Below, piece by piece: positions 1 to 64,000 of a stretch of 64,000 bases of DNA. Below the pieces are notes generated by a model. The model worked only from the letters and a program-made list of their open reading frames with translations, did no database searches and was not told where the DNA came from. This DNA is from an uncultured Planctomycetota bacterium. Its GTDB lineage: Bacteria; Planctomycetota; Phycisphaerae; UBA1845; UTPLA1. The stretch covers positions 186,001-250,000 of the forward strand of contig CAADGE010000027.1 of assembly GCA_900696465.1 (NCBI GenBank), in the 5' to 3' direction. The position numbers and the translations under genes are program-made. The first letter of the stretch is position 1; every line of letters starts with the position of its first letter.

Positions 1-698
1 CGGCGCACGATGACGTGGTCCATGACCCGCTTCCAGTCGCCATCGTACTGCTTGAGCAGGTCGGCGTAGGTCCGGCGGCAGAAGGGATCAAGATCGCCAT
101 CGACGCTGATGCGCTGCTCGGGCGGCAGCGCTTCGTTGATCATGGCCAGCACTTCGCGGCGCGTTTCCCGCGGGATGAGCTTGAGCGGCTCCTCGTGCAT
201 GGGGCAGTCGATGATTTCGAATTCGCCGTTGTTGCGCGGGATGCGCCAGGAGAACGTGTACAGCGCGCCATCATCGATTCGCGAGTAGTACTCCATCCCC
301 TTCTTGAGCAGGCGGCAGATGGTGGACTTGGCCGAGCCGACGGGGCCGTGGAGCAGGAGGATTCGCCTTTCGGTGCCGTAGCCCTGCGCAGCGGATTTGA
401 AAAAGTCCACCAGTTGCATGAGGGACTTCTCCAATCCGAAGATGGCGTCTTCACCGTTGCCGATGGGGTCGGAGAAGAACTTGTAGCGGACGCAGTCCTG
501 GCGGAACTTGGTGAATCGCTCCGTGCCGAAGTGAAGGATCATGTCGTAGACACGTTGGAATGCGTTGCGTGCAACTTTGGGGTTGCGGGTGACGATATCG
601 AGGTAATCGTCGAAGCTTCCCTCCCAGTTGGCGTCGCGGAAGCCCTGCGGATCCTGCCGCTTGGTGATGAGTTCGACGATGGAGTTCTTGCTGATCAT
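1..698 (-). CDS. prkA: PrkA-family serine protein kinase, N-terminal part (cut by window edge)
   Basis: The first 232 codons of a PrkA-type kinase, whose family phosphorylates proteins on serine and is tied to stress and stationary phase. The reading frame is open to base 1, so the C-terminal kinase part lies outside. The visible N-terminal AAA-like domain carries the P-loop GPVGSAKST at about residues 113-121, which matches the PrkA family rather than generic AAA proteins. The ATG at 698-696 has an AGGAGCC Shine-Dalgarno 4-10 nt upstream. A near-consensus promoter (817-845) and a hairpin (766-783) lie in a leader of about 110 nt. The yeaH/spoVR partners usually found near prkA would lie off the left edge, so linkage cannot be tested here. 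Confidence 0.92.
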   Translation of the reverse strand, partial: MISKNSIVELITKRQDPQGFRDANWEGSFDDYLDIVTRNPKVARNAFQRVYDMILHFGTERFTKFRQDCVRYKFFSDPIGNGEDAIFGLEKSLMQLVDFFKSAAQGYGTERRILLLHGPVGSAKSTICRLLKKGMEYYSRIDDGALYTFSWRIPRNNGEFEIIDCPMHEEPLKLIPRETRREVLAMINEALPPEQRISVDGDLDPFCRRTYADLLKQYDGDWKRVMDHVIVR

Positions 699-765
699 CG
701 ATGGCTCCTGGGTGCCTGCGGCACGAATACTCAGATTCTGGCCCTCTGGGGACACCCCTTGATCG

Positions 766-783
766 GCGCGGCTATGGCCGCGC
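766..783 (-). promoter_or_regulatory. Hairpin in the prkA 5' leader
   Basis: Perfect 7-bp stem GCGCGGC/GCCGCGC with a TATG loop, between the predicted transcription start (about 810) and the prkA start codon (698). No T-run follows on either strand, so it is not a typical intrinsic terminator. It may be an mRNA stability or attenuation element. Confidence 0.4.
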
Positions 784-816
784 GTTCAGATAACAAAGTC
801 TGCAATACTTACCTGA

Positions 817-845
817 ATAATATCGGACTGCCGGTGTACTGTCAA
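817..845 (-). promoter_or_regulatory. Promoter of prkA
   Basis: On the minus strand a perfect -35 TTGACA (845-840) is followed after 17 nt by -10 TATTAT (822-817, 5/6 to consensus). This predicts a start near 810 and a leader of about 110 nt. It looks like a housekeeping sigma-70 promoter. Confidence 0.75.
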
Positions 846-1087
846 CCGCAATTCGTGCGTAACTTGTTTTCGCGCAAGTAGATAATGCTGCCACAATCGA
901 CCTTTCGCGTCTTCTGCATCCTGGCTGAGTCAACGCGAGGTGGGCAGTTCTCTACGCCCATCAGCAGCATGCGAGTCCATCGCAACTCTGACGACTCAAC
1001 GGCACCACCGGTTCGAGCGGATAACACGATTACGAGCAGGAACGAGCGCGCGTGCTGCGGGTCAGAAATCTCGTGGAAAGCGACGCC

Positions 1088-1801
1088 TCAGTTCTCGCAA
1101 TTGATGGGGGGCCAGGATCGTGCGCGAGTCGACTTGTCGCACAAGAGGTGGGCCTGTTCGCGGTACATCTCCAGCATCGCACACAGGCATTGCGCACGCT
1201 TGGCGACGCGGGGTTCTTCGAGGAACGTCTGTTTTTCTTCGCTGCACGGGAATACGGCGGCGGCAAGGACATCGAGCAAGTCGGAGAAACTCAGGTCGGG
1301 ACAATCAAAGAGTCCCAGCCAGTTGGCCTGGACTGCCAGTTCACGCAGGGGTGGCGAACTCAGGAGCCGCTTGAGATTCATGCGATAATTAAGCTCCACC
1401 TCACACGGCGCGGGCTGCGGGGCGATGGGTTCAAGTCGGGCCCGTCGATACTGGAGCTTATGGTTTTCATCGAGGATTCGTGCCCGGGTAAGACCCTGGA
1501 GAAGGAAGTTGTACCGGCCGTCGGGCAGGCGCTCTTCCCGTCGGATGCGTCCTACGCCGACGACGGAATGTATCTCCGCTTCGAGAGTGTGATACTTGGT
1601 TTCGTAACCGGGTTTGAGCAGGGCGATCCCGATAAGCCGACCGGATGTGAGGGCATCCTGGGTCATGACTCGGTAGCGGGGTTCGAAGACGTGGAGGGGG
1701 AGGATATGGCGCGGCATCAGTACCGCGTTGGGCAACGGGAAGATCGGTACCCACTGCGTCCAGTCAATCGAACCGTTCTGGCTCCCACCCTGCTGACTCA
1801 T
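1088..1801 (-). CDS. LON substrate-binding-domain protein (no protease domain)
   Basis: 237 aa resembling the N-terminal substrate-binding domain of Lon proteases as a stand-alone protein. Near the N-terminus it has the family pattern 'IFPLPNAVLMPRHILPLHVF..RYR'. The Lon AAA and Ser-Lys protease domains are absent. Stand-alone LON-domain proteins are common in bacteria and their role is not settled; substrate recognition or adaptor function is inferred. The start chosen is MSQQGG at 1801. It has no Shine-Dalgarno but a TACAAT -10 box ends 8 nt upstream, suggesting a leaderless mRNA. An upstream in-frame ATG at 1840 is the alternative. Confidence 0.82.
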   Translation of the reverse strand: MSQQGGSQNGSIDWTQWVPIFPLPNAVLMPRHILPLHVFEPRYRVMTQDALTSGRLIGIALLKPGYETKYHTLEAEIHSVVGVGRIRREERLPDGRYNFLLQGLTRARILDENHKLQYRRARLEPIAPQPAPCEVELNYRMNLKRLLSSPPLRELAVQANWLGLFDCPDLSFSDLLDVLAAAVFPCSEEKQTFLEEPRVAKRAQCLCAMLEMYREQAHLLCDKSTRARSWPPINCEN

Positions 1802-2629
1802 GCGGAGGGATTGTAGCCGGCTTGAAACCCATCGCCACAAACAGGCCGGACGGGGCGGGGCGACTTGGGCCGCAGGATCGGGGGCGGTATGGCAGCCCGG
1901 TGTCGCCAGGATCCGAATAGAGAGGCACTCATTTCGGATGCGAGGGCTCGCAGATTTTCGGGGAGAGTTGGGACCCTAGGCCGTGTGACCATGCCCGGTC
2001 GTGCAGACGGTTCATCGCAGGACACTTGGCGAAGGAGCAACGGTGTCGAGAGTTCGGGCAGGGGTCACCCGGAGCAACACGGCAGGCAAGGATTGCCAAT
2101 TTTCAGGCGCGAGTTGAGGCGGGCGATTGCACTTTCGAATGACCTCCCGCTGGGTCTTAAGGCAGTTTATCAGTATTGCGGCGAGGGGTTGAACGTGGGC
2201 GACCGCGATATCAGTCCTGCCGCGCGGTATCGCGTTTACAAATCAGTGACAGAGCGCTCGGAGGTGAGCGCCAAAAATGCAAACAAACTTAATAAAGAAC
2301 GGCATGTTTCGCTTGTAACGATTGTGAGGTTCCGCCGATGAGAGTGATCGTTTCCATGCAGCGACATTCGTTCGCCGCAGATGGAAGCGAAGTGGAAGAG
2401 TTCGGTTACCTGGCGCGAGTGATCGATGCAATCGGACCATTCTGGTGCGAGCGACATGCCCTTCATGACCGGCGGGCGCGTCCCGTTCAGGTCTCTCGCG
2501 GGCGATGCCCGTGTGTCTTCGACGTTCATAATCGCGGTACGTCTAAGTCGTGGACGTGTGTTTCACGACGACGGCAGGAGCCACGACGCCGCCGCGAGGC
2601 GAGTTGCCAATGGCAAGGAGTAAGCAGCT
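1802..2629. other. Long gene-poor region upstream of the NP-repeat gene
   Basis: 828 bp without a gene I can support. Frames of 60-160 codons exist on both strands, but they overlap each other and lack ribosome sites or motifs. An AT-rich patch near 2270-2300 (AACTTAATAAAG) stands out against the GC-rich surroundings and could be regulatory. No clear -35/-10 pair for the downstream gene was found. Confidence 0.45.
1810..1815 (-). promoter_or_regulatory. -10 element of the LON-domain gene (leaderless arrangement)
   Basis: TACAAT on the minus strand (5/6 to TATAAT) ends 8 nt before the ATG at 1801, which places transcription start within about 2 nt of the start codon. The -35 region is weak (TTGTGG-like at 19 nt). 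Confidence 0.45.
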
Positions 2630-4183
2630 ATGTTTAACCCATTCGGATTTCAGGGAGGTACGGCCACCCTCGATCCCCAGTCACCCGGGATGAACGGGCA
2701 GACCCGAATCGCGGAAGCGATGAACGGCTTTGCCCCGAACACAACCGGTTACCCGAACTACGCGGCGGCCGGTTTCGTGCAACCGAACTATGCGAACGTG
2801 CCCTACGGCGTAAACACGACACCGTTCGTGAACTTCGCCGCAACGCAGACGGCGGCAGGTATTCCGCAGAACATCGGTACGCCCGGCTACACGCCGTACG
2901 TTCAGCCGTTTCCCTGCCCGACGACGCCGGTGAACTATGCTTCGCCGATTCCCGCCGGCATGCCGTACAACCCCTACGCGGCACCGGTGAACTTCGGCAC
3001 GCCGTTCGGTTCTCCGACGAATCCCTTCGTCAACAACTTCCCGGTTCATCCGTGGATTCAGGCCGGCATTCCGGTTCCCCATGCGTTCGCCGGTTTCAAC
3101 CCGGTCGGTGCCTTCCCGGCATACGGCACGAATCCCTTTGTGGGCATCCCCGCGGCGACACCGTTTGCCGGCGCCTGGCCGACCAACCCCTTCGTGCAGC
3201 CCGGTATCAACCCTTTCTGCGGCATCCCGACGATTCACCCGATCACGGGGCAGCCGATCGTGAATCCCTTTTCTCCGATCGGTGGCGGCTTCAACACGCC
3301 GGTCTGGGGCCTCAATAACCCGATGGCGACTCCGTACAGCGTCAATCCGATGGCACTCACGCCGTTCGTGAATCCGTCGATCGGTTTCCGCAATGCCTTT
3401 GGCCAGCCGGTCGTGAATCCGTGGTCCAATCCCTGGCTGTGCGGCATCAACCCGATGACTCCGGGGTTTTACTCCCCTTTTTTCTCCAGCCCGGTGATCC
3501 CCACGGGCCAGTTCCTGCCGTCGGTCGCAAATCCCTTCGCGGTCAATCCCGTCGGCGTGCATCCGTTCGGAACTCTTCCGCAGGGAATCGCGCCGCTGGG
3601 AACGCATCCCGCGGGTCTTCCGTTCGTCGCGGGTCCGCTCGGCGGCCAGTTCGGAAATCTTCCGTTCGGCGCCGGCATTGACCCGGTGACCTACAACTAT
3701 CTCTGCAACCTGGCCTGCTGCAATCAGCCGGGTTCGTGCTTCTCGCCGATGGGCTTCGGCGGCTACTCTCCGCTGGGCAACCTCAACCCGATCATCGCGG
3801 CTCGAATGGGCTTGGGCATCAATCCCTGGTCATCGATCGGATCGTTCAACCCGACGGCTGCATGGTCGACGCAGCCCACCTTCGGCGCTTTCGGCGGTGC
3901 GACGAATCCCTGGTTCGGCGGCATTCAGTATCCATGGACCAGCGGCATCAACCCGTTCTTCGCGGCCAATCCGCTGAGCAACTCATTCTTCACGGCGTGG
4001 AATAATCCGATCGCTTCGATCGGTTATCCGAACCTGCTGAACCCCTTCTGCGGTCCGACGGGCTGCACGATCCCCGGTGCGACGATGCCCTGGAGCGGTT
4101 CGAACGGATCGGGCTTCGGAAGCTTCGGCACGCCGAGCGTGTTTTCGAGCGTGAGTTCGTGCTGGCCGACCAACTGCAACTGA
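2630..4183 (+). CDS. Low-complexity Asn-Pro-rich repeat protein, function unknown
   Basis: 517 aa that I do not recognise. It is a degenerate repeat built around Asn-Pro followed by an aromatic or hydrophobic residue: nine NPF, four NPW and three NPM, about two dozen NP dipeptides in all, often as '(T/I/V)NPF(V/C)GIP'. By my count there are only about six Asp/Glu/Arg/Lys residues and no lysine. Gly, Ile, Thr, Ala and Phe are abundant, and there are about 11 Cys. No signal peptide or membrane segment is visible. An AGGAGTAAG Shine-Dalgarno precedes the ATG. The next gene starts 65 nt downstream, so the two are probably co-transcribed. A self-assembling or structural protein is one guess; nothing in the sequence proves it. 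Confidence 0.8.
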   Translation: MFNPFGFQGGTATLDPQSPGMNGQTRIAEAMNGFAPNTTGYPNYAAAGFVQPNYANVPYGVNTTPFVNFAATQTAAGIPQNIGTPGYTPYVQPFPCPTTPVNYASPIPAGMPYNPYAAPVNFGTPFGSPTNPFVNNFPVHPWIQAGIPVPHAFAGFNPVGAFPAYGTNPFVGIPAATPFAGAWPTNPFVQPGINPFCGIPTIHPITGQPIVNPFSPIGGGFNTPVWGLNNPMATPYSVNPMALTPFVNPSIGFRNAFGQPVVNPWSNPWLCGINPMTPGFYSPFFSSPVIPTGQFLPSVANPFAVNPVGVHPFGTLPQGIAPLGTHPAGLPFVAGPLGGQFGNLPFGAGIDPVTYNYLCNLACCNQPGSCFSPMGFGGYSPLGNLNPIIAARMGLGINPWSSIGSFNPTAAWSTQPTFGAFGGATNPWFGGIQYPWTSGINPFFAANPLSNSFFTAWNNPIASIGYPNLLNPFCGPTGCTIPGATMPWSGSNGSGFGSFGTPSVFSSVSSCWPTNCN

Positions 4184-4248
4184 CGCAGCGGTCGAAGCAA
4201 GTTTCTCCGGGAATAGATGACGGGTGATGCCCGAGAAGGATGCGCACG

Positions 4249-5838
4249 ATGAACTGTATCAGGCAGAGACTGGTAAGTCTTCAGAATCGCGCGCGACATC
4301 TGCAGACGAGTCTGCGGCGCTGGTCGTTGTATGACGACGGCGTGTCGCGCGAGATGAAGGAAGACCTGCTGGCACGATTCACTCCGGCGGAAGAGACGAC
4401 GTTTGAGTCTGACCTGGAGCTTACCAAGGCACGGCTGCGGCCGGTCTCGGTGCAGCTCAAGACCGTTTCCCGCTGGTACGACTACGTTCTAGATCAGGTC
4501 AGCGAGCAGCTTGATCGCGCTCGCGGCCTGCTGGACCAGGGCCGTCCGCAGGAGGCCATGACGGTCCTGAACGATGTGGAAACACGGATGCTGATCCCGA
4601 ACGAACAGACGCTCGGGTATGTCTTCCGCACGTTTCGACAACACACCAGCCACGAGTTTCATCAGAAGCTTTCGACGATCGACGCAATTCTCCGCGATCT
4701 GTACCTGCCGACGGCGAAGCTCGCGCACCAGCGCGGGCTGTTGCCGCGGGAATGCCTCTCACGTACGCCGCTGGCTTACATCACCGATGTGCCCGACGGA
4801 GAGGTTACCTGGCGGCAGCACGTACAGCACGCGGTCAACGTCGGACGCCGGATTCCGATGTCGCTGATGGCGATTCCTCGGAAGTATGTGGCCCAGCCGT
4901 GGAACCTCGTCGCTCTGGCGCACGAAGTGGGGCTGTGTCTGTATGCCGAGTTGGACCTCGGCTGGGAAATCGCTTCGAAGCTTCAGACGGAATCGAACAG
5001 CGCGGGCGTCAGTCCGCAAACGGCTCCCGTATGGGCCCGCTGGCACGCGACGCTGTTCGCTGACGTCTTCGGCACGTTGAAGCTGGGTCCGTCGTACGTC
5101 AGCGGAATGATCGAGCTGCTCGGCGGAGACTCGCTCTCCACGGTTTCGTTCGCGCCGACGACGAACGTGCCTCCTGCCTATCTGCGCTGGCACGTCATGC
5201 TTCAGACGCTGGGGCTGATGAAGTTCAGCGACCCGGCGCGAGAACTGTTCAACCAGGTGCACCTGCTGTGTGGCGATCCGAATCAGATCGCCATGCGGCT
5301 GGGACCAACGTGGATGCAGCTCGGCAATGAGTGCCGGGCAATCGCGGGGCTGATCGCGCTTTCACCTTGCCAGAAGCTCGGTGGCGCTCGCGTGGTGGAC
5401 GTTGCCCAGCCGTTTACGGCGACTGAGTTCAACACGGCCATGAAGGTGAAGGACCTGCTCCTGGCCGGGGACGAGTCCTGCTCGTCAGATGATGCCTTCA
5501 CCTGGGCCGAGCCGCTGCACCATACGCCGACGCCGACGCACATCGCACTGGCGGGGTTGCGGGCTGCATACGACGCTACGGTCGATTTTGAGACATCGCG
5601 CCGGCTGTGGATCCGCTTCTGGTGTCTGGAGCAGTATCTGACCGGCAGCACCGATCAGACGCGCGAGAAGGAAGACCGTGAATTCGCCCCGGGCGACGCG
5701 GTACTCAAGCAGATCGCACTGCACTCGATGCCGTCGATGGCCCTGCAGGGGGCCGGTGCGCAGAGCTGGAGCTATGCGCCGACCGGTCCGGCCGTGGCGA
5801 TGATGCCCAACGCGGCAATCGCGCCGGCCATGTCGTAG
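4249..5838 (+). CDS. Metallopeptidase-like protein with a degenerate HEXXH site, function unknown
   Basis: 529 aa. The N-terminal third is helical and Arg/Glu/Gln-rich. A central segment reads 'ALAHEVGLCLYAELDLGWE' (about residues 223-241), then 'WARWHATLFADVFGTLKLGP' near 263. This resembles gluzincin layouts where HEXXH is followed by W..E.FAD.FG, but the second His is Leu (HEVGL) and the expected Glu before LFAD is Thr. Catalysis is therefore doubtful. The ATG at 4249 is preferred because AGAAGGA (4234-4240) sits 8 nt upstream; the ATG at 4240 overlaps that site. It follows the NP-repeat gene by 65 nt and ends at a strong terminator, so the pair forms one unit. The family is unknown to me. 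Confidence 0.75.
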   Translation: MNCIRQRLVSLQNRARHLQTSLRRWSLYDDGVSREMKEDLLARFTPAEETTFESDLELTKARLRPVSVQLKTVSRWYDYVLDQVSEQLDRARGLLDQGRPQEAMTVLNDVETRMLIPNEQTLGYVFRTFRQHTSHEFHQKLSTIDAILRDLYLPTAKLAHQRGLLPRECLSRTPLAYITDVPDGEVTWRQHVQHAVNVGRRIPMSLMAIPRKYVAQPWNLVALAHEVGLCLYAELDLGWEIASKLQTESNSAGVSPQTAPVWARWHATLFADVFGTLKLGPSYVSGMIELLGGDSLSTVSFAPTTNVPPAYLRWHVMLQTLGLMKFSDPARELFNQVHLLCGDPNQIAMRLGPTWMQLGNECRAIAGLIALSPCQKLGGARVVDVAQPFTATEFNTAMKVKDLLLAGDESCSSDDAFTWAEPLHHTPTPTHIALAGLRAAYDATVDFETSRRLWIRFWCLEQYLTGSTDQTREKEDREFAPGDAVLKQIALHSMPSMALQGAGAQSWSYAPTGPAVAMMPNAAIAPAMS

Positions 5839-5853
5839 TCGACATCACCCACG

Positions 5854-5957
5854 CCGCGTGCCGCCTGCGGCGGCTTGTCGCATGCACACGCGGCGGCTTT
5901 TGAATTTTTGGCGTACCCCGTCGGTCGTGAACACGCGGCCGGCGGGGTTTTTATTTT
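5854..5957 (+). terminator. Tandem hairpins with intrinsic terminator after the NP-repeat unit
   Basis: The downstream hairpin is CCCCGTCGG (5916-5924) pairing with CCGGCGGGG (5939-5947, one G-U), directly followed by TTTTTATTTT (5948-5957): a textbook intrinsic terminator. An upstream structure pairs CCGCGTG near 5855 with CACGCGG near 5886 around a GCCGC/GCGGC stem and is followed by CTTTT, possibly a first terminator. Confidence 0.85.
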
Positions 5958-6358
5958 AGGGTGGTTGTGAAAAGCCAAGATGAGAAACTGGCGATGGGAG
6001 GGGGTTTGCAGGATGTTGATCGGGCATCGAGAAGCTGGGCCGTCGGGTTGCAGAGGGCCGCCCCGAATTTTCGATTTCTTCCTTCACATCCGGCACGGAA
6101 TGTTATACTTACCTGCACGGGCAGGGAGGAATCACAGAAAGGTGCCATCTGTTTCGCGTGTGTGTGCGCCGTAGTGCGCTGAAGTAATGTGCATACACGC
6201 GACCACTAACTCGCGCCAGTGTATCACAAGCGTGATAGTCCGTGATCAGATCAAACGGACTTGAACCGCAACCGAATGGCCCGTGCGTATCTTGTCGCCT
6301 TCTTCGACGCCCCGCGCGGACGGTCTTAACTACCTCGCTTTCAGAAGGGAATCCACGA
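5958..6358. other. Intergenic region upstream of the propeller gene
   Basis: About 400 bp with no supported gene. It has a possible promoter (-35 TTCACA 6083-6088, -10 TATACT 6104-6109, spacing only 15) and a short palindrome TATCAC-AAGC-GTGATA at 6222-6237, about 120 bp before the gene start, which could be an operator. Confidence 0.4.
6083..6109 (+). promoter_or_regulatory. Possible promoter of the YWTD propeller gene
   Basis: TTCACA and TATACT are each 5/6 to consensus but separated by only 15 nt, which is suboptimal. The predicted leader is about 240 nt. Confidence 0.35.
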
Positions 6359-7537
6359 ATGCTGATAGGAATCGTCCACAGGCCGGTCCATGTTGCGATG
6401 GTCCTCGTGCTCATGATCCTCAGTCGATCTGACCCGGCTGCCATGGCGCAGGATTGCGACGGCAACGGCGTGCCGGATGCGATCGACATGGCGGGCCGCG
6501 TGTACTGGACGGAGAACGATGCGCTGAAAGTCCAGCGGTCGCAGCTCGACGGCGCCAACGTGGAGGACCTTGTGACGATGGGATTGATGAGTCCCGAAGG
6601 CATTGCCGTGGACCAGGCGGCCGGGAAGATGTACTGGACGGATCAGTCGACGAAAAAAGTCCAGCGAGCCAACCTGGATGGAACCGGCGTTCAGGACCTC
6701 GTATCCTCCGGTCTGATGTCACCGTACGGCCTCGCGCTGGATGTCGCGGCGGGCAAGGTGTATTGGGTGGACAACGGCGTCAAGAAGATTCAGCGGGCCA
6801 ATCTGGACGGTTCAAACGTCGAGACCATCCACACGGCCGCAATGGGCGACCTACGCGGTCTCGACGTCGATCCTGCGGGTGGAAAGATCTATTGGGTGGA
6901 TAACAACGGCAAGATACTCCGCGCCAATCTCAACGGCACGAGCGTCGAAAACCTTGTGACGACGGGGCTGATGAATCCCTCGGACATCGCCGTTGACCCG
7001 GCGGGCGGCAAGATCTACTGGACCGACTGGGGCAGTCAGAAGATACAACGGGCAAACCTGAACGGCACAGGCGTGGAGGACCTGGTCACGACGGGGTTGA
7101 ACTTTCCGGTCGGTATCGCCCTGGACCTGGGCACCGGCAGGATGTACTGGACCGACAATGGCGACCGAACCATCATGCGTGCCAATCTGAACGGCGGCAA
7201 CGTTCAAGCCATGGTCAACATGGGCCTGGACGGACCGGAGTACATCGCCATCGCGGCGCCACGACCGGACACCGACGGCGACGGCGTGATGGACGATTGC
7301 GACGGGTGCCCGAATGATCCGGCCAAGAGCGAGCTGGGCGCGTGCGGTTGCGGTCAGCCGGATGCAGACCTGAACGGCGACGGCGTGATCGATTGTCTGG
7401 TATCGACGAACATGATGGATACCAACGGTGTGTGCTGCGCACCGAATGCAATGCCAACGGTCGGTCTGATTCTGCCGATGGTCATGATTGGCTGGAAGTA
7501 CCGGCGCTCGCGAGGATTCGCTGGCAACAAGCCCTAG
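6359..7537 (+). CDS. Secreted six-bladed YWTD beta-propeller protein with C-terminal anchor
   Basis: 392 aa. An N-terminal signal peptide ends near AAMAQ, followed by a Ca-binding-type stretch DCDGNGVPDAID. Six YWTD-class blades follow (VYWTE, MYWTD, VYWVD, IYWVD, IYWTD, MYWTD), each with 'RANLDG' strands, matching the six blades of LDL-receptor-type propellers. A thrombospondin-3-like motif comes next (DTDGDGVMDDCDG... DLNGDGVIDC). The end has a short hydrophobic segment (VGLILPMVMIGW) and a basic tail (KYRRSRG), like C-terminal sorting signals. The start at 6359 is set by AGAAGGGA 9-16 nt upstream; a longer frame from 6242 lacks a signal peptide. Probable role is an extracellular binding scaffold; the ligand is unknown. 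Confidence 0.85.
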   Translation: MLIGIVHRPVHVAMVLVLMILSRSDPAAMAQDCDGNGVPDAIDMAGRVYWTENDALKVQRSQLDGANVEDLVTMGLMSPEGIAVDQAAGKMYWTDQSTKKVQRANLDGTGVQDLVSSGLMSPYGLALDVAAGKVYWVDNGVKKIQRANLDGSNVETIHTAAMGDLRGLDVDPAGGKIYWVDNNGKILRANLNGTSVENLVTTGLMNPSDIAVDPAGGKIYWTDWGSQKIQRANLNGTGVEDLVTTGLNFPVGIALDLGTGRMYWTDNGDRTIMRANLNGGNVQAMVNMGLDGPEYIAIAAPRPDTDGDGVMDDCDGCPNDPAKSELGACGCGQPDADLNGDGVIDCLVSTNMMDTNGVCCAPNAMPTVGLILPMVMIGWKYRRSRGFAGNKP

Positions 7538-7561
7538 AAATTCGTATCGTCTTACCCCATC

Positions 7562-8542
7562 ATGTTCCGCATGGTGCGGAAGGTGATCATTGCCGGAATC
7601 GACGAGGCCGGGTACGGACCGATCCTCGGACCGCTCGTGGTCAGCGCGGCGGCGTTCGAGGTCGGCGACGGGCGAGCGGACGGCTGCCTGTGGGCGGCTC
7701 TGAAGGCGGCGGTGACGCGCACGGTCTCGGCGCGCGATTCGCGAATCGCCATCGTCGACAGCAAAAAGCTCCATAAGCCCAAAGACGGGCTGACGCGGCT
7801 CGAGCGATCGGTGCTTTCCGTGGTGGGGGCCTGGCGCGGTCTGCCGCCACGGCTTCGGGGACTGCTGGCGCTGGTTTCGCCGCAGACGGTCGCGCAGCTG
7901 GGTGCGTATCCGTGGTATCGGGAGGCCGATCCGGCGCTGCCGCTCAAGGCCGACGTCGGCAAGTTGCGCATTGCTGCGGCGATGCTGCAGCGCACGCTCG
8001 CGGAGACCGGCATTCGCGCGGCAGGCCTCTGGAGCGAGCTGCTTCCCGAGGGGCACTACAACCGGCTCGTGGGTCAGACGAACAACAAGGCGGTGGTGCT
8101 CACGGGGCTGACGCTGCGGCTGATGCAGAGGATCAGCGATGCCTATCCGGAACATGAGATTCGCTTTAATGTGGATAAACAGGGGGCGCGCGACCATTAC
8201 GGACCTCTCCTGATGCGTTCGTTCGAGGATCGTCGGCTGCGCGTGGTTCACGAGGATCACACGCGCAGTGAGTACGAGCTGGTCGGCGGCTCAGCGACGT
8301 GGCGGGTGGGCTTTCATGAATCCGGTGAATCGCAGCACATGCCTGTCGCGCTGGCAAGCTGCCTGAGCAAGTATCTTCGCGAGGCCTTCATGGAGTGTTT
8401 CAACTCGTACTGGCGGGCGCACGTGCCGGACCTGCGGCCGACGGCGGGGTATTACGCCGACGGGCTTCGCTTTCTGAAGGATATCCGCGAACATGCGACG
8501 GCTCTTGGCCTGCCCGATGCGATGCTGGTCCGCTCACGGTGA
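7562..8542 (+). CDS. Divergent, long ribonuclease HII-like protein
   Basis: 326 aa. The N-terminus has GIDEAGYGPILGPLVV, the counterpart of the RNase HII motif GIDEAGRGPLAGPVV with its catalytic Asp-Glu. VDSKKLHKP (compare DSKKL) follows, and a later acidic motif lies in RFNVDKQGARDHYG. Canonical RNase HII is about 200 aa and removes RNA from RNA-DNA hybrids. Here Arg of EAGRGP is replaced by Tyr, and about 120 residues are added between the motifs. The fold assignment is good, but I cannot say whether it is the housekeeping rnhB or a paralog with another substrate. The next gene begins 20 nt downstream, suggesting a unit. Confidence 0.75.
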   Translation: MFRMVRKVIIAGIDEAGYGPILGPLVVSAAAFEVGDGRADGCLWAALKAAVTRTVSARDSRIAIVDSKKLHKPKDGLTRLERSVLSVVGAWRGLPPRLRGLLALVSPQTVAQLGAYPWYREADPALPLKADVGKLRIAAAMLQRTLAETGIRAAGLWSELLPEGHYNRLVGQTNNKAVVLTGLTLRLMQRISDAYPEHEIRFNVDKQGARDHYGPLLMRSFEDRRLRVVHEDHTRSEYELVGGSATWRVGFHESGESQHMPVALASCLSKYLREAFMECFNSYWRAHVPDLRPTAGYYADGLRFLKDIREHATALGLPDAMLVRSR

Positions 8543-8561
8543 TGATTTCGGAGGATGAATC

Positions 8562-8879
8562 TTGCCCGGATGGCTTACCAACTGGCTGGAGCGCCATCAG
8601 AGCCGCACGTCGTTCTGGCTGCACATGGTGGGCATTCCGCTGACGATCGCGGCGCTGGTTCTTGCGTGCGTACAGCTTGCGGCGTGGCGCTGGGACCTCT
8701 GGTGGCGACCGGCGCTGCTGCTGTTTGCGGGCTATCTCCTGCAATGGATCGGGCATGTCATCGAGGGCAACGACATGGGCGAGGTGATTCTCGTCAAGAA
8801 GCTATTGGGCAAGCCGTATGTGGCCATCTCGCCGAAGTATTCACAGGGCGATGCAGCCGGCGCGAAGTCCAATGCGTGA
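8562..8879 (+). CDS. Mpo1-like (DUF962) small membrane protein
   Basis: 105 aa, TTG start supported by GGAGG at 8550-8554. It fits the Mpo1/YGL010w-like family. An early W..RH and HMVGIPL are followed by two membrane segments (about 24-42 and 50-65) and the conserved LQWIGH..EGN block. In yeast Mpo1 is an Fe-dependent dioxygenase of 2-hydroxy fatty acids at the membrane, and the conserved His residues are proposed metal ligands. Bacterial members are uncharacterised as far as I know. It lies 20 nt after the RNase HII-like gene, which gives no functional hint. Confidence 0.78.
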   Translation: MPGWLTNWLERHQSRTSFWLHMVGIPLTIAALVLACVQLAAWRWDLWWRPALLLFAGYLLQWIGHVIEGNDMGEVILVKKLLGKPYVAISPKYSQGDAAGAKSNA

Positions 8880-8994
8880 AACGCATCGAATGCTGGCGGG
8901 CGCTGCAGGCGCGAGATAAGATTACATCAATCATCGAGAGCGGGAGGAATTCGCCTGCGCGACAGTCTTCGCGCAGGGGCAGGAGGCCGCCATT

Positions 8995-10131
8995 GTGAAA
9001 GTCGAAGTCGGCAGAGTGAACCACGGCGATTGTCTGAAGGGCATGGCGGCGCTGGCTGCCGACAGCGTCGATCTGGTCTTTGCCGATCCGCCGTTCAACA
9101 TCGGATACGACTACGACGAATACGACGACCGCAAGGCGCGGCATCATTACCTGCAATGGTCGCGCGACTGGATGGCGGCCGTGTGGAGGGTGCTCAAGCC
9201 CGACGGCACCTTCTGGCTGGCGATCGGCGATGAGTACGCGGCGGAGTTGAAGTTGATCGCACAGGGGGCCTATCCGGGATTGCCGCTTGTGGCTGAAATG
9301 CAGGAGAGGGGCCAAGGTGGGAAATCTTCAAAGCGTCATCACGTCGAAACGGCGAAGAAAGGGCGAAGGGGCCGAGGGGCAGCTGGATCGCGTGGCCGAA
9401 CGAAGGAATCCGCAATTCACGAACCTCAATCCGCATTAACTGGTGCTGCGTCGGGAATAGGTTTTCACTGCCGTAGCTGGGTCATCTGGTATTACACCTT
9501 CGGCGTGCACTGCACGAAGAAGTTCACACGGAGTCATGCGCACCTGTTTCACTTCGTCAAAGACCTGAAGCAGTTCACCTTCAACGTCGACGCTGTGAAA
9601 GTGCCTTCAGCGCGGCAGCTTGTCTATGCTGATCGGCGGGCCAACCCGAGCGGGCGTATGCCGGATGACACCTGGCTGATGCCTGCCGGGACACCGACGG
9701 CAGACGGCTTCGTGCTTCGCCCGCAGGATGTCCCTGAAGGATTTCGACCGGAGAGCGACACGTGGTATTTCTCTCGCGTGGCGGGGACTTTCAAGGAGCG
9801 CGAGGGGTGGCACGGCTGCCAGATGCCGGAGCAGCTTCTCGGGCGGATCATCCGTGCGTCGTCGAACGAGGGCGAGGTGGTGATGGACCCTTTCGCCGGC
9901 AGTGGCACGACGCTCGCCGTGGCGAAGAAGCTGGGCCGCAAGTACGTCGGGTTCGAGATGTCGAAGCAGTACTTCGACCAGGCCGAGCGACGGTTGAAGG
10001 CGGCGAAGTCGGGGGATTCGCTGGATGGTGCGGAGAATCCGCTGACGAGCGCGCCGCCGACGGTGAAGCAGCGAGGTTCGCGTCGCACGCGAAGCTTATC
10101 AGACGAGTCCGTCCTCTTTGCGACGTCGTGA
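8995..10131 (+). CDS. Site-specific DNA methyltransferase, beta class, with internal insertion
   Basis: 378 aa. The amino-methyltransferase motif IV DPPF is at residues 31-34 and the SAM motif I 'DPFAGSGTT' at about 298-306. The order IV then I is the beta-class arrangement of N6-adenine or N4-cytosine methyltransferases. The GTG start is supported by AGGAGG at 8981-8986. Residues about 91-155 (9265-9459) form a basic, low-complexity segment between 'AAELKLIAQ' and '[15 protein letters not shown]', two blocks I expect to be nearly adjacent in relatives. No restriction endonuclease gene is next to it, so it is probably a solitary methylase. The target base and site cannot be read from the sequence. 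Confidence 0.88.
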
Positions 10132-10157
10132 GAATCCGCAGAAGCGGGCCGCTCAGA

Positions 10158-11462
10158 CTAATCATCTTGGGGCTCGCCCTGACCTTCGTCGTCGGACGTT
10201 TCCTCCGCCAGGCCTTCCTGTAATGTTTCCTTGCAGATTTCTCGCAGGATCATCGTTGCGTAACAGCCCGAGGAGAGGGTGAAACACAGCTCCACGAAGG
10301 GGCCGAAGCGGTCTTCCCCGGTATCCAGACTGAAGTCCTGCACGGCGAAGCGCAGCGGCCGGCGGGCACCGTGGACCTTCATGCCTTTTACCGCGCGGAA
10401 GTCGTCCGTCGAGATCTGCTCGGCGTCGAGAATGGCCTGCTCGATGCGGCCCGGTTCGCCCTCGGCCCGGGTCATGCGGACGCCGAAGATCGGGCCGGTC
10501 GGGGAGATCTCGAAGGACTCGGCGCGCGGCGCTTCGGCGGCGGCATCGGTCACGCGGAAGACCGAGCCGTTGTCGTGCTTGTAGGCGAGATCGCCCTCGA
10601 CCACCTTGTCGAGCTGGTCGAGCCGTTCGGCGAGGTATCGGTTGAACAGGTAGGACTGGTACGCGCTCACGTAGAACTTCTTGAGCCGGGCGTCGATGGC
10701 ATAGAAGGCCCGCTTGTGCTTTCCGAAGGACTTGGCCATCGCGCGGCAGGCGCGGGCATTGTCGCGGAATCCGTAGGGCCAGGCCTTTGCGGCGGCAGGG
10801 TACTTTCCTGCTTCATAGAGCTGCCGGGCACGGAGCACGTCGCCCGTGTCGTAGGGACCGGGGCGACCGAGCATGAGATCGATGGCCGTCTGGGGATCGC
10901 GTCGGAGGACGGCCTGGCCGATCTGCCAGGTGTCGCCGCGCGAGCCGAATCGCTGTTGTCCGAAGTAGTTTGGTACGCCTCGCTGATTGAGCGTGCGCAG
11001 CACGGCTTCGATGTCCGGGATTCGACCTTGTTCACACTCGCGCAGCTTGATGCGGAAACGGTTGCCGCGGAGGTGGCCGATTTTCAGTTTGTTCTTGTGC
11101 CGATCGACGGAGAGGATTCGAATCCGCGGGATATCGAGTACTTTCAGCTTTGCGGGGTCGATGTGCTCAACGCTGAGGGTCTGAGTGGTAACGGCGCGGG
11201 CGTCCTTAAGACCGGCAAGACCGATGTCGCGTGAGAGGATGCCCAGTGCCCGGGCGATGTCGTTCACGGCCCGCATGGTGGCGAGGCCTCTTTTTTCGAT
11301 GGTGAAGTAGACGTGGTCGCCGGTGCCGCAGGGCTGGTATGCGGGTATCTCCTCGACGACGAAGTCTTCGTAGCGGCGTTTGATGGCGCCGGCGACAGGC
11401 GGGACGTCGCGAGTGAGATAAGGCAGAAGCTGAGTGGCGGGTTGTGCGGGCGCGGTGGACAT
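10158..11462 (-). CDS. truD: tRNA pseudouridine(13) synthase TruD
   Basis: 434 aa. TruD makes pseudouridine 13 in tRNA(Glu). The catalytic motif is GLAGLKDARAVTTQ (about 81-94), with Asp in the KDA triplet, and NYFGQQRFG follows near 165, both diagnostic. It is longer than E. coli TruD (about 350 aa), with a central extension and an acidic tail (EETSDDEGQGEPQDD). The ATG has no Shine-Dalgarno but a TACATT -10 ends 7 nt upstream, consistent with a leaderless mRNA. It is divergent from rnc and convergent with the methyltransferase (26 bp between stops). Confidence 0.93.
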   Translation of the reverse strand: MSTAPAQPATQLLPYLTRDVPPVAGAIKRRYEDFVVEEIPAYQPCGTGDHVYFTIEKRGLATMRAVNDIARALGILSRDIGLAGLKDARAVTTQTLSVEHIDPAKLKVLDIPRIRILSVDRHKNKLKIGHLRGNRFRIKLRECEQGRIPDIEAVLRTLNQRGVPNYFGQQRFGSRGDTWQIGQAVLRRDPQTAIDLMLGRPGPYDTGDVLRARQLYEAGKYPAAAKAWPYGFRDNARACRAMAKSFGKHKRAFYAIDARLKKFYVSAYQSYLFNRYLAERLDQLDKVVEGDLAYKHDNGSVFRVTDAAAEAPRAESFEISPTGPIFGVRMTRAEGEPGRIEQAILDAEQISTDDFRAVKGMKVHGARRPLRFAVQDFSLDTGEDRFGPFVELCFTLSSGCYATMILREICKETLQEGLAEETSDDEGQGEPQDD

Positions 11463-11469
11463 GCGTGAG

Positions 11470-11498
11470 AATGTAAGTGGAGTTGACTTAAATGGCTA
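11470..11498 (-). promoter_or_regulatory. Promoter of truD (leaderless arrangement)
   Basis: Minus-strand TAGCCA (11498-11493, 4/6), 17-nt spacer, TACATT (11475-11470, 4/6), then 7 nt to the ATG. It interlocks with the opposite-facing rnc promoter. Confidence 0.45.
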
Positions 11499-11512
11499 CC
11501 GAAGAGTATATT
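11483..11512 (+). promoter_or_regulatory. Promoter upstream of rnc
   Basis: TTGACT (11483-11488, 5/6), 18-nt spacer, TATATT (11507-11512, 5/6). The predicted start is near 11519. Transcripts would either begin at the ATG at 11518 or carry a leader of about 135 nt before 11653. Confidence 0.65.
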
Positions 11513-11652
11513 GAAGGATGCAGGTCGTGGTTTTCGGTCCTTCCGGCGACCGGATCGACCTGCTGGGCTCTTGCCGAAACTCGCCCGACCCGCGGCGGTC
11601 GCGCGGCTTTCGACATCGGCCTGCCCAAGGTGTCGTGGAACAGGTCGGTTTC

Positions 11653-12357
11653 ATGAAAGACGAAGTCCTGGAGCGCTGCCAGCGCGCGATCGGGTATCGG
11701 TTCAAGGATTCCACTCTTCTTTCGGCGGCGCTCACGCATTCGTCGATCGCCCCCAATCGTCTCCAGAGCAATGAGCGACTTGAGTTTCTCGGGGATGCCG
11801 TCCTCGGGCTCGTGGTCTGCCGCTACCTGTTCGATCATTACCCTGAGTACCTGGAAGGGGAGCTGACGAAGGTCAAGTCGGCCGTCGTATCGCGGAAGAC
11901 GTGCAGCGCGATTTCGGAGGAGATCGGCCTGCCGGAGTTCTTGTTTCTGGGCAACGGCATCGCGGGGCGCTCGAAGCTGCCGACCTCGCTGTCTTCCGCT
12001 GCGTATGAGTCACTCATCGCAGCGATGTACATCGACGGCGGACTGGACGTTACCGCGGACTTCATCCTTCGCCACATGGTGCCGCACATCAAGTCGGCAG
12101 TGGCGAGCGAACACCAGCACAATTTCAAATCTCAGTTGCAGCAGTACGCTCAGAAGACCAGCGGCGAGACACCGGTTTACGAGATGCTCGACGAGAAGGG
12201 GCCGGACCACGCAAAATGCTTCGAGATCGCGGTATACATCGGCGGTCGCCGCTTCAAGAGCGCCTGGGGGCCGAGCAAGAAGGATGCCGAGCAGAAGGCG
12301 GCGCTGCACGCGCTGATCGAGCTCGAGCTGATGCCGGCGGAGCCGGCCGCGGTGTGA
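11653..12357 (+). CDS. rnc: Ribonuclease III
   Basis: 234 aa. RNase III cleaves double-stranded RNA in rRNA and mRNA processing. The signature ERLEFLGDAVLGL holds the metal-binding Glu/Asp, the second acidic site is in AAMYIDGG, and a double-stranded-RNA-binding domain follows (NFKSQLQQYAQK to KKDAEQKAALHAL). I start at MKDEVLERC (11653) because it aligns with usual N-termini. The frame is open back to an ATG at 11518, which sits 5 nt after a TATATT box. A 45-residue Arg-rich extension is thus possible but looks unlike a domain. A GTG at 11635 is a third option. Confidence 0.94.
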   Translation: MKDEVLERCQRAIGYRFKDSTLLSAALTHSSIAPNRLQSNERLEFLGDAVLGLVVCRYLFDHYPEYLEGELTKVKSAVVSRKTCSAISEEIGLPEFLFLGNGIAGRSKLPTSLSSAAYESLIAAMYIDGGLDVTADFILRHMVPHIKSAVASEHQHNFKSQLQQYAQKTSGETPVYEMLDEKGPDHAKCFEIAVYIGGRRFKSAWGPSKKDAEQKAALHALIELELMPAEPAAV

Positions 12358-12384
12358 GCGATCCGGGCTCGCTGAGGGTTTCCG

Positions 12385-12591
12385 TTACGGCTTCGTGCTG
12401 AGTCGATCGGCCTGTTGAATGATCTCGTCGGTGGTCCAGTTTGGCAGGAGGGTGTCTCGCTCCTTCGTGTAGTCTCCGCAACCCATTTCAAACTGTAGCA
12501 TGAATCGGACAGCATTGAGGAAACCCAGTTCGCGCACGAGCACCTCGTACCCGACCCGACGAAGTTCAACTGGATTGTTAATGATGCTCAT
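12385..12591 (-). CDS. Small antitoxin-like protein paired with a PIN gene
   Basis: 68 aa, of the type 'VELRRVGYEVLVRELG...VRFMLQFEMGCGDYTKER', which I associate with short proteins encoded beside PIN-domain genes in several bacterial phyla. Its ATG overlaps the PIN gene stop codon by ATGA, so translation is probably coupled. Toxin-then-antitoxin is the reverse of the classic VapBC order. Antitoxin function is inferred from size and coupling. The partner is frameshifted, so the pair may be decaying. Confidence 0.6.
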   Translation of the reverse strand: MSIINNPVELRRVGYEVLVRELGFLNAVRFMLQFEMGCGDYTKERDTLLPNWTTDEIIQQADRLSTKP

Positions 12592-13032
12592 TGTGTAAGC
12601 TCCGCGGCGATCGTTACCGGTTCCACGATACGCACGTTGATCTTAGCACCGAGACGTTGTGCTTTCCGAATGAATTTGTCATCCGTCGTGACAATCGCGT
12701 CTGCGTGCAGTGCTTCGGCCCAAGCGAGGTGAAATGCATCGAATCCACGGATACCCAAGCTCGTCAGGATCCGCGTACGTTCGGCTACTTCGGGAGTTGT
12801 CCGAGTTGCTGCTCCGAGCGACTCCAGCCAGACGCGAACCGCTGTGGCTCGACGCTGGTCGGGATTGAGGGCGTTTTCCAAATCGTGCGCAATTGACCTG
12901 AGGAGCCGAAATGCGGTTTTGCTGTGCTGCCTGAAGGATGGTAAGCAGAGCCGTCGTTTCAAGCATGATTCGTGGTTGCGACTGATCGTCGTACGGACGC
13001 TTAATGCAGCAGATGTCCAAGTAAAGTGACAT
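12588..13032 (-). pseudogene. PIN-domain (VapC-like) gene interrupted by a frameshift
   Basis: Two frames are needed for one PIN protein. From the ATG at 13032 the first frame gives MSLYLDICCIKRPYDD... ending with LQAAQQNRIS. It then goes astray and stops at 12679. The next frame (plus one nucleotide) carries the rest: HDLENALNPDQRR, GFDAFHLAWAEALHAD and VTTDDKFIRKA. Together these supply the Asp, Glu, Asp, Asp acidic set of PIN nucleases. The switch lies near 12895-12911, which fits a 1-nt insertion. No slippery heptamer is obvious, so I call it a broken gene, although a sequencing error is possible. PIN toxins of this type are RNases. Confidence 0.75.
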
Positions 13033-13087
13033 AGTTGAATTTCACCGTCTCGGGATCTCTGTCCGAGGATGACAGCTGCCCAGTGCA

Positions 13088-13615
13088 TTATGTTATCGGC
13101 AGTCGAAGGTCGTACGAATCAAACAATGCCTCAAATGCAAAGCCCGCGGTGCGGATGTTATCCGCGGCGCCTTGGCCACGGTCCACGACGGCCACGATTC
13201 TTTCCACCGATGCGCCGGCATCCTGAATGACCCGTGCGGCTTCGAGGACCTGCCCGCCCGTCGTGGCGATGTCCTCCACGAGAAGGATCACATCGCCGGG
13301 TGAAATCCTGCCCTCGAACATCTTGCTCGTGCCGTAATCCTTCTTCGCGTTGCGGATGATGGTGAAGGGCTTGCCGGAGGCCATCGAGGCCGCGGCGGCG
13401 AGGGCGACCCCGCCCAGCTCGGCGCCGGCAATGCGCGTCGTGCGCGACGATACTTTCTCTGCAAAGAGCCGACCCAGTTCCGTGAGAATGTCCGGCTCGG
13501 TCTCGAACAGATACTTGTCCACATAGAAAGTGGACTTCTTGCCGGAGCGCAGGGTGAACTCACCTTCGAGGTAGGCGACGCTGCGGATGCGTTCAGCCAG
13601 TTCTGCCCGTGTCAT
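13088..13615 (-). CDS. pyrE: Orotate phosphoribosyltransferase
   Basis: 175 aa. It converts orotate and PRPP to orotidine 5'-phosphate in pyrimidine synthesis. The PRPP-binding motif is VILLVEDIATTGGQ (near 113-126). An N-terminal FTLRSGKKSTFYVD matches the PyrE substrate loop. The start at MTRAEL (13615) is preferred because AGGAGT lies 5 nt upstream; the ATG at 13633 is 6 codons earlier and overlaps that site. It lies 56 nt downstream of purB, so a small nucleotide-synthesis operon is likely. Confidence 0.93.
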   Translation of the reverse strand: MTRAELAERIRSVAYLEGEFTLRSGKKSTFYVDKYLFETEPDILTELGRLFAEKVSSRTTRIAGAELGGVALAAAASMASGKPFTIIRNAKKDYGTSKMFEGRISPGDVILLVEDIATTGGQVLEAARVIQDAGASVERIVAVVDRGQGAADNIRTAGFAFEALFDSYDLRLPIT

Positions 13616-13671
13616 TCCCGACTCCTGATCCATTCGTCGCGATCGCCTTTGGCGATGCGCATGCGTTCTGT

Positions 13672-15132
13672 TCAGACGCTGATTACCGGTTTCTTTCTGT
13701 TGATGGCGGCGAACTTGCGCCGGAGCGGCGCGATCACATTCTTCAGGAATTCGACAACCTGCTGCGGGGCCAGGCCGACGTGACGTTTGGGGTCCAGAAT
13801 CGAATGGAGCTGCACGCCGCTGAAAGCCGGATCGGCTTCAATGCGGTGGAGAAGATCGTTGGGTCGGCCGTGCTGTTTTACTTCGTCGCCTGCTGCCTGG
13901 GCATGTCGGCGAAGTCGCTCATGCAGCGCCTGTCGATCTCCGCCCTGGGCCGATGCAGCCAGAAGGATTTCTTCCGTCGCGATGAAGGGCAACTCGGCAT
14001 CGACGCGCGCGGCGATGACCTTGCGATTGACCACCAGCCCATCGGCGACACGGGCAACGGCCTGAAGCATCCCGTCGGCGGCCAGGAACACTTCGGGGAT
14101 GAGCAGTCGCTTGTTGCTGGAGTCGTCGAGCGTGCGCTCCAGCCATTGTTCGGCGGCATTCTGGTGAGCCGACTGCGACAGATTGATGACGAATCGCGCT
14201 AGGCCCGTGGCACGTTCGCAGAGCATTGGGTTTCGCTTGTAGGGCATGGCCGAGCTGCCGACCTGATCGGTTTCGAAGGGTTCTTCGATTTCCTTCAGCC
14301 CGGCGAGCAGCCGTATGTCATTGGCAAACTTGTGTACGCTCGCAGCGAGGTTCGAGATGACCGACATCACCTGGACATCAATCTTTCGCGAATAGGTTTG
14401 TCCGGTGACCGGCTCGCAGGTATCGAATTGCAGGCGCGAGGCGACGCGTTCTTCGAGGCGACGGACCTTGTCGGCGTTTCCGTTGAAGAGCCGGAGAAAG
14501 CCGGCCTGCGTGCCGGTCGCTCCGCGGATTCCACGAAAGGGCAGACCGTGCCGGTATCGCTCGATTTCATTGAGATCACGTACAAAGTCCCAGCACCACA
14601 GACAGATGCGCTTGCCAACTGTGGTCAACTGGGCAGGTTGGAAATGGGTGTAGCCCAGACAAGGCACTGCACGATATTGGCGCGCCTGCTCCGCCATCGC
14701 ATCGATGATGGTGAGCAGCCAGCCGCGCAGGATGGCCAGCGCCTGACGCATGATGATCAGGTCCGCGTTGTCGACGATATCCATGCTGGTTGCGCCGAGG
14801 TGCAGGATTCCGCGGGCCGAAGGGGCGACATCGCCGAAGGCGTGCAGGTGGGCCATGACATCGTGACGGAGGCGCTTTTCGTGTGCGGCGGCGGCGGCGA
14901 AGTCGATCTTCTCGATGCTGCGCTGCAGTGCGGAAATCTGCTTTGCACTGATCGGTAGGCCGAGCTCGCGCTGGGCCTCCGCAAGGGCCAGCCAGATTCG
15001 TCGCCAGGTCAGAACGCGCTGCCGTGGCGAGAAGAGGGCGGCCATTTCCGGGGAAGCGTTTCGCGTGACCAGCGGGGTCGAATAGACATCAAACTGAGAA
15101 GTTGGCGCGGGGCGCCGGGTGTTTCTGGGCAT
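13672..15132 (-). CDS. purB: Adenylosuccinate lyase
   Basis: 486 aa of the fumarase/aspartase superfamily. It splits SAICAR and adenylosuccinate in purine synthesis. The signature SSAMPYKRNPM is present near residue 290, along with 'GATSMDIVDNAD' and 'GYTHFQPAQLTTVG', all typical of PurB. The frame is open further upstream to 15282, but that part overlaps the neighbouring gene, so MPRNTRRPAP at 15132 is taken as the start. It is followed by pyrE. Confidence 0.94.
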   Translation of the reverse strand: MPRNTRRPAPTSQFDVYSTPLVTRNASPEMAALFSPRQRVLTWRRIWLALAEAQRELGLPISAKQISALQRSIEKIDFAAAAAHEKRLRHDVMAHLHAFGDVAPSARGILHLGATSMDIVDNADLIIMRQALAILRGWLLTIIDAMAEQARQYRAVPCLGYTHFQPAQLTTVGKRICLWCWDFVRDLNEIERYRHGLPFRGIRGATGTQAGFLRLFNGNADKVRRLEERVASRLQFDTCEPVTGQTYSRKIDVQVMSVISNLAASVHKFANDIRLLAGLKEIEEPFETDQVGSSAMPYKRNPMLCERATGLARFVINLSQSAHQNAAEQWLERTLDDSSNKRLLIPEVFLAADGMLQAVARVADGLVVNRKVIAARVDAELPFIATEEILLAASAQGGDRQALHERLRRHAQAAGDEVKQHGRPNDLLHRIEADPAFSGVQLHSILDPKRHVGLAPQQVVEFLKNVIAPLRRKFAAINRKKPVISV

Positions 15133-15175
15133 GGCGATCCGTATTCGTTGTGCGTCGGCACGGACAGCCGCGAGG

Positions 15176-16132
15176 TCACTGGTAGGATTCCATGGCCAGC
15201 AGCTTGACGAGCCAGTCGCGATAGTCGGAGTCGAACTTCTCCAGGTCGTCGGTAACGTAGGCGCGGAAGATGGCTTCCCCAAAGCTCATGTTGCCGTCGG
15301 TGTCGGCGGCCATGAAGGCCCGTGCGCGGCGCTCCATCTGCTCGGTGCCGAGTTCATTGAGCAGTTCCCGGAAGCCGGCGTAGTAGGGATTCTTGCGGTC
15401 GGGGCGCATCAGAAAGACGACGATGGACCATGTTTGAGCGTAGTAGGCGAGGACTTCCGGCGAGCGCTTGTGGATTTCCTGGCCGGCGTCGGTTGCGAGA
15501 ATCTGATGAATCGGCTGGAGGCCGTTTTTTCGCAGGGCGTCGCGCAGGGCCGGCGTGCGCAGGGTGTTCTGCTCTGGTGTGAAGATGGGGCGATTGTCGG
15601 CGTCCAGATCGAAAGACTCGAAATAGCAGGCCAGTCCCTCGTTGAGCCAGGCCGGGATCGGCTTGCCATGCGTGACTTCGAGATACTGATGCAGGCCTTC
15701 GTGAGCGAGAATCGAGAGCGTGCTGCGCCGCGTGCCGTAATGCGAGACGGTCACGCCGCGTTCGGAGTATCCGCCGGAGCGGATCTGCTTGTAGATGTCG
15801 GCCCGCGGGCCGGTGAACTCCTCGGTGAAGCGTTCCCAGTGCCAGCGACTCTGGAAGAGATAGGTTTCCATCGGCTGGTCGGGGGTTATCGTGGGCGGCA
15901 GGAGTTCGGCGTAGGCCTTTCTGCACGATTCGAGAAAGGCGGGCAAGGCATCGACGAACGGTGCAGACCGGCAGGTGGTGTAGATGACGTAACTCTCACT
16001 GGACAGCCGCGCGCCGGACGCGCCGCGATAAGACCAGTCTTCGCGCACGAACTGGACAGGTTCCGTGGTGCCTGCGCTGCTGCATCCGGAAAGCGATGCG
16101 AGCAGGAGCAACCCCGCCGTGAAACGCGGCAT
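15176..16132 (-). CDS. Lipoprotein with HEXXH metallopeptidase motif (DUF1570-like)
   Basis: 318 aa. The signal peptide ends in a lipobox LSGC (Cys about residue 17), so it is probably membrane-anchored. It carries HEGLHQYLEV... 'PAWLNEGLACYFE', a gluzincin layout (HEXXH plus a downstream Glu), similar to DUF1570-type proteins frequent in Planctomycetes. The substrate is unknown. An EF-hand-like DTDGN follows near the C-terminus. A longer start at 16174 adds 14 residues; it lies 9 nt after a TAGCAT box with TTGCAT 17 nt further up, so it remains possible. I prefer 16132 because it gives a standard lipoprotein signal. It ends 43 nt before purB. Confidence 0.78.
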   Translation of the reverse strand: MPRFTAGLLLLASLSGCSSAGTTEPVQFVREDWSYRGASGARLSSESYVIYTTCRSAPFVDALPAFLESCRKAYAELLPPTITPDQPMETYLFQSRWHWERFTEEFTGPRADIYKQIRSGGYSERGVTVSHYGTRRSTLSILAHEGLHQYLEVTHGKPIPAWLNEGLACYFESFDLDADNRPIFTPEQNTLRTPALRDALRKNGLQPIHQILATDAGQEIHKRSPEVLAYYAQTWSIVVFLMRPDRKNPYYAGFRELLNELGTEQMERRARAFMAADTDGNMSFGEAIFRAYVTDDLEKFDSDYRDWLVKLLAMESYQ

Positions 16133-16303
16133 CCTTAAAGAGGCGGGCCCGGTTGAGAATTGTCCTGCGTCCATGCGGCGCGTATGCTAGTGGCGCACGC
16201 CGTACAATGCAACGGTACAAGACGCGTCGTCGAAACCAACGGATCGCAATCCGCCGGAATCGTATCGCGAACATACGAAGAAACGTACAACAGAGGCATC
16301 ACC

Positions 16304-17335
16304 ATGTCCGACGTCGAGAAACTCATTATCATCGGCTCCGGTCCCGCCGGATGGACCGCTGCTATCTACGCGGCTCGCGCCAACCTCGATCCGCTTGTCT
16401 TCGCGGGCAGACCCAAGAGTCAGCCGTCAACGATCCTGCCTGGCGGGCAGCTCATGCTCACGACAGAGGTGGAGAATTATCCGGGGTTCCCTGAGGGGAT
16501 CACCGGTCCCAAGCTCATGGCCTGCTTCGAACAGCAGGCCGTGCGATTCGGTACGCGCATCGTCACGGACGACGGTCTCAATCCGGACGTTTCCAATCCT
16601 GACGACGGGCACTCGTACAAGTACCAGGATTGTAAGTCGGTTGATTTCTCGTCGCGGCCGTTCAAGGTGGTCGCAGAGGATGACAAGGTTTATCTTGCCC
16701 ACTCTGTCATCGTCGCTACGGGAGCGACGGCGAACTGGCTGGGTCTTGAAAATGAGCAGCGGCTGGCGCGGAGCGGCGGGGGAGTGTCGGCCTGTGCGGT
16801 GTGCGACGGGGCCATGCCGATCTTCCGCGACAAGGAGCTGGCCGTCGTCGGTGGAGGTGACTCGGCTGTTGAAGAGGCGACCTATCTCACGAAGTTCGCG
16901 AAGAAGGTCCACATGATCCATCGGCGCGACGAGCTACGGGCCAGCAAGATCATGGCAGAGCGGGCACTGTCGAACAAGAAGATCGTGATGCAATGGAACA
17001 AAGTCGTCGTGGATGTGCTCGGTGACGACAGCATCAGGGCCGTCAAACTCAAGGATACGAAGACCGACAAGGAAAGCGAGCTGCCGATCGGCGGTTTGTT
17101 CGTCGCCATCGGACATACACCGGCGACGAAGTTTCTCGACGGCCAGCTAGATCTGGATTCCAAGGGGTATATTAAGCTTAAGGATCCCTACCGTTCGACG
17201 ACCAACATCGACGGCGTGTTCGCGGCGGGCGATTGCGTGGACAGCTTGTACCGACAGGCGGTGACGGCGGCGGGGATGGGCTGCAAGGCGGCGCTGGACG
17301 CAGAGCGCTGGCTCGCCGATCAGGGCGTGCACTAA
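16304..17335 (+). CDS. trxB: Thioredoxin-disulfide reductase
   Basis: 343 aa flavoprotein that reduces thioredoxin with NADPH. FAD-binding GSGPAG is near residue 12, the redox pair is CAVC (about 164-167), NADPH-binding GGGDSAVEEA lies near 184-193, and the C-terminal FAD motif is VFAAGDCVD. The start at 16304 follows AGAGG by 7 nt; the frame is open to 16160 without motif support. Its stop overlaps that of the convergent small gene by 2 nt. Confidence 0.94.
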   Translation: MSDVEKLIIIGSGPAGWTAAIYAARANLDPLVFAGRPKSQPSTILPGGQLMLTTEVENYPGFPEGITGPKLMACFEQQAVRFGTRIVTDDGLNPDVSNPDDGHSYKYQDCKSVDFSSRPFKVVAEDDKVYLAHSVIVATGATANWLGLENEQRLARSGGGVSACAVCDGAMPIFRDKELAVVGGGDSAVEEATYLTKFAKKVHMIHRRDELRASKIMAERALSNKKIVMQWNKVVVDVLGDDSIRAVKLKDTKTDKESELPIGGLFVAIGHTPATKFLDGQLDLDSKGYIKLKDPYRSTTNIDGVFAAGDCVDSLYRQAVTAAGMGCKAALDAERWLADQGVH

Positions 17336-17580
17336 AGCAGGACGGCCACCTCGGAGTCGGCGTCGAGATTCAAGTCGATCAGTTCGCCGTCTGCCCGCTT
17401 GAGACGCAGACGATTTAGCCATAGCTTGTCATTCTTTCCGTGCGCGAACCAGCTACCGGTCGGCATCGGCCGGCAGTAGACGACCTCGCCTTCAATGGCC
17501 GTCTCCCAGTCGCCTTCGCGGGTGTGAACCCTCTGGACGACCCTGACCTTCTGACCGGCTTCGAGTTTGTCGGTAACCAT
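17332..17580 (-). CDS. Small conserved protein, function unknown
   Basis: 82 aa, mostly beta by pattern: 'KVRVVQRVHTREGDWETAIEG', then VVYCRPMPTGSWFAHGKND and KLWLNRLRLKRADGE. Similar short proteins occur in many bacteria, but I know no function for them. The start at MVTDKL (17580) is chosen because GGAG lies 9 nt upstream; ATGs at 17604 and 17631 are in frame. Its TAG and the TAA of trxB share bases on opposite strands. The Gfo/Idh gene ends 60 nt upstream in the same direction. Confidence 0.65.
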   Translation of the reverse strand: MVTDKLEAGQKVRVVQRVHTREGDWETAIEGEVVYCRPMPTGSWFAHGKNDKLWLNRLRLKRADGELIDLNLDADSEVAVLL

Positions 17581-17640
17581 GTCGCGTACTCCGTAGTCGG
17601 GCATTCTGTGCGCGTGGGAGAAGATCGGCAAGCGACGGGT

Positions 17641-18651
17641 TCAGGTATCCCAGCGATGTCGCTGGATGGCGCTCACGATTTCGCTGGCGAGTCGCACGGC
17701 GTCCACGCCGTCTTCGGCGCTGACGGCGGGCGGCCTGCCGGTGCGAACGCTGTCGAGGAAAGATTCCAACTCGGCGCGGAGTGGCTCCACGTCGTCCACC
17801 ATAAGCGGCTCGACCTTGACGAGCTGGCCGAAATCCAGGTCGGCCATCTGGGCGAGGTCTTCGAGCTTTTTGTCCTTGGCCAGCGCAAGGACATCGAGGT
17901 TGGCATCGCGGGTGACGACGATGCCGTTCTTCCGCTGGTAGTCGAGTGACAGATAGGCCGTATCGGAGAAGACGCGGAGTCGCCGGTCGGTCTTGAGGGC
18001 CAGCCGGGAGGCGACCAGGTTGGCCACGGCGCCGTTTTCGAAGACGACGCGAGCATTGGCCACGTCTTCATGGCGCGCCAGCACGTTGACACCAACGGCA
18101 TCGACCTTGACCGGTCGGGAACCGACGAGGTGCAAAATAATATCGATGTCGTGGATCATCATGTCGGCGACGACGCCGATGTCAGCGGATCGGAAGCGAA
18201 AGGGGCTGATCCGCTGGGATTCGATGTATCTGGGACGAATGTTCAGACGCTGAATGGCGCGAACGACCGGATTGAAACGCTCGGTATGGCCTACGGACAG
18301 AAGGGCGCCGGAACTTCGAGCACACCCGAGCAGGGCTTCGGCCTCGGTCACGCTATCGGCGATCGGTTTCTCCACGAGGCAGGCGATGCCGCGCTGGAGC
18401 AGCTTTTCGGTGATCGTCCGGTGGTAGATGGTGGGCACGGCGACCGTGACGGCTTGCACGTCGTCAGGCAGCTCATCCACGGAGGCAAGGGCCCTGGTGT
18501 GGTATTGTCGGGCGATTTCCGCGGCGCGATCGGCGTTGACATCGACGACGGCCACGAGCTGCGACTGCGGCAGCTCATGGTATAACCGCGCGTGATGGCG
18601 CCCCATGTGTCCGACGCCGACGACGGCGGTTCGAATGGGCGATTCGCTCAC
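17641..18651 (-). CDS. Gfo/Idh/MocA oxidoreductase, possibly a UDP-GlcNAc 3-dehydrogenase (GnnA-like)
   Basis: 336 aa. A Rossmann motif VVGVGHMGRHHAR opens the protein, the catalytic EKP (VEKPIA) lies near 94, and the C-terminal half has MIHDIDIILHL, all standard for NAD(P)-dependent Gfo/Idh enzymes. Its GTG/ATG start overlaps the lpxA stop by 4 nt. In bacteria that make amide-linked lipid A from GlcNAc3N, the oxidoreductase GnnA of this family is encoded beside lpxA, with the aminotransferase GnnB. That context suggests a GnnA role, but no gnnB is in this window, so it is inference. Confidence 0.85.
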   Translation of the reverse strand: MSESPIRTAVVGVGHMGRHHARLYHELPQSQLVAVVDVNADRAAEIARQYHTRALASVDELPDDVQAVTVAVPTIYHRTITEKLLQRGIACLVEKPIADSVTEAEALLGCARSSGALLSVGHTERFNPVVRAIQRLNIRPRYIESQRISPFRFRSADIGVVADMMIHDIDIILHLVGSRPVKVDAVGVNVLARHEDVANARVVFENGAVANLVASRLALKTDRRLRVFSDTAYLSLDYQRKNGIVVTRDANLDVLALAKDKKLEDLAQMADLDFGQLVKVEPLMVDDVEPLRAELESFLDSVRTGRPPAVSAEDGVDAVRLASEIVSAIQRHRWDT

Positions 18652-19577
18652 CGGCCGTTCCCCCCGGCGGTGTAGAAGCTGGGCCGTTCACCGTTGCCAT
18701 CGCGTCGGAGCGATTCGAGATAGCGGCCGTAGACGCCGTTATGGATCGAACGCTTGAGGAACTCCACGAGGTAGCGGCAATGTTCGTCGAGATGGCCGGA
18801 GTCCTCGACTTCGGTCAGGCGACGAGCCAGACTGACGGCGCCGTTGCGATCGTCCTTTTTGGCTGGAAGCAGGCCGTACAGGGTGCGCAGGTTGTAATGA
18901 TTCGTGGCCTGGCTCTTTCGCGGAAAGAGCTTTTTGAACATGTCTCGAAGCTGTTGGATCGATTCTTCCTCGAAGCCCCAGCGGCCCAGCCCTTTGACGT
19001 TGACCCCCTGAATCGTGCCCTCGTAGCCGTAGATCATGTAAGGCGGTGCATCCATCGTGCAGCGGGCCATGCCGGTGATGAACGAGTATCGCCCGATGGT
19101 GACGAACTGCTGAATCCCGACGAGGCCGCTGATGGTGACGTGGCTCTCGATGTGCACGTGGCCGGCGACCTGCACCTGGTTCGACAGGATGCAGTGATCA
19201 CCGACGGCGACGTCGTGGGCCAGATGCGTACCGACCTGGAACTGATTGTGGCTGCCGATCTGCGTGATGCCGCCGGCGACCTCCGTGCCGGTGTGGGCGG
19301 TCACGCCCTCGCGGAAGATGTTATGGTCGCCGATGACCAGTTGCGTCGCTTCACCGCGGTACTTAAGGTCCTGCGGTGCGGCGCCGATGACCGTGGCGGG
19401 GTAGAAGAGGTTACCGCTCCCGATGGTCGTGTTACCCAAGATGGTGACATTGGGCATCAGGACCGTGCCGGAACCGATGCGCACCTGCGGTCCTACGTAG
19501 CAGCCCGGACCGATTTCCACGTCGGTCGCGAGTTCTGCCTTGGGGTCCACGGTCGCACTGGGTGCGATTTTCGGCAT
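18648..19577 (-). CDS. lpxA: Acyl-ACP--UDP-N-acetylglucosamine O-acyltransferase
   Basis: 309 aa. It performs the first step of lipid A synthesis. Left-handed beta-helix hexapeptide repeats (IGPGCYVG, IGSGTVL, IGSHNQF) run through the first 190 residues. The catalytic His lies in 'THLAHDVAVGDHCILSN', and the block 'GLVGIQQFVTIGRYSFITGMA' is typical. The C-terminal helical part is about 45 residues longer than in E. coli LpxA (262 aa). The start MPKIAP at 19577 has AGGA about 9 nt upstream; an ATG at 19592 is in frame. The Gfo/Idh gene follows, coupled by 4 nt. Confidence 0.95.
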   Translation of the reverse strand: MPKIAPSATVDPKAELATDVEIGPGCYVGPQVRIGSGTVLMPNVTILGNTTIGSGNLFYPATVIGAAPQDLKYRGEATQLVIGDHNIFREGVTAHTGTEVAGGITQIGSHNQFQVGTHLAHDVAVGDHCILSNQVQVAGHVHIESHVTISGLVGIQQFVTIGRYSFITGMARCTMDAPPYMIYGYEGTIQGVNVKGLGRWGFEEESIQQLRDMFKKLFPRKSQATNHYNLRTLYGLLPAKKDDRNGAVSLARRLTEVEDSGHLDEHCRYLVEFLKRSIHNGVYGRYLESLRRDGNGERPSFYTAGGNGR

Positions 19578-19660
19578 TGCTTGATCCTGCACAGGGCCCG
19601 GACGTGGGAACCCTTCACTTCGTCTGACCGCCCGGCGAGTTGGGGGTCCGGTGATCCATC

Positions 19661-19677
19661 GTAATCCGGAAGATTAC
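19661..19677. promoter_or_regulatory. Palindrome GTAATC-N5-GATTAC upstream of lpxA
   Basis: Perfect 6-bp inverted repeat with a CGGAA centre in the 236-bp space between lpxC-fabZ and lpxA, 84 bp before the lpxA start. It may be a regulator site or small hairpin; no known operator is matched. Confidence 0.3.
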
Positions 19678-19813
19678 GTCAGAATCGCCCGGAAGCAAAG
19701 ACCCGGTCGATCGACCTTGGTGAGTTACGGCAAGCTCCATGCCGGTTGATGCGACAATGCGCACGAGGGCGATGGGGTGTGTGGTCGCACGTTGTTTCTT
19801 TATTTTTAAGTAC

Positions 19814-21124
19814 TTACGACGGCTCAGCATCGACCATCATGAACTTGATTTCGGCCTGCGCGACCAGAGCGTCGCCGACCGTGGCATTGCAGCGAACGTG
19901 GCCGGTCCTGGACTTCACCCGGACCGTACGAACTTCCATCACGAGCTGATCGCCGGGCAGGACCGCCCTGCGAAACTTGACATTGTCCATCGAGAGGAGG
20001 ACGGCGACCTTTCCGGTATGTTCGAGCTTCTGGGCGAGGAGGACGCCCGAGAGCTGTGCCATGGCTTCCAGAATGAGCACGCCGGGCATGATGGGCTGGG
20101 TGGGGTAGTGCCCCTGGAAGAACGGCTCGTTGATTGTGACGTTTTTGATACCTACGGCGCGGTGATCGCCGTCGATCTCGACGACGCGATCGATCAGCAG
20201 GAAGGGGTAACGGTGCGGCAGGATGCGGCGCAACTGGACAGCATCCATGACCGTGGTGGTTCGCAGCCGATGGGCACGTTCGTTGCGCTCGAGGACTTCC
20301 AGCAGCATCCGCACCAATTCATGATTGAGGGCGTGGCCGCTTTTGCGTGCGATGACCTTACCGTGAATCGGCCGGCCGGCGAGGTAAAGGTCGCCGATGA
20401 GGTCGAGTATCTTGTGGCGGACACACTCGTCGGGGAAGCGGAATTCGTTTCCGACGACGCCCTGGGTCCCGATGACGACGACATCGCTGTAGGTCAGGTG
20501 CTTACCAAGGCCGGCGGCCTGGAACTGGCGGGCTTCCTCCTCGAAGAGAAACGTGCGGGCGGTGGCGATTTCGTTTCGAAAGTTGTCTTCGGTGACGCGG
20601 AGCGCGAAAATCTGCCGCGGGACGAGGCCGTCGGGGCCGTAGTCGAGGTCGTAAAGGATGTTGAGGTCTTCGGTGTCCGTGGGGACGGCGATCAACTCGG
20701 CATCGCCCTCGCAGACGCGGACGGTTTCGGTGATGACCAGGGGGTGTTGTTCGGCCTGCTGCTCGACGACACCGGCATTGAGAATGGCGTCGACGAAGTC
20801 CCGGCTGCTGCCGTCACAGCCGGGGAGCTCGCCGCCGGTCAGTTCGATCTCCGCGTTATCGACGGACAATGCGTGGAGCGCGGCCATGCAGTGCTCGACC
20901 GTCTCGATGGCCAGGGTGCCGTTGCGGATGGAGGTGCGGCGGGCGCGCTTGGTGACATTTCCCACGTGAGCGCGGATACGGACCGGTGTCTGTCCGTCGG
21001 TGCGGACGAAGACGATGCCGGTGTCCACGGGGGCGGGCTTGAATCGGACGGTTACCTCTTCACCCGTGAAGAGGCCGCGGCCGTGGACCTCAGCCGTGCT
21101 CTGAATGGTGTGTTGCGGCTTCAA
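19814..21124 (-). CDS. lpxC-fabZ: Fused UDP-3-O-acyl-GlcNAc deacetylase / 3-hydroxyacyl-ACP dehydratase (LpxC-FabZ)
   Basis: About 436 aa. Residues 1-285 are LpxC, the committed Zn-dependent lipid A deacetylase, with ligands in [21 protein letters not shown] and GHALNHE. Residues from about 295 are FabZ, with [13 protein letters not shown] and the catalytic His/Glu in [20 protein letters not shown]. This fusion is known from Bacteroidetes and Planctomycetes and couples lipid A to fatty-acid synthesis. The start is uncertain: TTG at 21124 gives the usual [10 protein letters not shown] beginning, while ATG at 21160 adds 12 residues. Both overlap the end of lpxD, so translation is probably coupled. 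Confidence 0.93.
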
Positions 21125-22160
21125 GCTTCGCCATTCGCCGAGCGAGTTCGGCGACCTCATCAAAAAGTTTCGGAAGCTTTCGAATCCGCGCCTCCAGTCG
21201 GAATACCTCGGTGCTCTTGCCTGCCGGAGTGCCGAAGAGAATGGCGCCCGGCTGGACATTACCGCGTATGACGCCGCATTGCGCGCCGATGCGGGCTGCA
21301 TCGCCGATCGTAATTCCGTCGGCGACGCCTGCCTGACCGCCGACCAGGACACCGCTTCCGATCCGCACGCTGCCGGCCAGACCGACCTGGGCAGCGATGG
21401 CGCAAAGTGGTCCGATGCGTACATTATGGGCGACTTGGACCATGTTATCAATCTTCGTTCCGCGGCCGATGACCGTGGCACCGATCTTGGCTCGATCCAC
21501 ACAGGCATTGGCCCCGATTTCGACGTCGTCCTCGATGATCACCGTTCCGATGTGCGGAATGCGTCGATGCCGGCCTTCGCGGAAGATGTAGCCAAATCCG
21601 TCCGCCCCGATCACCACACCGGCATGGAGGATGACCTGATTCCCGATGGTGCAGCGGTCGTAAATGACGCAGCGGTCGTAGAGCGTACAGCCCCGACCGA
21701 TGTGTACCCCCGCGCCGATGCTGACGCCTTCGTGGACGATGGTGTCATCGTCGATTCGCGAATCCGGACCGATGACGGTGAGCGCCCCGACGGAGACGTT
21801 CCGACCGAGGACAACCGAGGGATCGACCACGGCGGATGGGTGCACACCAGCAGCCGGCGTGTGCGGCGGTGTCCAGAAGAGTTCGAGTACCTGCGCGACA
21901 GCGAGGGACGGATCCTCGACGAAGATGCCGCGCGGGTGGTTACCGAGCAGCGATTCCTTACCGATGATGGCTGCCGCCTTACTTTGTCGCATGTCGGATG
22001 CGAACTTCGGATCCATGATCCAGGATACGTCGTCGGCCGTCGCATCGAGCAACGTGCTCACGGTTCGTATCGGCTGGGTGGCTTCTTGCGCGGTGCCGGC
22101 GAAGCGGCCCCGGCAGTGAGTGGCAATCTCTGCAATGGTACGGCACGGCGATTCAACCAT
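21090..22160 (-). CDS. lpxD: UDP-3-O-acylglucosamine N-acyltransferase
   Basis: 356 aa. It adds the second acyl chain in lipid A synthesis. An N-terminal uridine-binding domain (about 1-105) precedes many hexapeptide repeats ([11 protein letters not shown] onward). The catalytic His is in '[20 protein letters not shown]', and the block [14 protein letters not shown] is typical. The C-terminal helix ends in [19 protein letters not shown] lies 7 nt before the ATG. It sits 71 nt downstream of ompH and overlaps lpxC-fabZ, the common ompH-lpxD-lpxC-fabZ-lpxA order. Confidence 0.95.
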
Positions 22161-22231
22161 GACTGGGCCTCGTGCAGTGCTTGCGCAGGGCGCGAGCGAT
22201 TCCTCCCGCTATCACGTTGATGAATCGCCGC

Positions 22232-22885
22232 TCAAGGCGCTCCCGCGGGCTGTCCGAGCAATCGCTTGCCGCCGCCCTGTTTGTAAGCGGCATCCAATCG
22301 CCGAATGACCTGATCGGTGATGTCAATGTCCGCCGCGTTCCAGAGCACCTGTCGTTCCTGGATGAAGCGCCGAAGTGCCTGGACGCTCTGCTCGATGTCA
22401 TCGGGCTTGAAGTCGTTTCTCAGCAGCACGACATCATAGCCGCGCTCCCGAGCAATCTCTGATGCGACCTTCATGGTCTGTTCGTAGATCACGCGGGTCC
22501 AGTCGAACTTGTCCTGATCCATCTGCTGCTCGGTTACCTTGAGCCAGACGTTGGCCTCGATGTTCAGCCGGACGAGGTCCTTCCGGCGGGTTACGAAGTC
22601 CTGCGAGCCGGGACGAAAGGCCGACAGCTCGGTCTGTTTATCTTCGATGACCTTGCGGCGCTGCTGGGCCTCCTTGGCGGCCTCCTCCGTCTGAACCTTC
22701 ATGATCTCGTTGAGGTCCTGAATCTGCGCGCACTCGCTGAAGATGCGGACCAGATCAATCACGGCGACGGGGTGGCTGCCGGCGCGCGGCGGGACAGCGT
22801 CATCGGGCGGGCTTTGTGCCACGCTCATGGTACCCAGCACGCCGACGCCGATCATGATTGCGATGATGCGTTTACTTCGATTCAC
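22232..22885 (-). CDS. OmpH/Skp-family periplasmic chaperone
   Basis: 217 aa with a cleavable signal peptide (MNRSKRIIAIMIGVGVLGTMSVAQ). 'VAVIDLVRIFSECAQIQDLN' is the typical start of the mature OmpH domain. A long, highly charged coiled-coil follows (about 60-150), and the end returns to the core with YDVVLLRNDF. Skp holds unfolded outer-membrane proteins in the periplasm. The GTG start has GAGGAGG 7 nt upstream. The bamA gene often found upstream is replaced by an MFS gene. Confidence 0.88.
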   Translation of the reverse strand: MNRSKRIIAIMIGVGVLGTMSVAQSPPDDAVPPRAGSHPVAVIDLVRIFSECAQIQDLNEIMKVQTEEAAKEAQQRRKVIEDKQTELSAFRPGSQDFVTRRKDLVRLNIEANVWLKVTEQQMDQDKFDWTRVIYEQTMKVASEIARERGYDVVLLRNDFKPDDIEQSVQALRRFIQERQVLWNAADIDITDQVIRRLDAAYKQGGGKRLLGQPAGAP

Positions 22886-22978
22886 GGGTCGTCCTCCTCA
22901 TGGATGGATGGCTTCTTCGTTCACTGCGGCGAACGGCGACATTGTCGCGCCGGGTACGCGGAACGCAAGACCGCGTAG

Positions 22979-24283
22979 TCAGCGGGTCAGGCCGCGGCGT
23001 CGCAGCCGGAGCAGCAGCGGGAGCGTGATGGCGGCGCAGAGGACCTGTGTGCAGCCAGTCGCCAGAAAGGTTGCCTGGTAGGCCTCGAGGGTATTGCCAT
23101 GCCGCGTCATCGCGGAGAAGAAAGCGCCGGCGGCGAGCGGCCCGAGCAGAAAGCCGAGGGAGCCGGCGGCATTGAAGCCGGTGAAGACGGCTCCGCGGTG
23201 CGACGACGGCGCCAGATCGGCGCAAAGCGCCAGGTTCGGCGCAAACATAATGGCGCTGACGATGCCAGAGATAATCATGAGCGCACGGAGAGATTCGGCC
23301 GATGCCACGCCGTAGGATGCAAAGACAACGCCGAATGTGGCCGATGCGAGGGCAATGGGCCAGACGCGCCCGATGCGATCGACCAGCCGGCCGGCAGGGT
23401 AGATGAGCACGGCGAAGGGTACGAGGAAGAGAACCAGCAGTCGACTGCGATCGCGCGGTTCGAGTTCGTGAATGTCGGCGAAGTAGAGTACGAGGGTCGA
23501 TACGACGACGCCGACGCAGAAGCGATCGATCAGGGCATAGGCATAAGGCACGGCGAGTTCGCGGCGCTGGGCGAGGATCGCGAGCGCCGCCTTCATCCCG
23601 CCGCGATCGGTTCGTGGGGTGTGTGGTTCGCGTACGAACATGAGCACGCCGACTGCGGCGACGGCGCTGATGCATCCGGCGACGAGGAACGTCCAGTCGG
23701 GCAGGAGCCGCCAGACTTCGCCTCCGGTTCGCGTACCGCAGGCGGTGCCGAACATCATCGCTGAGCCGACGACGCCCATGGCTCGGCCGCGGGATTTCTC
23801 GGCGGCCCATCCGGCGGCGACGGCCATGAGGGTGCTCAGGGCGAGAATGTGTGCAGCGCCTTCGAAGAATCGCAGGATGAGCAGGGTGGCGAGGTTGGGC
23901 GCCCAGCCCATGGCGGCGAGCAGGAGGGCATCGGTGAAGAGTGCCATCGCTGCGACACGTCGACGCGCGCCACCGGCGTCCGAAAGCAGGCCGATCAGGG
24001 GGGCCGCAAGGATCGCCCCGACCATGTTGACGGACATAAAGCTGTGCGTCCAGAACGGGCCGGCTTGGTAGCGAAGGCCGACGAGTTCCTTGAGAGGGGC
24101 GACCAGCATCGTTACCGGCACCATGCACAGAAAGACCATGCCGCTGACCGCGAAGACGGCGCGCAGCGCGGAGATGCTCCGGTCCGAAGGCGCAGCGGCC
24201 GGTGCGGCGGTTGCAGACTGTGTATCGACTTCAGGCAGGCAGGTCGGCACGAATACGATCCCGTCCTTCTCGGCGGTGGTCAT
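22979..24283 (-). CDS. Major facilitator superfamily transporter
   Basis: 434 aa with about 12 hydrophobic segments. The loop 2-3 motif 'GLLSDAGGARRRVAAMALF' and the equivalent 'GRLVDRIGRVWPIALASA' in the second half are the MFS signatures. A cytosolic N-terminal tail of about 40 residues precedes helix 1. Substrate is not predictable; drug or small-solute efflux is the usual guess. The ATG (24283) overlaps the stop of the upstream membrane-protein gene by 4 nt, so the two are coupled. The ompH gene begins 93 nt downstream. Confidence 0.85.
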   Translation of the reverse strand: MTTAEKDGIVFVPTCLPEVDTQSATAAPAAAPSDRSISALRAVFAVSGMVFLCMVPVTMLVAPLKELVGLRYQAGPFWTHSFMSVNMVGAILAAPLIGLLSDAGGARRRVAAMALFTDALLLAAMGWAPNLATLLILRFFEGAAHILALSTLMAVAAGWAAEKSRGRAMGVVGSAMMFGTACGTRTGGEVWRLLPDWTFLVAGCISAVAAVGVLMFVREPHTPRTDRGGMKAALAILAQRRELAVPYAYALIDRFCVGVVVSTLVLYFADIHELEPRDRSRLLVLFLVPFAVLIYPAGRLVDRIGRVWPIALASATFGVVFASYGVASAESLRALMIISGIVSAIMFAPNLALCADLAPSSHRGAVFTGFNAAGSLGFLLGPLAAGAFFSAMTRHGNTLEAYQATFLATGCTQVLCAAITLPLLLRLRRRGLTR

Positions 24284-25590
24284 GGCAACAGGTTGAAATA
24301 CAGGGCGCTCCAGGCCAGCGCCGCCAGGGTCCAGGGGCGGACTCGCGGCGACAGCATCCACGGTGCGATGACCAGCAACCATACGGGGACAAAGTCCAGA
24401 GCATAACGATAGTAGCCGGCGTCGTTCGCTCCGCTGGTGTGGTAGGTCAGCAGTCCGGCCATGACGGCCATCCCTGATAACAGAAGCGCCCGGGGAATGC
24501 AATCAAAGGCCCAGCGGCGGATCGTCAACGGTACGCCGAGCAGCAATGGCATGGTCAGCCAGATGCTGGCGCCGTCGACGCCGGCCGTCTCGGGACGCAA
24601 GGCGCCTGCCCGTATGTCCCACGACGGAAACGCCACATTCATCGCATAGGCATTGTGCGGAACGTAGCGCAGGCCGAAGGTCTGCTCTTGACCACGCCGG
24701 CCGATGGGGTCCGTGCGGCCTTCGTAGAGGCGGGCATATCCGGTCTCAAGCGGATTTCCAAATTTGAGAAAGTTCAACGTCATGGGTACGGCCAGGATGA
24801 CTGTAGCGCCGACTGCGGCGATGCGTACGGCGCGGCGCCTGCGCGCTGCGGATGGCGCGACGTAACAGGCCGGCGTTGTCGGTTGAGGATGGGCCGCCGC
24901 GCCACCCGTGCCGTGTCGCCATGCCAGCCACAGGAGCGCCGGCAGATAAACGATCGTCATCTGGCGTGACCAAGCCGCGAGCATAAGCCCCAGCGCGGCG
25001 GGCCAGATTCGCCGCGGGCCGAGCAGGTCGGCGGCGAAAATGAGCAGTCCGGTGACAGCGAGGACGTGATTGATTTCGTAAATACTCGCGCCGTGGACAC
25101 CGCCCTGGCAGGCCTGCAAGACCGGCAGCAACGGGGTGCCGGCGATGAGATAGCCGGCGAACACGGCGGCCCACGGGCTGGAGCGCGTGACGGTTCGGAA
25201 GGCGGCGTAGGCGGCTATCGGCAGCGGGAGTGCCACGAGTATGGCATAGTGCGGACCGTAGATGCTGCCCGGCGGGTGCCCGCCGATCTCGCCGAGCGTG
25301 GTGCCGATGACAGAGAGGAGGACGAAGGCGAGACCGACGACGTTGTAGCGCCGGTCGCCCTCGCGCGCGACTTCGTAATCATTTTGCTCGAGGTGCAGCC
25401 GGCCCTGCTTCCACATGAGGGCCTCTTCGAGGGCGGCGTTCGTGACCGGCGTAACGTGCCACTGACTAATTCTCACTCGATGTCCGACGGTCAGGTAGAG
25501 CGCGACGAGCATGAGTGCGAAACAGCCGACGACAAGCCCCGCCTGCTCAGCGCCGCGCGAAGGGAGGGATGGAGCTGGTGAGTTGTCCAC
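24280..25590 (-). CDS. Polytopic membrane protein, function unknown
   Basis: 436 aa with roughly 9-11 membrane segments and one larger periplasmic loop near the N-terminus (after VGHRVRISQWHV) plus another near 290-340. The layout recalls GT39/ArnT-type glycosyltransferases or polyprenol-linked sugar transferases, but I find no clear catalytic DE or DD motif in the first loop, so I do not assign it. Start GTG at 25590. An extended -10 box (TGATATAAT) lies just upstream, placing transcription start at or next to the GTG. Coupled to the MFS gene by 4 nt. Confidence 0.75.
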   Translation of the reverse strand: MDNSPAPSLPSRGAEQAGLVVGCFALMLVALYLTVGHRVRISQWHVTPVTNAALEEALMWKQGRLHLEQNDYEVAREGDRRYNVVGLAFVLLSVIGTTLGEIGGHPPGSIYGPHYAILVALPLPIAAYAAFRTVTRSSPWAAVFAGYLIAGTPLLPVLQACQGGVHGASIYEINHVLAVTGLLIFAADLLGPRRIWPAALGLMLAAWSRQMTIVYLPALLWLAWRHGTGGAAAHPQPTTPACYVAPSAARRRRAVRIAAVGATVILAVPMTLNFLKFGNPLETGYARLYEGRTDPIGRRGQEQTFGLRYVPHNAYAMNVAFPSWDIRAGALRPETAGVDGASIWLTMPLLLGVPLTIRRWAFDCIPRALLLSGMAVMAGLLTYHTSGANDAGYYRYALDFVPVWLLVIAPWMLSPRVRPWTLAALAWSALYFNLLP

Positions 25591-25597
25591 GTGGCAG

Positions 25598-25606
25598 ATT
25601 ATATCA
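25598..25606 (-). promoter_or_regulatory. Extended -10 promoter of the 24280-25590 gene (leaderless arrangement)
   Basis: Minus strand TGATATAAT: a perfect TATAAT with the TGn extension and no good -35. The hexamer ends 7 nt before the GTG start at 25590. Confidence 0.6.
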
Positions 25607-25746
25607 GCAACTTGTCAGGGTAGGTCGCATGGGCGACCAACTCCTGGCGGGAGGTTGTAAGGCCGTCGGCGTAACGTGGCATGCCCGGGGTCGCCAGCTC
25701 AGGTCGCCTCCGATTTCGTCTGTTCGAATTTGCATCGGATGTTCGC

Positions 25747-26796
25747 CTACGTCAAATCCACCAGTTTCTCTACCGGCGGCGGTGCCAATGGGCTTAGCCA
25801 TGCGCGGAGGAGGAGTTCGACCTCACTCTCTCTCAAATGTGCGAGACCAAGTTCCTTGCCGTCCCAGATGTTCACCTTCCAGAACAACAGACTTGTTCTG
25901 CGAATCACGATAACGCTGCGCTCACGGACGAACAGGTGGACGTCGCTTCGAGCCGTGTGTCGTCGGGGTCTGCGGAGCACGAGTCCACCGGGTACTAGAA
26001 TCCACCTCCACTTCGCTGCACGGAATCTGTACCAGGTAGGAGCAAGGAAGATAAACGGCAAGATCAGTTGCAGGTAGATGAAGTAATTGATACTACCTGT
26101 TCCGGAGGACAGTCGGTAGTACACACTGCCGACAATGAGCGCGAAGATGACGTAGAAAATCAAAAAGCCGGTCAAGTATATTTGCGGGTGGATTCGTCGG
26201 TACATTGTCTTCCTGGCACCGCGAATTCGATTCGTGGCCGACCCTGATTGTTCGGCGTCCTGAAGACCTGCTTCGAGTTCGCGAAAGGCCGCGTCTGCTT
26301 CGTGAAGTGGTGTCGGTTGGAATGGGAATTCGATCGGTACGAACTGGCATCGAGGCGGCAGATCTTCATACAGAAATAGTACGCGATTGGCAAAGCCATG
26401 TGCATAGAGTGCCTCCAGCGCCGAGCGAATGAGCTTTCTGCCTGCTGCGGGTGGCCAGCAATCTCCGACCCATGATGCGAACTCGAAGTCTGAGCAGGAA
26501 TAATTCTGATTCTGCAATTGACTTATCTGAGCAGCGAGACGGGCATGGATCATCTGCAGGGTGATGAGGAAAACCAGCACCAGAACGATGGGAATCGCCA
26601 CCAACAGGGGAGAAGGAATGCCAGCCGGAGTTGTCGCCGCCCAATAGAACAACCAACCACCAAGGGCGAGCACCAGAGCGAGAATCAAGAGCGTGTATCG
26701 GATCGGATATCGACCTCTTCCGGAGACCAGTACGCTCATTGGCGGTTCAGCAGGCCTCTGCGTGGGGGCGTCGAAACTTGTTGGATTCTCATTCAT
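25747..26796 (-). CDS. Membrane protein with C-terminal PH-like domain, paralog 1
   Basis: 349 aa. Two membrane helices lie near 30-85, a cytosolic segment of about 110 residues follows, then two more helices (about 205-260). The C-terminal cytosolic beta-rich domain begins 'WRWILVPGGLVLRRP', with 'LFVRERSVIVIRR' and a last helix 'AWLSPLAPPPVEKLVDLT', a pattern like bacterial PH/YcxB-type domains. It is paralogous to the upstream gene, with which it shares the same layout and an identical C-terminal tail. The ATG at 26796 overlaps the stop of the upstream gene by 4 nt. Function unknown. Confidence 0.75.
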   Translation of the reverse strand: MNENPTSFDAPTQRPAEPPMSVLVSGRGRYPIRYTLLILALVLALGGWLFYWAATTPAGIPSPLLVAIPIVLVLVFLITLQMIHARLAAQISQLQNQNYSCSDFEFASWVGDCWPPAAGRKLIRSALEALYAHGFANRVLFLYEDLPPRCQFVPIEFPFQPTPLHEADAAFRELEAGLQDAEQSGSATNRIRGARKTMYRRIHPQIYLTGFLIFYVIFALIVGSVYYRLSSGTGSINYFIYLQLILPFIFLAPTWYRFRAAKWRWILVPGGLVLRRPRRHTARSDVHLFVRERSVIVIRRTSLLFWKVNIWDGKELGLAHLRESEVELLLRAWLSPLAPPPVEKLVDLT

Positions 26797-27806
26797 GTCA
26801 GATCCACCAGCTTCTCCACCGGCGGCGGGGCCAGCGGACTGAGCCAAGCGCGGAGGAGGAGCCGGGCTTCGCGCGAAGTGACCGGAACACTTTCGTTCTT
26901 CTCGCTGTCGGCAACGTAGATCACCCACGAACCCTTACGAACCTGATACGCGCATAATACGCTGCGGCGACGATCGAACAGATGCAGCGACGAGCGGGTG
27001 CGGTCCCTGGCCGGCTTTCGAAGAATCAGGCCCGATGGCACGAGCAGCCACTGCGCCGGAGACAGGGACGTACCCGATGAAGGCGAGACAAACAAATAGA
27101 TTGCAAGTACGAGCACCCAGAAGCTCAACCGGACGGTTACCTGGCTTAACTGATAGGCCTCTGTGGCAGCATTCAGGAAGAAGAAGCACCAGAAACCGAG
27201 CATCAACGCGCCTTTGAGCCGCACATTGCGGCGTATCTTCGCTGCGAACGACCGCTCCGACTGAGTCGACCGTGCTGCCGCTTCCACAGGTGCCGCCGGT
27301 GCGTCTTCCGTGGCCTCCTCCAGCTGTCGGAAGGCCTCTTCGGTTTCATCGAGCAGGATCGGGTAAAAGGAGATCGTCAGCGGCTCAACTGTTTGGCGCT
27401 CCTCATACCAACTGGCCCTAATGGTCGTGTCTGTCTGGCCCATTCCCGCGAGCATGCCGATCCACCCGCCGGCGAGCGGGTTGTTGCCCGCCTCGTAGGC
27501 ATGACGGCTCATGTAGCTCGCGGCCGACTGATGATCGCCCTGTTTCACGAGATCGAACAGCCGCCGGATGTGTTTGTGCTTCAGGTGCCGTTGAATCGCA
27601 TAGATGATGACGATGGTCAGTGCGCTGCCGACACCGAAGCCGATCCAACGAGCCGTTAAGCCGGCGTTTCCCAAGACCAGGATGACAGGAACAAGTATGA
27701 ACAGGATCACCATGATAAAGGCCAAAGCAGGTCCGATGCGGATCTGCCCCGGCTTCTCGATACGCACGTCGATGAGTGTGCCCGTCGTTGTCTCTGGCCC
27801 GTTCAT
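26793..27806 (-). CDS. Membrane protein with C-terminal PH-like domain, paralog 2
   Basis: 337 aa, same plan as its downstream neighbour: two helices near 25-75, a cytosolic part with a helical, repeat-like stretch (HIRRLFDLVKQGDHQSAAS), two more helices near 195-240, then a beta-rich domain 'WLLVPSGLILRKP' with LFDRRRSVLCAY, ending AWLSPLAPPPVEKLVDLT. Outside the C-terminal domain the two copies have diverged strongly. I do not know a function; signalling or membrane-lipid sensing are guesses from the PH-like fold. The start MNGPETT (27806) lies 6 nt after a CATAAT box and has no Shine-Dalgarno; the ATG at 27821 would lie inside the promoter. Confidence 0.75.
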   Translation of the reverse strand: MNGPETTTGTLIDVRIEKPGQIRIGPALAFIMVILFILVPVILVLGNAGLTARWIGFGVGSALTIVIIYAIQRHLKHKHIRRLFDLVKQGDHQSAASYMSRHAYEAGNNPLAGGWIGMLAGMGQTDTTIRASWYEERQTVEPLTISFYPILLDETEEAFRQLEEATEDAPAAPVEAAARSTQSERSFAAKIRRNVRLKGALMLGFWCFFFLNAATEAYQLSQVTVRLSFWVLVLAIYLFVSPSSGTSLSPAQWLLVPSGLILRKPARDRTRSSLHLFDRRRSVLCAYQVRKGSWVIYVADSEKNESVPVTSREARLLLRAWLSPLAPPPVEKLVDLT

Positions 27807-27812
27807 GCGGAA

Positions 27813-27818
27813 ATTATG
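27813..27818 (-). promoter_or_regulatory. -10 element of paralog 2 (leaderless arrangement)
   Basis: Minus strand CATAAT (5/6), 6 nt before the ATG at 27806. The -35 is poor (TGTCCA at 17 nt). Confidence 0.4.
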
Positions 27819-27854
27819 CAATGCACCGGGAGGATTGGACAGCGCTCACTGAGT

Positions 27855-27883
27855 TTGACATGCACCCGCCGCGGGGCTATCTT
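27855..27883 (+). promoter_or_regulatory. Promoter of the aldehyde dehydrogenase gene
   Basis: Perfect TTGACA (27855-27860), 17-nt spacer, TATCTT (27878-27883, 4/6). Predicted start near 27890, giving a leader of about 78 nt that ends in a strong AGGAGG. Confidence 0.7.
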
Positions 27884-27967
27884 TTTTCAGTGATCGGGCG
27901 AGTTTCGACCCGCATCCCAATTGTGTCACAACCCGCCGTTTGAGAACCGTTTTCAGGAGGTACCGTC

Positions 27968-29449
27968 ATGTCCACCGCCACTATCCCTGCTCCGGTGAAG
28001 TCGGATATCAAGATCAAGTACACCAAGCTGCTCATCGACGGTGAGTGGGTCGATGCCGTCGGCGGGAGGACGTTTGAGGCGATCAATCCGGCGACCGGCG
28101 ACGTGATCGCCCATGTGGCCGAAGGCGACGAACCGGATGTCGATAAGGCGGTCAAGGCAGCGCGCAAGGCCTTCGAGAGCGGGCCGTGGCAGAAGATGAG
28201 CGCCTCCGAGCGCGGGCGGCTGATGTTCAAGCTGGCCGACTTGATCGAGAAGCACAAGGAAGAGCTAGCGGCGCTGGAGACGCTGGATAACGGCAAGCCC
28301 ATCCGTGACTCGCTCAATGCCGACCTGCCGCTCACCATTGCCTGCTATCGCTACTATGCCGGCTGGGCCGACAAGATGCACGGCAAGACCATCCCGATCA
28401 ACGGGCCGTTCTTCTGCTACACGAAGCACGAGCCGATCGGCGTCTGCGGACAGATCATTCCGTGGAACTTCCCGCTGCTCATGCAGGCGTGGAAGTGGGG
28501 ACCGGCCCTGGCAATGGGCAACACGGTTATCCTCAAGCCCGCTGAGCAGACGCCGCTGACGGCGCTGTACGTCGGGCAGCTTGCGCTCGATGCGGGCTTC
28601 CCGCCGGGCGTCATCAACATCATCCCCGGTATGGGCCCGACGGCTGGCGGCGCGATCGCGAAGCACATGGACGTGGACAAGGTCGCCTTTACCGGTAGCA
28701 CGGAAGTCGGCAAGCTCATCATGGAAGCCGCGGCCAAGAGCAACCTGAAGCGCGTTTCACTGGAACTCGGCGGCAAGAGCCCGAACATCGTCTTCGCCGA
28801 CGCCGATGCCGACGCGGCGATCCAGGGGGCTTACTTCGCGCTGTTCTTCAATCAGGGGCAGTGCTGCTGCGCCGGCAGCCGGCTGTACGTTGAGGAGTCG
28901 ATCAAGGATCAGTTCGTCGAGAAGCTCACCGGCATCGCCAAGAGCCGCCGCGTGGGCGATCCGTTCGACATGAAGACGCACCAGGGGCCGCAGGTTTCGC
29001 GGGAGCAGTTCGACCGGGTGATGAACTACATCGACATCGGCAACAAACAGGGGGCGAAGCTGGTGACCGGCGGCAGCCGCGTGGGCGATCGCGGCTTCTT
29101 CATCGAGCCGACGGTCTTCGACGGCGTGCGCGACGACATGACGATTGCTCAGGAGGAAATCTTCGGCCCGGTCATGTGTGTCATGCCGTTCAAGGACATC
29201 GACGACGTGGTGCAGCGGGCGAACAACTCGATCTACGGCCTGGCTGCCGCGGTGTGGACGAAGGACATCACCAAGGCGCATGCGATCGCCAACCGCGTCC
29301 GCGCCGGGACCGTCTGGGTGAACTGCTACGACGTCTTCGACGCCGCGGCGCCCTTCGGCGGATTCAAGCAGTCTGGCATCGGTCGCGAACTCGGCGAATA
29401 CGCCCTGGAGCACTACACAGAAGTCAAGACCGTGACGGTGAAGCTCTGA
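27968..29449 (+). CDS. NAD(P)-dependent aldehyde dehydrogenase
   Basis: 493 aa, full length for the ALDH superfamily. It oxidises aldehydes to carboxylic acids. The catalytic Cys lies in [12 protein letters not shown] (about 298-309) and the general-base Glu in LELGGKSPN (about 264). Cofactor-binding 'FTGSTEVGK' and the oxyanion Asn in [11 protein letters not shown] are present. The sequence resembles the ALDH1/2 and betaine-aldehyde group; the exact substrate cannot be fixed. CAGGAGGTACC precedes the ATG by 6-8 nt. It is divergent from the paralog pair and not in an operon. Confidence 0.93.
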
Positions 29450-29510
29450 GGGTCGTTCGACGTTCGAGTCGGCTGTACGCTGATGGATTCGCGGGGCGCG
29501 CAAAATGCGA

Positions 29511-29542
29511 CGCGGCGTGGCCATCAGGAATGCCACGCCGCG
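29511..29542. terminator. Strong hairpin after the aldehyde dehydrogenase gene
   Basis: Perfect 11-bp stem CGCGGCGTGGC/GCCACGCCGCG with a 10-nt loop, between the convergent ALDH gene and the small minus-strand gene. There is no T-run on either side, so it may act as a bidirectional, factor-assisted end or an RNA-stability element. Confidence 0.45.
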
Positions 29543-29606
29543 CCGGGCGGGTCTGCCATCATCAGTGCTCCTGAGGTACGCGGTGGGAGAGGGGAGTTCA
29601 CCGACC

Positions 29607-29786
29607 TTAGAAGCACACGGAGGCAGGCAGGCCGTTTGCACCGGCATTAAAGCCGCATTCAAAACCGGTGATGAATTCGTCCAGTCCCTCGCAACCGGTG
29701 TTGGCGGCGGTCAGGGCGGCCATCATCGCCAGACAACAGATCAATCGAAGCGCCCGTCGGCTGGTGATTTTCTTCAATGCAGTCAT
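29607..29786 (-). CDS. Small secreted peptide, possible lipoprotein
   Basis: 59 codons: basic start MTALKKITSRRALRLI, hydrophobic core CCLAMMAALTAA, then NTGCEGLDEF and a short Gly/Cys tail ending VCF. AAGGGAG lies about 8 nt before the ATG. The TGC could be a lipobox Cys, but Asn at -3 is unusual, so signal-peptidase-I export is equally possible. The mature peptide would be only about 25-30 residues with three Cys. I recognise no family. Start, ribosome site and signal peptide together make it likely to be real. Confidence 0.6.
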   Translation of the reverse strand: MTALKKITSRRALRLICCLAMMAALTAANTGCEGLDEFITGFECGFNAGANGLPASVCF

Positions 29787-30047
29787 CGCACATCTCCCTT
29801 TTCAATTAGTGGCTCTTTCGTGCGTCGGTCACCATGACCTCCGCCGCAGGGAGTACTCGCCGGACGGGCAGTTCTTCCACGAATTTTTTATTTTTCAGAG
29901 CGACTGGTGACCACAGCGGCGAAAGAAGAGGTCTGGGCCCCAGGATTGCGCTTCATGGAGCTGTATTCGCGCGGTCTGAGCGGGCACGTTGCGGCCACGC
30001 GTTAATTCGACGCTGACGGGCGAGATGCCCGTACCACCCATGCGCGA
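29787..30047. other. Intergenic region between the small peptide gene and the phosphoesterase
   Basis: 261 bp with no gene. It holds a T-rich run (TTTTTTATTTTT, about 29884-29895, plus strand) without a good stem before it, and the short repeat-like hairpin at 30016-30032. Confidence 0.4.
30016..30032. repeat. Short palindrome ACGGGC-GAGAT-GCCCGT after the phosphoesterase gene
   Basis: Perfect 6-bp stem just past the end of the minus-strand gene, followed by ACCACCC. This kind of 'GGGCGAGATGCCCGTACCACCC' string looks like a dispersed intergenic repeat, but only one copy is in the window. Confidence 0.4.
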
Positions 30048-31337
30048 TCAGGAGCCGCGGGCCGTGCGCTGCGGTTTTTCGATGACGTATTGATCGATGA
30101 CGTTGCCGTGCTCGTCGATCTGCTTGAGCTCGAATCGGTCAGATGAGAGGTCCACCTGTGTAAAACTGAATACCCGGTCGTTGTAAACCCGTATGTAAGG
30201 CGGTGGCGGTAGCTTTTCGGCGTATCGACTGACTCCGCCTGCGCCGGTCACGATGTAAACGATGCCTTCGCCGTCGGCGACGATCTGGTCACCGCGCATT
30301 GGAGCGATTCGTTCGTAGAGGTGGTTGTGCCCGCAGAAGACCACGTCGACCCCGGTTTCCTCGAAGACGTCGAGAAACGCCTCCTTCATGAAGGCGGCGC
30401 CCTCGGCGGAATGGCTGCTGCCGGTATAGAAGGGGTGATGGTAAAAGACGAACTTCCATCGCGCGTCGCAATCCGTGAACACGCGACGCGCCCACGGGGC
30501 GATGACCGATTTCATCTCCTCATGGCTGATCGCGCCGTCGGCCTCGACGAGGTTCGAATCCAGTGCCACAAAGCGGGCATCGCCGTAGTCAAACCAGTAG
30601 CAGCGCTCGGGTTCGATGCCCTCTGGACCGTTTTCGGGGCAGACGAAGTGTGCCAGCAGGGGCCGTCCCTTGTCGGTGGCCACGTCGTGATTGCCCAGCG
30701 ACGGCATGAAGGGGGCATGGCGAATCATCTCAGCGTTCGGCTCGTAGAAGTGCGTACCGTAGGTCTCGCCTGCCCCGGCAGGATAGACGAGATCGCCGAC
30801 ATGAATGATCAGATCGGGCCGGGCCGCCGCGATTCGCTTGGCGAATTCGGCTTGTGTGTTGCTGCCGTTTCCGCTGTCGCCGAAAGCCACGAATCGGAAT
30901 GGTGTGCCGCGCGGCGGGGGGACTCGTGTCTCATACGGTCCTGCCACCACCGTGCTGCCGAAGAGGCCTCGGTCATTGGCGACGCTGTAGCGGTAGGTCC
31001 TGCCCGGAGTCAGTCCGGTGAACTCGGCTTCATGTCGACGGCCGAGGTTTCGACTGTGCTCGACGAGATTGACGCCCGGCGCGTCTTCAAGCCAGGCGAC
31101 GCCGTGACCGATCGATGAGTCCATCTCCCAGACGATCGTCAGCCCACCGGGCGTAGGGATCTGCACCATAGGTCCCACAATCAGTATCGGCCGGGTGCGC
31201 TGTTCGATCAGCACGCCGCTGATGATCGCTACGAGCGCTACGATGATGACGATACGGGCGATCCAGCCACTCTTGTGTTCGGTTCGATTGGATTGCGCGG
31301 CCGACGAATCTGGCGTCGATGGGTGAGTGTATGACAA
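30048..31337 (-). CDS. Membrane-anchored purple-acid-phosphatase-like metallophosphoesterase
   Basis: 429 aa. One N-terminal membrane helix (about 25-45) is followed by a fibronectin-like PAP N-domain (about 55-140), then the metallophosphoesterase core with all five blocks: GDSG, GDLVY, GNHD, FYHHP and GHNHLYER. This matches purple acid phosphatases, dimetal enzymes acting on phosphate esters, facing outside the cytoplasmic membrane. The TTG start (31337) is supported by GAGGAG 7 nt upstream; no in-frame ATG precedes the membrane helix. It is divergent from prfB, whose promoter lies just upstream of its start. Substrate unknown. Confidence 0.88.
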   Translation of the reverse strand: MSYTHPSTPDSSAAQSNRTEHKSGWIARIVIIVALVAIISGVLIEQRTRPILIVGPMVQIPTPGGLTIVWEMDSSIGHGVAWLEDAPGVNLVEHSRNLGRRHEAEFTGLTPGRTYRYSVANDRGLFGSTVVAGPYETRVPPPRGTPFRFVAFGDSGNGSNTQAEFAKRIAAARPDLIIHVGDLVYPAGAGETYGTHFYEPNAEMIRHAPFMPSLGNHDVATDKGRPLLAHFVCPENGPEGIEPERCYWFDYGDARFVALDSNLVEADGAISHEEMKSVIAPWARRVFTDCDARWKFVFYHHPFYTGSSHSAEGAAFMKEAFLDVFEETGVDVVFCGHNHLYERIAPMRGDQIVADGEGIVYIVTGAGGVSRYAEKLPPPPYIRVYNDRVFSFTQVDLSSDRFELKQIDEHGNVIDQYVIEKPQRTARGS

Positions 31338-31352
31338 GGGGAAGCTCCTCGT

Positions 31353-31381
31353 TTGTCAGGATCAGACGGGACGGCTATATT
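31353..31381 (+). promoter_or_regulatory. Promoter of prfB
   Basis: TTGTCA (31353-31358, 5/6), 17-nt spacer, TATATT (31376-31381, 5/6). Start predicted near 31388, leader about 75 nt. Confidence 0.7.
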
Positions 31382-31463
31382 TCCGAAGGAGTATAGTGGA
31401 AATAAGTTCATTGCTCGAAGTCGACGGTTTGCGAACCGCCGGCCTGACCGTGAGGATGCAGAC

Positions 31464-32577
31464 ATGCCATTGCCCGATGGAACCGCCACGACCGAAGAGC
31501 TTACGAATCGGATCAACTCCATCCGGGACAGTCTTTGACCTTCCGAAGAAAAAAGGGCGACTGGCCGAAGTTGAGTCCATGATGGGACGCCCCGGCTTCT
31601 GGGAGTCGCCGAATTCTCAGGAACTGATTGCCGAACTCAAATCGCTCAAGGCCATCATCGAGCCGGTCGAGGCGGTCGCGCGCCGGCTGGACGACCTGCC
31701 GATTCTCTACGAGCTGGCCGAGGAACACGACGACGCCGCCGCGCGGGCGGAGGCCGATCAGGAGCGGCTGGCCCTCGCGCAGGAGGTCGATCGTGTCAGC
31801 ATGATGGCATTGCTCTCCGGGCCGAACGACGCTAAGGACTGCTATTTCAGCATCCAGGCCGGCGCCGGGGGAACCGAGGCCTGTGACTGGGCTGCCATGC
31901 TCCTGCGGATGTACCTGCGCTTCTTCGAACGCCGCGGCTACAAGGTCGAAGAACTGGCCAGTCGCGAGGGTGACGGCGCCGGGATTCAGTCAACCGATCT
32001 GCTCGTTAAAGGACCCTATGCCTACGGATGGATGAGCTGCGAGGCAGGCGTTCATCGCCTGGTGCGCATCAGCCCGTTCAACGCCCAAGGGAAGCGGCAG
32101 ACGAGCTTTGCCGCGGTGGACGTACTGCCGGTCTTCCCGGAAAGCAACATCGAGCTTCCCGAGAAGGACCTCGACCTCACCTATTTCTGCCGCAGCAGTG
32201 GCGCCGGCGGTCAGAATGTGAACAAGGTCGCGACCGCGGTTCGGGTGCGTCATATCCCGACGGGGCTGGTGGTCGAGTGTGTGAACGAGCGCAGCCAGGC
32301 CCAGAATAAGCGGCAGGCGATTTCCGTGCTCAAGTCAAAACTCGAGCAGATCGAGCAGGCCAAGCGCGACAGCGAGATGGCCAAGGTGTACGGTGAGAAG
32401 GGCGAGATCGCCTGGGGCAACCAGATTCGTAACTACGTACTTGATGATCCCCGGGTCAAGGACCTTCGCACCGGTGTCGAAGTGGGCAATCCGCAAAAAG
32501 TGCTCGACGGCAACCTTGATGAATTTCTGGAGGCCATGCTCCGTTTGCGTGCCGAAAAACGGGCCCGGCAGGGATAA
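31464..32577 (+). CDS. prfB: Peptide chain release factor 2 with programmed +1 frameshift
   Basis: The zero frame runs from ATG 31464 (GAGGA 7-11 nt upstream) for 24 codons, MPLPDG...IRDSL, and stops at an in-frame TGA (31536-31538) in the context CTT TGA C. Shifting +1 at CTT gives DLPKKKGRLAEVE and the rest of RF2, about 370 aa in total. GGQ lies in SSGAGGQNVNK, and the stop-codon recognition region near 'GIQSTDLLVKGPYAYGWM' precedes it. RF2 releases peptides at UGA and UAA, and low RF2 raises frameshifting, which autoregulates the gene. The upstream Shine-Dalgarno-like booster is weak here (CCGGGA five nt before CTT). Confidence 0.95.
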
Positions 32578-32637
32578 ATCGCCATTCTGCCGCGCAGGTG
32601 TCGGATTCTCGATGCAGTTCTGTCGCAGTCGGCCCTT

Positions 32638-32666
32638 TTGTCATCGCGGGCAGCTTGAGTTAGACT
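32638..32666 (+). promoter_or_regulatory. Promoter of the double-kinase gene (near-leaderless)
   Basis: TTGTCA (32638-32643, 5/6), 17-nt spacer, TAGACT (32661-32666, 4/6). Transcription would begin about 3-4 nt before the ATG at 32677. Confidence 0.55.
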
Positions 32667-32676
32667 TTCAGGCGAT

Positions 32677-34662
32677 ATGGACTCGGTTAAGGATGGTCAA
32701 CGCTTGAAAACCGGGGCGGAGCGGAATAGGATCGAGGGTAGCTCTCGGTCCGCCACCATCGCTGATGCGCCGGCCGGCGGGGCCTCCACCGCACGGGAAT
32801 CGAGGGCCTTAACGGATCCCATCGGGCTCGCTGCGGAAACCGTCATGAACTCCGAGACTCTCTCCGCGCCCGAAGCTCTCTCGAAGGTGCCTCCCAGCAA
32901 CTTTGTCGAGTACGACAGCGGCCCATACACTTGGCGCGTTGCCGCGCCTTTCGCAGACTGGTTTCAGCGGGCGACTACTAACTGGTTACACTTGTCGGAT
33001 GTGTCCGGCTCCACGCTGGTTAAGCGGAACAGCCAGCGCGATGTCTGGCGGGTCGTCATTCCCGAGGGTGGCTTCTTCGTCAAGGTATACCACCCGGTCG
33101 GCCTGCTGGCGCGGGCCAAACTTTTGATTCGCGGTCCGATCGCGAGCCAGGAATGGCACGTCGGTCGATACGCGGCAGCGCATGGCATCGCCACGGTGGC
33201 TCCGGTGGCCATGGCATGGCAACAGGATCGCCGCATTACGGGCCGCTCGGTGCTGATTACCGAAGAAGTTGCCGGCGCAAAGCCACTGAATGAGTACTGG
33301 CTCGGAATCCGCAAGGATCGAGTAGCGGCCGATCGGCTGCTCGATGCCCTCGCCCGGCTTATCGCTCGAGCGCACCAGTGCGGCTTTCAGCACGGCGACA
33401 TGCACCCGGGCAATCTGCTCGTGCGATCAGACGGAGCCCGGCACGAAGTCTTCTTTGTGGACCTTCATCGGGTGCACACCGGCAGGAGCGTGATGCCGCG
33501 CCAGGTGGTGGCCAATCTTGCGCAGTTGAATCAGTGGTTCCGGCGCAACGCGACGCGTACTCAGCGGCTGCGCTTCTTACACAACTACATCTGCTATCGG
33601 GATCAGTTCGCCCAGGCAAGCCCGCTAGCTCGGAACTGGAGGATCAACCTTCGCAAGCTGGCGGCTGATCTGGCTGTGCAGGCGGAGCGTCATGCGCGAA
33701 GACTATGGGCCAAGCGCGATCGCCGCTCGATGCGCACGAGCAAGTATTTTGCGAAGATTCGACCGGCCGACGGCTGGCGCGGTCATGCCCTGCTGCTAAC
33801 CAAGCACCCCGCGTCATCGGGCTTCAGCGATATGATTCGGATTGATCGGCGACAGTGGGAAAACTGGTTGCAGGACCCGCTGGCATGGGTCGATCCGACC
33901 CGCCACATGCTGCTGAAGGATTCGCACACGGCAACGATCTGTCGTGCCCACATGACGACGGGGGACACGACGCTGGAGGTCGTTGTGAAGCGCCACCTGG
34001 CGCGTAACGCATGGAAAAAGCTGGTGCAGACGTTTGGCCCATCGCGAAACATGCGAAGCTGGCGCATGGCGAACAAGCTGCGCAATCGCGATCTTCCGGC
34101 GGCGATTCCGCTGGCGGTCGTGGAGCGCTTCGCACTTGGTATCTTCCGACAGGACTCGATCAGTTTTACCGAGTTTGTTGACGGGGCGGTTGATCTGGAG
34201 TCGTTTCTGACGCGCGGCGTGACGGATCTTCCCGTGGAGATGCAGCGTCGGATCAAGGATCGTCTAATCGATTCCGTGGTGCGGCTGCTCAAGGCCTTCC
34301 ACGAACGCGGCTTCGTGCATCGTGATCTCAAGGCCCCGAACCTGATGATCCAATGGGAACCGCCCTACGATGCAGAGCCGGTGCTCACGTTCATCGACAT
34401 GGATGGCATCTCGCACCGGCTGCGCAGCACGGAACCGCAGCGTATTCGGGCTATTGTTCGGCTTTGCGCGAGTCTTCTTTCGAGCCCCGGCTGCACGGCT
34501 TCAGATCGCCTGCGATTTCTGAAAACCTACCTGACCGGCCCGGGCCGTACTTCCTCGGACTGGAAGCGCTACTGGCGGCGGATTCACGAGGAAGTCTGCA
34601 CCAAGCTGCACGACAAAGAGGAGCGCCGGCAGTGGAAGCTGGTGCACTACGGTCGGGAGTAG
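32677..34662 (+). CDS. Protein with two tandem WaaP/InaA-type (lipopolysaccharide) kinase domains
   Basis: 661 aa. Each half has its own kinase-like core. The first has ATP-binding Lys in GGFFVKVYHP (K136), catalytic HGDMHPGNLLV (239-249) and metal-binding FFVDLHR (D262). The second has EVVVKRH (K438), HRDLKAPNLMI (548-558) and TFIDMDG (D574). These fit the Kdo/WaaP/RIO-like superfamily, whose members phosphorylate LPS core sugars. No membrane helix is visible, so it is probably cytosolic. The ATG at 32677 is taken because a promoter lies just upstream; an internal ATG (32845) would remove a disordered N-terminus. The following HEAT, SGNH and MBOAT genes suggest an envelope role. Confidence 0.85.
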   Translation: MDSVKDGQRLKTGAERNRIEGSSRSATIADAPAGGASTARESRALTDPIGLAAETVMNSETLSAPEALSKVPPSNFVEYDSGPYTWRVAAPFADWFQRATTNWLHLSDVSGSTLVKRNSQRDVWRVVIPEGGFFVKVYHPVGLLARAKLLIRGPIASQEWHVGRYAAAHGIATVAPVAMAWQQDRRITGRSVLITEEVAGAKPLNEYWLGIRKDRVAADRLLDALARLIARAHQCGFQHGDMHPGNLLVRSDGARHEVFFVDLHRVHTGRSVMPRQVVANLAQLNQWFRRNATRTQRLRFLHNYICYRDQFAQASPLARNWRINLRKLAADLAVQAERHARRLWAKRDRRSMRTSKYFAKIRPADGWRGHALLLTKHPASSGFSDMIRIDRRQWENWLQDPLAWVDPTRHMLLKDSHTATICRAHMTTGDTTLEVVVKRHLARNAWKKLVQTFGPSRNMRSWRMANKLRNRDLPAAIPLAVVERFALGIFRQDSISFTEFVDGAVDLESFLTRGVTDLPVEMQRRIKDRLIDSVVRLLKAFHERGFVHRDLKAPNLMIQWEPPYDAEPVLTFIDMDGISHRLRSTEPQRIRAIVRLCASLLSSPGCTASDRLRFLKTYLTGPGRTSSDWKRYWRRIHEEVCTKLHDKEERRQWKLVHYGRE

Positions 34663-34707
34663 GCCGCGAGCACCTTCGGTTGGACGCGTCTTGCCTTCGC
34701 ATCGAGC

Positions 34708-35700
34708 ATGTCGCAACGACACTTGAGCAACGAATCGACGTCCGGTGTCCTGTTTACGACGCGCCGCAGCCGCTGGCACGTCTATGTCATCCTGCTCATG
34801 CTCGCGGGTTTTGGACTGGTGGTCTGGCAGCGCGACCGAATCCGTGCGCACTGGTGGGCCACTCGGATCGGGCAGGTCGAGGTATTTGAGCAGCGGGCGC
34901 TCTACCTTGCATGTCTCGCAGGCATCGGTGATGAAGCCCTCGGCGCTGTCCAACGGCTGGCGAATGATCCGCGCCCGGATGTCGCCATCCTGAGTGTCGC
35001 GGCCTCGTCCGGTCTCTCGGATGCAACTCGCTCGGAACTGCTCGCCGGTCTCGTTTATCATGAAGATGCCTCCATTCGACAGATGGCTGCGACGGCTCTG
35101 GCATTTATGAATTCGGACGCAAGCCGCGCGCATCTGAGGTCGATTGTTCTCGACAAAAATGAACGACCAGCGGCCGCGGCGCTGTCGGGCCTGGCGCGGC
35201 TCGAGGGAGAAGACGTTCTCGCTGCATTCTGCAAAGCCCTCCATCATGCGAACTCGCTCGTGCGTGCGCAGGCCGTGGAGTCGCTGGGTGAATGGTTGCG
35301 AAGTGAGCGAAACGTTGCGGACCAGCCCTCGGATCGCTCAGCTTGCGATCCAGTCGCGGCACTGGTCGATGCCATGAACGACGCCGGCATCTTTGAAGCG
35401 CAACTGGCGCTCGAACGGGAGATCGCGGATGCCTCCGCCGCCCTGACCGGTCGCCACGGTTTGCGGTTGGAGACACCGCCGACGAGTAACGCCGCGTCCG
35501 CCGCAGGCCCTCGAAGCGTCGCGCGGATCGCCGCACAGGTGCTCAGCGACCTGACGGGCAAGTCGATTCAGCCCGGCAGAATCTTAAGCATGGAGGATCG
35601 ACGGAAATTCATCGAAGCATGCCGGCGACAGATTTCCGATCGCCGACACGCGCCGGAATTGCCTCCCAACTGGTCGGAGCAACTGCCCGATCGGCAATAA
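34708..35700 (+). CDS. Membrane-anchored HEAT-repeat protein, function unknown
   Basis: 330 aa. A short cytosolic start and one membrane helix (about 24-40) precede helical HEAT-like repeats (about 60-190), seen in units such as 'DPRPDVAILSVAASSGLSD', 'HEDASIRQMAATALAFMN' and 'HANSLVRAQAVESLGEWL'. The C-terminal third is less regular. HEAT repeats act as protein-binding scaffolds. It begins 45 nt after the kinase gene. No catalytic motif is seen. Confidence 0.72.
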   Translation: MSQRHLSNESTSGVLFTTRRSRWHVYVILLMLAGFGLVVWQRDRIRAHWWATRIGQVEVFEQRALYLACLAGIGDEALGAVQRLANDPRPDVAILSVAASSGLSDATRSELLAGLVYHEDASIRQMAATALAFMNSDASRAHLRSIVLDKNERPAAAALSGLARLEGEDVLAAFCKALHHANSLVRAQAVESLGEWLRSERNVADQPSDRSACDPVAALVDAMNDAGIFEAQLALEREIADASAALTGRHGLRLETPPTSNAASAAGPRSVARIAAQVLSDLTGKSIQPGRILSMEDRRKFIEACRRQISDRRHAPELPPNWSEQLPDRQ

Positions 35701-35822
35701 TTGCCCTCCGTCCGCGCTGCCAGTCATGGGCGGACGTGTCGTGGAGAATCGCATTACCTCCGCGTGCTCATCCCGCTCCGCGAAGCCCCATTCATTGAAT
35801 CTCTCCGCCGATAGAGGAGGAT

Positions 35823-36989
35823 ATGATCGGGCTGGCAGTTCGCGAACATCCGCCGCAGCCGGGCAGTGCATGCGCTGATGCCGGTGCGCTCTTTACATCC
35901 ACGAGGAAATGGCGTCGCCCGGTCGTGGTTATGACGACCATTCTGTCGCTGGTGGTATTCGACGTTCTGGTGCGGGCCGCGCGTCCCAAGCTGGATCTGT
36001 ACGACGTTGCGGAGCATGACCGGAAGCCACGAGCACTGCATTCGCGCGAGATGGCGGACATCGTTCTGATGGGTTCATCCCGTGCGAACTACGCCCTCGT
36101 ACCGGAGGAATTTACTGCACGGACGGGACTTTCGGCCTTTAACCTTGGAGTTGCCGGATCGAAGGCGGCCGAGTGGCAGATCACGGCGCGCGAGCTGTTT
36201 GAGACGCGTCGGCCGCGTCTCGTGGTGCTTGGGGTCAATGCGAGTGAGTTTCGCGCGGATTACCTCCCGCTACAGGCCGCTCGCTTGCAATTTACGCGGC
36301 GTGATCTCTGGGAGTCGCTACGGCTCGAAGGCCCTTCGCTGGAGGTGATGGGTGAATACACTCGTCGCGTACTTTCTCCGGTGTGGGCGTCGTATGACCG
36401 TCGCTATGAGATTCGGATGTGGGGACAGGAACGGCTGGCGACGATTCTGCCCAAGCACGCGCAGTCGGCACGCGAGCTGCGGCAACGGGTGGCGCGCCCG
36501 GTCCCGCCCGACGGCTACACGCATCCCTGGTCGCTGGGTCGTCAACTTCGGAGCATTGAAGAGCGGCTGCTGGCAGACCCGGCGGCGGTGGATGCGGCCA
36601 GCATTCCTGCATATGCCTCCGATGCTCCTGGCCTGGTGCGCTTGGGTTGGCTGCTCGACTGGCTGACCGAGCGCGGCATCGGTGTACTGGTTGTCTATCT
36701 GCCCAACAGCCCGAGGACGGAAGCCCGCTGGGCTCACGTCGAGCCACGGATCATCGAGGCGATTGCCGAAGTGTGCCGCACGCATGGCACTGAACTGGTC
36801 CGCTGTCCGTCGTCGGAGGTTCCTCGCTCCAATCGGGACTACATCGAAGAGATACACGTTGGCCTGGACCTGGCCTGCCGAATCAGCCGGCGGGTGGCGC
36901 AGCACGCTGTTCAGCTCGGGCTTGTGCCATCGCGTGAGGACGGCGTGACGCGAACCGCAGGCGTGATCGATACGGGAGGCCGGCCGTGA
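35823..36989 (+). CDS. SGNH/DltD-like membrane-anchored protein (acyl-transfer partner)
   Basis: 388 aa. One N-terminal helix (about 32-50) is followed by an alpha/beta domain. The nucleophile block is MGSSRANYAL (Ser in GSSR), 'FNLGVAGSKAAEW' follows, and a late IEEIHVG could supply the His. This is the pattern of DltD/AlgJ-AlgX-like proteins that work with MBOAT enzymes on O-acylation of surface polymers. AGAGGAGG lies directly before the ATG with unusually short spacing. The stop overlaps the next gene's GTG, so the pair is coupled. Confidence 0.8.
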   Translation: MIGLAVREHPPQPGSACADAGALFTSTRKWRRPVVVMTTILSLVVFDVLVRAARPKLDLYDVAEHDRKPRALHSREMADIVLMGSSRANYALVPEEFTARTGLSAFNLGVAGSKAAEWQITARELFETRRPRLVVLGVNASEFRADYLPLQAARLQFTRRDLWESLRLEGPSLEVMGEYTRRVLSPVWASYDRRYEIRMWGQERLATILPKHAQSARELRQRVARPVPPDGYTHPWSLGRQLRSIEERLLADPAAVDAASIPAYASDAPGLVRLGWLLDWLTERGIGVLVVYLPNSPRTEARWAHVEPRIIEAIAEVCRTHGTELVRCPSSEVPRSNRDYIEEIHVGLDLACRISRRVAQHAVQLGLVPSREDGVTRTAGVIDTGGRP

Positions 36990-38482
36990 TTTTCTCAAGC
37001 TGGCTCTTCGCAGGATTCTTTGCCGCCGTCTTTGCGGCTTACTGGAGTCTGCCCACGCGCCGCGGACGCACGATCCTGCTGCTCGCGGCGAGTTACGCCT
37101 TCTACATGTCCTGGAACGCCTGGCTGGTTCTGCTGATCATCGGCACAACCCTGCTGGATTACTTCATCGCACTGGGACTGGAGCGCAGCACGAGCACGAC
37201 GCGACGAAAGGCGCTGCTGATCTGCAGCATTGTGGGTAACCTCGGCGTGCTGGCTCTCTTCAAATACGCGAACTTCTTCGTACTCTCGCTGCGCGGCTTG
37301 CTCGAAACGATGGGCGTTCGTGCGAATCTGTCGACGCTGGACCTGCTGCTGCCCGTCGGCATCAGCTTCTACACATTCCAGACGCTCAGCTACACGATTG
37401 ATGTCTACCGCGGACGCATCCGCGCCACGCGCAGTCTGATCGACTTCGCCGTGTTCGTCGCCTTCTTTCCGCAGCTTGTGGCCGGGCCGATTGTTCGTGC
37501 GTCGGAGTTTCTGCCGCAGCTTGCGACCTGTCGTCGTTGGAGCAGCGATCGACTGGCGTCCGGTGCGGTCCTGTTTCTCGTCGGCCTGACCAAGAAGCTC
37601 CTGATCGCCGATCAGCTCGCCATGCTGGCCGATCCTGTCTTTGCCGAGCCGCACCGCTACGTGACGCGCGATTTGTGGCTGGCGATGTTCTGCTACGGCG
37701 GGCAGATCTTCTGCGACTTCTCGGGTTACAGCGACATGGCCGTGGCCACGGCGCGCGTACTCGGCTTTGATCTGCCGGACAATTTCAGAAGCCCGTACCT
37801 GGCGACGAGCTTGATCGACTTCTGGAGACGATGGCACATCTCGCTGTCCACGTGGCTGCGTGATTATCTCTACATTCCGCTGGGCGGTTCGTTCGGCGGC
37901 GCGTGGCGGACTGCACGCAATCTCATGATGACGATGCTGCTGGGCGGGCTGTGGCACGGGGCCAGCTGGACCTTTGTCGTCTGGGGGGCAATACACGGGA
38001 CGGTCCTGATTCTCTGCAAGGCGATGGTGATGCCGAACAGGTCGCGCGGCCGGAATCCGGATGCCGACTACGAACGAGCGCCGTGGTTCGACACATGGGG
38101 CCTCCGACTCCTCGGCTGGACGGCTACCCTGCTGGTGGTTCATCTGGCCTGGGTCTTCTTCCGCTGTCAGCCGATGGTCGACGCAGCGACTGGCGTGACG
38201 GAGCCAACGTCGGTTGCGCTGGCCCGCGCGACCTACTTTGTGAAGCACTTAATCATCCCCGCGCGGGTTGCAGATCCGATCTGGATCATGAACAAGCTGC
38301 CGGCGTTGTGCCTGCTGGCGTTGATGGGGGCGATGCAGGTCTACGAAGAGTGGGTGCGACGCGGCCGGCCGGGACTGCTGCTGCCGGCGCCGATCGCCGG
38401 GATGGGATATGCCGTGTGGATACTCGCGCTGGTGATTCTGGGTGCGGACAACACGAGCCCGTTCATCTACTTTCAGTTCTAG
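36986..38482 (+). CDS. MBOAT-family O-acyltransferase (AlgI/DltB type)
   Basis: 498 aa, about 11 membrane segments. The N-terminal 'MIFSSWLFAGFF..YW.LP' and the block 'VGISFYTFQTLSYTIDVYRG' are typical of AlgI. The catalytic His is in 'GGLWHGASWTFVVWGAIHG' and the partner His region is FWRRWHISLSTWLRDYLY. Such enzymes pass acyl groups across the membrane to extracellular polymers such as alginate or teichoic acid; the acceptor here is unknown. It overlaps the SGNH gene (GTGA) and is convergent with the tryptophan dioxygenase gene. Confidence 0.93.
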   Translation: MIFSSWLFAGFFAAVFAAYWSLPTRRGRTILLLAASYAFYMSWNAWLVLLIIGTTLLDYFIALGLERSTSTTRRKALLICSIVGNLGVLALFKYANFFVLSLRGLLETMGVRANLSTLDLLLPVGISFYTFQTLSYTIDVYRGRIRATRSLIDFAVFVAFFPQLVAGPIVRASEFLPQLATCRRWSSDRLASGAVLFLVGLTKKLLIADQLAMLADPVFAEPHRYVTRDLWLAMFCYGGQIFCDFSGYSDMAVATARVLGFDLPDNFRSPYLATSLIDFWRRWHISLSTWLRDYLYIPLGGSFGGAWRTARNLMMTMLLGGLWHGASWTFVVWGAIHGTVLILCKAMVMPNRSRGRNPDADYERAPWFDTWGLRLLGWTATLLVVHLAWVFFRCQPMVDAATGVTEPTSVALARATYFVKHLIIPARVADPIWIMNKLPALCLLALMGAMQVYEEWVRRGRPGLLLPAPIAGMGYAVWILALVILGADNTSPFIYFQF

Positions 38483-38543
38483 GCCGCTTGAAGTATCGAA
38501 GTGCCGAATACACCACGGCGCATCGCGCCGGTTGCCGCGATCA

Positions 38544-39326
38544 CTACATCCGATGCCGGATCGCCCACAGATCGGCGAAGATCGGCTTGAAGAGCGACTG
38601 CTTCAGGAAGGGGACGCCGGGTGAGCCGCCGGTGCCGTACTTGCCGCCGATGGTACGCTCTACGAGCTTCACATGACGATATCGCCACTCCTGCATCCCC
38701 TCGTCGAAGTCGGTCATCAATTCGAAAAGAATCGCCAGCTCCGGGTGCGTTCGATATAGATCGAGGATGGACTCCTGCAATTCGGGGCAGGGTTCGTTGG
38801 CCTGAGTCATATCGCGGGTGCGAAGCGACTCGGGGATGGCCGCGCCGCGCTGCTGGAGAAAGTCGTAGAAGTGATCGACAACGCTCCGCTGTTTCAGCCG
38901 TCGCTCGCAGGCCGCTCGGCCGGGCGAATCCGGCGGGAGATACTTGAGTACTTCGGCTCGTTTGTAGCCGAGACAGAATTCCACCTCACGGAACTGGGTC
39001 GATTGAAAGCCCGATGCAGTTTCGAGTCGGTCGCGAAAGCTGGAAAAAGACATTGGCGTCATGGTTTCGAGCACATCCAACTGGCCGACGAGGGTCTTCA
39101 TGACCGTGCGAGAACGCTTGAAGGTATGGATGGCGCCGTACAGGTCATCGTTGGAGAAGTCGAGCTTGACCTTGTCCAGTTCGTGCAGCAGCAGCTTGAA
39201 CCACAGCTCATAGACCTGGTGGATGACGATGAAGAGCATCTCGTCATGCTCCGGCGGCGTGGAACGCGGCTGCTGGAGATTGAGCAACGCTTCGATCTTC
39301 AGATAGTCGGCATACGTCAGCGACAT
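38544..39326 (-). CDS. kynA: Tryptophan 2,3-dioxygenase
   Basis: 260 aa haem enzyme that opens the indole ring of tryptophan to N-formylkynurenine. 'HQVYELWFKLLLHELD' near residue 37, 'FRDRLETASGFQSTQFREVE' near 97 and the haem-ligand region 'WRYRHVKLVERTIGGKYGTG' near 215-234 are diagnostic, and the length is close to other bacterial TDOs. It lies 21 nt downstream of the monooxygenase gene. No kynurenine formamidase gene is in the window. Confidence 0.95.
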   Translation of the reverse strand: MSLTYADYLKIEALLNLQQPRSTPPEHDEMLFIVIHQVYELWFKLLLHELDKVKLDFSNDDLYGAIHTFKRSRTVMKTLVGQLDVLETMTPMSFSSFRDRLETASGFQSTQFREVEFCLGYKRAEVLKYLPPDSPGRAACERRLKQRSVVDHFYDFLQQRGAAIPESLRTRDMTQANEPCPELQESILDLYRTHPELAILFELMTDFDEGMQEWRYRHVKLVERTIGGKYGTGGSPGVPFLKQSLFKPIFADLWAIRHRM

Positions 39327-39347
39327 GATTCGATTCCGATATTTGCG

Positions 39348-40682
39348 TTAGACAAGCCACCACGCTATGGTCACGACAATAGCCATCAATAGAATCACGC
39401 CGGCGCCGGTTACGGCGCGATCCTGCGCCTGCGCCTTGCGCACCGCATCGGCATACGGCGTGCGCGTGAAGGATACCAGAGTATACAGCGGCGTGTAGAT
39501 ACCGGGCAGCAGGCGGTGCAGCGTCCGCTCCAGCAGCTTTCGCGCGCGAAAGACCCGCGAGGCCGTCTTGTCGCGCATCTCGTAAAAATTCTTCACTGCC
39601 AGATCGGCGATGGCGTCGCAATTCGGCTTGCGGATTCTGTCATACTCACCGAACACACGCGACCAGTCCGGTGCATACTTCTCAATACACTCATCGAGCA
39701 CGATGCAGTCTTCAAACGCGGCGTTCGCCCCCTGCCCGTAAAACGGCACCACCGCATGCGCCGCGTCACCGAGGATCACCACCTTGCCCTGATAATGCCA
39801 CGGACTGCTGCGGATTGTCACCATCGAACCCACCGGGTTCTCGCGATAATCTTGGATAAGCGTCGGCATGAGCGGAACGGCATCGGGAAACTCTCGCTGG
39901 AAGAATTCCCTCACGTCGTTATCGCTCTTCATCGCCGCGAAACTCTCCGCCCCCTCGAACGGATAAAACAGCGTGCAGGTGAACGATCCGTCAGGGTTTG
40001 GCAGGGCGATCATCATGAACCGCCGCCGCGGCCAGATGTGCAGGGCGTTTTTTTCCATCTGGAACGCGCCGCTCGCGGCAGGGGGGATGGTCAGCTCCTT
40101 GTAGCCGTGGCGCAGATAGTCCTGTGAATAGTTGAATCGATCCAGCCGCTGCATCGCACGACGCACCGCCGAGAAGGCCCCGTCCACGCCGATGACGATG
40201 TCGCCGGTCGCCTCGACACTTTCGTTCGTCTCCGCGTTGACCAGTCGCGCGGTGGGCCGCTCGAGATCGACCTCCGTGCAGCGATGATTGAAGTGCACGC
40301 GGACGTTGGAGTACCTTTTCGCCGCGTCGAGCGTGACGCTGTTGAGCGACGCCCGGCCGATCGAGTTGATGTGCCGCGACGGGTCGATGTCGTACGGCTG
40401 ATAGTGCAGTTCACCGCGCGGCCCGTGGATCATCCGACCCCGCATGGGGATGGCCGTCTTGAGCACCTCGTCGGCCAACCCGACTCGTTCCAGTGCCGCA
40501 AGCCCCCGCGTGCTGATGGCCAGATTGATCGAGCGCCCGCCGACGAAGTTTCCCGCCGCCGGATCGGGCCGCCGCTCGTAGAGATCGACCGCATAGCCGC
40601 GTTTGCCGAGATACGTCGCCAGGAGCGCTCCGGCCAGCCCGGAGCCGATGAGGACAAATCGTGGCGAATTCGCGTCAGCCAT
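39348..40682 (-). CDS. kmo: Kynurenine 3-monooxygenase
   Basis: 444 aa FAD enzyme that hydroxylates kynurenine to 3-hydroxykynurenine. GSGLAGALLATYL binds FAD, GRSINLAIS is a KMO hallmark, and GDAAHAVVPFYGQGANAAFED is the second FAD block. A C-terminal hydrophobic helix (about the last 20 residues, 'GAGVILLMAIVVTIAWWLV') suggests a membrane anchor, as in animal KMO. The start MADANSP (40682) is chosen because a TTGGCG-17-TACATT promoter ends 7 nt upstream; the frame is open to an ATG 12 codons earlier. Confidence 0.94.
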   Translation of the reverse strand: MADANSPRFVLIGSGLAGALLATYLGKRGYAVDLYERRPDPAAGNFVGGRSINLAISTRGLAALERVGLADEVLKTAIPMRGRMIHGPRGELHYQPYDIDPSRHINSIGRASLNSVTLDAAKRYSNVRVHFNHRCTEVDLERPTARLVNAETNESVEATGDIVIGVDGAFSAVRRAMQRLDRFNYSQDYLRHGYKELTIPPAASGAFQMEKNALHIWPRRRFMMIALPNPDGSFTCTLFYPFEGAESFAAMKSDNDVREFFQREFPDAVPLMPTLIQDYRENPVGSMVTIRSSPWHYQGKVVILGDAAHAVVPFYGQGANAAFEDCIVLDECIEKYAPDWSRVFGEYDRIRKPNCDAIADLAVKNFYEMRDKTASRVFRARKLLERTLHRLLPGIYTPLYTLVSFTRTPYADAVRKAQAQDRAVTGAGVILLMAIVVTIAWWLV

Positions 40683-40689
40683 CGCCGAC

Positions 40690-40718
40690 AATGTAACGAA
40701 TGCCGGTATTGCCGCCAA
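40690..40718 (-). promoter_or_regulatory. Promoter of kmo (leaderless arrangement)
   Basis: Minus strand TTGGCG (40718-40713, 4/6), 17-nt spacer, TACATT (40695-40690, 4/6), 7 nt to the ATG at 40682. No Shine-Dalgarno is present. Confidence 0.5.
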
Positions 40719-40796
40719 CGGGCATGAGACCGATCAGAGCCACGAACGTGAGGGTCGGGGCTCTGCTCGGCGGGCGAGACTGAGTTCGGATTTGCA

Positions 40797-42095
40797 CTAC
40801 CCGTGCTGCCCGAGAATCTGCGCGAAGCGCCAGACTTCGTGAAACGTGTTGTAGAGCGGCACCGGGGCCACGCGGATGACGTTCGGCTCGCGGAAGTCCA
40901 CTTTGATTCCGGCCTGCTCCAGCTTGGCGAAGAGTTCCTTCGGATGCGTCTTTGCGAGTATCGAAAGCTGGCATCCGCGGGCCACCGTCTCGCGCGGCGT
41001 AATCACCTCGTACTTCTCCGACGGCATCTGATCGATCAGAAATTGCAGATACCCGGTCAACAGTTCCGACTTGGCCCGCAACGCCGGCATCCCTGCCTCG
41101 TCGAAGATCGCCAGCGACGCCCGCAACGGTGCCATTGAGAAAATCGGCGGGTTGCTCACCTGCCAGGCCTCGGCGCTGGCCACCGGCACAAAGTCCGGCT
41201 GCAAGTGCATCTGAAACCGTGTCGTAGGATCGTTCCCCCACCAACCCGCCAGCCGCGGCAACTTGGCGTTTTTCGCGTGTCGCTCGTGCACAAAGCAACC
41301 ACCGACCGCGCCGGGACCGCTGTTGAGATACTTGTAGCTGCACCACACTGCGAAATCGATGTTCCAGTCGTGCAAGGCGAGCGGCACGTTTCCCGCCGCG
41401 TGGGCCAGGTCCAGCCCGACGACGCAGCCCTCGCGCTGCGCCGCGGCGACGACCCGCGGTATGTCATACGCTTGCCCGGTATAAAAATTGACGCCTGCCA
41501 GCAGCACGAGTGAGATGATGTCTCCGTGGTCCTCCAAGATCGAAACGATATCGGATTCACGGATGGTATGTTCCCCCTCGCGCGGCCGCACGAAGAACAC
41601 CGCCTCGTTCGGATCGAAACGATGGAGCGAGGTCTGGCTCTTGGCCGCGTAGATGTCCGACGGAAACGTCGGCCAGTCCATGAGTATTTTGTATCGCATC
41701 TTCGTCGGTCGATAGAAAGTCGCCAGCAACAGGTGCAGGTTCACCGTGAGCGAGTTCATCAGGACGACTTCGCCCGGCTGCGCCCCGACCAACCGCGCCG
41801 TCGTCTCGCGGAATTGCTCGTGATAGCTGTACCAGGGACTGCGCCCCTCGAAATGGGCATCGACGGCGAGCTTCGACCAGTCGTCAAGTTCCTGTTCGAC
41901 CGCCTCACGCGCCGCCCTGGGCATCAATCCCAGCGAATTGCCGCAGAAATAAATGACCGGCTCGCCGTCCTTGCCGCAGGGAATGCAGAACCGCTCGCGA
42001 TAGCCCCGCAGCGGGTCCTTCGCATCCATCTGCCGCGCGAAGGACTCCTCGGACGAGAACCCGGTCGGACCTGCTGCGTTGGATCGCGCTGCCAT
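40797..42095 (-). CDS. kynU: Kynureninase
   Basis: 432 aa PLP enzyme that cleaves 3-hydroxykynurenine to 3-hydroxyanthranilate and alanine. The PLP Lys lies in WCSYKYLNSGPGAVGG, the PLP-phosphate region is VLMNSLTVNLHLLL, and YFCGNSLGLMPR near the N-terminus is typical. The start at 42095 has no Shine-Dalgarno, but a TTGGCA-17-TAAACT promoter ends 8 nt upstream. It precedes kmo (114-nt gap) and kynA, all in one direction, so the product route is 3-hydroxyanthranilate, the precursor of quinolinate and NAD. The 3-hydroxyanthranilate dioxygenase gene is not in this window. Confidence 0.95.
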   Translation of the reverse strand: MAARSNAAGPTGFSSEESFARQMDAKDPLRGYRERFCIPCGKDGEPVIYFCGNSLGLMPRAAREAVEQELDDWSKLAVDAHFEGRSPWYSYHEQFRETTARLVGAQPGEVVLMNSLTVNLHLLLATFYRPTKMRYKILMDWPTFPSDIYAAKSQTSLHRFDPNEAVFFVRPREGEHTIRESDIVSILEDHGDIISLVLLAGVNFYTGQAYDIPRVVAAAQREGCVVGLDLAHAAGNVPLALHDWNIDFAVWCSYKYLNSGPGAVGGCFVHERHAKNAKLPRLAGWWGNDPTTRFQMHLQPDFVPVASAEAWQVSNPPIFSMAPLRASLAIFDEAGMPALRAKSELLTGYLQFLIDQMPSEKYEVITPRETVARGCQLSILAKTHPKELFAKLEQAGIKVDFREPNVIRVAPVPLYNTFHEVWRFAQILGQHG

Positions 42096-42103
42096 CGGTG
42101 GAG

Positions 42104-42132
42104 AGTTTATGCTGCAATGCCGCAAATGCCAA
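42104..42132 (-). promoter_or_regulatory. Promoter of kynU (leaderless arrangement)
   Basis: Minus strand TTGGCA (42132-42127, 5/6), 17-nt spacer, TAAACT (42109-42104, 4/6), 8 nt to the ATG. Confidence 0.55.
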
Positions 42133-42292
42133 AATGGCGACGGAATGTCCGCCGGAACGACTCGTATGAATTATTGAGTGAGCAAAGCGGCAGTGTGATC
42201 TGCGCAGCCCGCTTTGACCCATGCTGCTGACGGTGATATTCTTCGTTGTGAAGGATCGCAGTCATTGTGCGTCCTCGGTTTCGCAGGTACAC

Positions 42293-42811
42293 ATGCCCGA
42301 GTTTCCACATAATCTGTGGGCCCCATGGCGGATGGAGTACATCGAGTCGCTCTCCGGTGAGGGCGGTGGGTGCTTTCTCTGTCAGTACCGTGACACGCCG
42401 GAAAACGACGCGCGAAACCTCGTCGTCTGGCGAACGGCCGAGATGATGGCGGTGATGAACCGATTTCCGTACACGAACGGCCACCTGCTCCTCGCCCCGC
42501 TGGCCCATAAAGGCGAGCTGTCGGATTTTTCCGATGCCGAGCTGGCGACGCTCATGCGGCACACGCGCGATGCAAAGGCGTTATTGACCGATACGCTCGG
42601 AGCGCAGGGATTCAACATCGGCATCAATTTCGGCCGCTGCGCCGGGGCCGGTCTGCCGGATCATCTGCACGTGCATCTGGTGCCGCGATGGAACGGCGAC
42701 ACGAACTTCATGGCGGTTATCGGCGACGTGCGCGTGATTCCCGAATCGTTGGAGCGTACGTACGCCAAGCTGCGCGAAGCGGCGGTGCGGCTGGGGTTGC
42801 CGAAGGGGTGA
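42293..42811 (+). CDS. HIT-family hydrolase (Ap4A-phosphorylase-like)
   Basis: 172 aa. It begins PHNLWAPWRMEYI, has a Cys pair CFLCQY and the histidine-triad active site HLHVHLVPRW near residue 125. This subgroup resembles bacterial HIT enzymes acting on dinucleoside polyphosphates or nucleoside phosphoramidates. The start at 42293 is set by the conserved LWAPWR beginning; the frame is open to 42221 without motif support. Divergent from kynU. Confidence 0.88.
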   Translation: MPEFPHNLWAPWRMEYIESLSGEGGGCFLCQYRDTPENDARNLVVWRTAEMMAVMNRFPYTNGHLLLAPLAHKGELSDFSDAELATLMRHTRDAKALLTDTLGAQGFNIGINFGRCAGAGLPDHLHVHLVPRWNGDTNFMAVIGDVRVIPESLERTYAKLREAAVRLGLPKG

Positions 42812-42937
42812 AGTGCATGGCGGTGATGGTGTGGCCCACCGCGCGAGTAACGGCACCTGCTATTCGCCAGTGCCACACGCTCAGTTACGAACCAACCCGC
42901 ATCGCTCGCCTCTTCGCGTGGCAAGAGTGCTTTTCAA

Positions 42938-44098
42938 ATGACGGAATCTGCATCAATTAAGCTCGCCCACTACGCGGTGACCGTCGACAACACCCGCGGA
43001 CGCGCGCACCCCGAAGCGGACGTGATGGACGCCTGTCCTTTCGAGACGGATCGCCAGCGCCTCCTGAATTGCATGGCATTCCGTCGGCTCATGCACAAGA
43101 CGCAGGTCTTTGTGACCGACTGCGGCGACCATTTCCGCACGAGGCTGACGCACACGCTCGAAGTCGTAGCCCAGGCCCAGCGACTGGCCCGGATGCTGCG
43201 GCTGAACGACCGGTTAGCAGGCGGAATCGCTCTGGCGCACGATCTGGGTCATGCCCCATTCGGCCACGCCGGCGAGATGGCCCTTGCGGAACTGATGCAG
43301 AACCACGGCGGGTTTGAGCACAACATGCAGTCCCTGCGTGTCGTCGATTATCTCGAACACCCATATCCGGCCTATCGCGGGCTGAACCTGCTCTTCGAAC
43401 TACGTGAGTCGCTCGTCAAGCATCAGACCTGGTACGACAGGCCCAACGCCGCGCAGCACACGGAAGCCGGTGTGAAGCCGCTGTTCGATTCTGGCCCGTC
43501 CGCGCCCTTGGAGGGGCAAATCGCCAATCTGGCCGATGCAATTGCTTACACGCTGCACGACATCGAGGACGGCCTCGGCGAGGGCGCCCTGACAGAGGTC
43601 ATACTGGCGGAGAGCAGGTTGTGGCAGGATGCGGCCGACGAGGTTCGCCGCCGACACCCGGGAGCGTCGCTGCACGCCATTCGACGCCCGATCCTGGATC
43701 GGCTGGCCCGGCGGATCATCGAGGACGCGGTTGCGGAGAGCGAGCGGCGAATCGCAGCGGCGAGGGTCGGCAGCGTGGACGACGTTCGAGAAAGTCGAGA
43801 GGACTTGATCACGTTCTCCCCACCGTTCTGGCAGCAGATGGAAGAACTCGGCGGCGTCCTGTTTCGCGGACTTTATCAGAACCATCGGGTCGTACGGATG
43901 GATTCCAAGGCCCGTCGACTGATCCGCGAGCTATTTGAGGCGTACGCGTCAGAGCCGCGTCTGATGCCGGAACGCTATGCATCGCGGGTCGAGGAGCAGG
44001 GGCTGGAGCGGGTCATCTGCGACTATATCGCCGGGATGACCGACCGTTTCTGTCAGGAGGAGCACCGCCGGCTCTATGCCCCGTTTTATTTCGGTTAA
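42938..44098 (+). CDS. dgt: Deoxyguanosinetriphosphate triphosphohydrolase-like protein
   Basis: 386 aa HD-domain enzyme. Metal-binding blocks are 'RTRLTHTLEV', 'AHDLGHAPFGHAGE' and a later 'NLADAIAYTLHDIED'. 'GGFEHNMQSLRVV' is characteristic of the dGTPase-like family, which removes triphosphate from dNTPs. E. coli Dgt is about 505 aa; this is the shorter class common in other bacteria. The N-terminus has the 'R....F..DRDRILNC..FRRL' type motif (CPFETDRQRLLNCMAFRRLM). Confidence 0.92.
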   Translation: MTESASIKLAHYAVTVDNTRGRAHPEADVMDACPFETDRQRLLNCMAFRRLMHKTQVFVTDCGDHFRTRLTHTLEVVAQAQRLARMLRLNDRLAGGIALAHDLGHAPFGHAGEMALAELMQNHGGFEHNMQSLRVVDYLEHPYPAYRGLNLLFELRESLVKHQTWYDRPNAAQHTEAGVKPLFDSGPSAPLEGQIANLADAIAYTLHDIEDGLGEGALTEVILAESRLWQDAADEVRRRHPGASLHAIRRPILDRLARRIIEDAVAESERRIAAARVGSVDDVRESREDLITFSPPFWQQMEELGGVLFRGLYQNHRVVRMDSKARRLIRELFEAYASEPRLMPERYASRVEEQGLERVICDYIAGMTDRFCQEEHRRLYAPFYFG

Positions 44099-44152
44099 TG
44101 CGGCGTGAACCGGGCAGAACCGGCGTGCGTCTGAGGGCCCGGCGAATCGGGT

Positions 44153-44181
44153 TTGACTTCAGGCCGGGGCATGTGGAAAAT
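44153..44181 (+). promoter_or_regulatory. Possible promoter of the 44259 gene
   Basis: TTGACT (5/6), 17-nt spacer, GAAAAT (4/6). The predicted leader of about 70 nt contains a CTGCCGCGGCAG palindrome. Confidence 0.35.
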
Positions 44182-44258
44182 GCGGGTTTTCCGTGTCAAG
44201 GTTTTGCCTGCCGCGGCAGACATCGCGACAAGGTCGGTCAAACAAAGGGGTTTGCACC

Positions 44259-45341
44259 ATGTGGAGTCGTCGAGATTACTGGTCCATCGTACTGGGGGTG
44301 GGCTTGTTACTGAGTGCGGGAGCTTTTGCGTCTGCGAAGGATCGTCCGTACTTGTCCGCGGATGAGGCGGACGTCGAAAAGCTCCTGGAAGACCGCATTC
44401 GCTTCGTACGCGATATGTACCAGCCATCGGGTTCGGACATGGCAAAGATTCAGGAGGCCCTTCGAGATCTGGTAAACACGCAGCAGCAGTATCAGCGCCA
44501 AGCGGCCCTGACACTTTCGCGGCTGGCGCTGGCCATCTCCATCGTTCATCATGACCCCAACCTGATTCACGAGCGGAAACTTCTTCGGATCAACAAGTTT
44601 CAGACGCAGTATCACAACATCCTCGCCCGGGCACCGCTGAGTCTGCTGCATACCGTGCGACTGGCCGAGGCCACTGTACCGGCCGAGCAGGCCAGTGCAG
44701 GTCGCGCGCGCATGACCGAGAAGCTCGCATTGAACGCCAAGGAGCTGGCTACGGTGTTCGATCTGGATCGTGTGGACGGCATCGTGCATGGGCCGATCGA
44801 GCCCGGACCGCGTCCAGCGATTCAGCTACCTGATCGGCAGGCGCCGCAGCCGCTGGTGCTTTCACCACAGCCTGCCGAGCGCCCTGCGCCGCTCCAGCCG
44901 GCCACGCCATCGGTCCAGCCAAGCGCCGAGACTCCTGCCGAGCCGGCCAAGGCGCTTCCGCCGCCCCCTCCGCCGGCGCCGCGCGCCGTGTCACCGTCGC
45001 CTGGTGCTCCGGTGGCAACTGCTCCGCCGGTCTCTGCCTGGAAGGATCATCTGAACGTGGCCACGCAGAAGTACGGATTTAATCCTGCCCAGATGGAGGC
45101 CGCCCAGAGCGTAATCAACCAGTCGATCGGCTTCGCGATGAAGCATATCGAGCGGAACCAGTCCGCTATTGAACAGGCCAATGCCATGCCCGACTCGCCG
45201 GAGAAGACCGCGAAGCTCAAGGAGCTCAACGACCCGGTGGATCGCACGTATGATTCCATGGTCCGCCGCATCGATGCCCTGGCGTCGATCGAGCAGCGTA
45301 ACCGCGCGGCCCAGAATGAATCTACCGCCGGCAGCAAATAG
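44259..45341 (+). CDS. Secreted protein with Pro-rich linker, function unknown
   Basis: 360 aa. A signal peptide (hydrophobic SIVLGVGLLLSAGAFASA) is followed by a helical domain (about 30-190), a Pro/Ala-rich linker (about 195-285) with a run of seven prolines, and a second helical domain (about 285-345) rich in Gln, Asn and Ala. No catalytic motif was found. The linker and export suggest a periplasmic or surface protein. An AAAGGGG site lies about 9 nt before the ATG. The SDR gene begins 66 nt downstream but its metabolic role gives no hint. Confidence 0.72.
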   Translation: MWSRRDYWSIVLGVGLLLSAGAFASAKDRPYLSADEADVEKLLEDRIRFVRDMYQPSGSDMAKIQEALRDLVNTQQQYQRQAALTLSRLALAISIVHHDPNLIHERKLLRINKFQTQYHNILARAPLSLLHTVRLAEATVPAEQASAGRARMTEKLALNAKELATVFDLDRVDGIVHGPIEPGPRPAIQLPDRQAPQPLVLSPQPAERPAPLQPATPSVQPSAETPAEPAKALPPPPPPAPRAVSPSPGAPVATAPPVSAWKDHLNVATQKYGFNPAQMEAAQSVINQSIGFAMKHIERNQSAIEQANAMPDSPEKTAKLKELNDPVDRTYDSMVRRIDALASIEQRNRAAQNESTAGSK

Positions 45342-45407
45342 CATCCGCGATCCGCAGCCGCGGTCGAGCATATCGCGAGCGGCGGTCCAACATCCGGAAA
45401 ACAAGTC

Positions 45408-46445
45408 GTGAGCAGCAGTGGGATTAGAAGGCCGGCGATTCTGATCACTGGTGCCGGCGGTGAGGTGGGCTACGGCCTGATCGACCGGCTGTCGCGTTCC
45501 GCCGACCACGATCTGATCGCTCTCGATATCAAGGAACTACCCGCAGACGTTCGCGAGCGCTGCACGTCATCGATCGTTGGCGACATTCTTGATGCCAATC
45601 TGCTGCAGCGTCTCGTCAGCCAGTACGAGATTCATACGATCTATCATCTGGCCGCGCTGCTGTCGACCCGCGCAGAATACACGCCCGACACGGCCCACCG
45701 CGTCAATGTCGAGGGCACCCTGAACCTGCTTCAACTGGCCCATGAGCAAGCACGCTGGCACGGCAATGCGGTCAAGTTTCTCTTTCCCAGTTCGATCGCG
45801 GTGTACGGTTTGCCCGATGCGGCGACGAAACTCAAGGCCGGCGCCGTCCGCGAATCGCAGTGGAATTTTCCAACCACAATGTATGGCTGCAACAAGCTCT
45901 ACTGCGAGCATCTGGGCCGATACTACACCTTTCACTATCGCCAGCTCGCTGCGGAGAAGACCCTTCGCGGGGTGGATTTCCGCTCGCTTCGCTTTCCGGG
46001 ATTGATCAGCGCCGTGACCATGCCCACCGGCGGCACGAGCGACTACGCCGTGGAGATGATCCACTCGGCGGCTCGAAACGAGCCCTACGACTGCTTTGTA
46101 CCCGCCGAGGCGAAGATCCCATTCATGGTCATGCCCGACGCGATTCGATCGCTGATTGCCCTCGCCGAAGTGCCTGTCGAACGGCTGACGCAGCGGGTGT
46201 ATAACGTGACGGCATTTTCGCTGACGGCTGGTGAATTACAGCAACGCGTGGTGCAGGCGTTTCCGAAAGCAACGATAAGATTTCGGCCCGATGTAGCCCG
46301 GGCAAGGATCGTTGATTCATGGCCGGCCGACGTCGATGACACGCCGGCACGGAAGGACTGGAACTGGCAGCCGGAGTATCCGGTGGACAAGGCGTTTTCT
46401 GAGTACCTGATTCCCGGCATACTTCGGCATTACAACGGGTCGTGA
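45408..46445 (+). CDS. L-threonine 3-dehydrogenase, SDR type
   Basis: 345 aa extended short-chain dehydrogenase. NAD motif is ITGAGGEVGYGL and the catalytic YxxxK is YGCNK. The C-terminal half has 'RSLRFPGLISA', 'GGTSDYAVEMIHSA' and 'IPFMVMPDAIRSLIAL', the pattern of SDR-type threonine dehydrogenases. It oxidises threonine to 2-amino-3-ketobutyrate. The kbl gene, which uses that product, follows with its first possible start overlapping the stop (GTGA), which strongly supports the call. GTG start, weak ribosome site. Confidence 0.87.
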   Translation: MSSSGIRRPAILITGAGGEVGYGLIDRLSRSADHDLIALDIKELPADVRERCTSSIVGDILDANLLQRLVSQYEIHTIYHLAALLSTRAEYTPDTAHRVNVEGTLNLLQLAHEQARWHGNAVKFLFPSSIAVYGLPDAATKLKAGAVRESQWNFPTTMYGCNKLYCEHLGRYYTFHYRQLAAEKTLRGVDFRSLRFPGLISAVTMPTGGTSDYAVEMIHSAARNEPYDCFVPAEAKIPFMVMPDAIRSLIALAEVPVERLTQRVYNVTAFSLTAGELQQRVVQAFPKATIRFRPDVARARIVDSWPADVDDTPARKDWNWQPEYPVDKAFSEYLIPGILRHYNGS

Positions 46446-46486
46446 TGCATGAGCGGTCGACCACGATCGCCTGGATGGAAATGGTA

Positions 46487-47674
46487 ATGGCTACCTTCTG
46501 GCATGCGGTCGATAAGGACCTGGAGGCACTGCGAGCGGCCGGGCAGTACAAGCATCTCAAGACGCTGCGGCAGCCGATGGGCGCCGAGAGTGAGATCGAA
46601 GGGGTCGGCAAGGTCGTCGTACTCTGCTCGAACGACTATCTCGGTCTAGCGAATCATCCTGAAGTCGTCTCCGCGGCCATCGATGCGCAGAAGCGCTGGG
46701 GCGCCGGCACGGGATCAGTGAGATTCATCTGCGGTACATTTGATTACCACCACGCCATCGAACGACAGATCGCCGAACTCTCCGGCACCGAGGCGGCGAC
46801 GAGTTACGTCTCCTGCTGGAACGCGAACGAAGCGGTCATCGCCACGCTGATGACCATTGGCGGCGACGGCGTAACGGCGATCAGCGACGAGCTGAATCAC
46901 GCTTCGATCATCGACGCGATCCGACTAGGCCGGCAGATCAACAAGGCCTCGAAGTCGGCGGTCTACAAGCACTCCAACATGGAGGATCTGGAGGCGAAGC
47001 TCAAGGATTCCGCCGCCGCTCCCTGTCGCATCGTCATTACCGACGGCGTCTTCTCGATGGAAGGCGACATCGCCAAGCTCGATCGCATCCACGCCCTTTG
47101 TCTCGCGTACGGGGCGATGCTTATTGTTGATGATTCACACGGAGTGGGTGTCTGTGGTCCTACCGGCAAGGGGGTCGCAGAGCACTACGGCCTGTTCGGC
47201 AGGATCGACTGCATGACCGGCACGCTGGGCAAGGCCCTCGGCGGCGCGGCCGGGGGCTACGTCGCCTCACGGGCCAATCTGATCGACCTCATGGTGCAGA
47301 AATCTCGACCGCAGATTTTCTCAAATGCCCTGCCGCCGGGTACGGCCGGGGCGGCCTCGAAGGCGATCGAAATCCTGATGCGCGACACCACGCGCGTCGA
47401 AAAGCTCCGCACCAACGTTCGCTACATGCGCGAGGGTCTCAAGAAGCTCGGCTTCGAAGCGGTCGAAGGTCCCAGCGCGATTACGCCGATCATCCTCGGG
47501 CAGACCTCGAAGGCCATCGCCGCCAGCAAGCGGCTTCTGGAATTGGGTGTGTTCGTCATCGGATTCGGGTACCCGGTCGTTCCGGAGGGCGTTGCCCGGC
47601 TTCGTGTTCAGATTTCCGCAGCGCATGAGCGTGAACATCTTGATCGCGCGCTCGATGCGTTTAAGAAGTTGTAA
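46487..47674 (+). CDS. kbl: 2-amino-3-ketobutyrate CoA ligase (glycine C-acetyltransferase)
   Basis: 395 aa PLP enzyme of the alpha-oxoamine synthase family, which splits 2-amino-3-ketobutyrate with CoA into glycine and acetyl-CoA. 'CSNDYLGLANHPEV', 'DDSHGVGVCGPTGKG' and the PLP Lys in 'TGTLGKALGGAAGGYV' are diagnostic. Possible starts cluster: GTG 46442 (overlapping the previous stop), ATG 46445, 46475, 46481 and 46487. I choose 46487 because MATFWHAVDKDLEALRAAG matches family N-termini. Forms the threonine-to-glycine pathway with the upstream dehydrogenase. Confidence 0.93.
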   Translation: MATFWHAVDKDLEALRAAGQYKHLKTLRQPMGAESEIEGVGKVVVLCSNDYLGLANHPEVVSAAIDAQKRWGAGTGSVRFICGTFDYHHAIERQIAELSGTEAATSYVSCWNANEAVIATLMTIGGDGVTAISDELNHASIIDAIRLGRQINKASKSAVYKHSNMEDLEAKLKDSAAAPCRIVITDGVFSMEGDIAKLDRIHALCLAYGAMLIVDDSHGVGVCGPTGKGVAEHYGLFGRIDCMTGTLGKALGGAAGGYVASRANLIDLMVQKSRPQIFSNALPPGTAGAASKAIEILMRDTTRVEKLRTNVRYMREGLKKLGFEAVEGPSAITPIILGQTSKAIAASKRLLELGVFVIGFGYPVVPEGVARLRVQISAAHEREHLDRALDAFKKL

Positions 47675-47716
47675 GCGCGGAAGGTGTGTTCCCCGGTCCG
47701 CGGTTGAGTTGCCATT

Positions 47717-49501
47717 ATGCCAGATCGTCATCGTGCCGCAGTCTCAGCACTCCCTGAGTTCGAAATCAAATTTGCTACCGCGATTCGGAAGACGCTGAAG
47801 GCGGGCTATCAGTTTTCCGATTTTCGGGCTGATCTGCTGGCCGGGCTGGTTGTCGGCGTGGTGGCGCTGCCGCTGTCGATGGCCCTGGCGATTGCCTCCG
47901 GAGTGCCACCGCAGCACGGTATCTATACGGCGATCATTGCGGGCGGGCTCGCGGCCCTGCTTGGTGGGTCGTCCGTGCAGGTCACCGGGCCGACGGCTGC
48001 TTTCGTGGTGATCCTGGCGCCGATATCTGCGAAATTCGGCCTCGGCGGGTTGCTGCTCGCGACGATGATGGCTGGCGCGCTGCTGGTGATCGCGGGGTGC
48101 GTTCGACTTGGGCGGCTGATCGAGTTCATTCCGTACCCGGTCACTACAGGTTTTACCAGCGGCATCGCCGTGGTCATCGCCACCTTGCAGCTCAAAGACT
48201 TTCTGGGCCTCTCGATCGACAAGATGCCCGAGCACTACCTGGAGAAATTGCAGGCCATTTATCTGGCGCTGCCTTCGGTGCACTGGGCGGACCTTGCCGT
48301 CGGTGCCGGGACACTTCTGCTGCTGATCGTGCTGCCGCGCCTGACCCGGCGCGTGCCCGCGCCGCTGATCGCTTTGCCCCTTACTGCACTGGTTGCGGTC
48401 GCGCTCTCGAAATACGTGGAGGGATTCGAAGTCGCAACGATCCGCAGTCGATTCTCCTATGTGATCGGTGGTGTCATGCACGGCGGCATTCCTCAATTGC
48501 CGCCGATGCCGATCCTGCCCTGGCTTGCGTCCGGATCGGACGGGCAGCCGCTGGCGCTCACGCTGGAGATCATTCGCGACCTGGGTGCATCGGCTTTTGC
48601 AATTGCGGTTCTCGGTGCGATCGAGTCGCTCCTGTCGGCTGTCGTGGCGGATGGCATGACCGGTCTCAAGCATGATCCCGATGCCGAGCTGATCGGACAG
48701 GGTCTGGGCAATATGATCGCTCCCTTCTTCGGAGGCATCGCCGCGACCGGCGCGATCGCGCGTACGGCGACCAACATCCGCTGCGGTGCGCGCTCACCGG
48801 TTGCGTCGCTGACTCATGCCTTGTTCATTCTGCTGGCGGTTGTGTCGATCGCGCCGCTGCTGGGATATCTGCCGATGGCTTCGATGGCTGCGTTGCTCCT
48901 CGTCGTAGCTTGGAACATGAGCGAGGTTCGGCACTTTGCCCATGTCGTTCGGACCGGGCCGGGAAGCGATGTGCTGGTGCTGTTGACGTGCTTCGGGCTG
49001 ACGGTCATTTTCGACATGGTGATCGCGGTAAGCGTCGGCGTGGTACTCGCGGCGATTTTATTTATGCGGCGGATGGCGGAGGTGGCCAGCGTGCGGCTCA
49101 TCAGCTCGGGGCCGGAGCATCCAACGGTCTTCCTGCCGCCCGGAGTGATGATCTATGAGATCGCCGGCCCTTTGTTCTTCGGTGCGGCACAGAAGGCCAT
49201 GAGCGCGTTGCGGACCGTAGAAGGCGGCGTGCGAATGGTGATTCTTGATCTGAGTGCCGTCCCGTTGATGGACGCGACAGGTCTGGTCAATCTGGAGTCG
49301 GCTGTTGAGCGATTGCGTAAGTCCGGCATCCGGATCATTCTCGCCGGCGTGCAGGCGCAGCCCCTGCGGGTGATGGCCCGGGCCGGGTGGAAACAGCATC
49401 ACGAATGGATGACGATACGGCGATCTCTCGATGACGGTATTGCGCTGGCTTGGGCGCGACATGCGGATGAAGCGCCGAACGCGGTGCCCACCTCGGCCTG
49501 A
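47717..49501 (+). CDS. SulP-family anion transporter with STAS domain
   Basis: 594 aa. The membrane domain (about 40-435) has the SLC26/SulP signature around 'ADLLAGLVVGVVALPLSMAL' and 'SSVQVTGPTAAFVVILAPI'. The cytosolic STAS domain (about 465-575) has 'VMIYEIAGPLFFGAAQKAM', 'VILDLSAVPLMDATGLVNL' and 'GIRIILAGVQAQPLRVM'. Such proteins carry sulfate, bicarbonate or dicarboxylates; the ligand is not readable. The layout is closest to DauA-like bacterial members. Start MPDRHR at 47717. Confidence 0.92.
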   Translation: MPDRHRAAVSALPEFEIKFATAIRKTLKAGYQFSDFRADLLAGLVVGVVALPLSMALAIASGVPPQHGIYTAIIAGGLAALLGGSSVQVTGPTAAFVVILAPISAKFGLGGLLLATMMAGALLVIAGCVRLGRLIEFIPYPVTTGFTSGIAVVIATLQLKDFLGLSIDKMPEHYLEKLQAIYLALPSVHWADLAVGAGTLLLLIVLPRLTRRVPAPLIALPLTALVAVALSKYVEGFEVATIRSRFSYVIGGVMHGGIPQLPPMPILPWLASGSDGQPLALTLEIIRDLGASAFAIAVLGAIESLLSAVVADGMTGLKHDPDAELIGQGLGNMIAPFFGGIAATGAIARTATNIRCGARSPVASLTHALFILLAVVSIAPLLGYLPMASMAALLLVVAWNMSEVRHFAHVVRTGPGSDVLVLLTCFGLTVIFDMVIAVSVGVVLAAILFMRRMAEVASVRLISSGPEHPTVFLPPGVMIYEIAGPLFFGAAQKAMSALRTVEGGVRMVILDLSAVPLMDATGLVNLESAVERLRKSGIRIILAGVQAQPLRVMARAGWKQHHEWMTIRRSLDDGIALAWARHADEAPNAVPTSA

Positions 49502-49555
49502 AGCATCCGTTCTTGTGCATCGGAGAGAGTGAAGCCCGAAGCGCATCCGGCCGAT

Positions 49556-49561
49556 TATAAT
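49556..49561 (+). promoter_or_regulatory. -10 element of aroC (leaderless arrangement)
   Basis: Perfect TATAAT ending 6 nt before the aroC ATG at 49568, with no good -35. Transcription would start at the start codon. Confidence 0.5.
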
Positions 49562-49567
49562 GGCGGT

Positions 49568-50725
49568 ATGGCCCATCTTGATTATCGCACGGCGGGAGAG
49601 TCGCACGGTCAGGCACTGATCGCCCTGGTGGAGGGCCTGCCTGCGGGACTGCGGATTGATCTCGATGCCATCAATGCGGCACTGAAGCGCCGGCAGGGCG
49701 GCTTTGGTCGCGGCGGCCGGATGAAGATTGAGCACGATCAGGCGAACATCCTCTCCGGTGTGCGCGGCGGTGTCACGATCGCGTCGCCGATGGCGATTCA
49801 GATCGCTAACAAGGACTGGCGGATCGATCAGGCGCCGCCGGTGAGCAGACCCCGACCGGGTCATGCGGATTATGCCGGGGCGATGAAATGGCTGACGACG
49901 GACTGTCGGGCGACGCTGGAGCGGGCCAGCGCCCGGGAAACGGCGGCGCGCGTGGCTGCGGGCGCCGTAGCAGCGCTGCTCTTGAAAGAGTTCGGGATCG
50001 AAGTTGCGGGCTTCGTCGTGCAGATCGGGACGGTGCGGTCGAGTGTTGCGGCGAACGCAACGGCTGCGGAGTTGTGTGCGGCACGCGATGCAAGTGAGGT
50101 CTATTGTCCGGACGCCGCGGCATCGGCGCGGATGATCGAGGCGATCAAGCAGGCGAAGGCGGATAAGGATACGCTCGGCGGTGTCGTCGAGGTCAGGGCG
50201 TTTGGTTTGCCGCCGGGCGTTGGAAGCTGCGTGCGCTGGCAGGACAAGCTGGACGGTCGGCTGATGGCGGCGGTGGGTTCGATACAGGCGTTCAAGGGCG
50301 TGGAGATCGGGCTGGGCTTCGGCTGTGCGGAGCGGCCGGGCAGCGCCGTGCACGACGAAATCGACTACGACGCGGCGCAGCGGGATACGTCGAACTTGGG
50401 ATTCGTGCGACGGTCGAACAACGCCGGCGGACTGGAAGGCGGTATGACGAACGGGATGCCGCTGGTAGTGCGCGGGGTGATGAAGCCGATCAGCACGTTG
50501 CTCCGGGGGCTGGATAGTGTCAACCTTGAGACACTTTCCGCAGAACGAAGCGACTATGAGCGCAGCGACATCTGCGCGGTTCCGGCGGCAAGCGTGGTGG
50601 CGGAGTACGTCGTGGCTTTCGAAATCGCACGGGCCTTCCTGGAGAAATTCGGTGGCGACACGATGCAGGAAGTCCGCGCTGGCTGGCAGGTCTTTCTCGA
50701 AGAAGCTCGACGACTTGCACCCTGA
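49568..50725 (+). CDS. aroC: Chorismate synthase
   Basis: 385 aa. It converts EPSP to chorismate with reduced FMN, the last common step of aromatic synthesis. 'DYRTAGESHGQALIALVEG' at the N-terminus, 'RPGHADYAGAMKW' and 'RASARETAARVAAGAVA' are the three classic signatures; FMN-site residues in GGLEGGMTNG are intact. A longer frame exists to 49529, but the TATAAT box just upstream and the family N-terminus favour 49568. Downstream is the AsmA-like gene. Confidence 0.95.
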   Translation: MAHLDYRTAGESHGQALIALVEGLPAGLRIDLDAINAALKRRQGGFGRGGRMKIEHDQANILSGVRGGVTIASPMAIQIANKDWRIDQAPPVSRPRPGHADYAGAMKWLTTDCRATLERASARETAARVAAGAVAALLLKEFGIEVAGFVVQIGTVRSSVAANATAAELCAARDASEVYCPDAAASARMIEAIKQAKADKDTLGGVVEVRAFGLPPGVGSCVRWQDKLDGRLMAAVGSIQAFKGVEIGLGFGCAERPGSAVHDEIDYDAAQRDTSNLGFVRRSNNAGGLEGGMTNGMPLVVRGVMKPISTLLRGLDSVNLETLSAERSDYERSDICAVPAASVVAEYVVAFEIARAFLEKFGGDTMQEVRAGWQVFLEEARRLAP

Positions 50726-50832
50726 CAGGCGGGCGATCCGCATCCACGTGAATTCTGGTCTTGGGATGGTAGACGCAGCGCGTGATCGGGCATGAGACCG
50801 CATCCTGCGTGAGCCGGTCAGGCATCCTACGT

Positions 50833-50838
50833 TATACT
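50833..50838 (+). promoter_or_regulatory. -10 element of the AsmA-like gene (leaderless arrangement)
   Basis: TATACT (5/6) ending 6 nt before the GTG at 50845. The -35 is weak. Confidence 0.4.
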
Positions 50839-50844
50839 TCTATT

Positions 50845-52407
50845 GTGCTGCCGCACCGAAAAATCCTGTTGAGCATCGTCGTGCTTGTCGTTGGCGGTTC
50901 CCTGACCTGGACGGCCGTCTACGGGCTTCATCTGCGCAGCGATGCTTACCGCCGCGAGGTAGAGGCGGACCTGACGGAGTTCTTCGAGCTGCCCAGCGAA
51001 GTGGGGCGGATTCGCGGACGTACTTTCTCCAGCCGGGCATTTGAGAATGTCATCGTCTGGCTGCCGGATCGGCGCGATCGCGTCTTTCAGTGTGACACCG
51101 CCGTCTGGCGGGAACTCAAACGCAAAGATCTCGAGGAGAATGAGCTCGACCTCATCCGCGGCGTGCTCAATCTCGGCAACGACAGTTGGGCGCGAGAAGA
51201 CTACCGACAGGTGCTTGAGTCCGGTCTCGGGCACAATTTCGAGGATCTGCACCTGAAGCGCATCTCACTCGAGGGCTTTGAGATCAATTTCACCCGCGGC
51301 GGTCTGATGCTCTGTTGCCGTGAGACTTCCGGCCTGATCGACATGAGCGCGCCCGGCGACGGCATCGCCCGGCTGCACGCCTACGAGCTCAATGGTCATC
51401 GCATCAGCCAGGGTGTACAGATTCATGCGCGTTTTCTGCCGAGCAGCGGGTTGCAGGTCTCCGAACTGATTCTCACGCTGCCGCGCGTTCCGTTGACCGT
51501 CATCGGGCTGGAATCCTTCCTGGGCGGGTCGGTCACGCAGGGCTCTTTTGCAGGTAACCTGCACTACCTCGATGCGGACGGCGATCATGAACTCTGGCTC
51601 AGAGGCGATCTCGAAGAGGTAGACCTCAGCGAGTTGACGCGCATCCTGCCCTATGGGCCGCTGGAAGGTCGCTTCTCGGTCAACGTGGATGCCGCCCGGG
51701 TAGCGCAAGAGGTGGTGACGCATTTCCGCGGGCGCGGTCGCATCCGGGGTCTTCGGCTGGAGCCGCTAGGGGCCTTGCTCGGACAGGCCGGTACCGGCGG
51801 CACGGCGGCCTTCGAGTTTGACACGATCGACCTGGCCCTCGGGCGGATCAATCGCCTGCGCTTCAGCGGTATCGTCAACAACGTTTCCCTGAGGGAGTGG
51901 CTTCGTTCCTGGGGCAGAGGTACGGCGACTGGTCAGGTCACGATCCTGGTGAACAACCTCGATGTTGTCGACGATGCCATCAAGTCGGCTGATATTGAAA
52001 TTCGTGTTCTACCGCCCGCGGATGGTCCGGGACTGATTGATCGTCAGCTTCTTCTGACGGCCGCCGAGCAGATGCTCGATTTCACCTGGCCGGCCAGTCT
52101 GCCGCAGCGGATCCTGCCCGAGCAGGTTGAGTATGCCGAGTTCGGCATGCGGCTGCTCGTTCGTGATAACCGCCTGCGGATACTCGGGACGCACGGACCA
52201 GACGGCGAGACCATCCTGACGATCAAGGTCGGCGGGATGGCATTCGGAATCATCAAGGAGCAGACCGGCTCGATCGACCTGGCACCCATGCTGGCGGATA
52301 TCCGGCGGCGAGCAAAAACCTACGATACCGATCGGGTACGCGACTGGTGGAAAGCTCGCAGATCGCCGGTGCGCACGGAACCGTCGCCAAGAAAGCCCGG
52401 TGAGTAA
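50845..52407 (+). CDS. AsmA/TamB-like inner-membrane-anchored protein
   Basis: 520 aa. One N-terminal membrane helix (HRKILLSIVVLVVGGSLTW) and a large beta-rich region without catalytic motifs, with repeating strands such as 'DLTEFFELPSEVGRIRGRTF', 'VQIHARFLPSSGLQVSELIL' and a C-terminal block 'IKEQTGSIDLAPMLADI'. This looks like AsmA-related proteins that span the periplasm and help with outer-membrane lipid traffic, though similarity is weak. GTG at 50845 is preferred since it puts the helix at the N-terminus and lies 6 nt after TATACT; a GTG at 50782 is in frame. Confidence 0.6.
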   Translation: MLPHRKILLSIVVLVVGGSLTWTAVYGLHLRSDAYRREVEADLTEFFELPSEVGRIRGRTFSSRAFENVIVWLPDRRDRVFQCDTAVWRELKRKDLEENELDLIRGVLNLGNDSWAREDYRQVLESGLGHNFEDLHLKRISLEGFEINFTRGGLMLCCRETSGLIDMSAPGDGIARLHAYELNGHRISQGVQIHARFLPSSGLQVSELILTLPRVPLTVIGLESFLGGSVTQGSFAGNLHYLDADGDHELWLRGDLEEVDLSELTRILPYGPLEGRFSVNVDAARVAQEVVTHFRGRGRIRGLRLEPLGALLGQAGTGGTAAFEFDTIDLALGRINRLRFSGIVNNVSLREWLRSWGRGTATGQVTILVNNLDVVDDAIKSADIEIRVLPPADGPGLIDRQLLLTAAEQMLDFTWPASLPQRILPEQVEYAEFGMRLLVRDNRLRILGTHGPDGETILTIKVGGMAFGIIKEQTGSIDLAPMLADIRRRAKTYDTDRVRDWWKARRSPVRTEPSPRKPGE

Positions 52408-52587
52408 GGGTATGTCACGATGCGATGGCACCTGAGTTGCTCTGGAAAGCTGTCCTCTTTGATGGTATGGACCTTGCAGGATGCCAAAGCAGGAGACTGC
52501 GCGGCAATTGAAGGGAACCGCTCTCTGCCTTGCGCGGCAGGCGACTTTGGAGTCTGCAACCGGATTGGATGACGGTGTGGACAGGGG

Positions 52588-52616
52588 GTGACATGGCGAT
52601 GCCCGGGTGTTAGCAT
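52588..52616 (+). promoter_or_regulatory. Promoter upstream of the small HTH gene
   Basis: GTGACA (52588-52593, 5/6), 17-nt spacer, TAGCAT (52611-52616, 4/6). The leader is about 75 nt. Confidence 0.42.
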
Positions 52617-52696
52617 GTTGACCCGGGGTGAGCGGCGCAGCGTTTCGCCGTGTCAGCCCGAGCTGGGGGGAAGTTCATCGCAGGAGTCATTTCAAG

Positions 52697-52984
52697 ATGT
52701 CCAAGACATTGGTGGTCGACGGCAATCACTTGAAGCGCATGATGCAATTGTGCCGCATCCTGAGCAGCGGGGGCGGTACGACGCTGGCGCAGCTTCGCGG
52801 AAAGCTCAAGGCCTCGCGCCGGACTGTTTTTCGCGACTTGGCGGCGCTGGGCGATCTGGGCATCAAGGTGGACCTCGGCGACAAGGGCTATCGGATCAAG
52901 CAGAGCAGCTCCGTATGCCGGAAGATGATCGCTGATAGCCACACGAAAGCGCTGAATCGATTGCTGAGTACCTGCCTGAAGTAA
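52697..52984 (+). CDS. Small HTH_11-type DNA-binding protein without effector domain
   Basis: 95 aa, AGGAG 10 nt upstream of the ATG. 'LKRMMQLCRILSSGGGTTLA' then 'LKASRRTVFRDLAALGDLG' and 'KVDLGDKGYRIK' match the DeoR/HTH_11 winged helix that begins WYL-family regulators. The sensor domain is missing, and only about 20 C-terminal residues follow. It may act as a stand-alone repressor or need a partner. No neighbour suggests a target. Confidence 0.75.
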   Translation: MSKTLVVDGNHLKRMMQLCRILSSGGGTTLAQLRGKLKASRRTVFRDLAALGDLGIKVDLGDKGYRIKQSSSVCRKMIADSHTKALNRLLSTCLK

Positions 52985-53288
52985 CCGCCGCGTCGCTTCC
53001 CAACCTTGCGTTTCTGCACGGGACGGGGCTGCGGTGGTTTTCGATGACATGGCCGTGGCACCTGTCGGCTGTGCACGAGATCGTTGCACATCTTTCCAAT
53101 CTTCAGCCCGTCGTGATGGGTCGCTGCGAAGCGGAGCGCGAGCGAGAGGCCTTTCATCATTACGACGATCGGACGTCCACGCGAGGCGTTGTGAATCGCT
53201 CGATTCTCTGGTGCGTAATGCATGGCCGCTCAGAGCCGCAGCCATGCCACCCGCCCGCGGGACACCCTGGGGTGCTGCGGGCTGGCAG

Positions 53289-53363
53289 TTTGGTAGGGTG
53301 GGCATTGCCCGCCCTTTTTGCGCCACGGGGAATGCGATGGTGGGCAATGACCACCCTACCAAA
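53289..53363. repeat. Inverted pair of palindromic repeat units (REP/BIME-like)
   Basis: The left unit (53289-53314, starting TTTGGTAGGGTGGGCATTG) and the reverse complement of the right unit (53338-53363) agree at 23 of 26 positions. Each unit is itself palindromic around GGTGGGC/GCCCACC-type arms. The layout, head to head with a short spacer, is that of BIMEs. The left unit followed by TTTTT also looks like a terminator. Confidence 0.65.
53296..53319 (+). terminator. Terminator-like hairpin inside the repeat
   Basis: GGGTGGGC (53296-53303), ATT loop, GCCCGCCC (53307-53314, one G-U pair), then TTTTT. It lies about 310 bp after the small HTH gene on the same strand. Confidence 0.5.
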
Positions 53364-53596
53364 CTCTACAGGCGGAGCAGATCCGCCGCATGATCGACAA
53401 GATGCGCGAACTGAGATTGTCGCTGGAGCACTCGCGGTGGAAGCAAGTCTGGTTGTTCACACGACTGACGAAACACCATGTGGATGGTGAAATAACGGCG
53501 TGCTCAAGCGAAACCAGCCGCTCGCGCTCCGGGTTTGGTTCTGGTCCGAACCGGAGCAATTCGGAATGGTGAAGCTGCGGGGATGGTGTTGGCGTT

Positions 53597-54466
53597 CTAA
53601 CTGATGGCCACGAACTTGCGGATATTCTTGACCAGATCATCCGCGGTCTGCGGCTTTGAGAGATCAAAGGGCAGGAAGCTGCCGTGGTTGTGGTCGCTGG
53701 CGAGGATGATCAGCCGATCAAACTCGACGGTGTAGCCCATCTCCTGCGGTTGATGGCCGGTGATGAAGATGTCGGCTTCGACGGTCTTGCCGAACTTTTC
53801 CAACTGTTCGGGCGTCTGGTTGCGGCCCCAGACGAGGTTGAAGATGCTACGGTTGTTTCGCAGGTCCTCGGGCGTCGGCACGCGTTTGAAGATCGTCGGG
53901 TCGAAGTCGGCCATGTCGTGGGCGTTGGGCAGGGAATGAGACATCCAGATTCGATTCGGCGTAATGACGGCGAGCGGGAAGGAGCCAATAAACTCGTTCA
54001 TGGCGGAGAGGACGGCGGCGGCGCTCTCTCCGCCGTAGGCCATGGCGACAGAGTCGTTGTAATCGTCCAGCACGAGGCGGCCGTTCTTGGCGATGGGGTA
54101 ACCGGTGAACTGCGCGAGCTCGTGATTGGACTGCAGGAAGTGCACCTGCTCCGGAAACTCGCATTTGTAACGGGCCGCCAGCAGCAGCAGCTCGTGGGAA
54201 TGGTCGATGGCGTCGCCGCGTTTTTCGGCGTGGACCATTTCATGGAGAATGACGTGGCGCGCGGGGGTGCGATCGAGCACGGCGTAGCGCTTGAGTTTTT
54301 CAAAATTACGCACGTTGCCGTGGAGATCGCCGGTCATGACGCACTGGCCGTACGCGGGCAGGCGGATCAGGCCGCCCTCTCGATGGGGGTCTTCCAGGTT
54401 CAGCCGGGCGGCTTCGCGGAAGGTGGCGACGGCCTCGCGGGCATCAAAATGAGTGATCGTGGACAT
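53597..54466 (-). CDS. Calcineurin-like metallophosphoesterase
   Basis: 289 aa soluble protein. Metal-binding blocks are VMTGDLHGN (near 46), 'FLQSNHELAQF' (in place of GNHE), a His in MSHSLPNAHD and 'FITGHQPQEMGYTV' near the C-terminus. This is the PPP-like phosphoesterase fold; the Ser-Asn-His-Glu variant of the third block is less common than Gly-Asn-His. Substrate unknown. The start MSTITHFD (54466) is used; an ATG six codons upstream is also in frame. A stable hairpin lies about 85 nt upstream. Confidence 0.82.
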   Translation of the reverse strand: MSTITHFDAREAVATFREAARLNLEDPHREGGLIRLPAYGQCVMTGDLHGNVRNFEKLKRYAVLDRTPARHVILHEMVHAEKRGDAIDHSHELLLLAARYKCEFPEQVHFLQSNHELAQFTGYPIAKNGRLVLDDYNDSVAMAYGGESAAAVLSAMNEFIGSFPLAVITPNRIWMSHSLPNAHDMADFDPTIFKRVPTPEDLRNNRSIFNLVWGRNQTPEQLEKFGKTVEADIFITGHQPQEMGYTVEFDRLIILASDHNHGSFLPFDLSKPQTADDLVKNIRKFVAIS

Positions 54467-54550
54467 GAATGAAGAAATCGACATTTATCCGGTTCGAACT
54501 GCGGCGGCACTTCGAAACCGGAAGGCCAACACGTCGGTGGATGATTCTTG

Positions 54551-54577
54551 TTACCCCTCGGCGAGCCGAGGAGGTAA
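54551..54577. promoter_or_regulatory. Strong hairpin upstream of the phosphoesterase gene
   Basis: TTACCCCTCGGC (54551-54562) pairs with GCCGAGG.AGGTAA (54565-54577): about 11-12 bp with one bulged A and a tight loop. It lies between the HTH-EIIA stop and the phosphoesterase start, both on the minus strand, so it could end the first transcript or form a 5' leader structure. Confidence 0.55.
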
Positions 54578-54727
54578 TCCTGGGCGGGCCGTCAACAATG
54601 AACGATTCAGGATGCTTCTGACTTCTGGGGCTATCGTAGGGTTCCCGCGACGTGGGGTCAAGCGGCGGGGCGACTTCAGTGCGGCCAACAGATGCGTGGA
54701 TTTGCGTCAGTGTTCAGAGCGACGCGT

Positions 54728-55414
54728 TCAATCTCTGCACAATGCATTTTCAGCGGCGGTCAGGGCGCGGGAGAACTCGGCGGCGGTTTCTGCGGCGCGG
54801 AGATTTTCCTGCAATGTTCTATCAATCAGCAGGCGACAGAGGCGACCGAGAAAGAGCAGGTGATCAGTCTGGCTGGGGCAGCAGATAAGAAAGAACAGAT
54901 CGGTCAACCCGCCGTCGCGCTGGCCGAAGACGATCGGCTGGGCGGTGCGAGCCGCGGCGATGACCGGTGCCTCGAGGTAGAGCGGCCGATTGGGGTGTGG
55001 AATGGCTACGCCGTCCTGAAGGGCAGTGGATGACTGGGCCTCGCGTTCCTGAAGCGACTGAAAAAGTGCGGCGGAATCAATCGTGGAATCGGCTTCCTCG
55101 GCGAGGCGGGACAACTCCCGCAGGATGGAGGTCCGGGTCTTGGCCATCAAATTCACGGCGATGGCGGAGTCTCGGAGGATCGGAGCGAGGAGCTGGGTTG
55201 CCGGCGCGACGGGATGGCGGTCTTTCCGGCGTCGCTCGGGCAGGGTTTCCATGTTCTGCTCGATCCAGTTCCAGACATCTCCGGCGCGGAACTGCCACTG
55301 GCCGCGGACCTTCTCGGCGGGCAGAATCTTCTGCTCGGCCATGCGGATGACCTCGCGGGCAGAGACGTGGAGACTTGCTGCCACGTCGTTGACACTGAGG
55401 ATGGTACGGGGCAT
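54728..55414 (-). CDS. Excisionase-type HTH fused to PTS EIIA (fructose/Ntr-type) domain
   Basis: 228 aa. The first 60 residues are a MerR/excisionase-like DNA-binding domain (ILSVNDVAASLHVSAREVIR... WQFRAGDVWNWIEQNM). Residues about 80-225 are an EIIA domain with the phospho-acceptor His in DGVAIPHPN, after 'LQEREAQSSTALQDG'. This suggests a transcription factor controlled by phosphotransfer from EI/HPr-like proteins, linking nitrogen or sugar state to gene expression. The start at 55414 has GGAG 8 nt upstream. It lies 58 nt downstream of rnd on the same strand. Confidence 0.85.
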   Translation of the reverse strand: MPRTILSVNDVAASLHVSAREVIRMAEQKILPAEKVRGQWQFRAGDVWNWIEQNMETLPERRRKDRHPVAPATQLLAPILRDSAIAVNLMAKTRTSILRELSRLAEEADSTIDSAALFQSLQEREAQSSTALQDGVAIPHPNRPLYLEAPVIAAARTAQPIVFGQRDGGLTDLFFLICCPSQTDHLLFLGRLCRLLIDRTLQENLRAAETAAEFSRALTAAENALCRD

Positions 55415-55472
55415 GTGCTCGCTCCGACCGGGACTGACGGCGCTTGCCGATGCATTCAAGATAACCGGTCGG

Positions 55473-56654
55473 TTACTCAATCACCAAGCGGCTTGACTTA
55501 CCCTGACGAACAAGACGAACGGCGGCGCGACCGGTGAGGACGCGTTCCAGCAGGTCGCCGACGGCCCCCGCGCGCCAGCCGTTGCGCAGTGCCGGCGTGG
55601 CCTCGGGGGTTTGGCCTTCCTGAGCAGAATTGAGAAACAGGCGGAGATCCTGCTTGGTGGCCAGCAGGGAGTAGGCCAGGTCGTGCTGCTCGCAGTAGAT
55701 GCGCAAAATGGTGCTGAGGAAGGAGAGCAGGAGCTCTTCTTCGGCGGATGGCTCGTCGAGCGGCGGCTCAGGCCAGCTCTCCGGCGGAGACTGGTGAGCG
55801 GCGGAGATGGCCTCGGAGAAACGTTTGAGGTCTGAGTTGGAGATGTTCAGGCCTCGAAGCGTTCGCATGCGGTCGATGTCGGTCCAGCCACGTCGGGCCA
55901 GTTCGACCAGGAGGTGGTCCTTGAGGATGGCCCGAGCGGGGCGGTTGTAACGCTGTGCGAGTTCATCGCGCTGCTGGAGGAGGGCGTGCGCGACGGCGAG
56001 TTGCTTGCGCGTCAGCGTGGCCGTGCCTTTGAGGCGCTTGGCGCGTCGGGCGTCGCTGCTGGATTGGGAGACGGTCCGGCAGAGCTGTTGGCATTCCTCG
56101 ATGAGCCATTGCGTGCGGCCGAGTTTTTCCAATCGACGAGCGAGGTGACGATCAATCGCCGGCAGGTGGATGACATCTTCCACGGCATAGCGAATCTGCT
56201 CCTCACCGAGCGGGCGGCGGCGCCAGTCGGTGAGGGTTTGCGATTTGTGCAGCTTGACCTTTATGGTTTCGCTCGTCAGGCGCGAGAGACTAATGGGGTA
56301 GCCGAGCCCGGCGAAGCCGGCGGCGATCTGGAGGTCGACGATATTTGCCGGTGGTCGACCGACACGTTTCATACACTGGGCCAGGTCTTCTCCGCCGGCG
56401 TGAACGATCTTCCGCACGGCTGGATCGGCGACGAGATTCCAGAGGCGGGTGCAGTCAAGATCGGCGGCGAGCGGATCGGCGACGGCGTGGCAAGTTTCGG
56501 TGGCGATCTGGAGCAGGCAGATTTCGGGCTGGTAGCTGTCTTCGCCGACGAACTCGGTGTCGAAGGCAAAGGCACCTTCGGCGCGCAGGGTGTCGCACAG
56601 TCGATCAAGATCGCCTTGGCGGGTGATCAGGAGCGGGTCGAAGGATTGCGACAT
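55473..56654 (-). CDS. rnd: Ribonuclease D
   Basis: 393 aa 3'-5' exonuclease acting on tRNA precursors and other small RNAs. Exo I is FAFDTEFVGED (Asp, Glu), Exo II has 'VDLQIAAGFAGLGYPISLSR', and Exo III YAVEDVIHL (Tyr, Asp), giving the DEDDy set. An HRDC-like helical region follows (about 210-290). E. coli RNase D is 375 aa. The N-terminal start MSQSFDPL at 56654 fits the family. Confidence 0.92.
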   Translation of the reverse strand: MSQSFDPLLITRQGDLDRLCDTLRAEGAFAFDTEFVGEDSYQPEICLLQIATETCHAVADPLAADLDCTRLWNLVADPAVRKIVHAGGEDLAQCMKRVGRPPANIVDLQIAAGFAGLGYPISLSRLTSETIKVKLHKSQTLTDWRRRPLGEEQIRYAVEDVIHLPAIDRHLARRLEKLGRTQWLIEECQQLCRTVSQSSSDARRAKRLKGTATLTRKQLAVAHALLQQRDELAQRYNRPARAILKDHLLVELARRGWTDIDRMRTLRGLNISNSDLKRFSEAISAAHQSPPESWPEPPLDEPSAEEELLLSFLSTILRIYCEQHDLAYSLLATKQDLRLFLNSAQEGQTPEATPALRNGWRAGAVGDLLERVLTGRAAVRLVRQGKSSRLVIE

Positions 56655-56702
56655 GGTCCGTATGGGGACGACTGAGTCTTCGGGTCGGAGCCGCCGGACG
56701 CC

Positions 56703-58676
56703 TCAACCGGCGACGGGTTCAAGCCGAGAGCTGAATTCCCGCATTGTCCGTGACAAATCCGGCTCGCGGCGCTGCCTTCGGGCGACGAGCTGATCAACCT
56801 CCGGAACCGGCAACTGCTCGATGGCCCAGTTGATCTGTTCGCCGCTGTTCACGTCGATCATCGGTATGCGTGCCGGCTGGAGGCCGTCCCAGTATTCGAT
56901 GGGGCCTTTTCTGAGCATGGAGGCCCACCAGAGCAGCTTCGGGGCACTGATGGCGATGCCGATCTGACCAATGACCTGAAAGAGCAGGCGACGCGGCGCG
57001 AGCGGATCGTGTCTCCAGTTCATGAGGATGCGTACGAAGTTGATCGGGTTGTAGAAGGTAGAATACGCCCGGAGGACATTGAGCTGCCGCTCCCACGGGC
57101 GCGGATGCTTTGAGGCGGCGACGTGGTTGCCGTCCTGGAAGGCCTGCGGGATGGGGATTCCGGCGACACGCTTGTACAGCTTGCGCTCCTTTGCGGCTGG
57201 CTCAAAATCCGCCGTGCCCACGGCGGGGCCGAGATACGTGCACTGATACGAGACGGCGCCTTTGTCAAACATATAGCGGGCCTGGTTGACCAGACCGTTG
57301 AGCGTACCGTTCGGCGAGCGGAGGGGCTGGTCATCGTTGTGGATCATCATGGTCATCGGTTCGATGCCCAGTCCGCGGAGCGCGTCGTAAACGATCGTGG
57401 TTTTACCGGGGGTTTGTCCCTTGTTAACGAGTTCCGCCGTGATGTCTTCGATGCCGAACCAGATGGCGCGCAGGCCTGCCCTGCGACAAAGCGGCAGGAT
57501 GTCCAGATTCTTGTGGACATCGAACTCCGTGGCTTCGGTGTAGAAGCGGATGACGTCGCCCATGGGTTTGCCGTTGACGGTGGTCTGGGCCATGGCGGTC
57601 ATCAGCTCGATCACGGTCTGACGATTGTTGAAGAAGTTGTCATCGGTGCTGAAGAACTCGCGGATGCCGAAGTTCTCGCTGATGTGCTTGATCTCGGCGG
57701 CGAGGCGCTGAGGGCTCTTGTGGCGCCAGGTGCGCTGATTGACGGCGGGAATGGGGCAGTAGGTGCAGGCGAACTTGCAGCCGTGCGTGGAAATGACCGA
57801 CGCGACGATCGATAGCTTGCCGACCTTGTGAGGAGGCCAAGGCCTGGGCGCGAGTGTCTCGCGGCGATGGGGCGGCTCGATGAGCCGGTAGCCCGCGTCG
57901 GGCATGGGCATTTCGTCCAGGTCCCGAAGGAGGCGCTGCACGCCGGTGTTAATCGCGTAAGGACGGCGGGCCGGTGCGTCCGGCGAGAGGTACACCAAGC
58001 CGGGAATCTCGTCGAGCGAGCCATCGAAGCGGGCGCGCTCGAATGCTTCGAGACAGGATTCCTTCGTGCCCTTGTGCTCGAGGATGGCGTTCAGCAATTC
58101 GAGGAAGACGTAGGCCTCACCGGTTGAGACGCAGTCGGCGCTCATGCCCGGCTCGGGGCCGAGGTCGAAGTAATCAGCGGGCTCATAGATGGCCTTGGGG
58201 CCTCCTGCGAGGATCAGAGGGCGGCGGTCGCCCATCCGGCAGGCATCTCGAACAATGTCGTATGCCGGCTCGGCATGGACCTGCATAGCGGAGACCATGA
58301 GGATGTCGAGCGGCCTGCCGCCGAGTATGGCTTTGCTGGGTTTGAAGTTGGGGGTCCACTGCTGAAGGATGATGCGGACGTTCTTGAAACCGGCGGCGTT
58401 CAGACAATCCGCAAGCGTGCGCACGGAGCAGGGCGCCATGCGTTTGTCAGCATACCAGTAGGGGAGCATCCGGGTGCGGAAGTCGAACGCATAGACAATC
58501 GCAATGGCGAGGTCGTGCGCGTCCTTGCGCTGCCGCAGGGTTTCGAGCATCGCCGTGAAGGCGCCGTCCGGAATGTACACGTCGTCTGGCTTGCGGCGAG
58601 GGAGTTCCACTCGTTCCTCCGAGGTTTCGATCGATGATCCGTCCGGGCCGACCGCGTCGGTGGCCTCACGACCCAT
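56703..58676 (-). CDS. B12-binding radical SAM protein, function unknown
   Basis: 657 aa. A cobalamin-binding-like N-terminal domain (about 55-215; 'LADCLNAAGFKNVRIILQQW', 'ILMVSAMQVHAEPAYDIVRD') precedes the radical SAM core with CKFACTYC (CxxxCxxC) near 310. The C-terminal 150 residues are extra and contain a hydrophobic stretch. Family members methylate or cyclise lipids, antibiotics and cofactors, so the product cannot be named. Start ATG at 58676 has no clear ribosome site. It lies downstream of metH (205-bp gap) on the same strand. Confidence 0.82.
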   Translation of the reverse strand: MGREATDAVGPDGSSIETSEERVELPRRKPDDVYIPDGAFTAMLETLRQRKDAHDLAIAIVYAFDFRTRMLPYWYADKRMAPCSVRTLADCLNAAGFKNVRIILQQWTPNFKPSKAILGGRPLDILMVSAMQVHAEPAYDIVRDACRMGDRRPLILAGGPKAIYEPADYFDLGPEPGMSADCVSTGEAYVFLELLNAILEHKGTKESCLEAFERARFDGSLDEIPGLVYLSPDAPARRPYAINTGVQRLLRDLDEMPMPDAGYRLIEPPHRRETLAPRPWPPHKVGKLSIVASVISTHGCKFACTYCPIPAVNQRTWRHKSPQRLAAEIKHISENFGIREFFSTDDNFFNNRQTVIELMTAMAQTTVNGKPMGDVIRFYTEATEFDVHKNLDILPLCRRAGLRAIWFGIEDITAELVNKGQTPGKTTIVYDALRGLGIEPMTMMIHNDDQPLRSPNGTLNGLVNQARYMFDKGAVSYQCTYLGPAVGTADFEPAAKERKLYKRVAGIPIPQAFQDGNHVAASKHPRPWERQLNVLRAYSTFYNPINFVRILMNWRHDPLAPRRLLFQVIGQIGIAISAPKLLWWASMLRKGPIEYWDGLQPARIPMIDVNSGEQINWAIEQLPVPEVDQLVARRQRREPDLSRTMREFSSRLEPVAG

Positions 58677-58881
58677 TCAACACAGCCGGATGATAAGAGA
58701 GATATCGGCAAATGGCCAGACCCCATAGGCGGTGGTCAGGCTGACGGGCAGGAAAAGCGGATACGAGGGTTCTTTTCGGCGATTCCGACCTCCAGATCGC
58801 CTGGTCGAGATGGTCGGACTTACACGGGTCGACATTAGCCAGCTTCGGCAAGTGAGCCGCTGCTGCGATCGGACAGGATGA

Positions 58882-61800
58882 TCATACCTCTCCGATTCGG
58901 GCGGCGAGTTGCGCATCGATCACTGCACCGCGGACGTTGAAGTACCGGGCCTCGGGATGGTGGGCGATGATGGCGCTGGTCGATTGCTCGGGGTCGAGCT
59001 GGAACTCTTCGCTGAGCGTTACGCCGATGCGGCCCGGCTCGAGCAGCGGCCAGAGCTTGGCCTGATCTTCCAGGAGCGGGCATGCGGGGTAGCCGAAGCT
59101 GTAGCGGCTGCCCTGGTAGCCCTGCTGGAAAAGACGGCGTACCTCGCGTGCGTCGTTTCCTGCGATGCCCAGTTCCATGCGGATCTGCTTGTGCAGATAC
59201 TCGGCAAGGGCTTCAGCGGCCTCGACCGACAGACCGTGCAGGTGCAGATAGTCGCGGAACCTGTTTTCTTTGAACCATTCTCGTGCCACGTCGCTGGCAC
59301 GGCGTCCGACAGTAACAAGTGAGAAGGCGACGACGTCCACCTCACCGGAAGAAACGGGCCGCCAGAAGTCGGAAAGGCACCAGTGCGGCGGTTCGGACTG
59401 GCGCGGAAAAGTGAAGCGCACGATTTCGCGGAGCGCAGACACCTGCGAGACGCCGGCTCCAGCATCTGACCGTTGCCCCCCGGCGCCATTCGACGGTGGT
59501 TCGTAGATGATCAGGTCGTTGCCTTCACTGCACGCGGGCCAGTAGCCATAGATGGCCTGTGGGTTGAGGATGCCCTCCTTCGCGCAGCGGCGAGCCAGTT
59601 CGTGCAGGATGGGCCGAACTTCGTTCTTGATGAAAGTGTCGTACTCATCCTTTTTGCGGCCGGCGGGCGTGTACTGCCATTGCACGCCGAAAAGCATCTT
59701 CTCGTTGATGTACGGCATGATCGTTTGCAGGTCGATCCGCTCGATGACCCGCGAGCCCCAGAACGGCGGCGACGGGATCGGATTATCGACCGCCACCTTG
59801 CTGCGCTTGATAGCGACCGGCGCGGCAGGAACCTGTGCAGGTATCCGTCTGGCGACCGGCGCGGTGCGCGAATCATCAATGAGCGGGAGCCCGTCCGAGA
59901 GCCGGCGCATCAGGGCCAGCCCATCGAACGCATCGCCGGCGTAGGCAAGCGGTCCTTTGTAGATCGCCCGCAGGTCGTTTTCGACGTAGCCGCGAGTGAG
60001 GGCCGCGCCGCCGAGGATCACGGGGATGGCGAGGCCGCGCTCGTTGAGAACTTCGAGGTCGTCGCGCATGACAAGGGTTGACTTGACCAGGAGCCCGGAG
60101 AGACCGACGGCGTCCGCGTTGTGTTTTTCGTAGGCCTCGATGACGTTCTGGATGGGTTGCTTGATGCCGAGGTTGTGTACGGTGAAGCCGTTGTTGCTGA
60201 GAATGATGTCCACCAGGTTCTTGCCGATGTCGTGGACGTCTCCCTTGACGGTGGCGAGAATGATGGTGCCCTTGCTGTCGCCCTCGACCTTTTCCATGTG
60301 CGGCTCGAGGAAGGCGACGGCGGCTTTCATGGTCTCGGCGCTGGAAAGGACGAATGGGAGCTGCATCTTGCCGGCCCCGAAGAGATCGCCGACGACCTTC
60401 ATGCCTTCGAGCAGGAAAGTGTTGATGATCTCCAGCGGAGCATATTTCGCCATCGCTTCACGGAGGTCCGCGTCGATGCCGATGCGTTCGCCGTCGATGA
60501 TCCGTTGCCTGAGCCGCTCCTCGATGGGCAGATCGGCGAGGGATTTCTTCTTTTCCCCGACTTTCTCCTTCTCGCCAAAGAGCTTGATGAAGTGCTGGAG
60601 GGGGTCGTATCCCTCGCGGCGACGGTCGTAGATGAGGTCCAGTGCCGCTTCCCAGCGTTCGTCGCTGATCTGGTTACGCGGGAGGATCTTACTGGCGTGT
60701 ACGATGGCCGCCGTCAGACCGCGCTGCATGGCCTCGTGGAGAAAGACGGAGTTGAGCACGGCCCGGGCGGCGGGGGCAAGGCCGAAACTGACGTTTGAGA
60801 GACCGAGGATCGAGCCGCAGCGCGGGAATTCGCGCATGATGCGTTCGATGCCGTCGAGCGTTTCAGCGGCGAGGCGACGATCGGCCTCGTTGCCGGTGGT
60901 GATCGGGAAGGTGAGGCAGTCGAAAAGGATGTCTTCCTCACGGATGCCGTACTTACCGGTGAGCAGTTCGTGCAGGCGGCGGGCGATCTGGGCCTTGCGA
61001 TCGGCAGTCTTGGCCATGGCCTCGGTCGGGTCTTCATCGATGGTCAGCGCCACGACTGCAGCGCCGTACTTGCGGAGGAGCGGGCAGATCTTCTCCAGTT
61101 TTTCCTCGCCGTCTTCGAGATTGACCGAGTTGACGATGCACTTGCCACCGGCGCGCTTCAGGCCGGCCTCGATGACCGGCGCCTCGGTCGAGTCGAGCAT
61201 AAGCGGTACGGTCACGTCCTTGACGTAGCGGGCGACGACCTGGTCCATGTCGGGAACACCGTTGCGGCCGACGTAATCGACGCAGACGTCGAGCACGTGC
61301 GAGCCCTCGCGGACCTGTTCGCGGCCCATATCAACGAGGCCGTCAATATCGCCCGCGACGAGCAGCTCGCGGAATTTCTTGCTGCCGTTTGTATTGCTCC
61401 GTTCGCCGACGATCAGGAAGCTGTTGTCCTGCCGCAGGGTCACGGATTGATAGTTGCTGGAGCAGCTCGGCTGCCAAACGGGCTCGCGCGGTTTTGGTGT
61501 CAGGCCGCGCACGGCTTCGACGACCGCCGCAAGGTGTTCCGGGGTCGTGCCGCAGCATCCGCCGACGAAGTTGACGCCGTCCGCAACGACGAACTCTTTG
61601 AGCCAGCGGGCCAGTTCCGCCGGCGTCAGGGCGTAGTGCGTACGGCCGTCGACGAGCTGCGGCAGGCCGGCATTTGGCACGACGCTCATCAGCCGCGACG
61701 AATGGCGACCGAGGAAGCGTATGTGCTCGGACATCTCCTGCGGGCCGGTCGCGCAGTTGAGCCCGATGACGGCGATCTGCGGGTATGCCTCCAGGGCGGT

Positions 61801-62427
61801 GAGCGCGGCGCCGATCTCCGTGCCGACGAGCATCGTGCCGGTGACTTCAATGGTGACAGAGACAAAGAGCGGCACCTGGCGATTTTTCTCGTGCATCGCC
61901 AGCGTGGCCCCGCAGATGGCCGACTTGGCCTGGAGGAGGTCCTGACAGGTCTCGATGATGAGCGCATCCGCGCCGCCGTCGAGCAGACCGCGGGCCTGTT
62001 CGGCATAGCTGTCTTCGAGGATGTCGAAGGTCGTATGTCCCAGGGTCGGCAACCGTGTGCCCGGCCCCATGGAGCCGAGGACGAAGCGAGGCGACTCGGC
62101 CGTGGAGAACCTGTCTGCCGCCCGCCGGGCAATCTCCGCAGATTTCTTGTTCAGCGTGTAGGTCTGATCGGCAAGACCGAACTCCGCGAGAACGATCTTG
62201 TTGGCGCCGAAGGTGTTGGTCTCGATGCAGTCGCAGCCGACCCGAAGGAAGGATGCGTGGATGTCCTCGATGACCTCTGGGCGCGTGTCGGTGATGATAT
62301 CCGTACAATTTTCACACCCACGATAGTCGCCGTCGATGGAAAGCTCGCGCGAGAAGATACTGGTGCCCATGGCACCGTCGATGACGACGACGCGCCGGCG
62401 GGCGAGATTGAGCAGTGCGTGATCCAA
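58882..62427 (-). CDS. metH: Cobalamin-dependent methionine synthase, full length
   Basis: 1181 aa. It moves methyl from methyl-tetrahydrofolate through B12 to homocysteine. Domains in order: homocysteine/zinc (1-320, Cys in GLNCATGP and VGGCCGTTPEH), pterin (about 340-620, 'FLIVGERSNTNGSKKFRELL'), B12 cap and Rossmann (about 640-880, lower axial His in KGDVHDIGKNLV), and AdoMet reactivation domain (about 905-1170, 'YSFGYPACPLLEDQ'). All four modules are present, as in E. coli MetH (1227 aa). TTG start with AGAGG 7 nt upstream; I find no ATG that preserves the N-terminus. No obvious cobalamin or SAM riboswitch was seen in the 204 bp upstream. Confidence 0.96.
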   Translation of the reverse strand: MDHALLNLARRRVVVIDGAMGTSIFSRELSIDGDYRGCENCTDIITDTRPEVIEDIHASFLRVGCDCIETNTFGANKIVLAEFGLADQTYTLNKKSAEIARRAADRFSTAESPRFVLGSMGPGTRLPTLGHTTFDILEDSYAEQARGLLDGGADALIIETCQDLLQAKSAICGATLAMHEKNRQVPLFVSVTIEVTGTMLVGTEIGAALTALEAYPQIAVIGLNCATGPQEMSEHIRFLGRHSSRLMSVVPNAGLPQLVDGRTHYALTPAELARWLKEFVVADGVNFVGGCCGTTPEHLAAVVEAVRGLTPKPREPVWQPSCSSNYQSVTLRQDNSFLIVGERSNTNGSKKFRELLVAGDIDGLVDMGREQVREGSHVLDVCVDYVGRNGVPDMDQVVARYVKDVTVPLMLDSTEAPVIEAGLKRAGGKCIVNSVNLEDGEEKLEKICPLLRKYGAAVVALTIDEDPTEAMAKTADRKAQIARRLHELLTGKYGIREEDILFDCLTFPITTGNEADRRLAAETLDGIERIMREFPRCGSILGLSNVSFGLAPAARAVLNSVFLHEAMQRGLTAAIVHASKILPRNQISDERWEAALDLIYDRRREGYDPLQHFIKLFGEKEKVGEKKKSLADLPIEERLRQRIIDGERIGIDADLREAMAKYAPLEIINTFLLEGMKVVGDLFGAGKMQLPFVLSSAETMKAAVAFLEPHMEKVEGDSKGTIILATVKGDVHDIGKNLVDIILSNNGFTVHNLGIKQPIQNVIEAYEKHNADAVGLSGLLVKSTLVMRDDLEVLNERGLAIPVILGGAALTRGYVENDLRAIYKGPLAYAGDAFDGLALMRRLSDGLPLIDDSRTAPVARRIPAQVPAAPVAIKRSKVAVDNPIPSPPFWGSRVIERIDLQTIMPYINEKMLFGVQWQYTPAGRKKDEYDTFIKNEVRPILHELARRCAKEGILNPQAIYGYWPACSEGNDLIIYEPPSNGAGGQRSDAGAGVSQVSALREIVRFTFPRQSEPPHWCLSDFWRPVSSGEVDVVAFSLVTVGRRASDVAREWFKENRFRDYLHLHGLSVEAAEALAEYLHKQIRMELGIAGNDAREVRRLFQQGYQGSRYSFGYPACPLLEDQAKLWPLLEPGRIGVTLSEEFQLDPEQSTSAIIAHHPEARYFNVRGAVIDAQLAARIGEV

Positions 62428-62631
62428 GTCCGAACCTCTGTAAACCTATCAGGCGACAGATTCTAGCGGATTTTAAGCTTTTTGTATAAGAGGGTTGTAG
62501 TCGGGAAAAACGGATCGCAAGCGTTGGATCATGCAGGGCTAGGTGCTTCTGCTGCTGCAACGGGCGCAGATGCCGTGCCTGTCCAAGACAGTGTGCATCG
62601 CAGGATCGTGCGCGCCAATGCAAAGAGTTCT

Positions 62632-64000
62632 TCAATAATCTTCTGACATCACCGGCAGCGGCATGCGGCCGACTCCGGCGGGGATGCCGGAGTTGCCGCC
62701 GGCCTTTTGTAGGGCCCGGCGTTTGCGCACGGCGTGAAGGTTCATGTTCGGCACCTGCCAGCGGGCAAGCGGAGCGGCGGCGTGGTCGTGGCGCGTCGAA
62801 TGATCGCGAATCTTCTTCTCTTCGCGCATGTTGTTGCGCGGTAGCGTGACCTCGTCCTCTGGGTGGAGTTCCTCGTAACGCGGCTTTCGACGCAGATATT
62901 TGAAGGGCCGTATGAACGGCTGATAGATGAAGTTTTTCGCGATCGTGCGGCCAACCCGATAGAAGCCATATGAGACCGGCACGAACCATTTTCGGTCGAG
63001 CAGTTTTCGCACGAACGGGTTGATCGCCACATCCACCAGGCGATGGACCGACCAAGAAGGCACGCCTATGTTTCGCAGATTCAGCACGATGCGCAGCCAG
63101 ACGTCAAGATATTCCGAACCGAGAATGTGCGTCTTGCCGGTGTAGGTGTATTGGTAAGCACTTTCGTGACGGTCGCCGATGATCCCTGCCGCGCGGGCCT
63201 GATCGTATAGCGGGGTACCCGGGTAAAATTGTAGCGGGAAGACACGCAGGATGGCCGGGCCGCGATGGTGTGTAGCAGCGAAGCGAATCGTCTCGATGCG
63301 GTTCTCATCCTCCTCGAAGGGGTTGTTAACGATGTAGTGATACTCGGCGCGGATGCGGTTTTTCGAGAATATGTTGATTCCCTCGATGACTTTTTCTAGC
63401 GGCGTCGGGCGCTTGTAGATATTCTTGAGGGTGTGCTCGGAGCCGCTCTGGATACCCATGCTGATCAGGTTGATCGGGACGCGCAGGAGCGACTTGACCT
63501 TCTGTTCGGAGATGGTGTTCGGGAAGGCATCAAGTTCGAGCGGGATGTTGACCTTCAGCTTGTATTTGATGGCGAATTCGTCGATGTCTTCCTCGCTGCG
63601 GACGAAGAACAAATCGTCGACAATATTGATTGCTTCGATCGTCGGGAAGCAGGCCCGAGCGAGGTTAATTTCATCGATGACGTTATCCGCACTGCGCTTT
63701 CGGACCCAGGCGCCCTTGCCTCGGTAGGTTTTCAGCAGGGCTGCGTTGTTGCAGAAGGTGCAAGGATACGGGCAGCCGCGCGTCGTCTCAATGCGCAGGC
63801 GATGGAGCGTGCCGCGGAGGTTTTCCGGTCGCGCCGGCTCGAGGCCATTCTTCCCGGCGACCCAGTGGGTGTCCAATTCGTAGTCGGGAAACGGGTAGTC
63901 GTCCAGTTCCTGTTCGAGCGGACGAACTTCGTTGCGAATGTTGTGTCGATTACCGAACGGTCCGCCAGCGCGGAAGCCGAGACTGCCGAGCGAAGTCGGG
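62632..64000 (-). CDS. Radical SAM protein (B12-binding type), N-terminal part outside the window
   Basis: At least 455 aa, and the frame is open to base 64000, so the N-terminal part (probably a cobalamin-binding domain) is missing. The radical SAM motif is CPYPCTFC (CxxxCxxC) within 'ETTRGCPYPCTFCNNAALL'. Further typical pieces are 'MGIQSGSEHTLKNIYKRP' and 'NNPFEEDENRIETIRFA'. A hydrophobic-basic region near the end (FIYQPFIRPFKYLRRKP) could touch the membrane. A TTG at 63876 is in frame but lies in the middle of the domain, so it is not the start. Function unknown. Confidence 0.85.
   Translation of the reverse strand, partial: PTSLGSLGFRAGGPFGNRHNIRNEVRPLEQELDDYPFPDYELDTHWVAGKNGLEPARPENLRGTLHRLRIETTRGCPYPCTFCNNAALLKTYRGKGAWVRKRSADNVIDEINLARACFPTIEAINIVDDLFFVRSEEDIDEFAIKYKLKVNIPLELDAFPNTISEQKVKSLLRVPINLISMGIQSGSEHTLKNIYKRPTPLEKVIEGINIFSKNRIRAEYHYIVNNPFEEDENRIETIRFAATHHRGPAILRVFPLQFYPGTPLYDQARAAGIIGDRHESAYQYTYTGKTHILGSEYLDVWLRIVLNLRNIGVPSWSVHRLVDVAINPFVRKLLDRKWFVPVSYGFYRVGRTIAKNFIYQPFIRPFKYLRRKPRYEELHPEDEVTLPRNNMREEKKIRDHSTRHDHAAAPLARWQVPNMNLHAVRKRRALQKAGGNSGIPAGVGRMPLPVMSEDY

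Follow-up and report, generated by a model that had tools for sequence, protein, structure and literature searches.

Low-complexity proteins rich in asparagine, glycine and proline are known from bacteria, examples are the PPE-type and curli-like proteins. In physical terms the closest described case are the FG domains of the nucleoporin Nup98. PMC4283134 gives a median of 2.5 % charged residues for these domains, and for ten of them a content of FILVM residues of 13-17 % and a density of 6.3-10.3 FG per 100 aa; it attributes their phase separation to the poor quality of water as a solvent for them. The introduction of one Asp per repeat abolished the phase separation, according to PMC9918544.

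In the window, i.e. the whole analysed stretch of 64,000 nucleotides from an uncultured Planctomycetota bacterium, we studied a gene for a nearly charge-free protein together with the gene behind it, termed the partner (Table 1). Like Nup98-type FG domains, the protein has almost no charge, is hydrophobic for a chain that is putatively disordered, and presents aromatic stickers in uncharged spacers. Unlike them, it is bacterial, contains more proline, is more hydrophobic, often uses NPF, PF or NPW as sticker, and has an N-terminal motif and a terminal cysteine. With PPE-type and curli-like proteins it shares the low complexity and the richness in Asn and Gly, but neither a family match nor a Sec-like N-terminus was present. 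The partner aligns over a metal-binding region with nine Planctomycetota proteins of zincin type; it differs from these relatives in the lack of HExxH, in other residues at the position of a downstream Glu and in its constant place after a charge-free gene.

A quantitative comparison was possible for composition. Charged residues made up 0.5-1.6 % in 12 of 13 copies of the protein (8.1 % in the copy L025), thus the 12 lie within the limit of about 2.5 % taken for Nup98-type domains from PMC4283134. The FILVM content of the 12 copies was 23-29 %. On the hydrophobicity scale given in PMC4283134 the charge-free copies had means of 0.468-0.505, comparable with globular proteins, for which the 13 partner proteins served as stand-in (0.426-0.442). 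The FG density fell short: per 100 aa, the window copy has 2.5 and the 13 copies span 0.5-4.1, against the roughly 6-10 reported in the same source, so the analogy is one of physics and not of membership. Judged from composition and patterning, the likeness to nucleoporin FG domains appears to be physical, and common descent is not expected. Because 12 copies have less charge and more FILVM than Nup98, self-association of the charge-free proteins would be expected by this analogy.

Table 1 Positions of the features within the window
Feature	Position	Strand	Remark
Shine-Dalgarno sequence AAGGAG of the charge-free gene	2615..2620	+	direct reading of the sequence
Charge-free low-complexity protein gene, 517 aa	2630..4183	+	open frame; copies in 12 genomes
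N-terminal motif NGQTRIAE, codons 22-29	2693..2716	+	[N/D]G-x(2,3)-R in 13/13 copies; proposed docking element
Cys, codon 516, next to last	4175..4177	+	one of the last three residues is a Cys in 13/13 copies
Partner gene, 529 aa, read as pseudo-zincin	4249..5838	+	downstream of every charge-free copy; homologous to HExxH proteins
Degenerate metal motif HEVGL of the partner	4921..4935	+	second His of HExxH absent
WHATLFAD of the partner	5041..5064	+	Thr at the position of the relatives' Glu (would-be third ligand), alignment A3
Terminator-like hairpin, 15 pairs, T-rich tail	5915..5948	+	after the partner gene

The charge-free gene in the window

The window has 63 mechanically determined ORFs with a length of 250 aa or more, and among these the charge-free protein had the lowest proportion of charged residues, 1.2 %; the next-lowest was 12.6 % and the median 24 %. 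A first-pass annotation of this DNA had counted 517 residues with about two dozen NP dipeptides, no lysine and about six charged residues, and these counts were exact: 24 NP, no Lys and six D/E/K/R (three Arg, two Asp, one Glu), in addition to five His. The most frequent of the residues tallied were Pro (85), Gly (67), Asn (51) and Phe (47). The NP dipeptides comprised nine NPF, four NPW, three NPM, two NPV, two NPI and one each of NPY, NPS, NPT and NPL, which gives 14 NPF/W/Y in total; 13 FG and 18 PF dipeptides were also present. Shuffling of the protein's own sequence yielded on average 8.4 NP and never more than 16 (n = 2000); in a further set the average was 8.5 and the highest count 19 (n = 1000).

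The first-pass annotation had noted a strong ribosome binding site. AAGGAG stands in front of 10 of the 13 copies, TAGGAG in front of two and CGGAGG in front of one; in most other copies the open frame is longer, and the start within it was picked according to the ribosome site and the similarity to the other copies. The absence of a signal peptide, also claimed there, extended to all copies: by residue criteria no Sec-like N-terminus was present in 13/13, the first 20 residues being free of K/R and the longest run of A/V/L/I/M/F/W/C being four. No Pfam or NCBIfam model matched the protein at E values up to 1, in line with the earlier statement that no such family is known; thus no known structural or secreted family was hit, and the frame is present in relatives. 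A search of an open-access literature library found no description of the family, and one directed at Pro- and cystine-rich planctomycete walls likewise gave no match. A structure model computed from two sequences was unusable, with a mean pLDDT of 28.8, a value that from so few sequences (one or two) is no proof of disorder; the sole helix in this very low-confidence model covered residues 23-32, at the N-terminal motif.

Distribution of the gene pair

When 41 genomes were searched with the plain protein sequence, relatives of the charge-free protein turned up in two others, both of the window's genus. The partner is better conserved and was therefore used as a beacon for locating further copies. 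In this way the first-pass annotation's proposal to look for homologs beside genes like the one at 4249-5838 was borne out: the pair was present in 13 copies in 12 of 17 genomes of the Planctomycetota family f1 (8 of 12 genera), that is in 11 genomes besides the window's own, and a charge-free gene was located directly upstream of the partner on the same strand in 13/13 copies. These upstream frames encode 363-517 aa of the same character. Since the orthologs are related, counts over the 13 copies are not independent. One genome, G013, contained two copies, L021 and L025. The second copy of the pair, L025 (contig 1, 7691-8950, minus strand), has relaxed the low-charge rule and has 22 % Pro and a single Cys at its end, while L021 keeps the rule.

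In the multiple alignment the identity to the window copy was 27-42 %, and 40-48 % of the pairwise aligned positions were identical. Two multiple alignments of the charge-free proteins were made, A4 with all 13 and A5 with 12 of the 13 (without L025). All pairwise alignment scores exceeded those of 20 shuffles each, with z values of 4.5 to 19.9, and of 2.6 to 14.5 for the body of the protein. Chance is excluded by the other 12 copies, which share both the design and the location, and, as judged by these sequences, the charge-free gene is real.

Five genomes of family f1 were without the pair, and both the partner search and the full-length charge-free profile were empty there; among these is G016, which is 85 % complete and whose genus otherwise carries the pair. 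That the same five genomes lack both genes suggests that, across the genomes examined, the two genes occur together or not at all. Among the other 97 genomes of the order, one distant relative of the partner was found (G107). An N-terminal profile of 46 positions recovered in the 114 genomes of the order its 13 source sequences with E values up to 2.4e-7, by construction because it was built from these 13 N-termini; no further match lay below E = 0.001, the next being 0.0016. In 392 genomes of the phylum this profile hit the window's genome and gave two weak matches, G181 (2.1e-4) and G122 (4.0e-4). We rejected them as relatives, since they look like chance: by eye, one was a frame with WD40-like repeats, and the other ran antisense to a response-regulator-like gene. 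Paralogs or copies without a partner were also rejected, because the full-length profile gave one copy in the window's own genome and none in the five partner-less genomes of family f1; in G013 it recovered one of the two. The viral contigs searched contained no relative, and a scan of genome contigs confirmed none for the charge-free protein and one for the partner, on a PLA2 contig.

Two-gene unit and surroundings

The partner gene lies on the same strand and begins 65 bases past the stop codon of the charge-free gene. The likely start is 4249, as had been assigned before: the longest possible frame extends up to 4240, but conservation in the alignment sets in with the Met-Asn at 4249. A strong terminator-like hairpin follows the partner gene, none is listed between the two genes (4184-4248), and the two genes are thus interpreted as one unit. 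No sigma-70-like promoter was found in 2300-6300. Of the earlier claim of a co-transcribed partner, the linkage stood in 13/13 copies; the co-transcription of the two genes is probable from their position.

A stand-alone LON substrate-binding domain protein (PF02190, E 4.7e-28) is encoded divergently from the pair at 1088-1840 on the minus strand. A LON-domain gene was located beside the pair in 6 of 13 loci, with L051 too short to tell, and because of this limited recurrence it was rejected as a conserved third gene. No third gene recurs across the pair loci of the family, where the neighbours were annotated for the LON gene alone. LDL-receptor class B repeats are best known from eukaryotic propellers; on the plus strand of the window, six such repeats were matched at 6242-7537 (PF00058, E 9.3e-45).

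Conserved design of the charge-free protein

All 13 copies start with MF, MY, MI or MM, followed about 20 residues on (32 in L025) by [N/D]G-x(2,3)-R. This N-terminal motif is the best conserved stretch of the protein; in L022 and L024 it is altered to NGASxR without an acidic residue behind it. The first 45 residues of 12 copies hold 32 of 59 charged residues, compared to 6.4 expected for a uniform distribution. Charge occurs outside the motif too, R254, D351 and R392 being kept in the three copies of the window's genus. The number of Cys per copy varied from 1 to 14.

Aromatic residues accounted for 10-17 % across the copies. Their spacing from residue 47 on was more even than in 95 % of 1000 shuffles for 12 of 13 copies by a patterning measure, rewritten from recall of a published one, and for 8 of 13 by gap variation. 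In L017 the patterning measure was not significant (15 % of the shuffles were as low), and by gap variation its aromatics were more clustered than in 98 % of the shuffles. The evenness by gap variation was also not significant in L019, L024, L025 and L051.

The first-pass annotation had presented the protein as an Asn-Pro-aromatic repeat protein. This hallmark did not survive the comparison. Apart from the window copy, NP exceeded all 1000 shuffles in L017, L018, L020, L021 and L023, the latter with 29 compared to 5.6 expected, but over the 13 copies the counts span 5-29. In L024 they were at shuffle level (5 versus 6.3) and in L022 near the shuffle mean, and in five more copies (L019, L025, L026, L027, L051) within the shuffle range, so the NP-aromatic repeat was rejected as the defining unit of the family. 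What persists instead are the low charge, the motif and the terminal Cys.

Three ortholog pairs were examined for selection with our own Nei-Gojobori script. The dN/dS ratios were 0.16 (L022/L024) and 0.31 (L026/L027) for close pairs of other genomes, and 0.54 for the window copy and L017, a pair with 44 % identity and an uncertain alignment. Amino acid differences involving D, E, K or R numbered 0 of 62, 0 of 68 and 0 of 232 in the three pairs, whereas the partners of the same genomes showed 2 of 13, 23 of 131 and 14 of 114. Among the possible non-synonymous single-base changes 20-21 % would create a charged residue; at that rate the chance of zero charged differences is about 7e-7 and 7e-8 for the first two pairs, calculated as a simple power and with mutation bias left out of account. 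The lack of charged differences against several in the partners indicates that charge exclusion is kept amid sequence change; on these comparisons, it is what persists while the sequence of the charge-free protein drifts.

The partner protein and its HExxH relatives

A profile search with the partner revealed nine distant relatives of 393-537 aa in other Planctomycetota families (L041, L043-L050), with forward matches of E 1.5e-17 to 2.4e-6, and 1.7e-19. In the reverse direction, a profile of the nine relatives matched the window's partner with E = 9.5e-32. In alignment A7, made of the nine relatives, 9/9 retain HExxH as well as a Glu that lies three residues behind an invariant Trp, a combination which is the signature of a zincin metallopeptidase. 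The partners differ: HExxH was present in 0 of 13, including L024, which ends at a contig edge but covers the region, and the region reads HEVGL or similar. Alignment A2 comprised nine of the 12 partner copies then known, without L021, L023 and L025, and alignment A3 eight partners with eight of the nine relatives. The eight partners of A3 have T, V, I or C at the position of the downstream Glu. In four of these eight (L018, L019, L020, L022) the residue just ahead of the expected ligand position is a Glu, thus a changed metal site is conceivable. In L021 and L025 this region was unmatched. Since the relatives keep HExxH and Glu, the partners are without HExxH and the reverse match is strong, we read the partner as a pseudo-zincin whose evolution went along with that of the charge-free protein and which probably has lost catalysis.

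A profile search of the PDB with the partner gave no credible sequence relative, and a structure model from one sequence was unusable (mean pLDDT 38.5). The relatives gave chance-level matches alone against Pfam (eight of nine scanned) and NCBIfam (six of nine scanned). The HExxH family is sparse in the phylum: at E values up to 0.001 the profile of the relatives hit 14 of 392 genomes, the window's own included. Charge-free proteins beside the nine relatives were rejected, as no ORF of at least 90 aa with less than 9 % charge was present in the 12-14 kb around each. A comparison of the nine neighbourhoods, in two of which the relative was located by pattern, gave no lead. Just downstream of an HExxH gene, a 503-aa gene in L058 (7244-8755) has a match in the L057 region, which belongs to a second genome of the genus g86.

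Proposed mechanism and alternatives

The two genes are a real module under selection, carried by a single Planctomycetota family, and nothing matched it in the libraries searched. As far as sequences go, we regard as established the gene family, the strict pairing, the motif, the terminal Cys, the exclusion of charge, the aromatic spacing in most copies and the lack of HExxH in the partners. As best explanation we propose, tentatively and with somewhat more doubt than confidence, a cohesive, self-associating disordered protein with an inactive protease fold as its holder or chaperone. The charge-free protein would form a long, probably disordered chain from which charge is excluded and whose aromatic stickers are mostly evenly spaced. 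Charge exclusion and even stickers would make water a poor solvent, so that the chains may associate with one another and form a condensed or gel-like phase, for which the cytoplasm is the most likely place. Docking of the chain on the partner may be the task of the N-terminal motif (NGxxRIxE), situated in the segment with about half of the charges, and the terminal Cys would permit cross-linking or anchoring. The partner may be a catalytically dead zincin-type fold, its former substrate cleft binding peptide without cutting, and would act as a dedicated chaperone, scaffold or anchor. From this design we infer disorder, self-association, location, binding of the motif by the partner, loss of catalysis, the role of the Cys and the purpose of the system. 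Selection against charge and the mostly even aromatics fit a self-associating disordered protein. The idea of self-assembly in the first-pass annotation is plausible; the compartment lining also suggested there is unsupported.

Extracellular materials often contain uncharged aromatic low-complexity sequences, and rapid divergence is common among surface proteins. The charge-free protein may thus be a structural protein of the surface or the extracellular space, such as a coat, stalk, adhesive or matrix component, exported without a Sec signal and cross-linked via Cys, with the partner as export or maturation factor. The richness in Pro, the scattered Cys, the Cys close to the end in all copies and the rapid divergence of the charge-free protein speak for this serious but doubtful alternative, whereas the absence of a Sec-like N-terminus from every copy and of a third gene recurring at the pair loci, where neighbours beyond the LON gene are unannotated, speaks against it. 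Among known ligand motifs is NPF, which eukaryotic EH domains recognise, and the NP-aromatic tripeptides could be short linear motifs that make the protein a multivalent hub for a receptor. The excess of NP in the window copy, its 14 NPF/W/Y and the NP enrichment of the five other copies above all their shuffles agree with a hub; the span of NP counts, their shuffle-like level in L022 and L024, the unremarkable level in five further copies, and a low charge kept in 12 of 13 copies while NPF is not kept render it improbable.

The conserved N-terminus ahead of a variable body, next to a protease-derived neighbour, resembles a precursor with a leader that is processed into peptides, the partner being the processing or recognition protein. 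A maturation of this kind is most improbable in view of the partners, none of which has HExxH, of a body that exceeds 300 aa and shows no evident core unit in repeated form, of alignments in which no conserved cleavage site is apparent past the motif, and of the absence of a third gene recurring throughout beside the pair. That the frame is a non-gene or decaying low-complexity sequence might be suspected from the empty Pfam and NCBIfam searches and the two further hits in 41 genomes; it is scarcely credible for 13 copies that share their location and have ribosome sites, with dN/dS ratios of 0.16 and 0.31 in two close pairs, charge excluded and alignment scores of the body above the shuffles. 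The cohesive, partner-held protein may be specified further as a dedicated cohesive-phase protein of some Planctomycetota, in which a nucleoporin-like solution was reached independently: the almost charge-free, aromatic and disordered chain would form a selective gel or line a compartment, the inactivated partner would anchor it or keep it soluble by way of the N-terminal docking motif, and the terminal Cys would lock it. In this full form we consider it unlikely.

Significance

The distant relatives of the partner point to an HExxH family of Planctomycetota that is nameless in Pfam and NCBIfam. The pair itself presents a clean evolutionary case, a fast change of sequence in which the physical character is held, with a co-inherited pseudo-protease beside it. 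If the charge-free protein condenses, the pair would offer a genetically simple system of two bacterial proteins in which to study how charge exclusion and aromatic spacing build cohesive phases, in a phylum with long-debated internal compartments.
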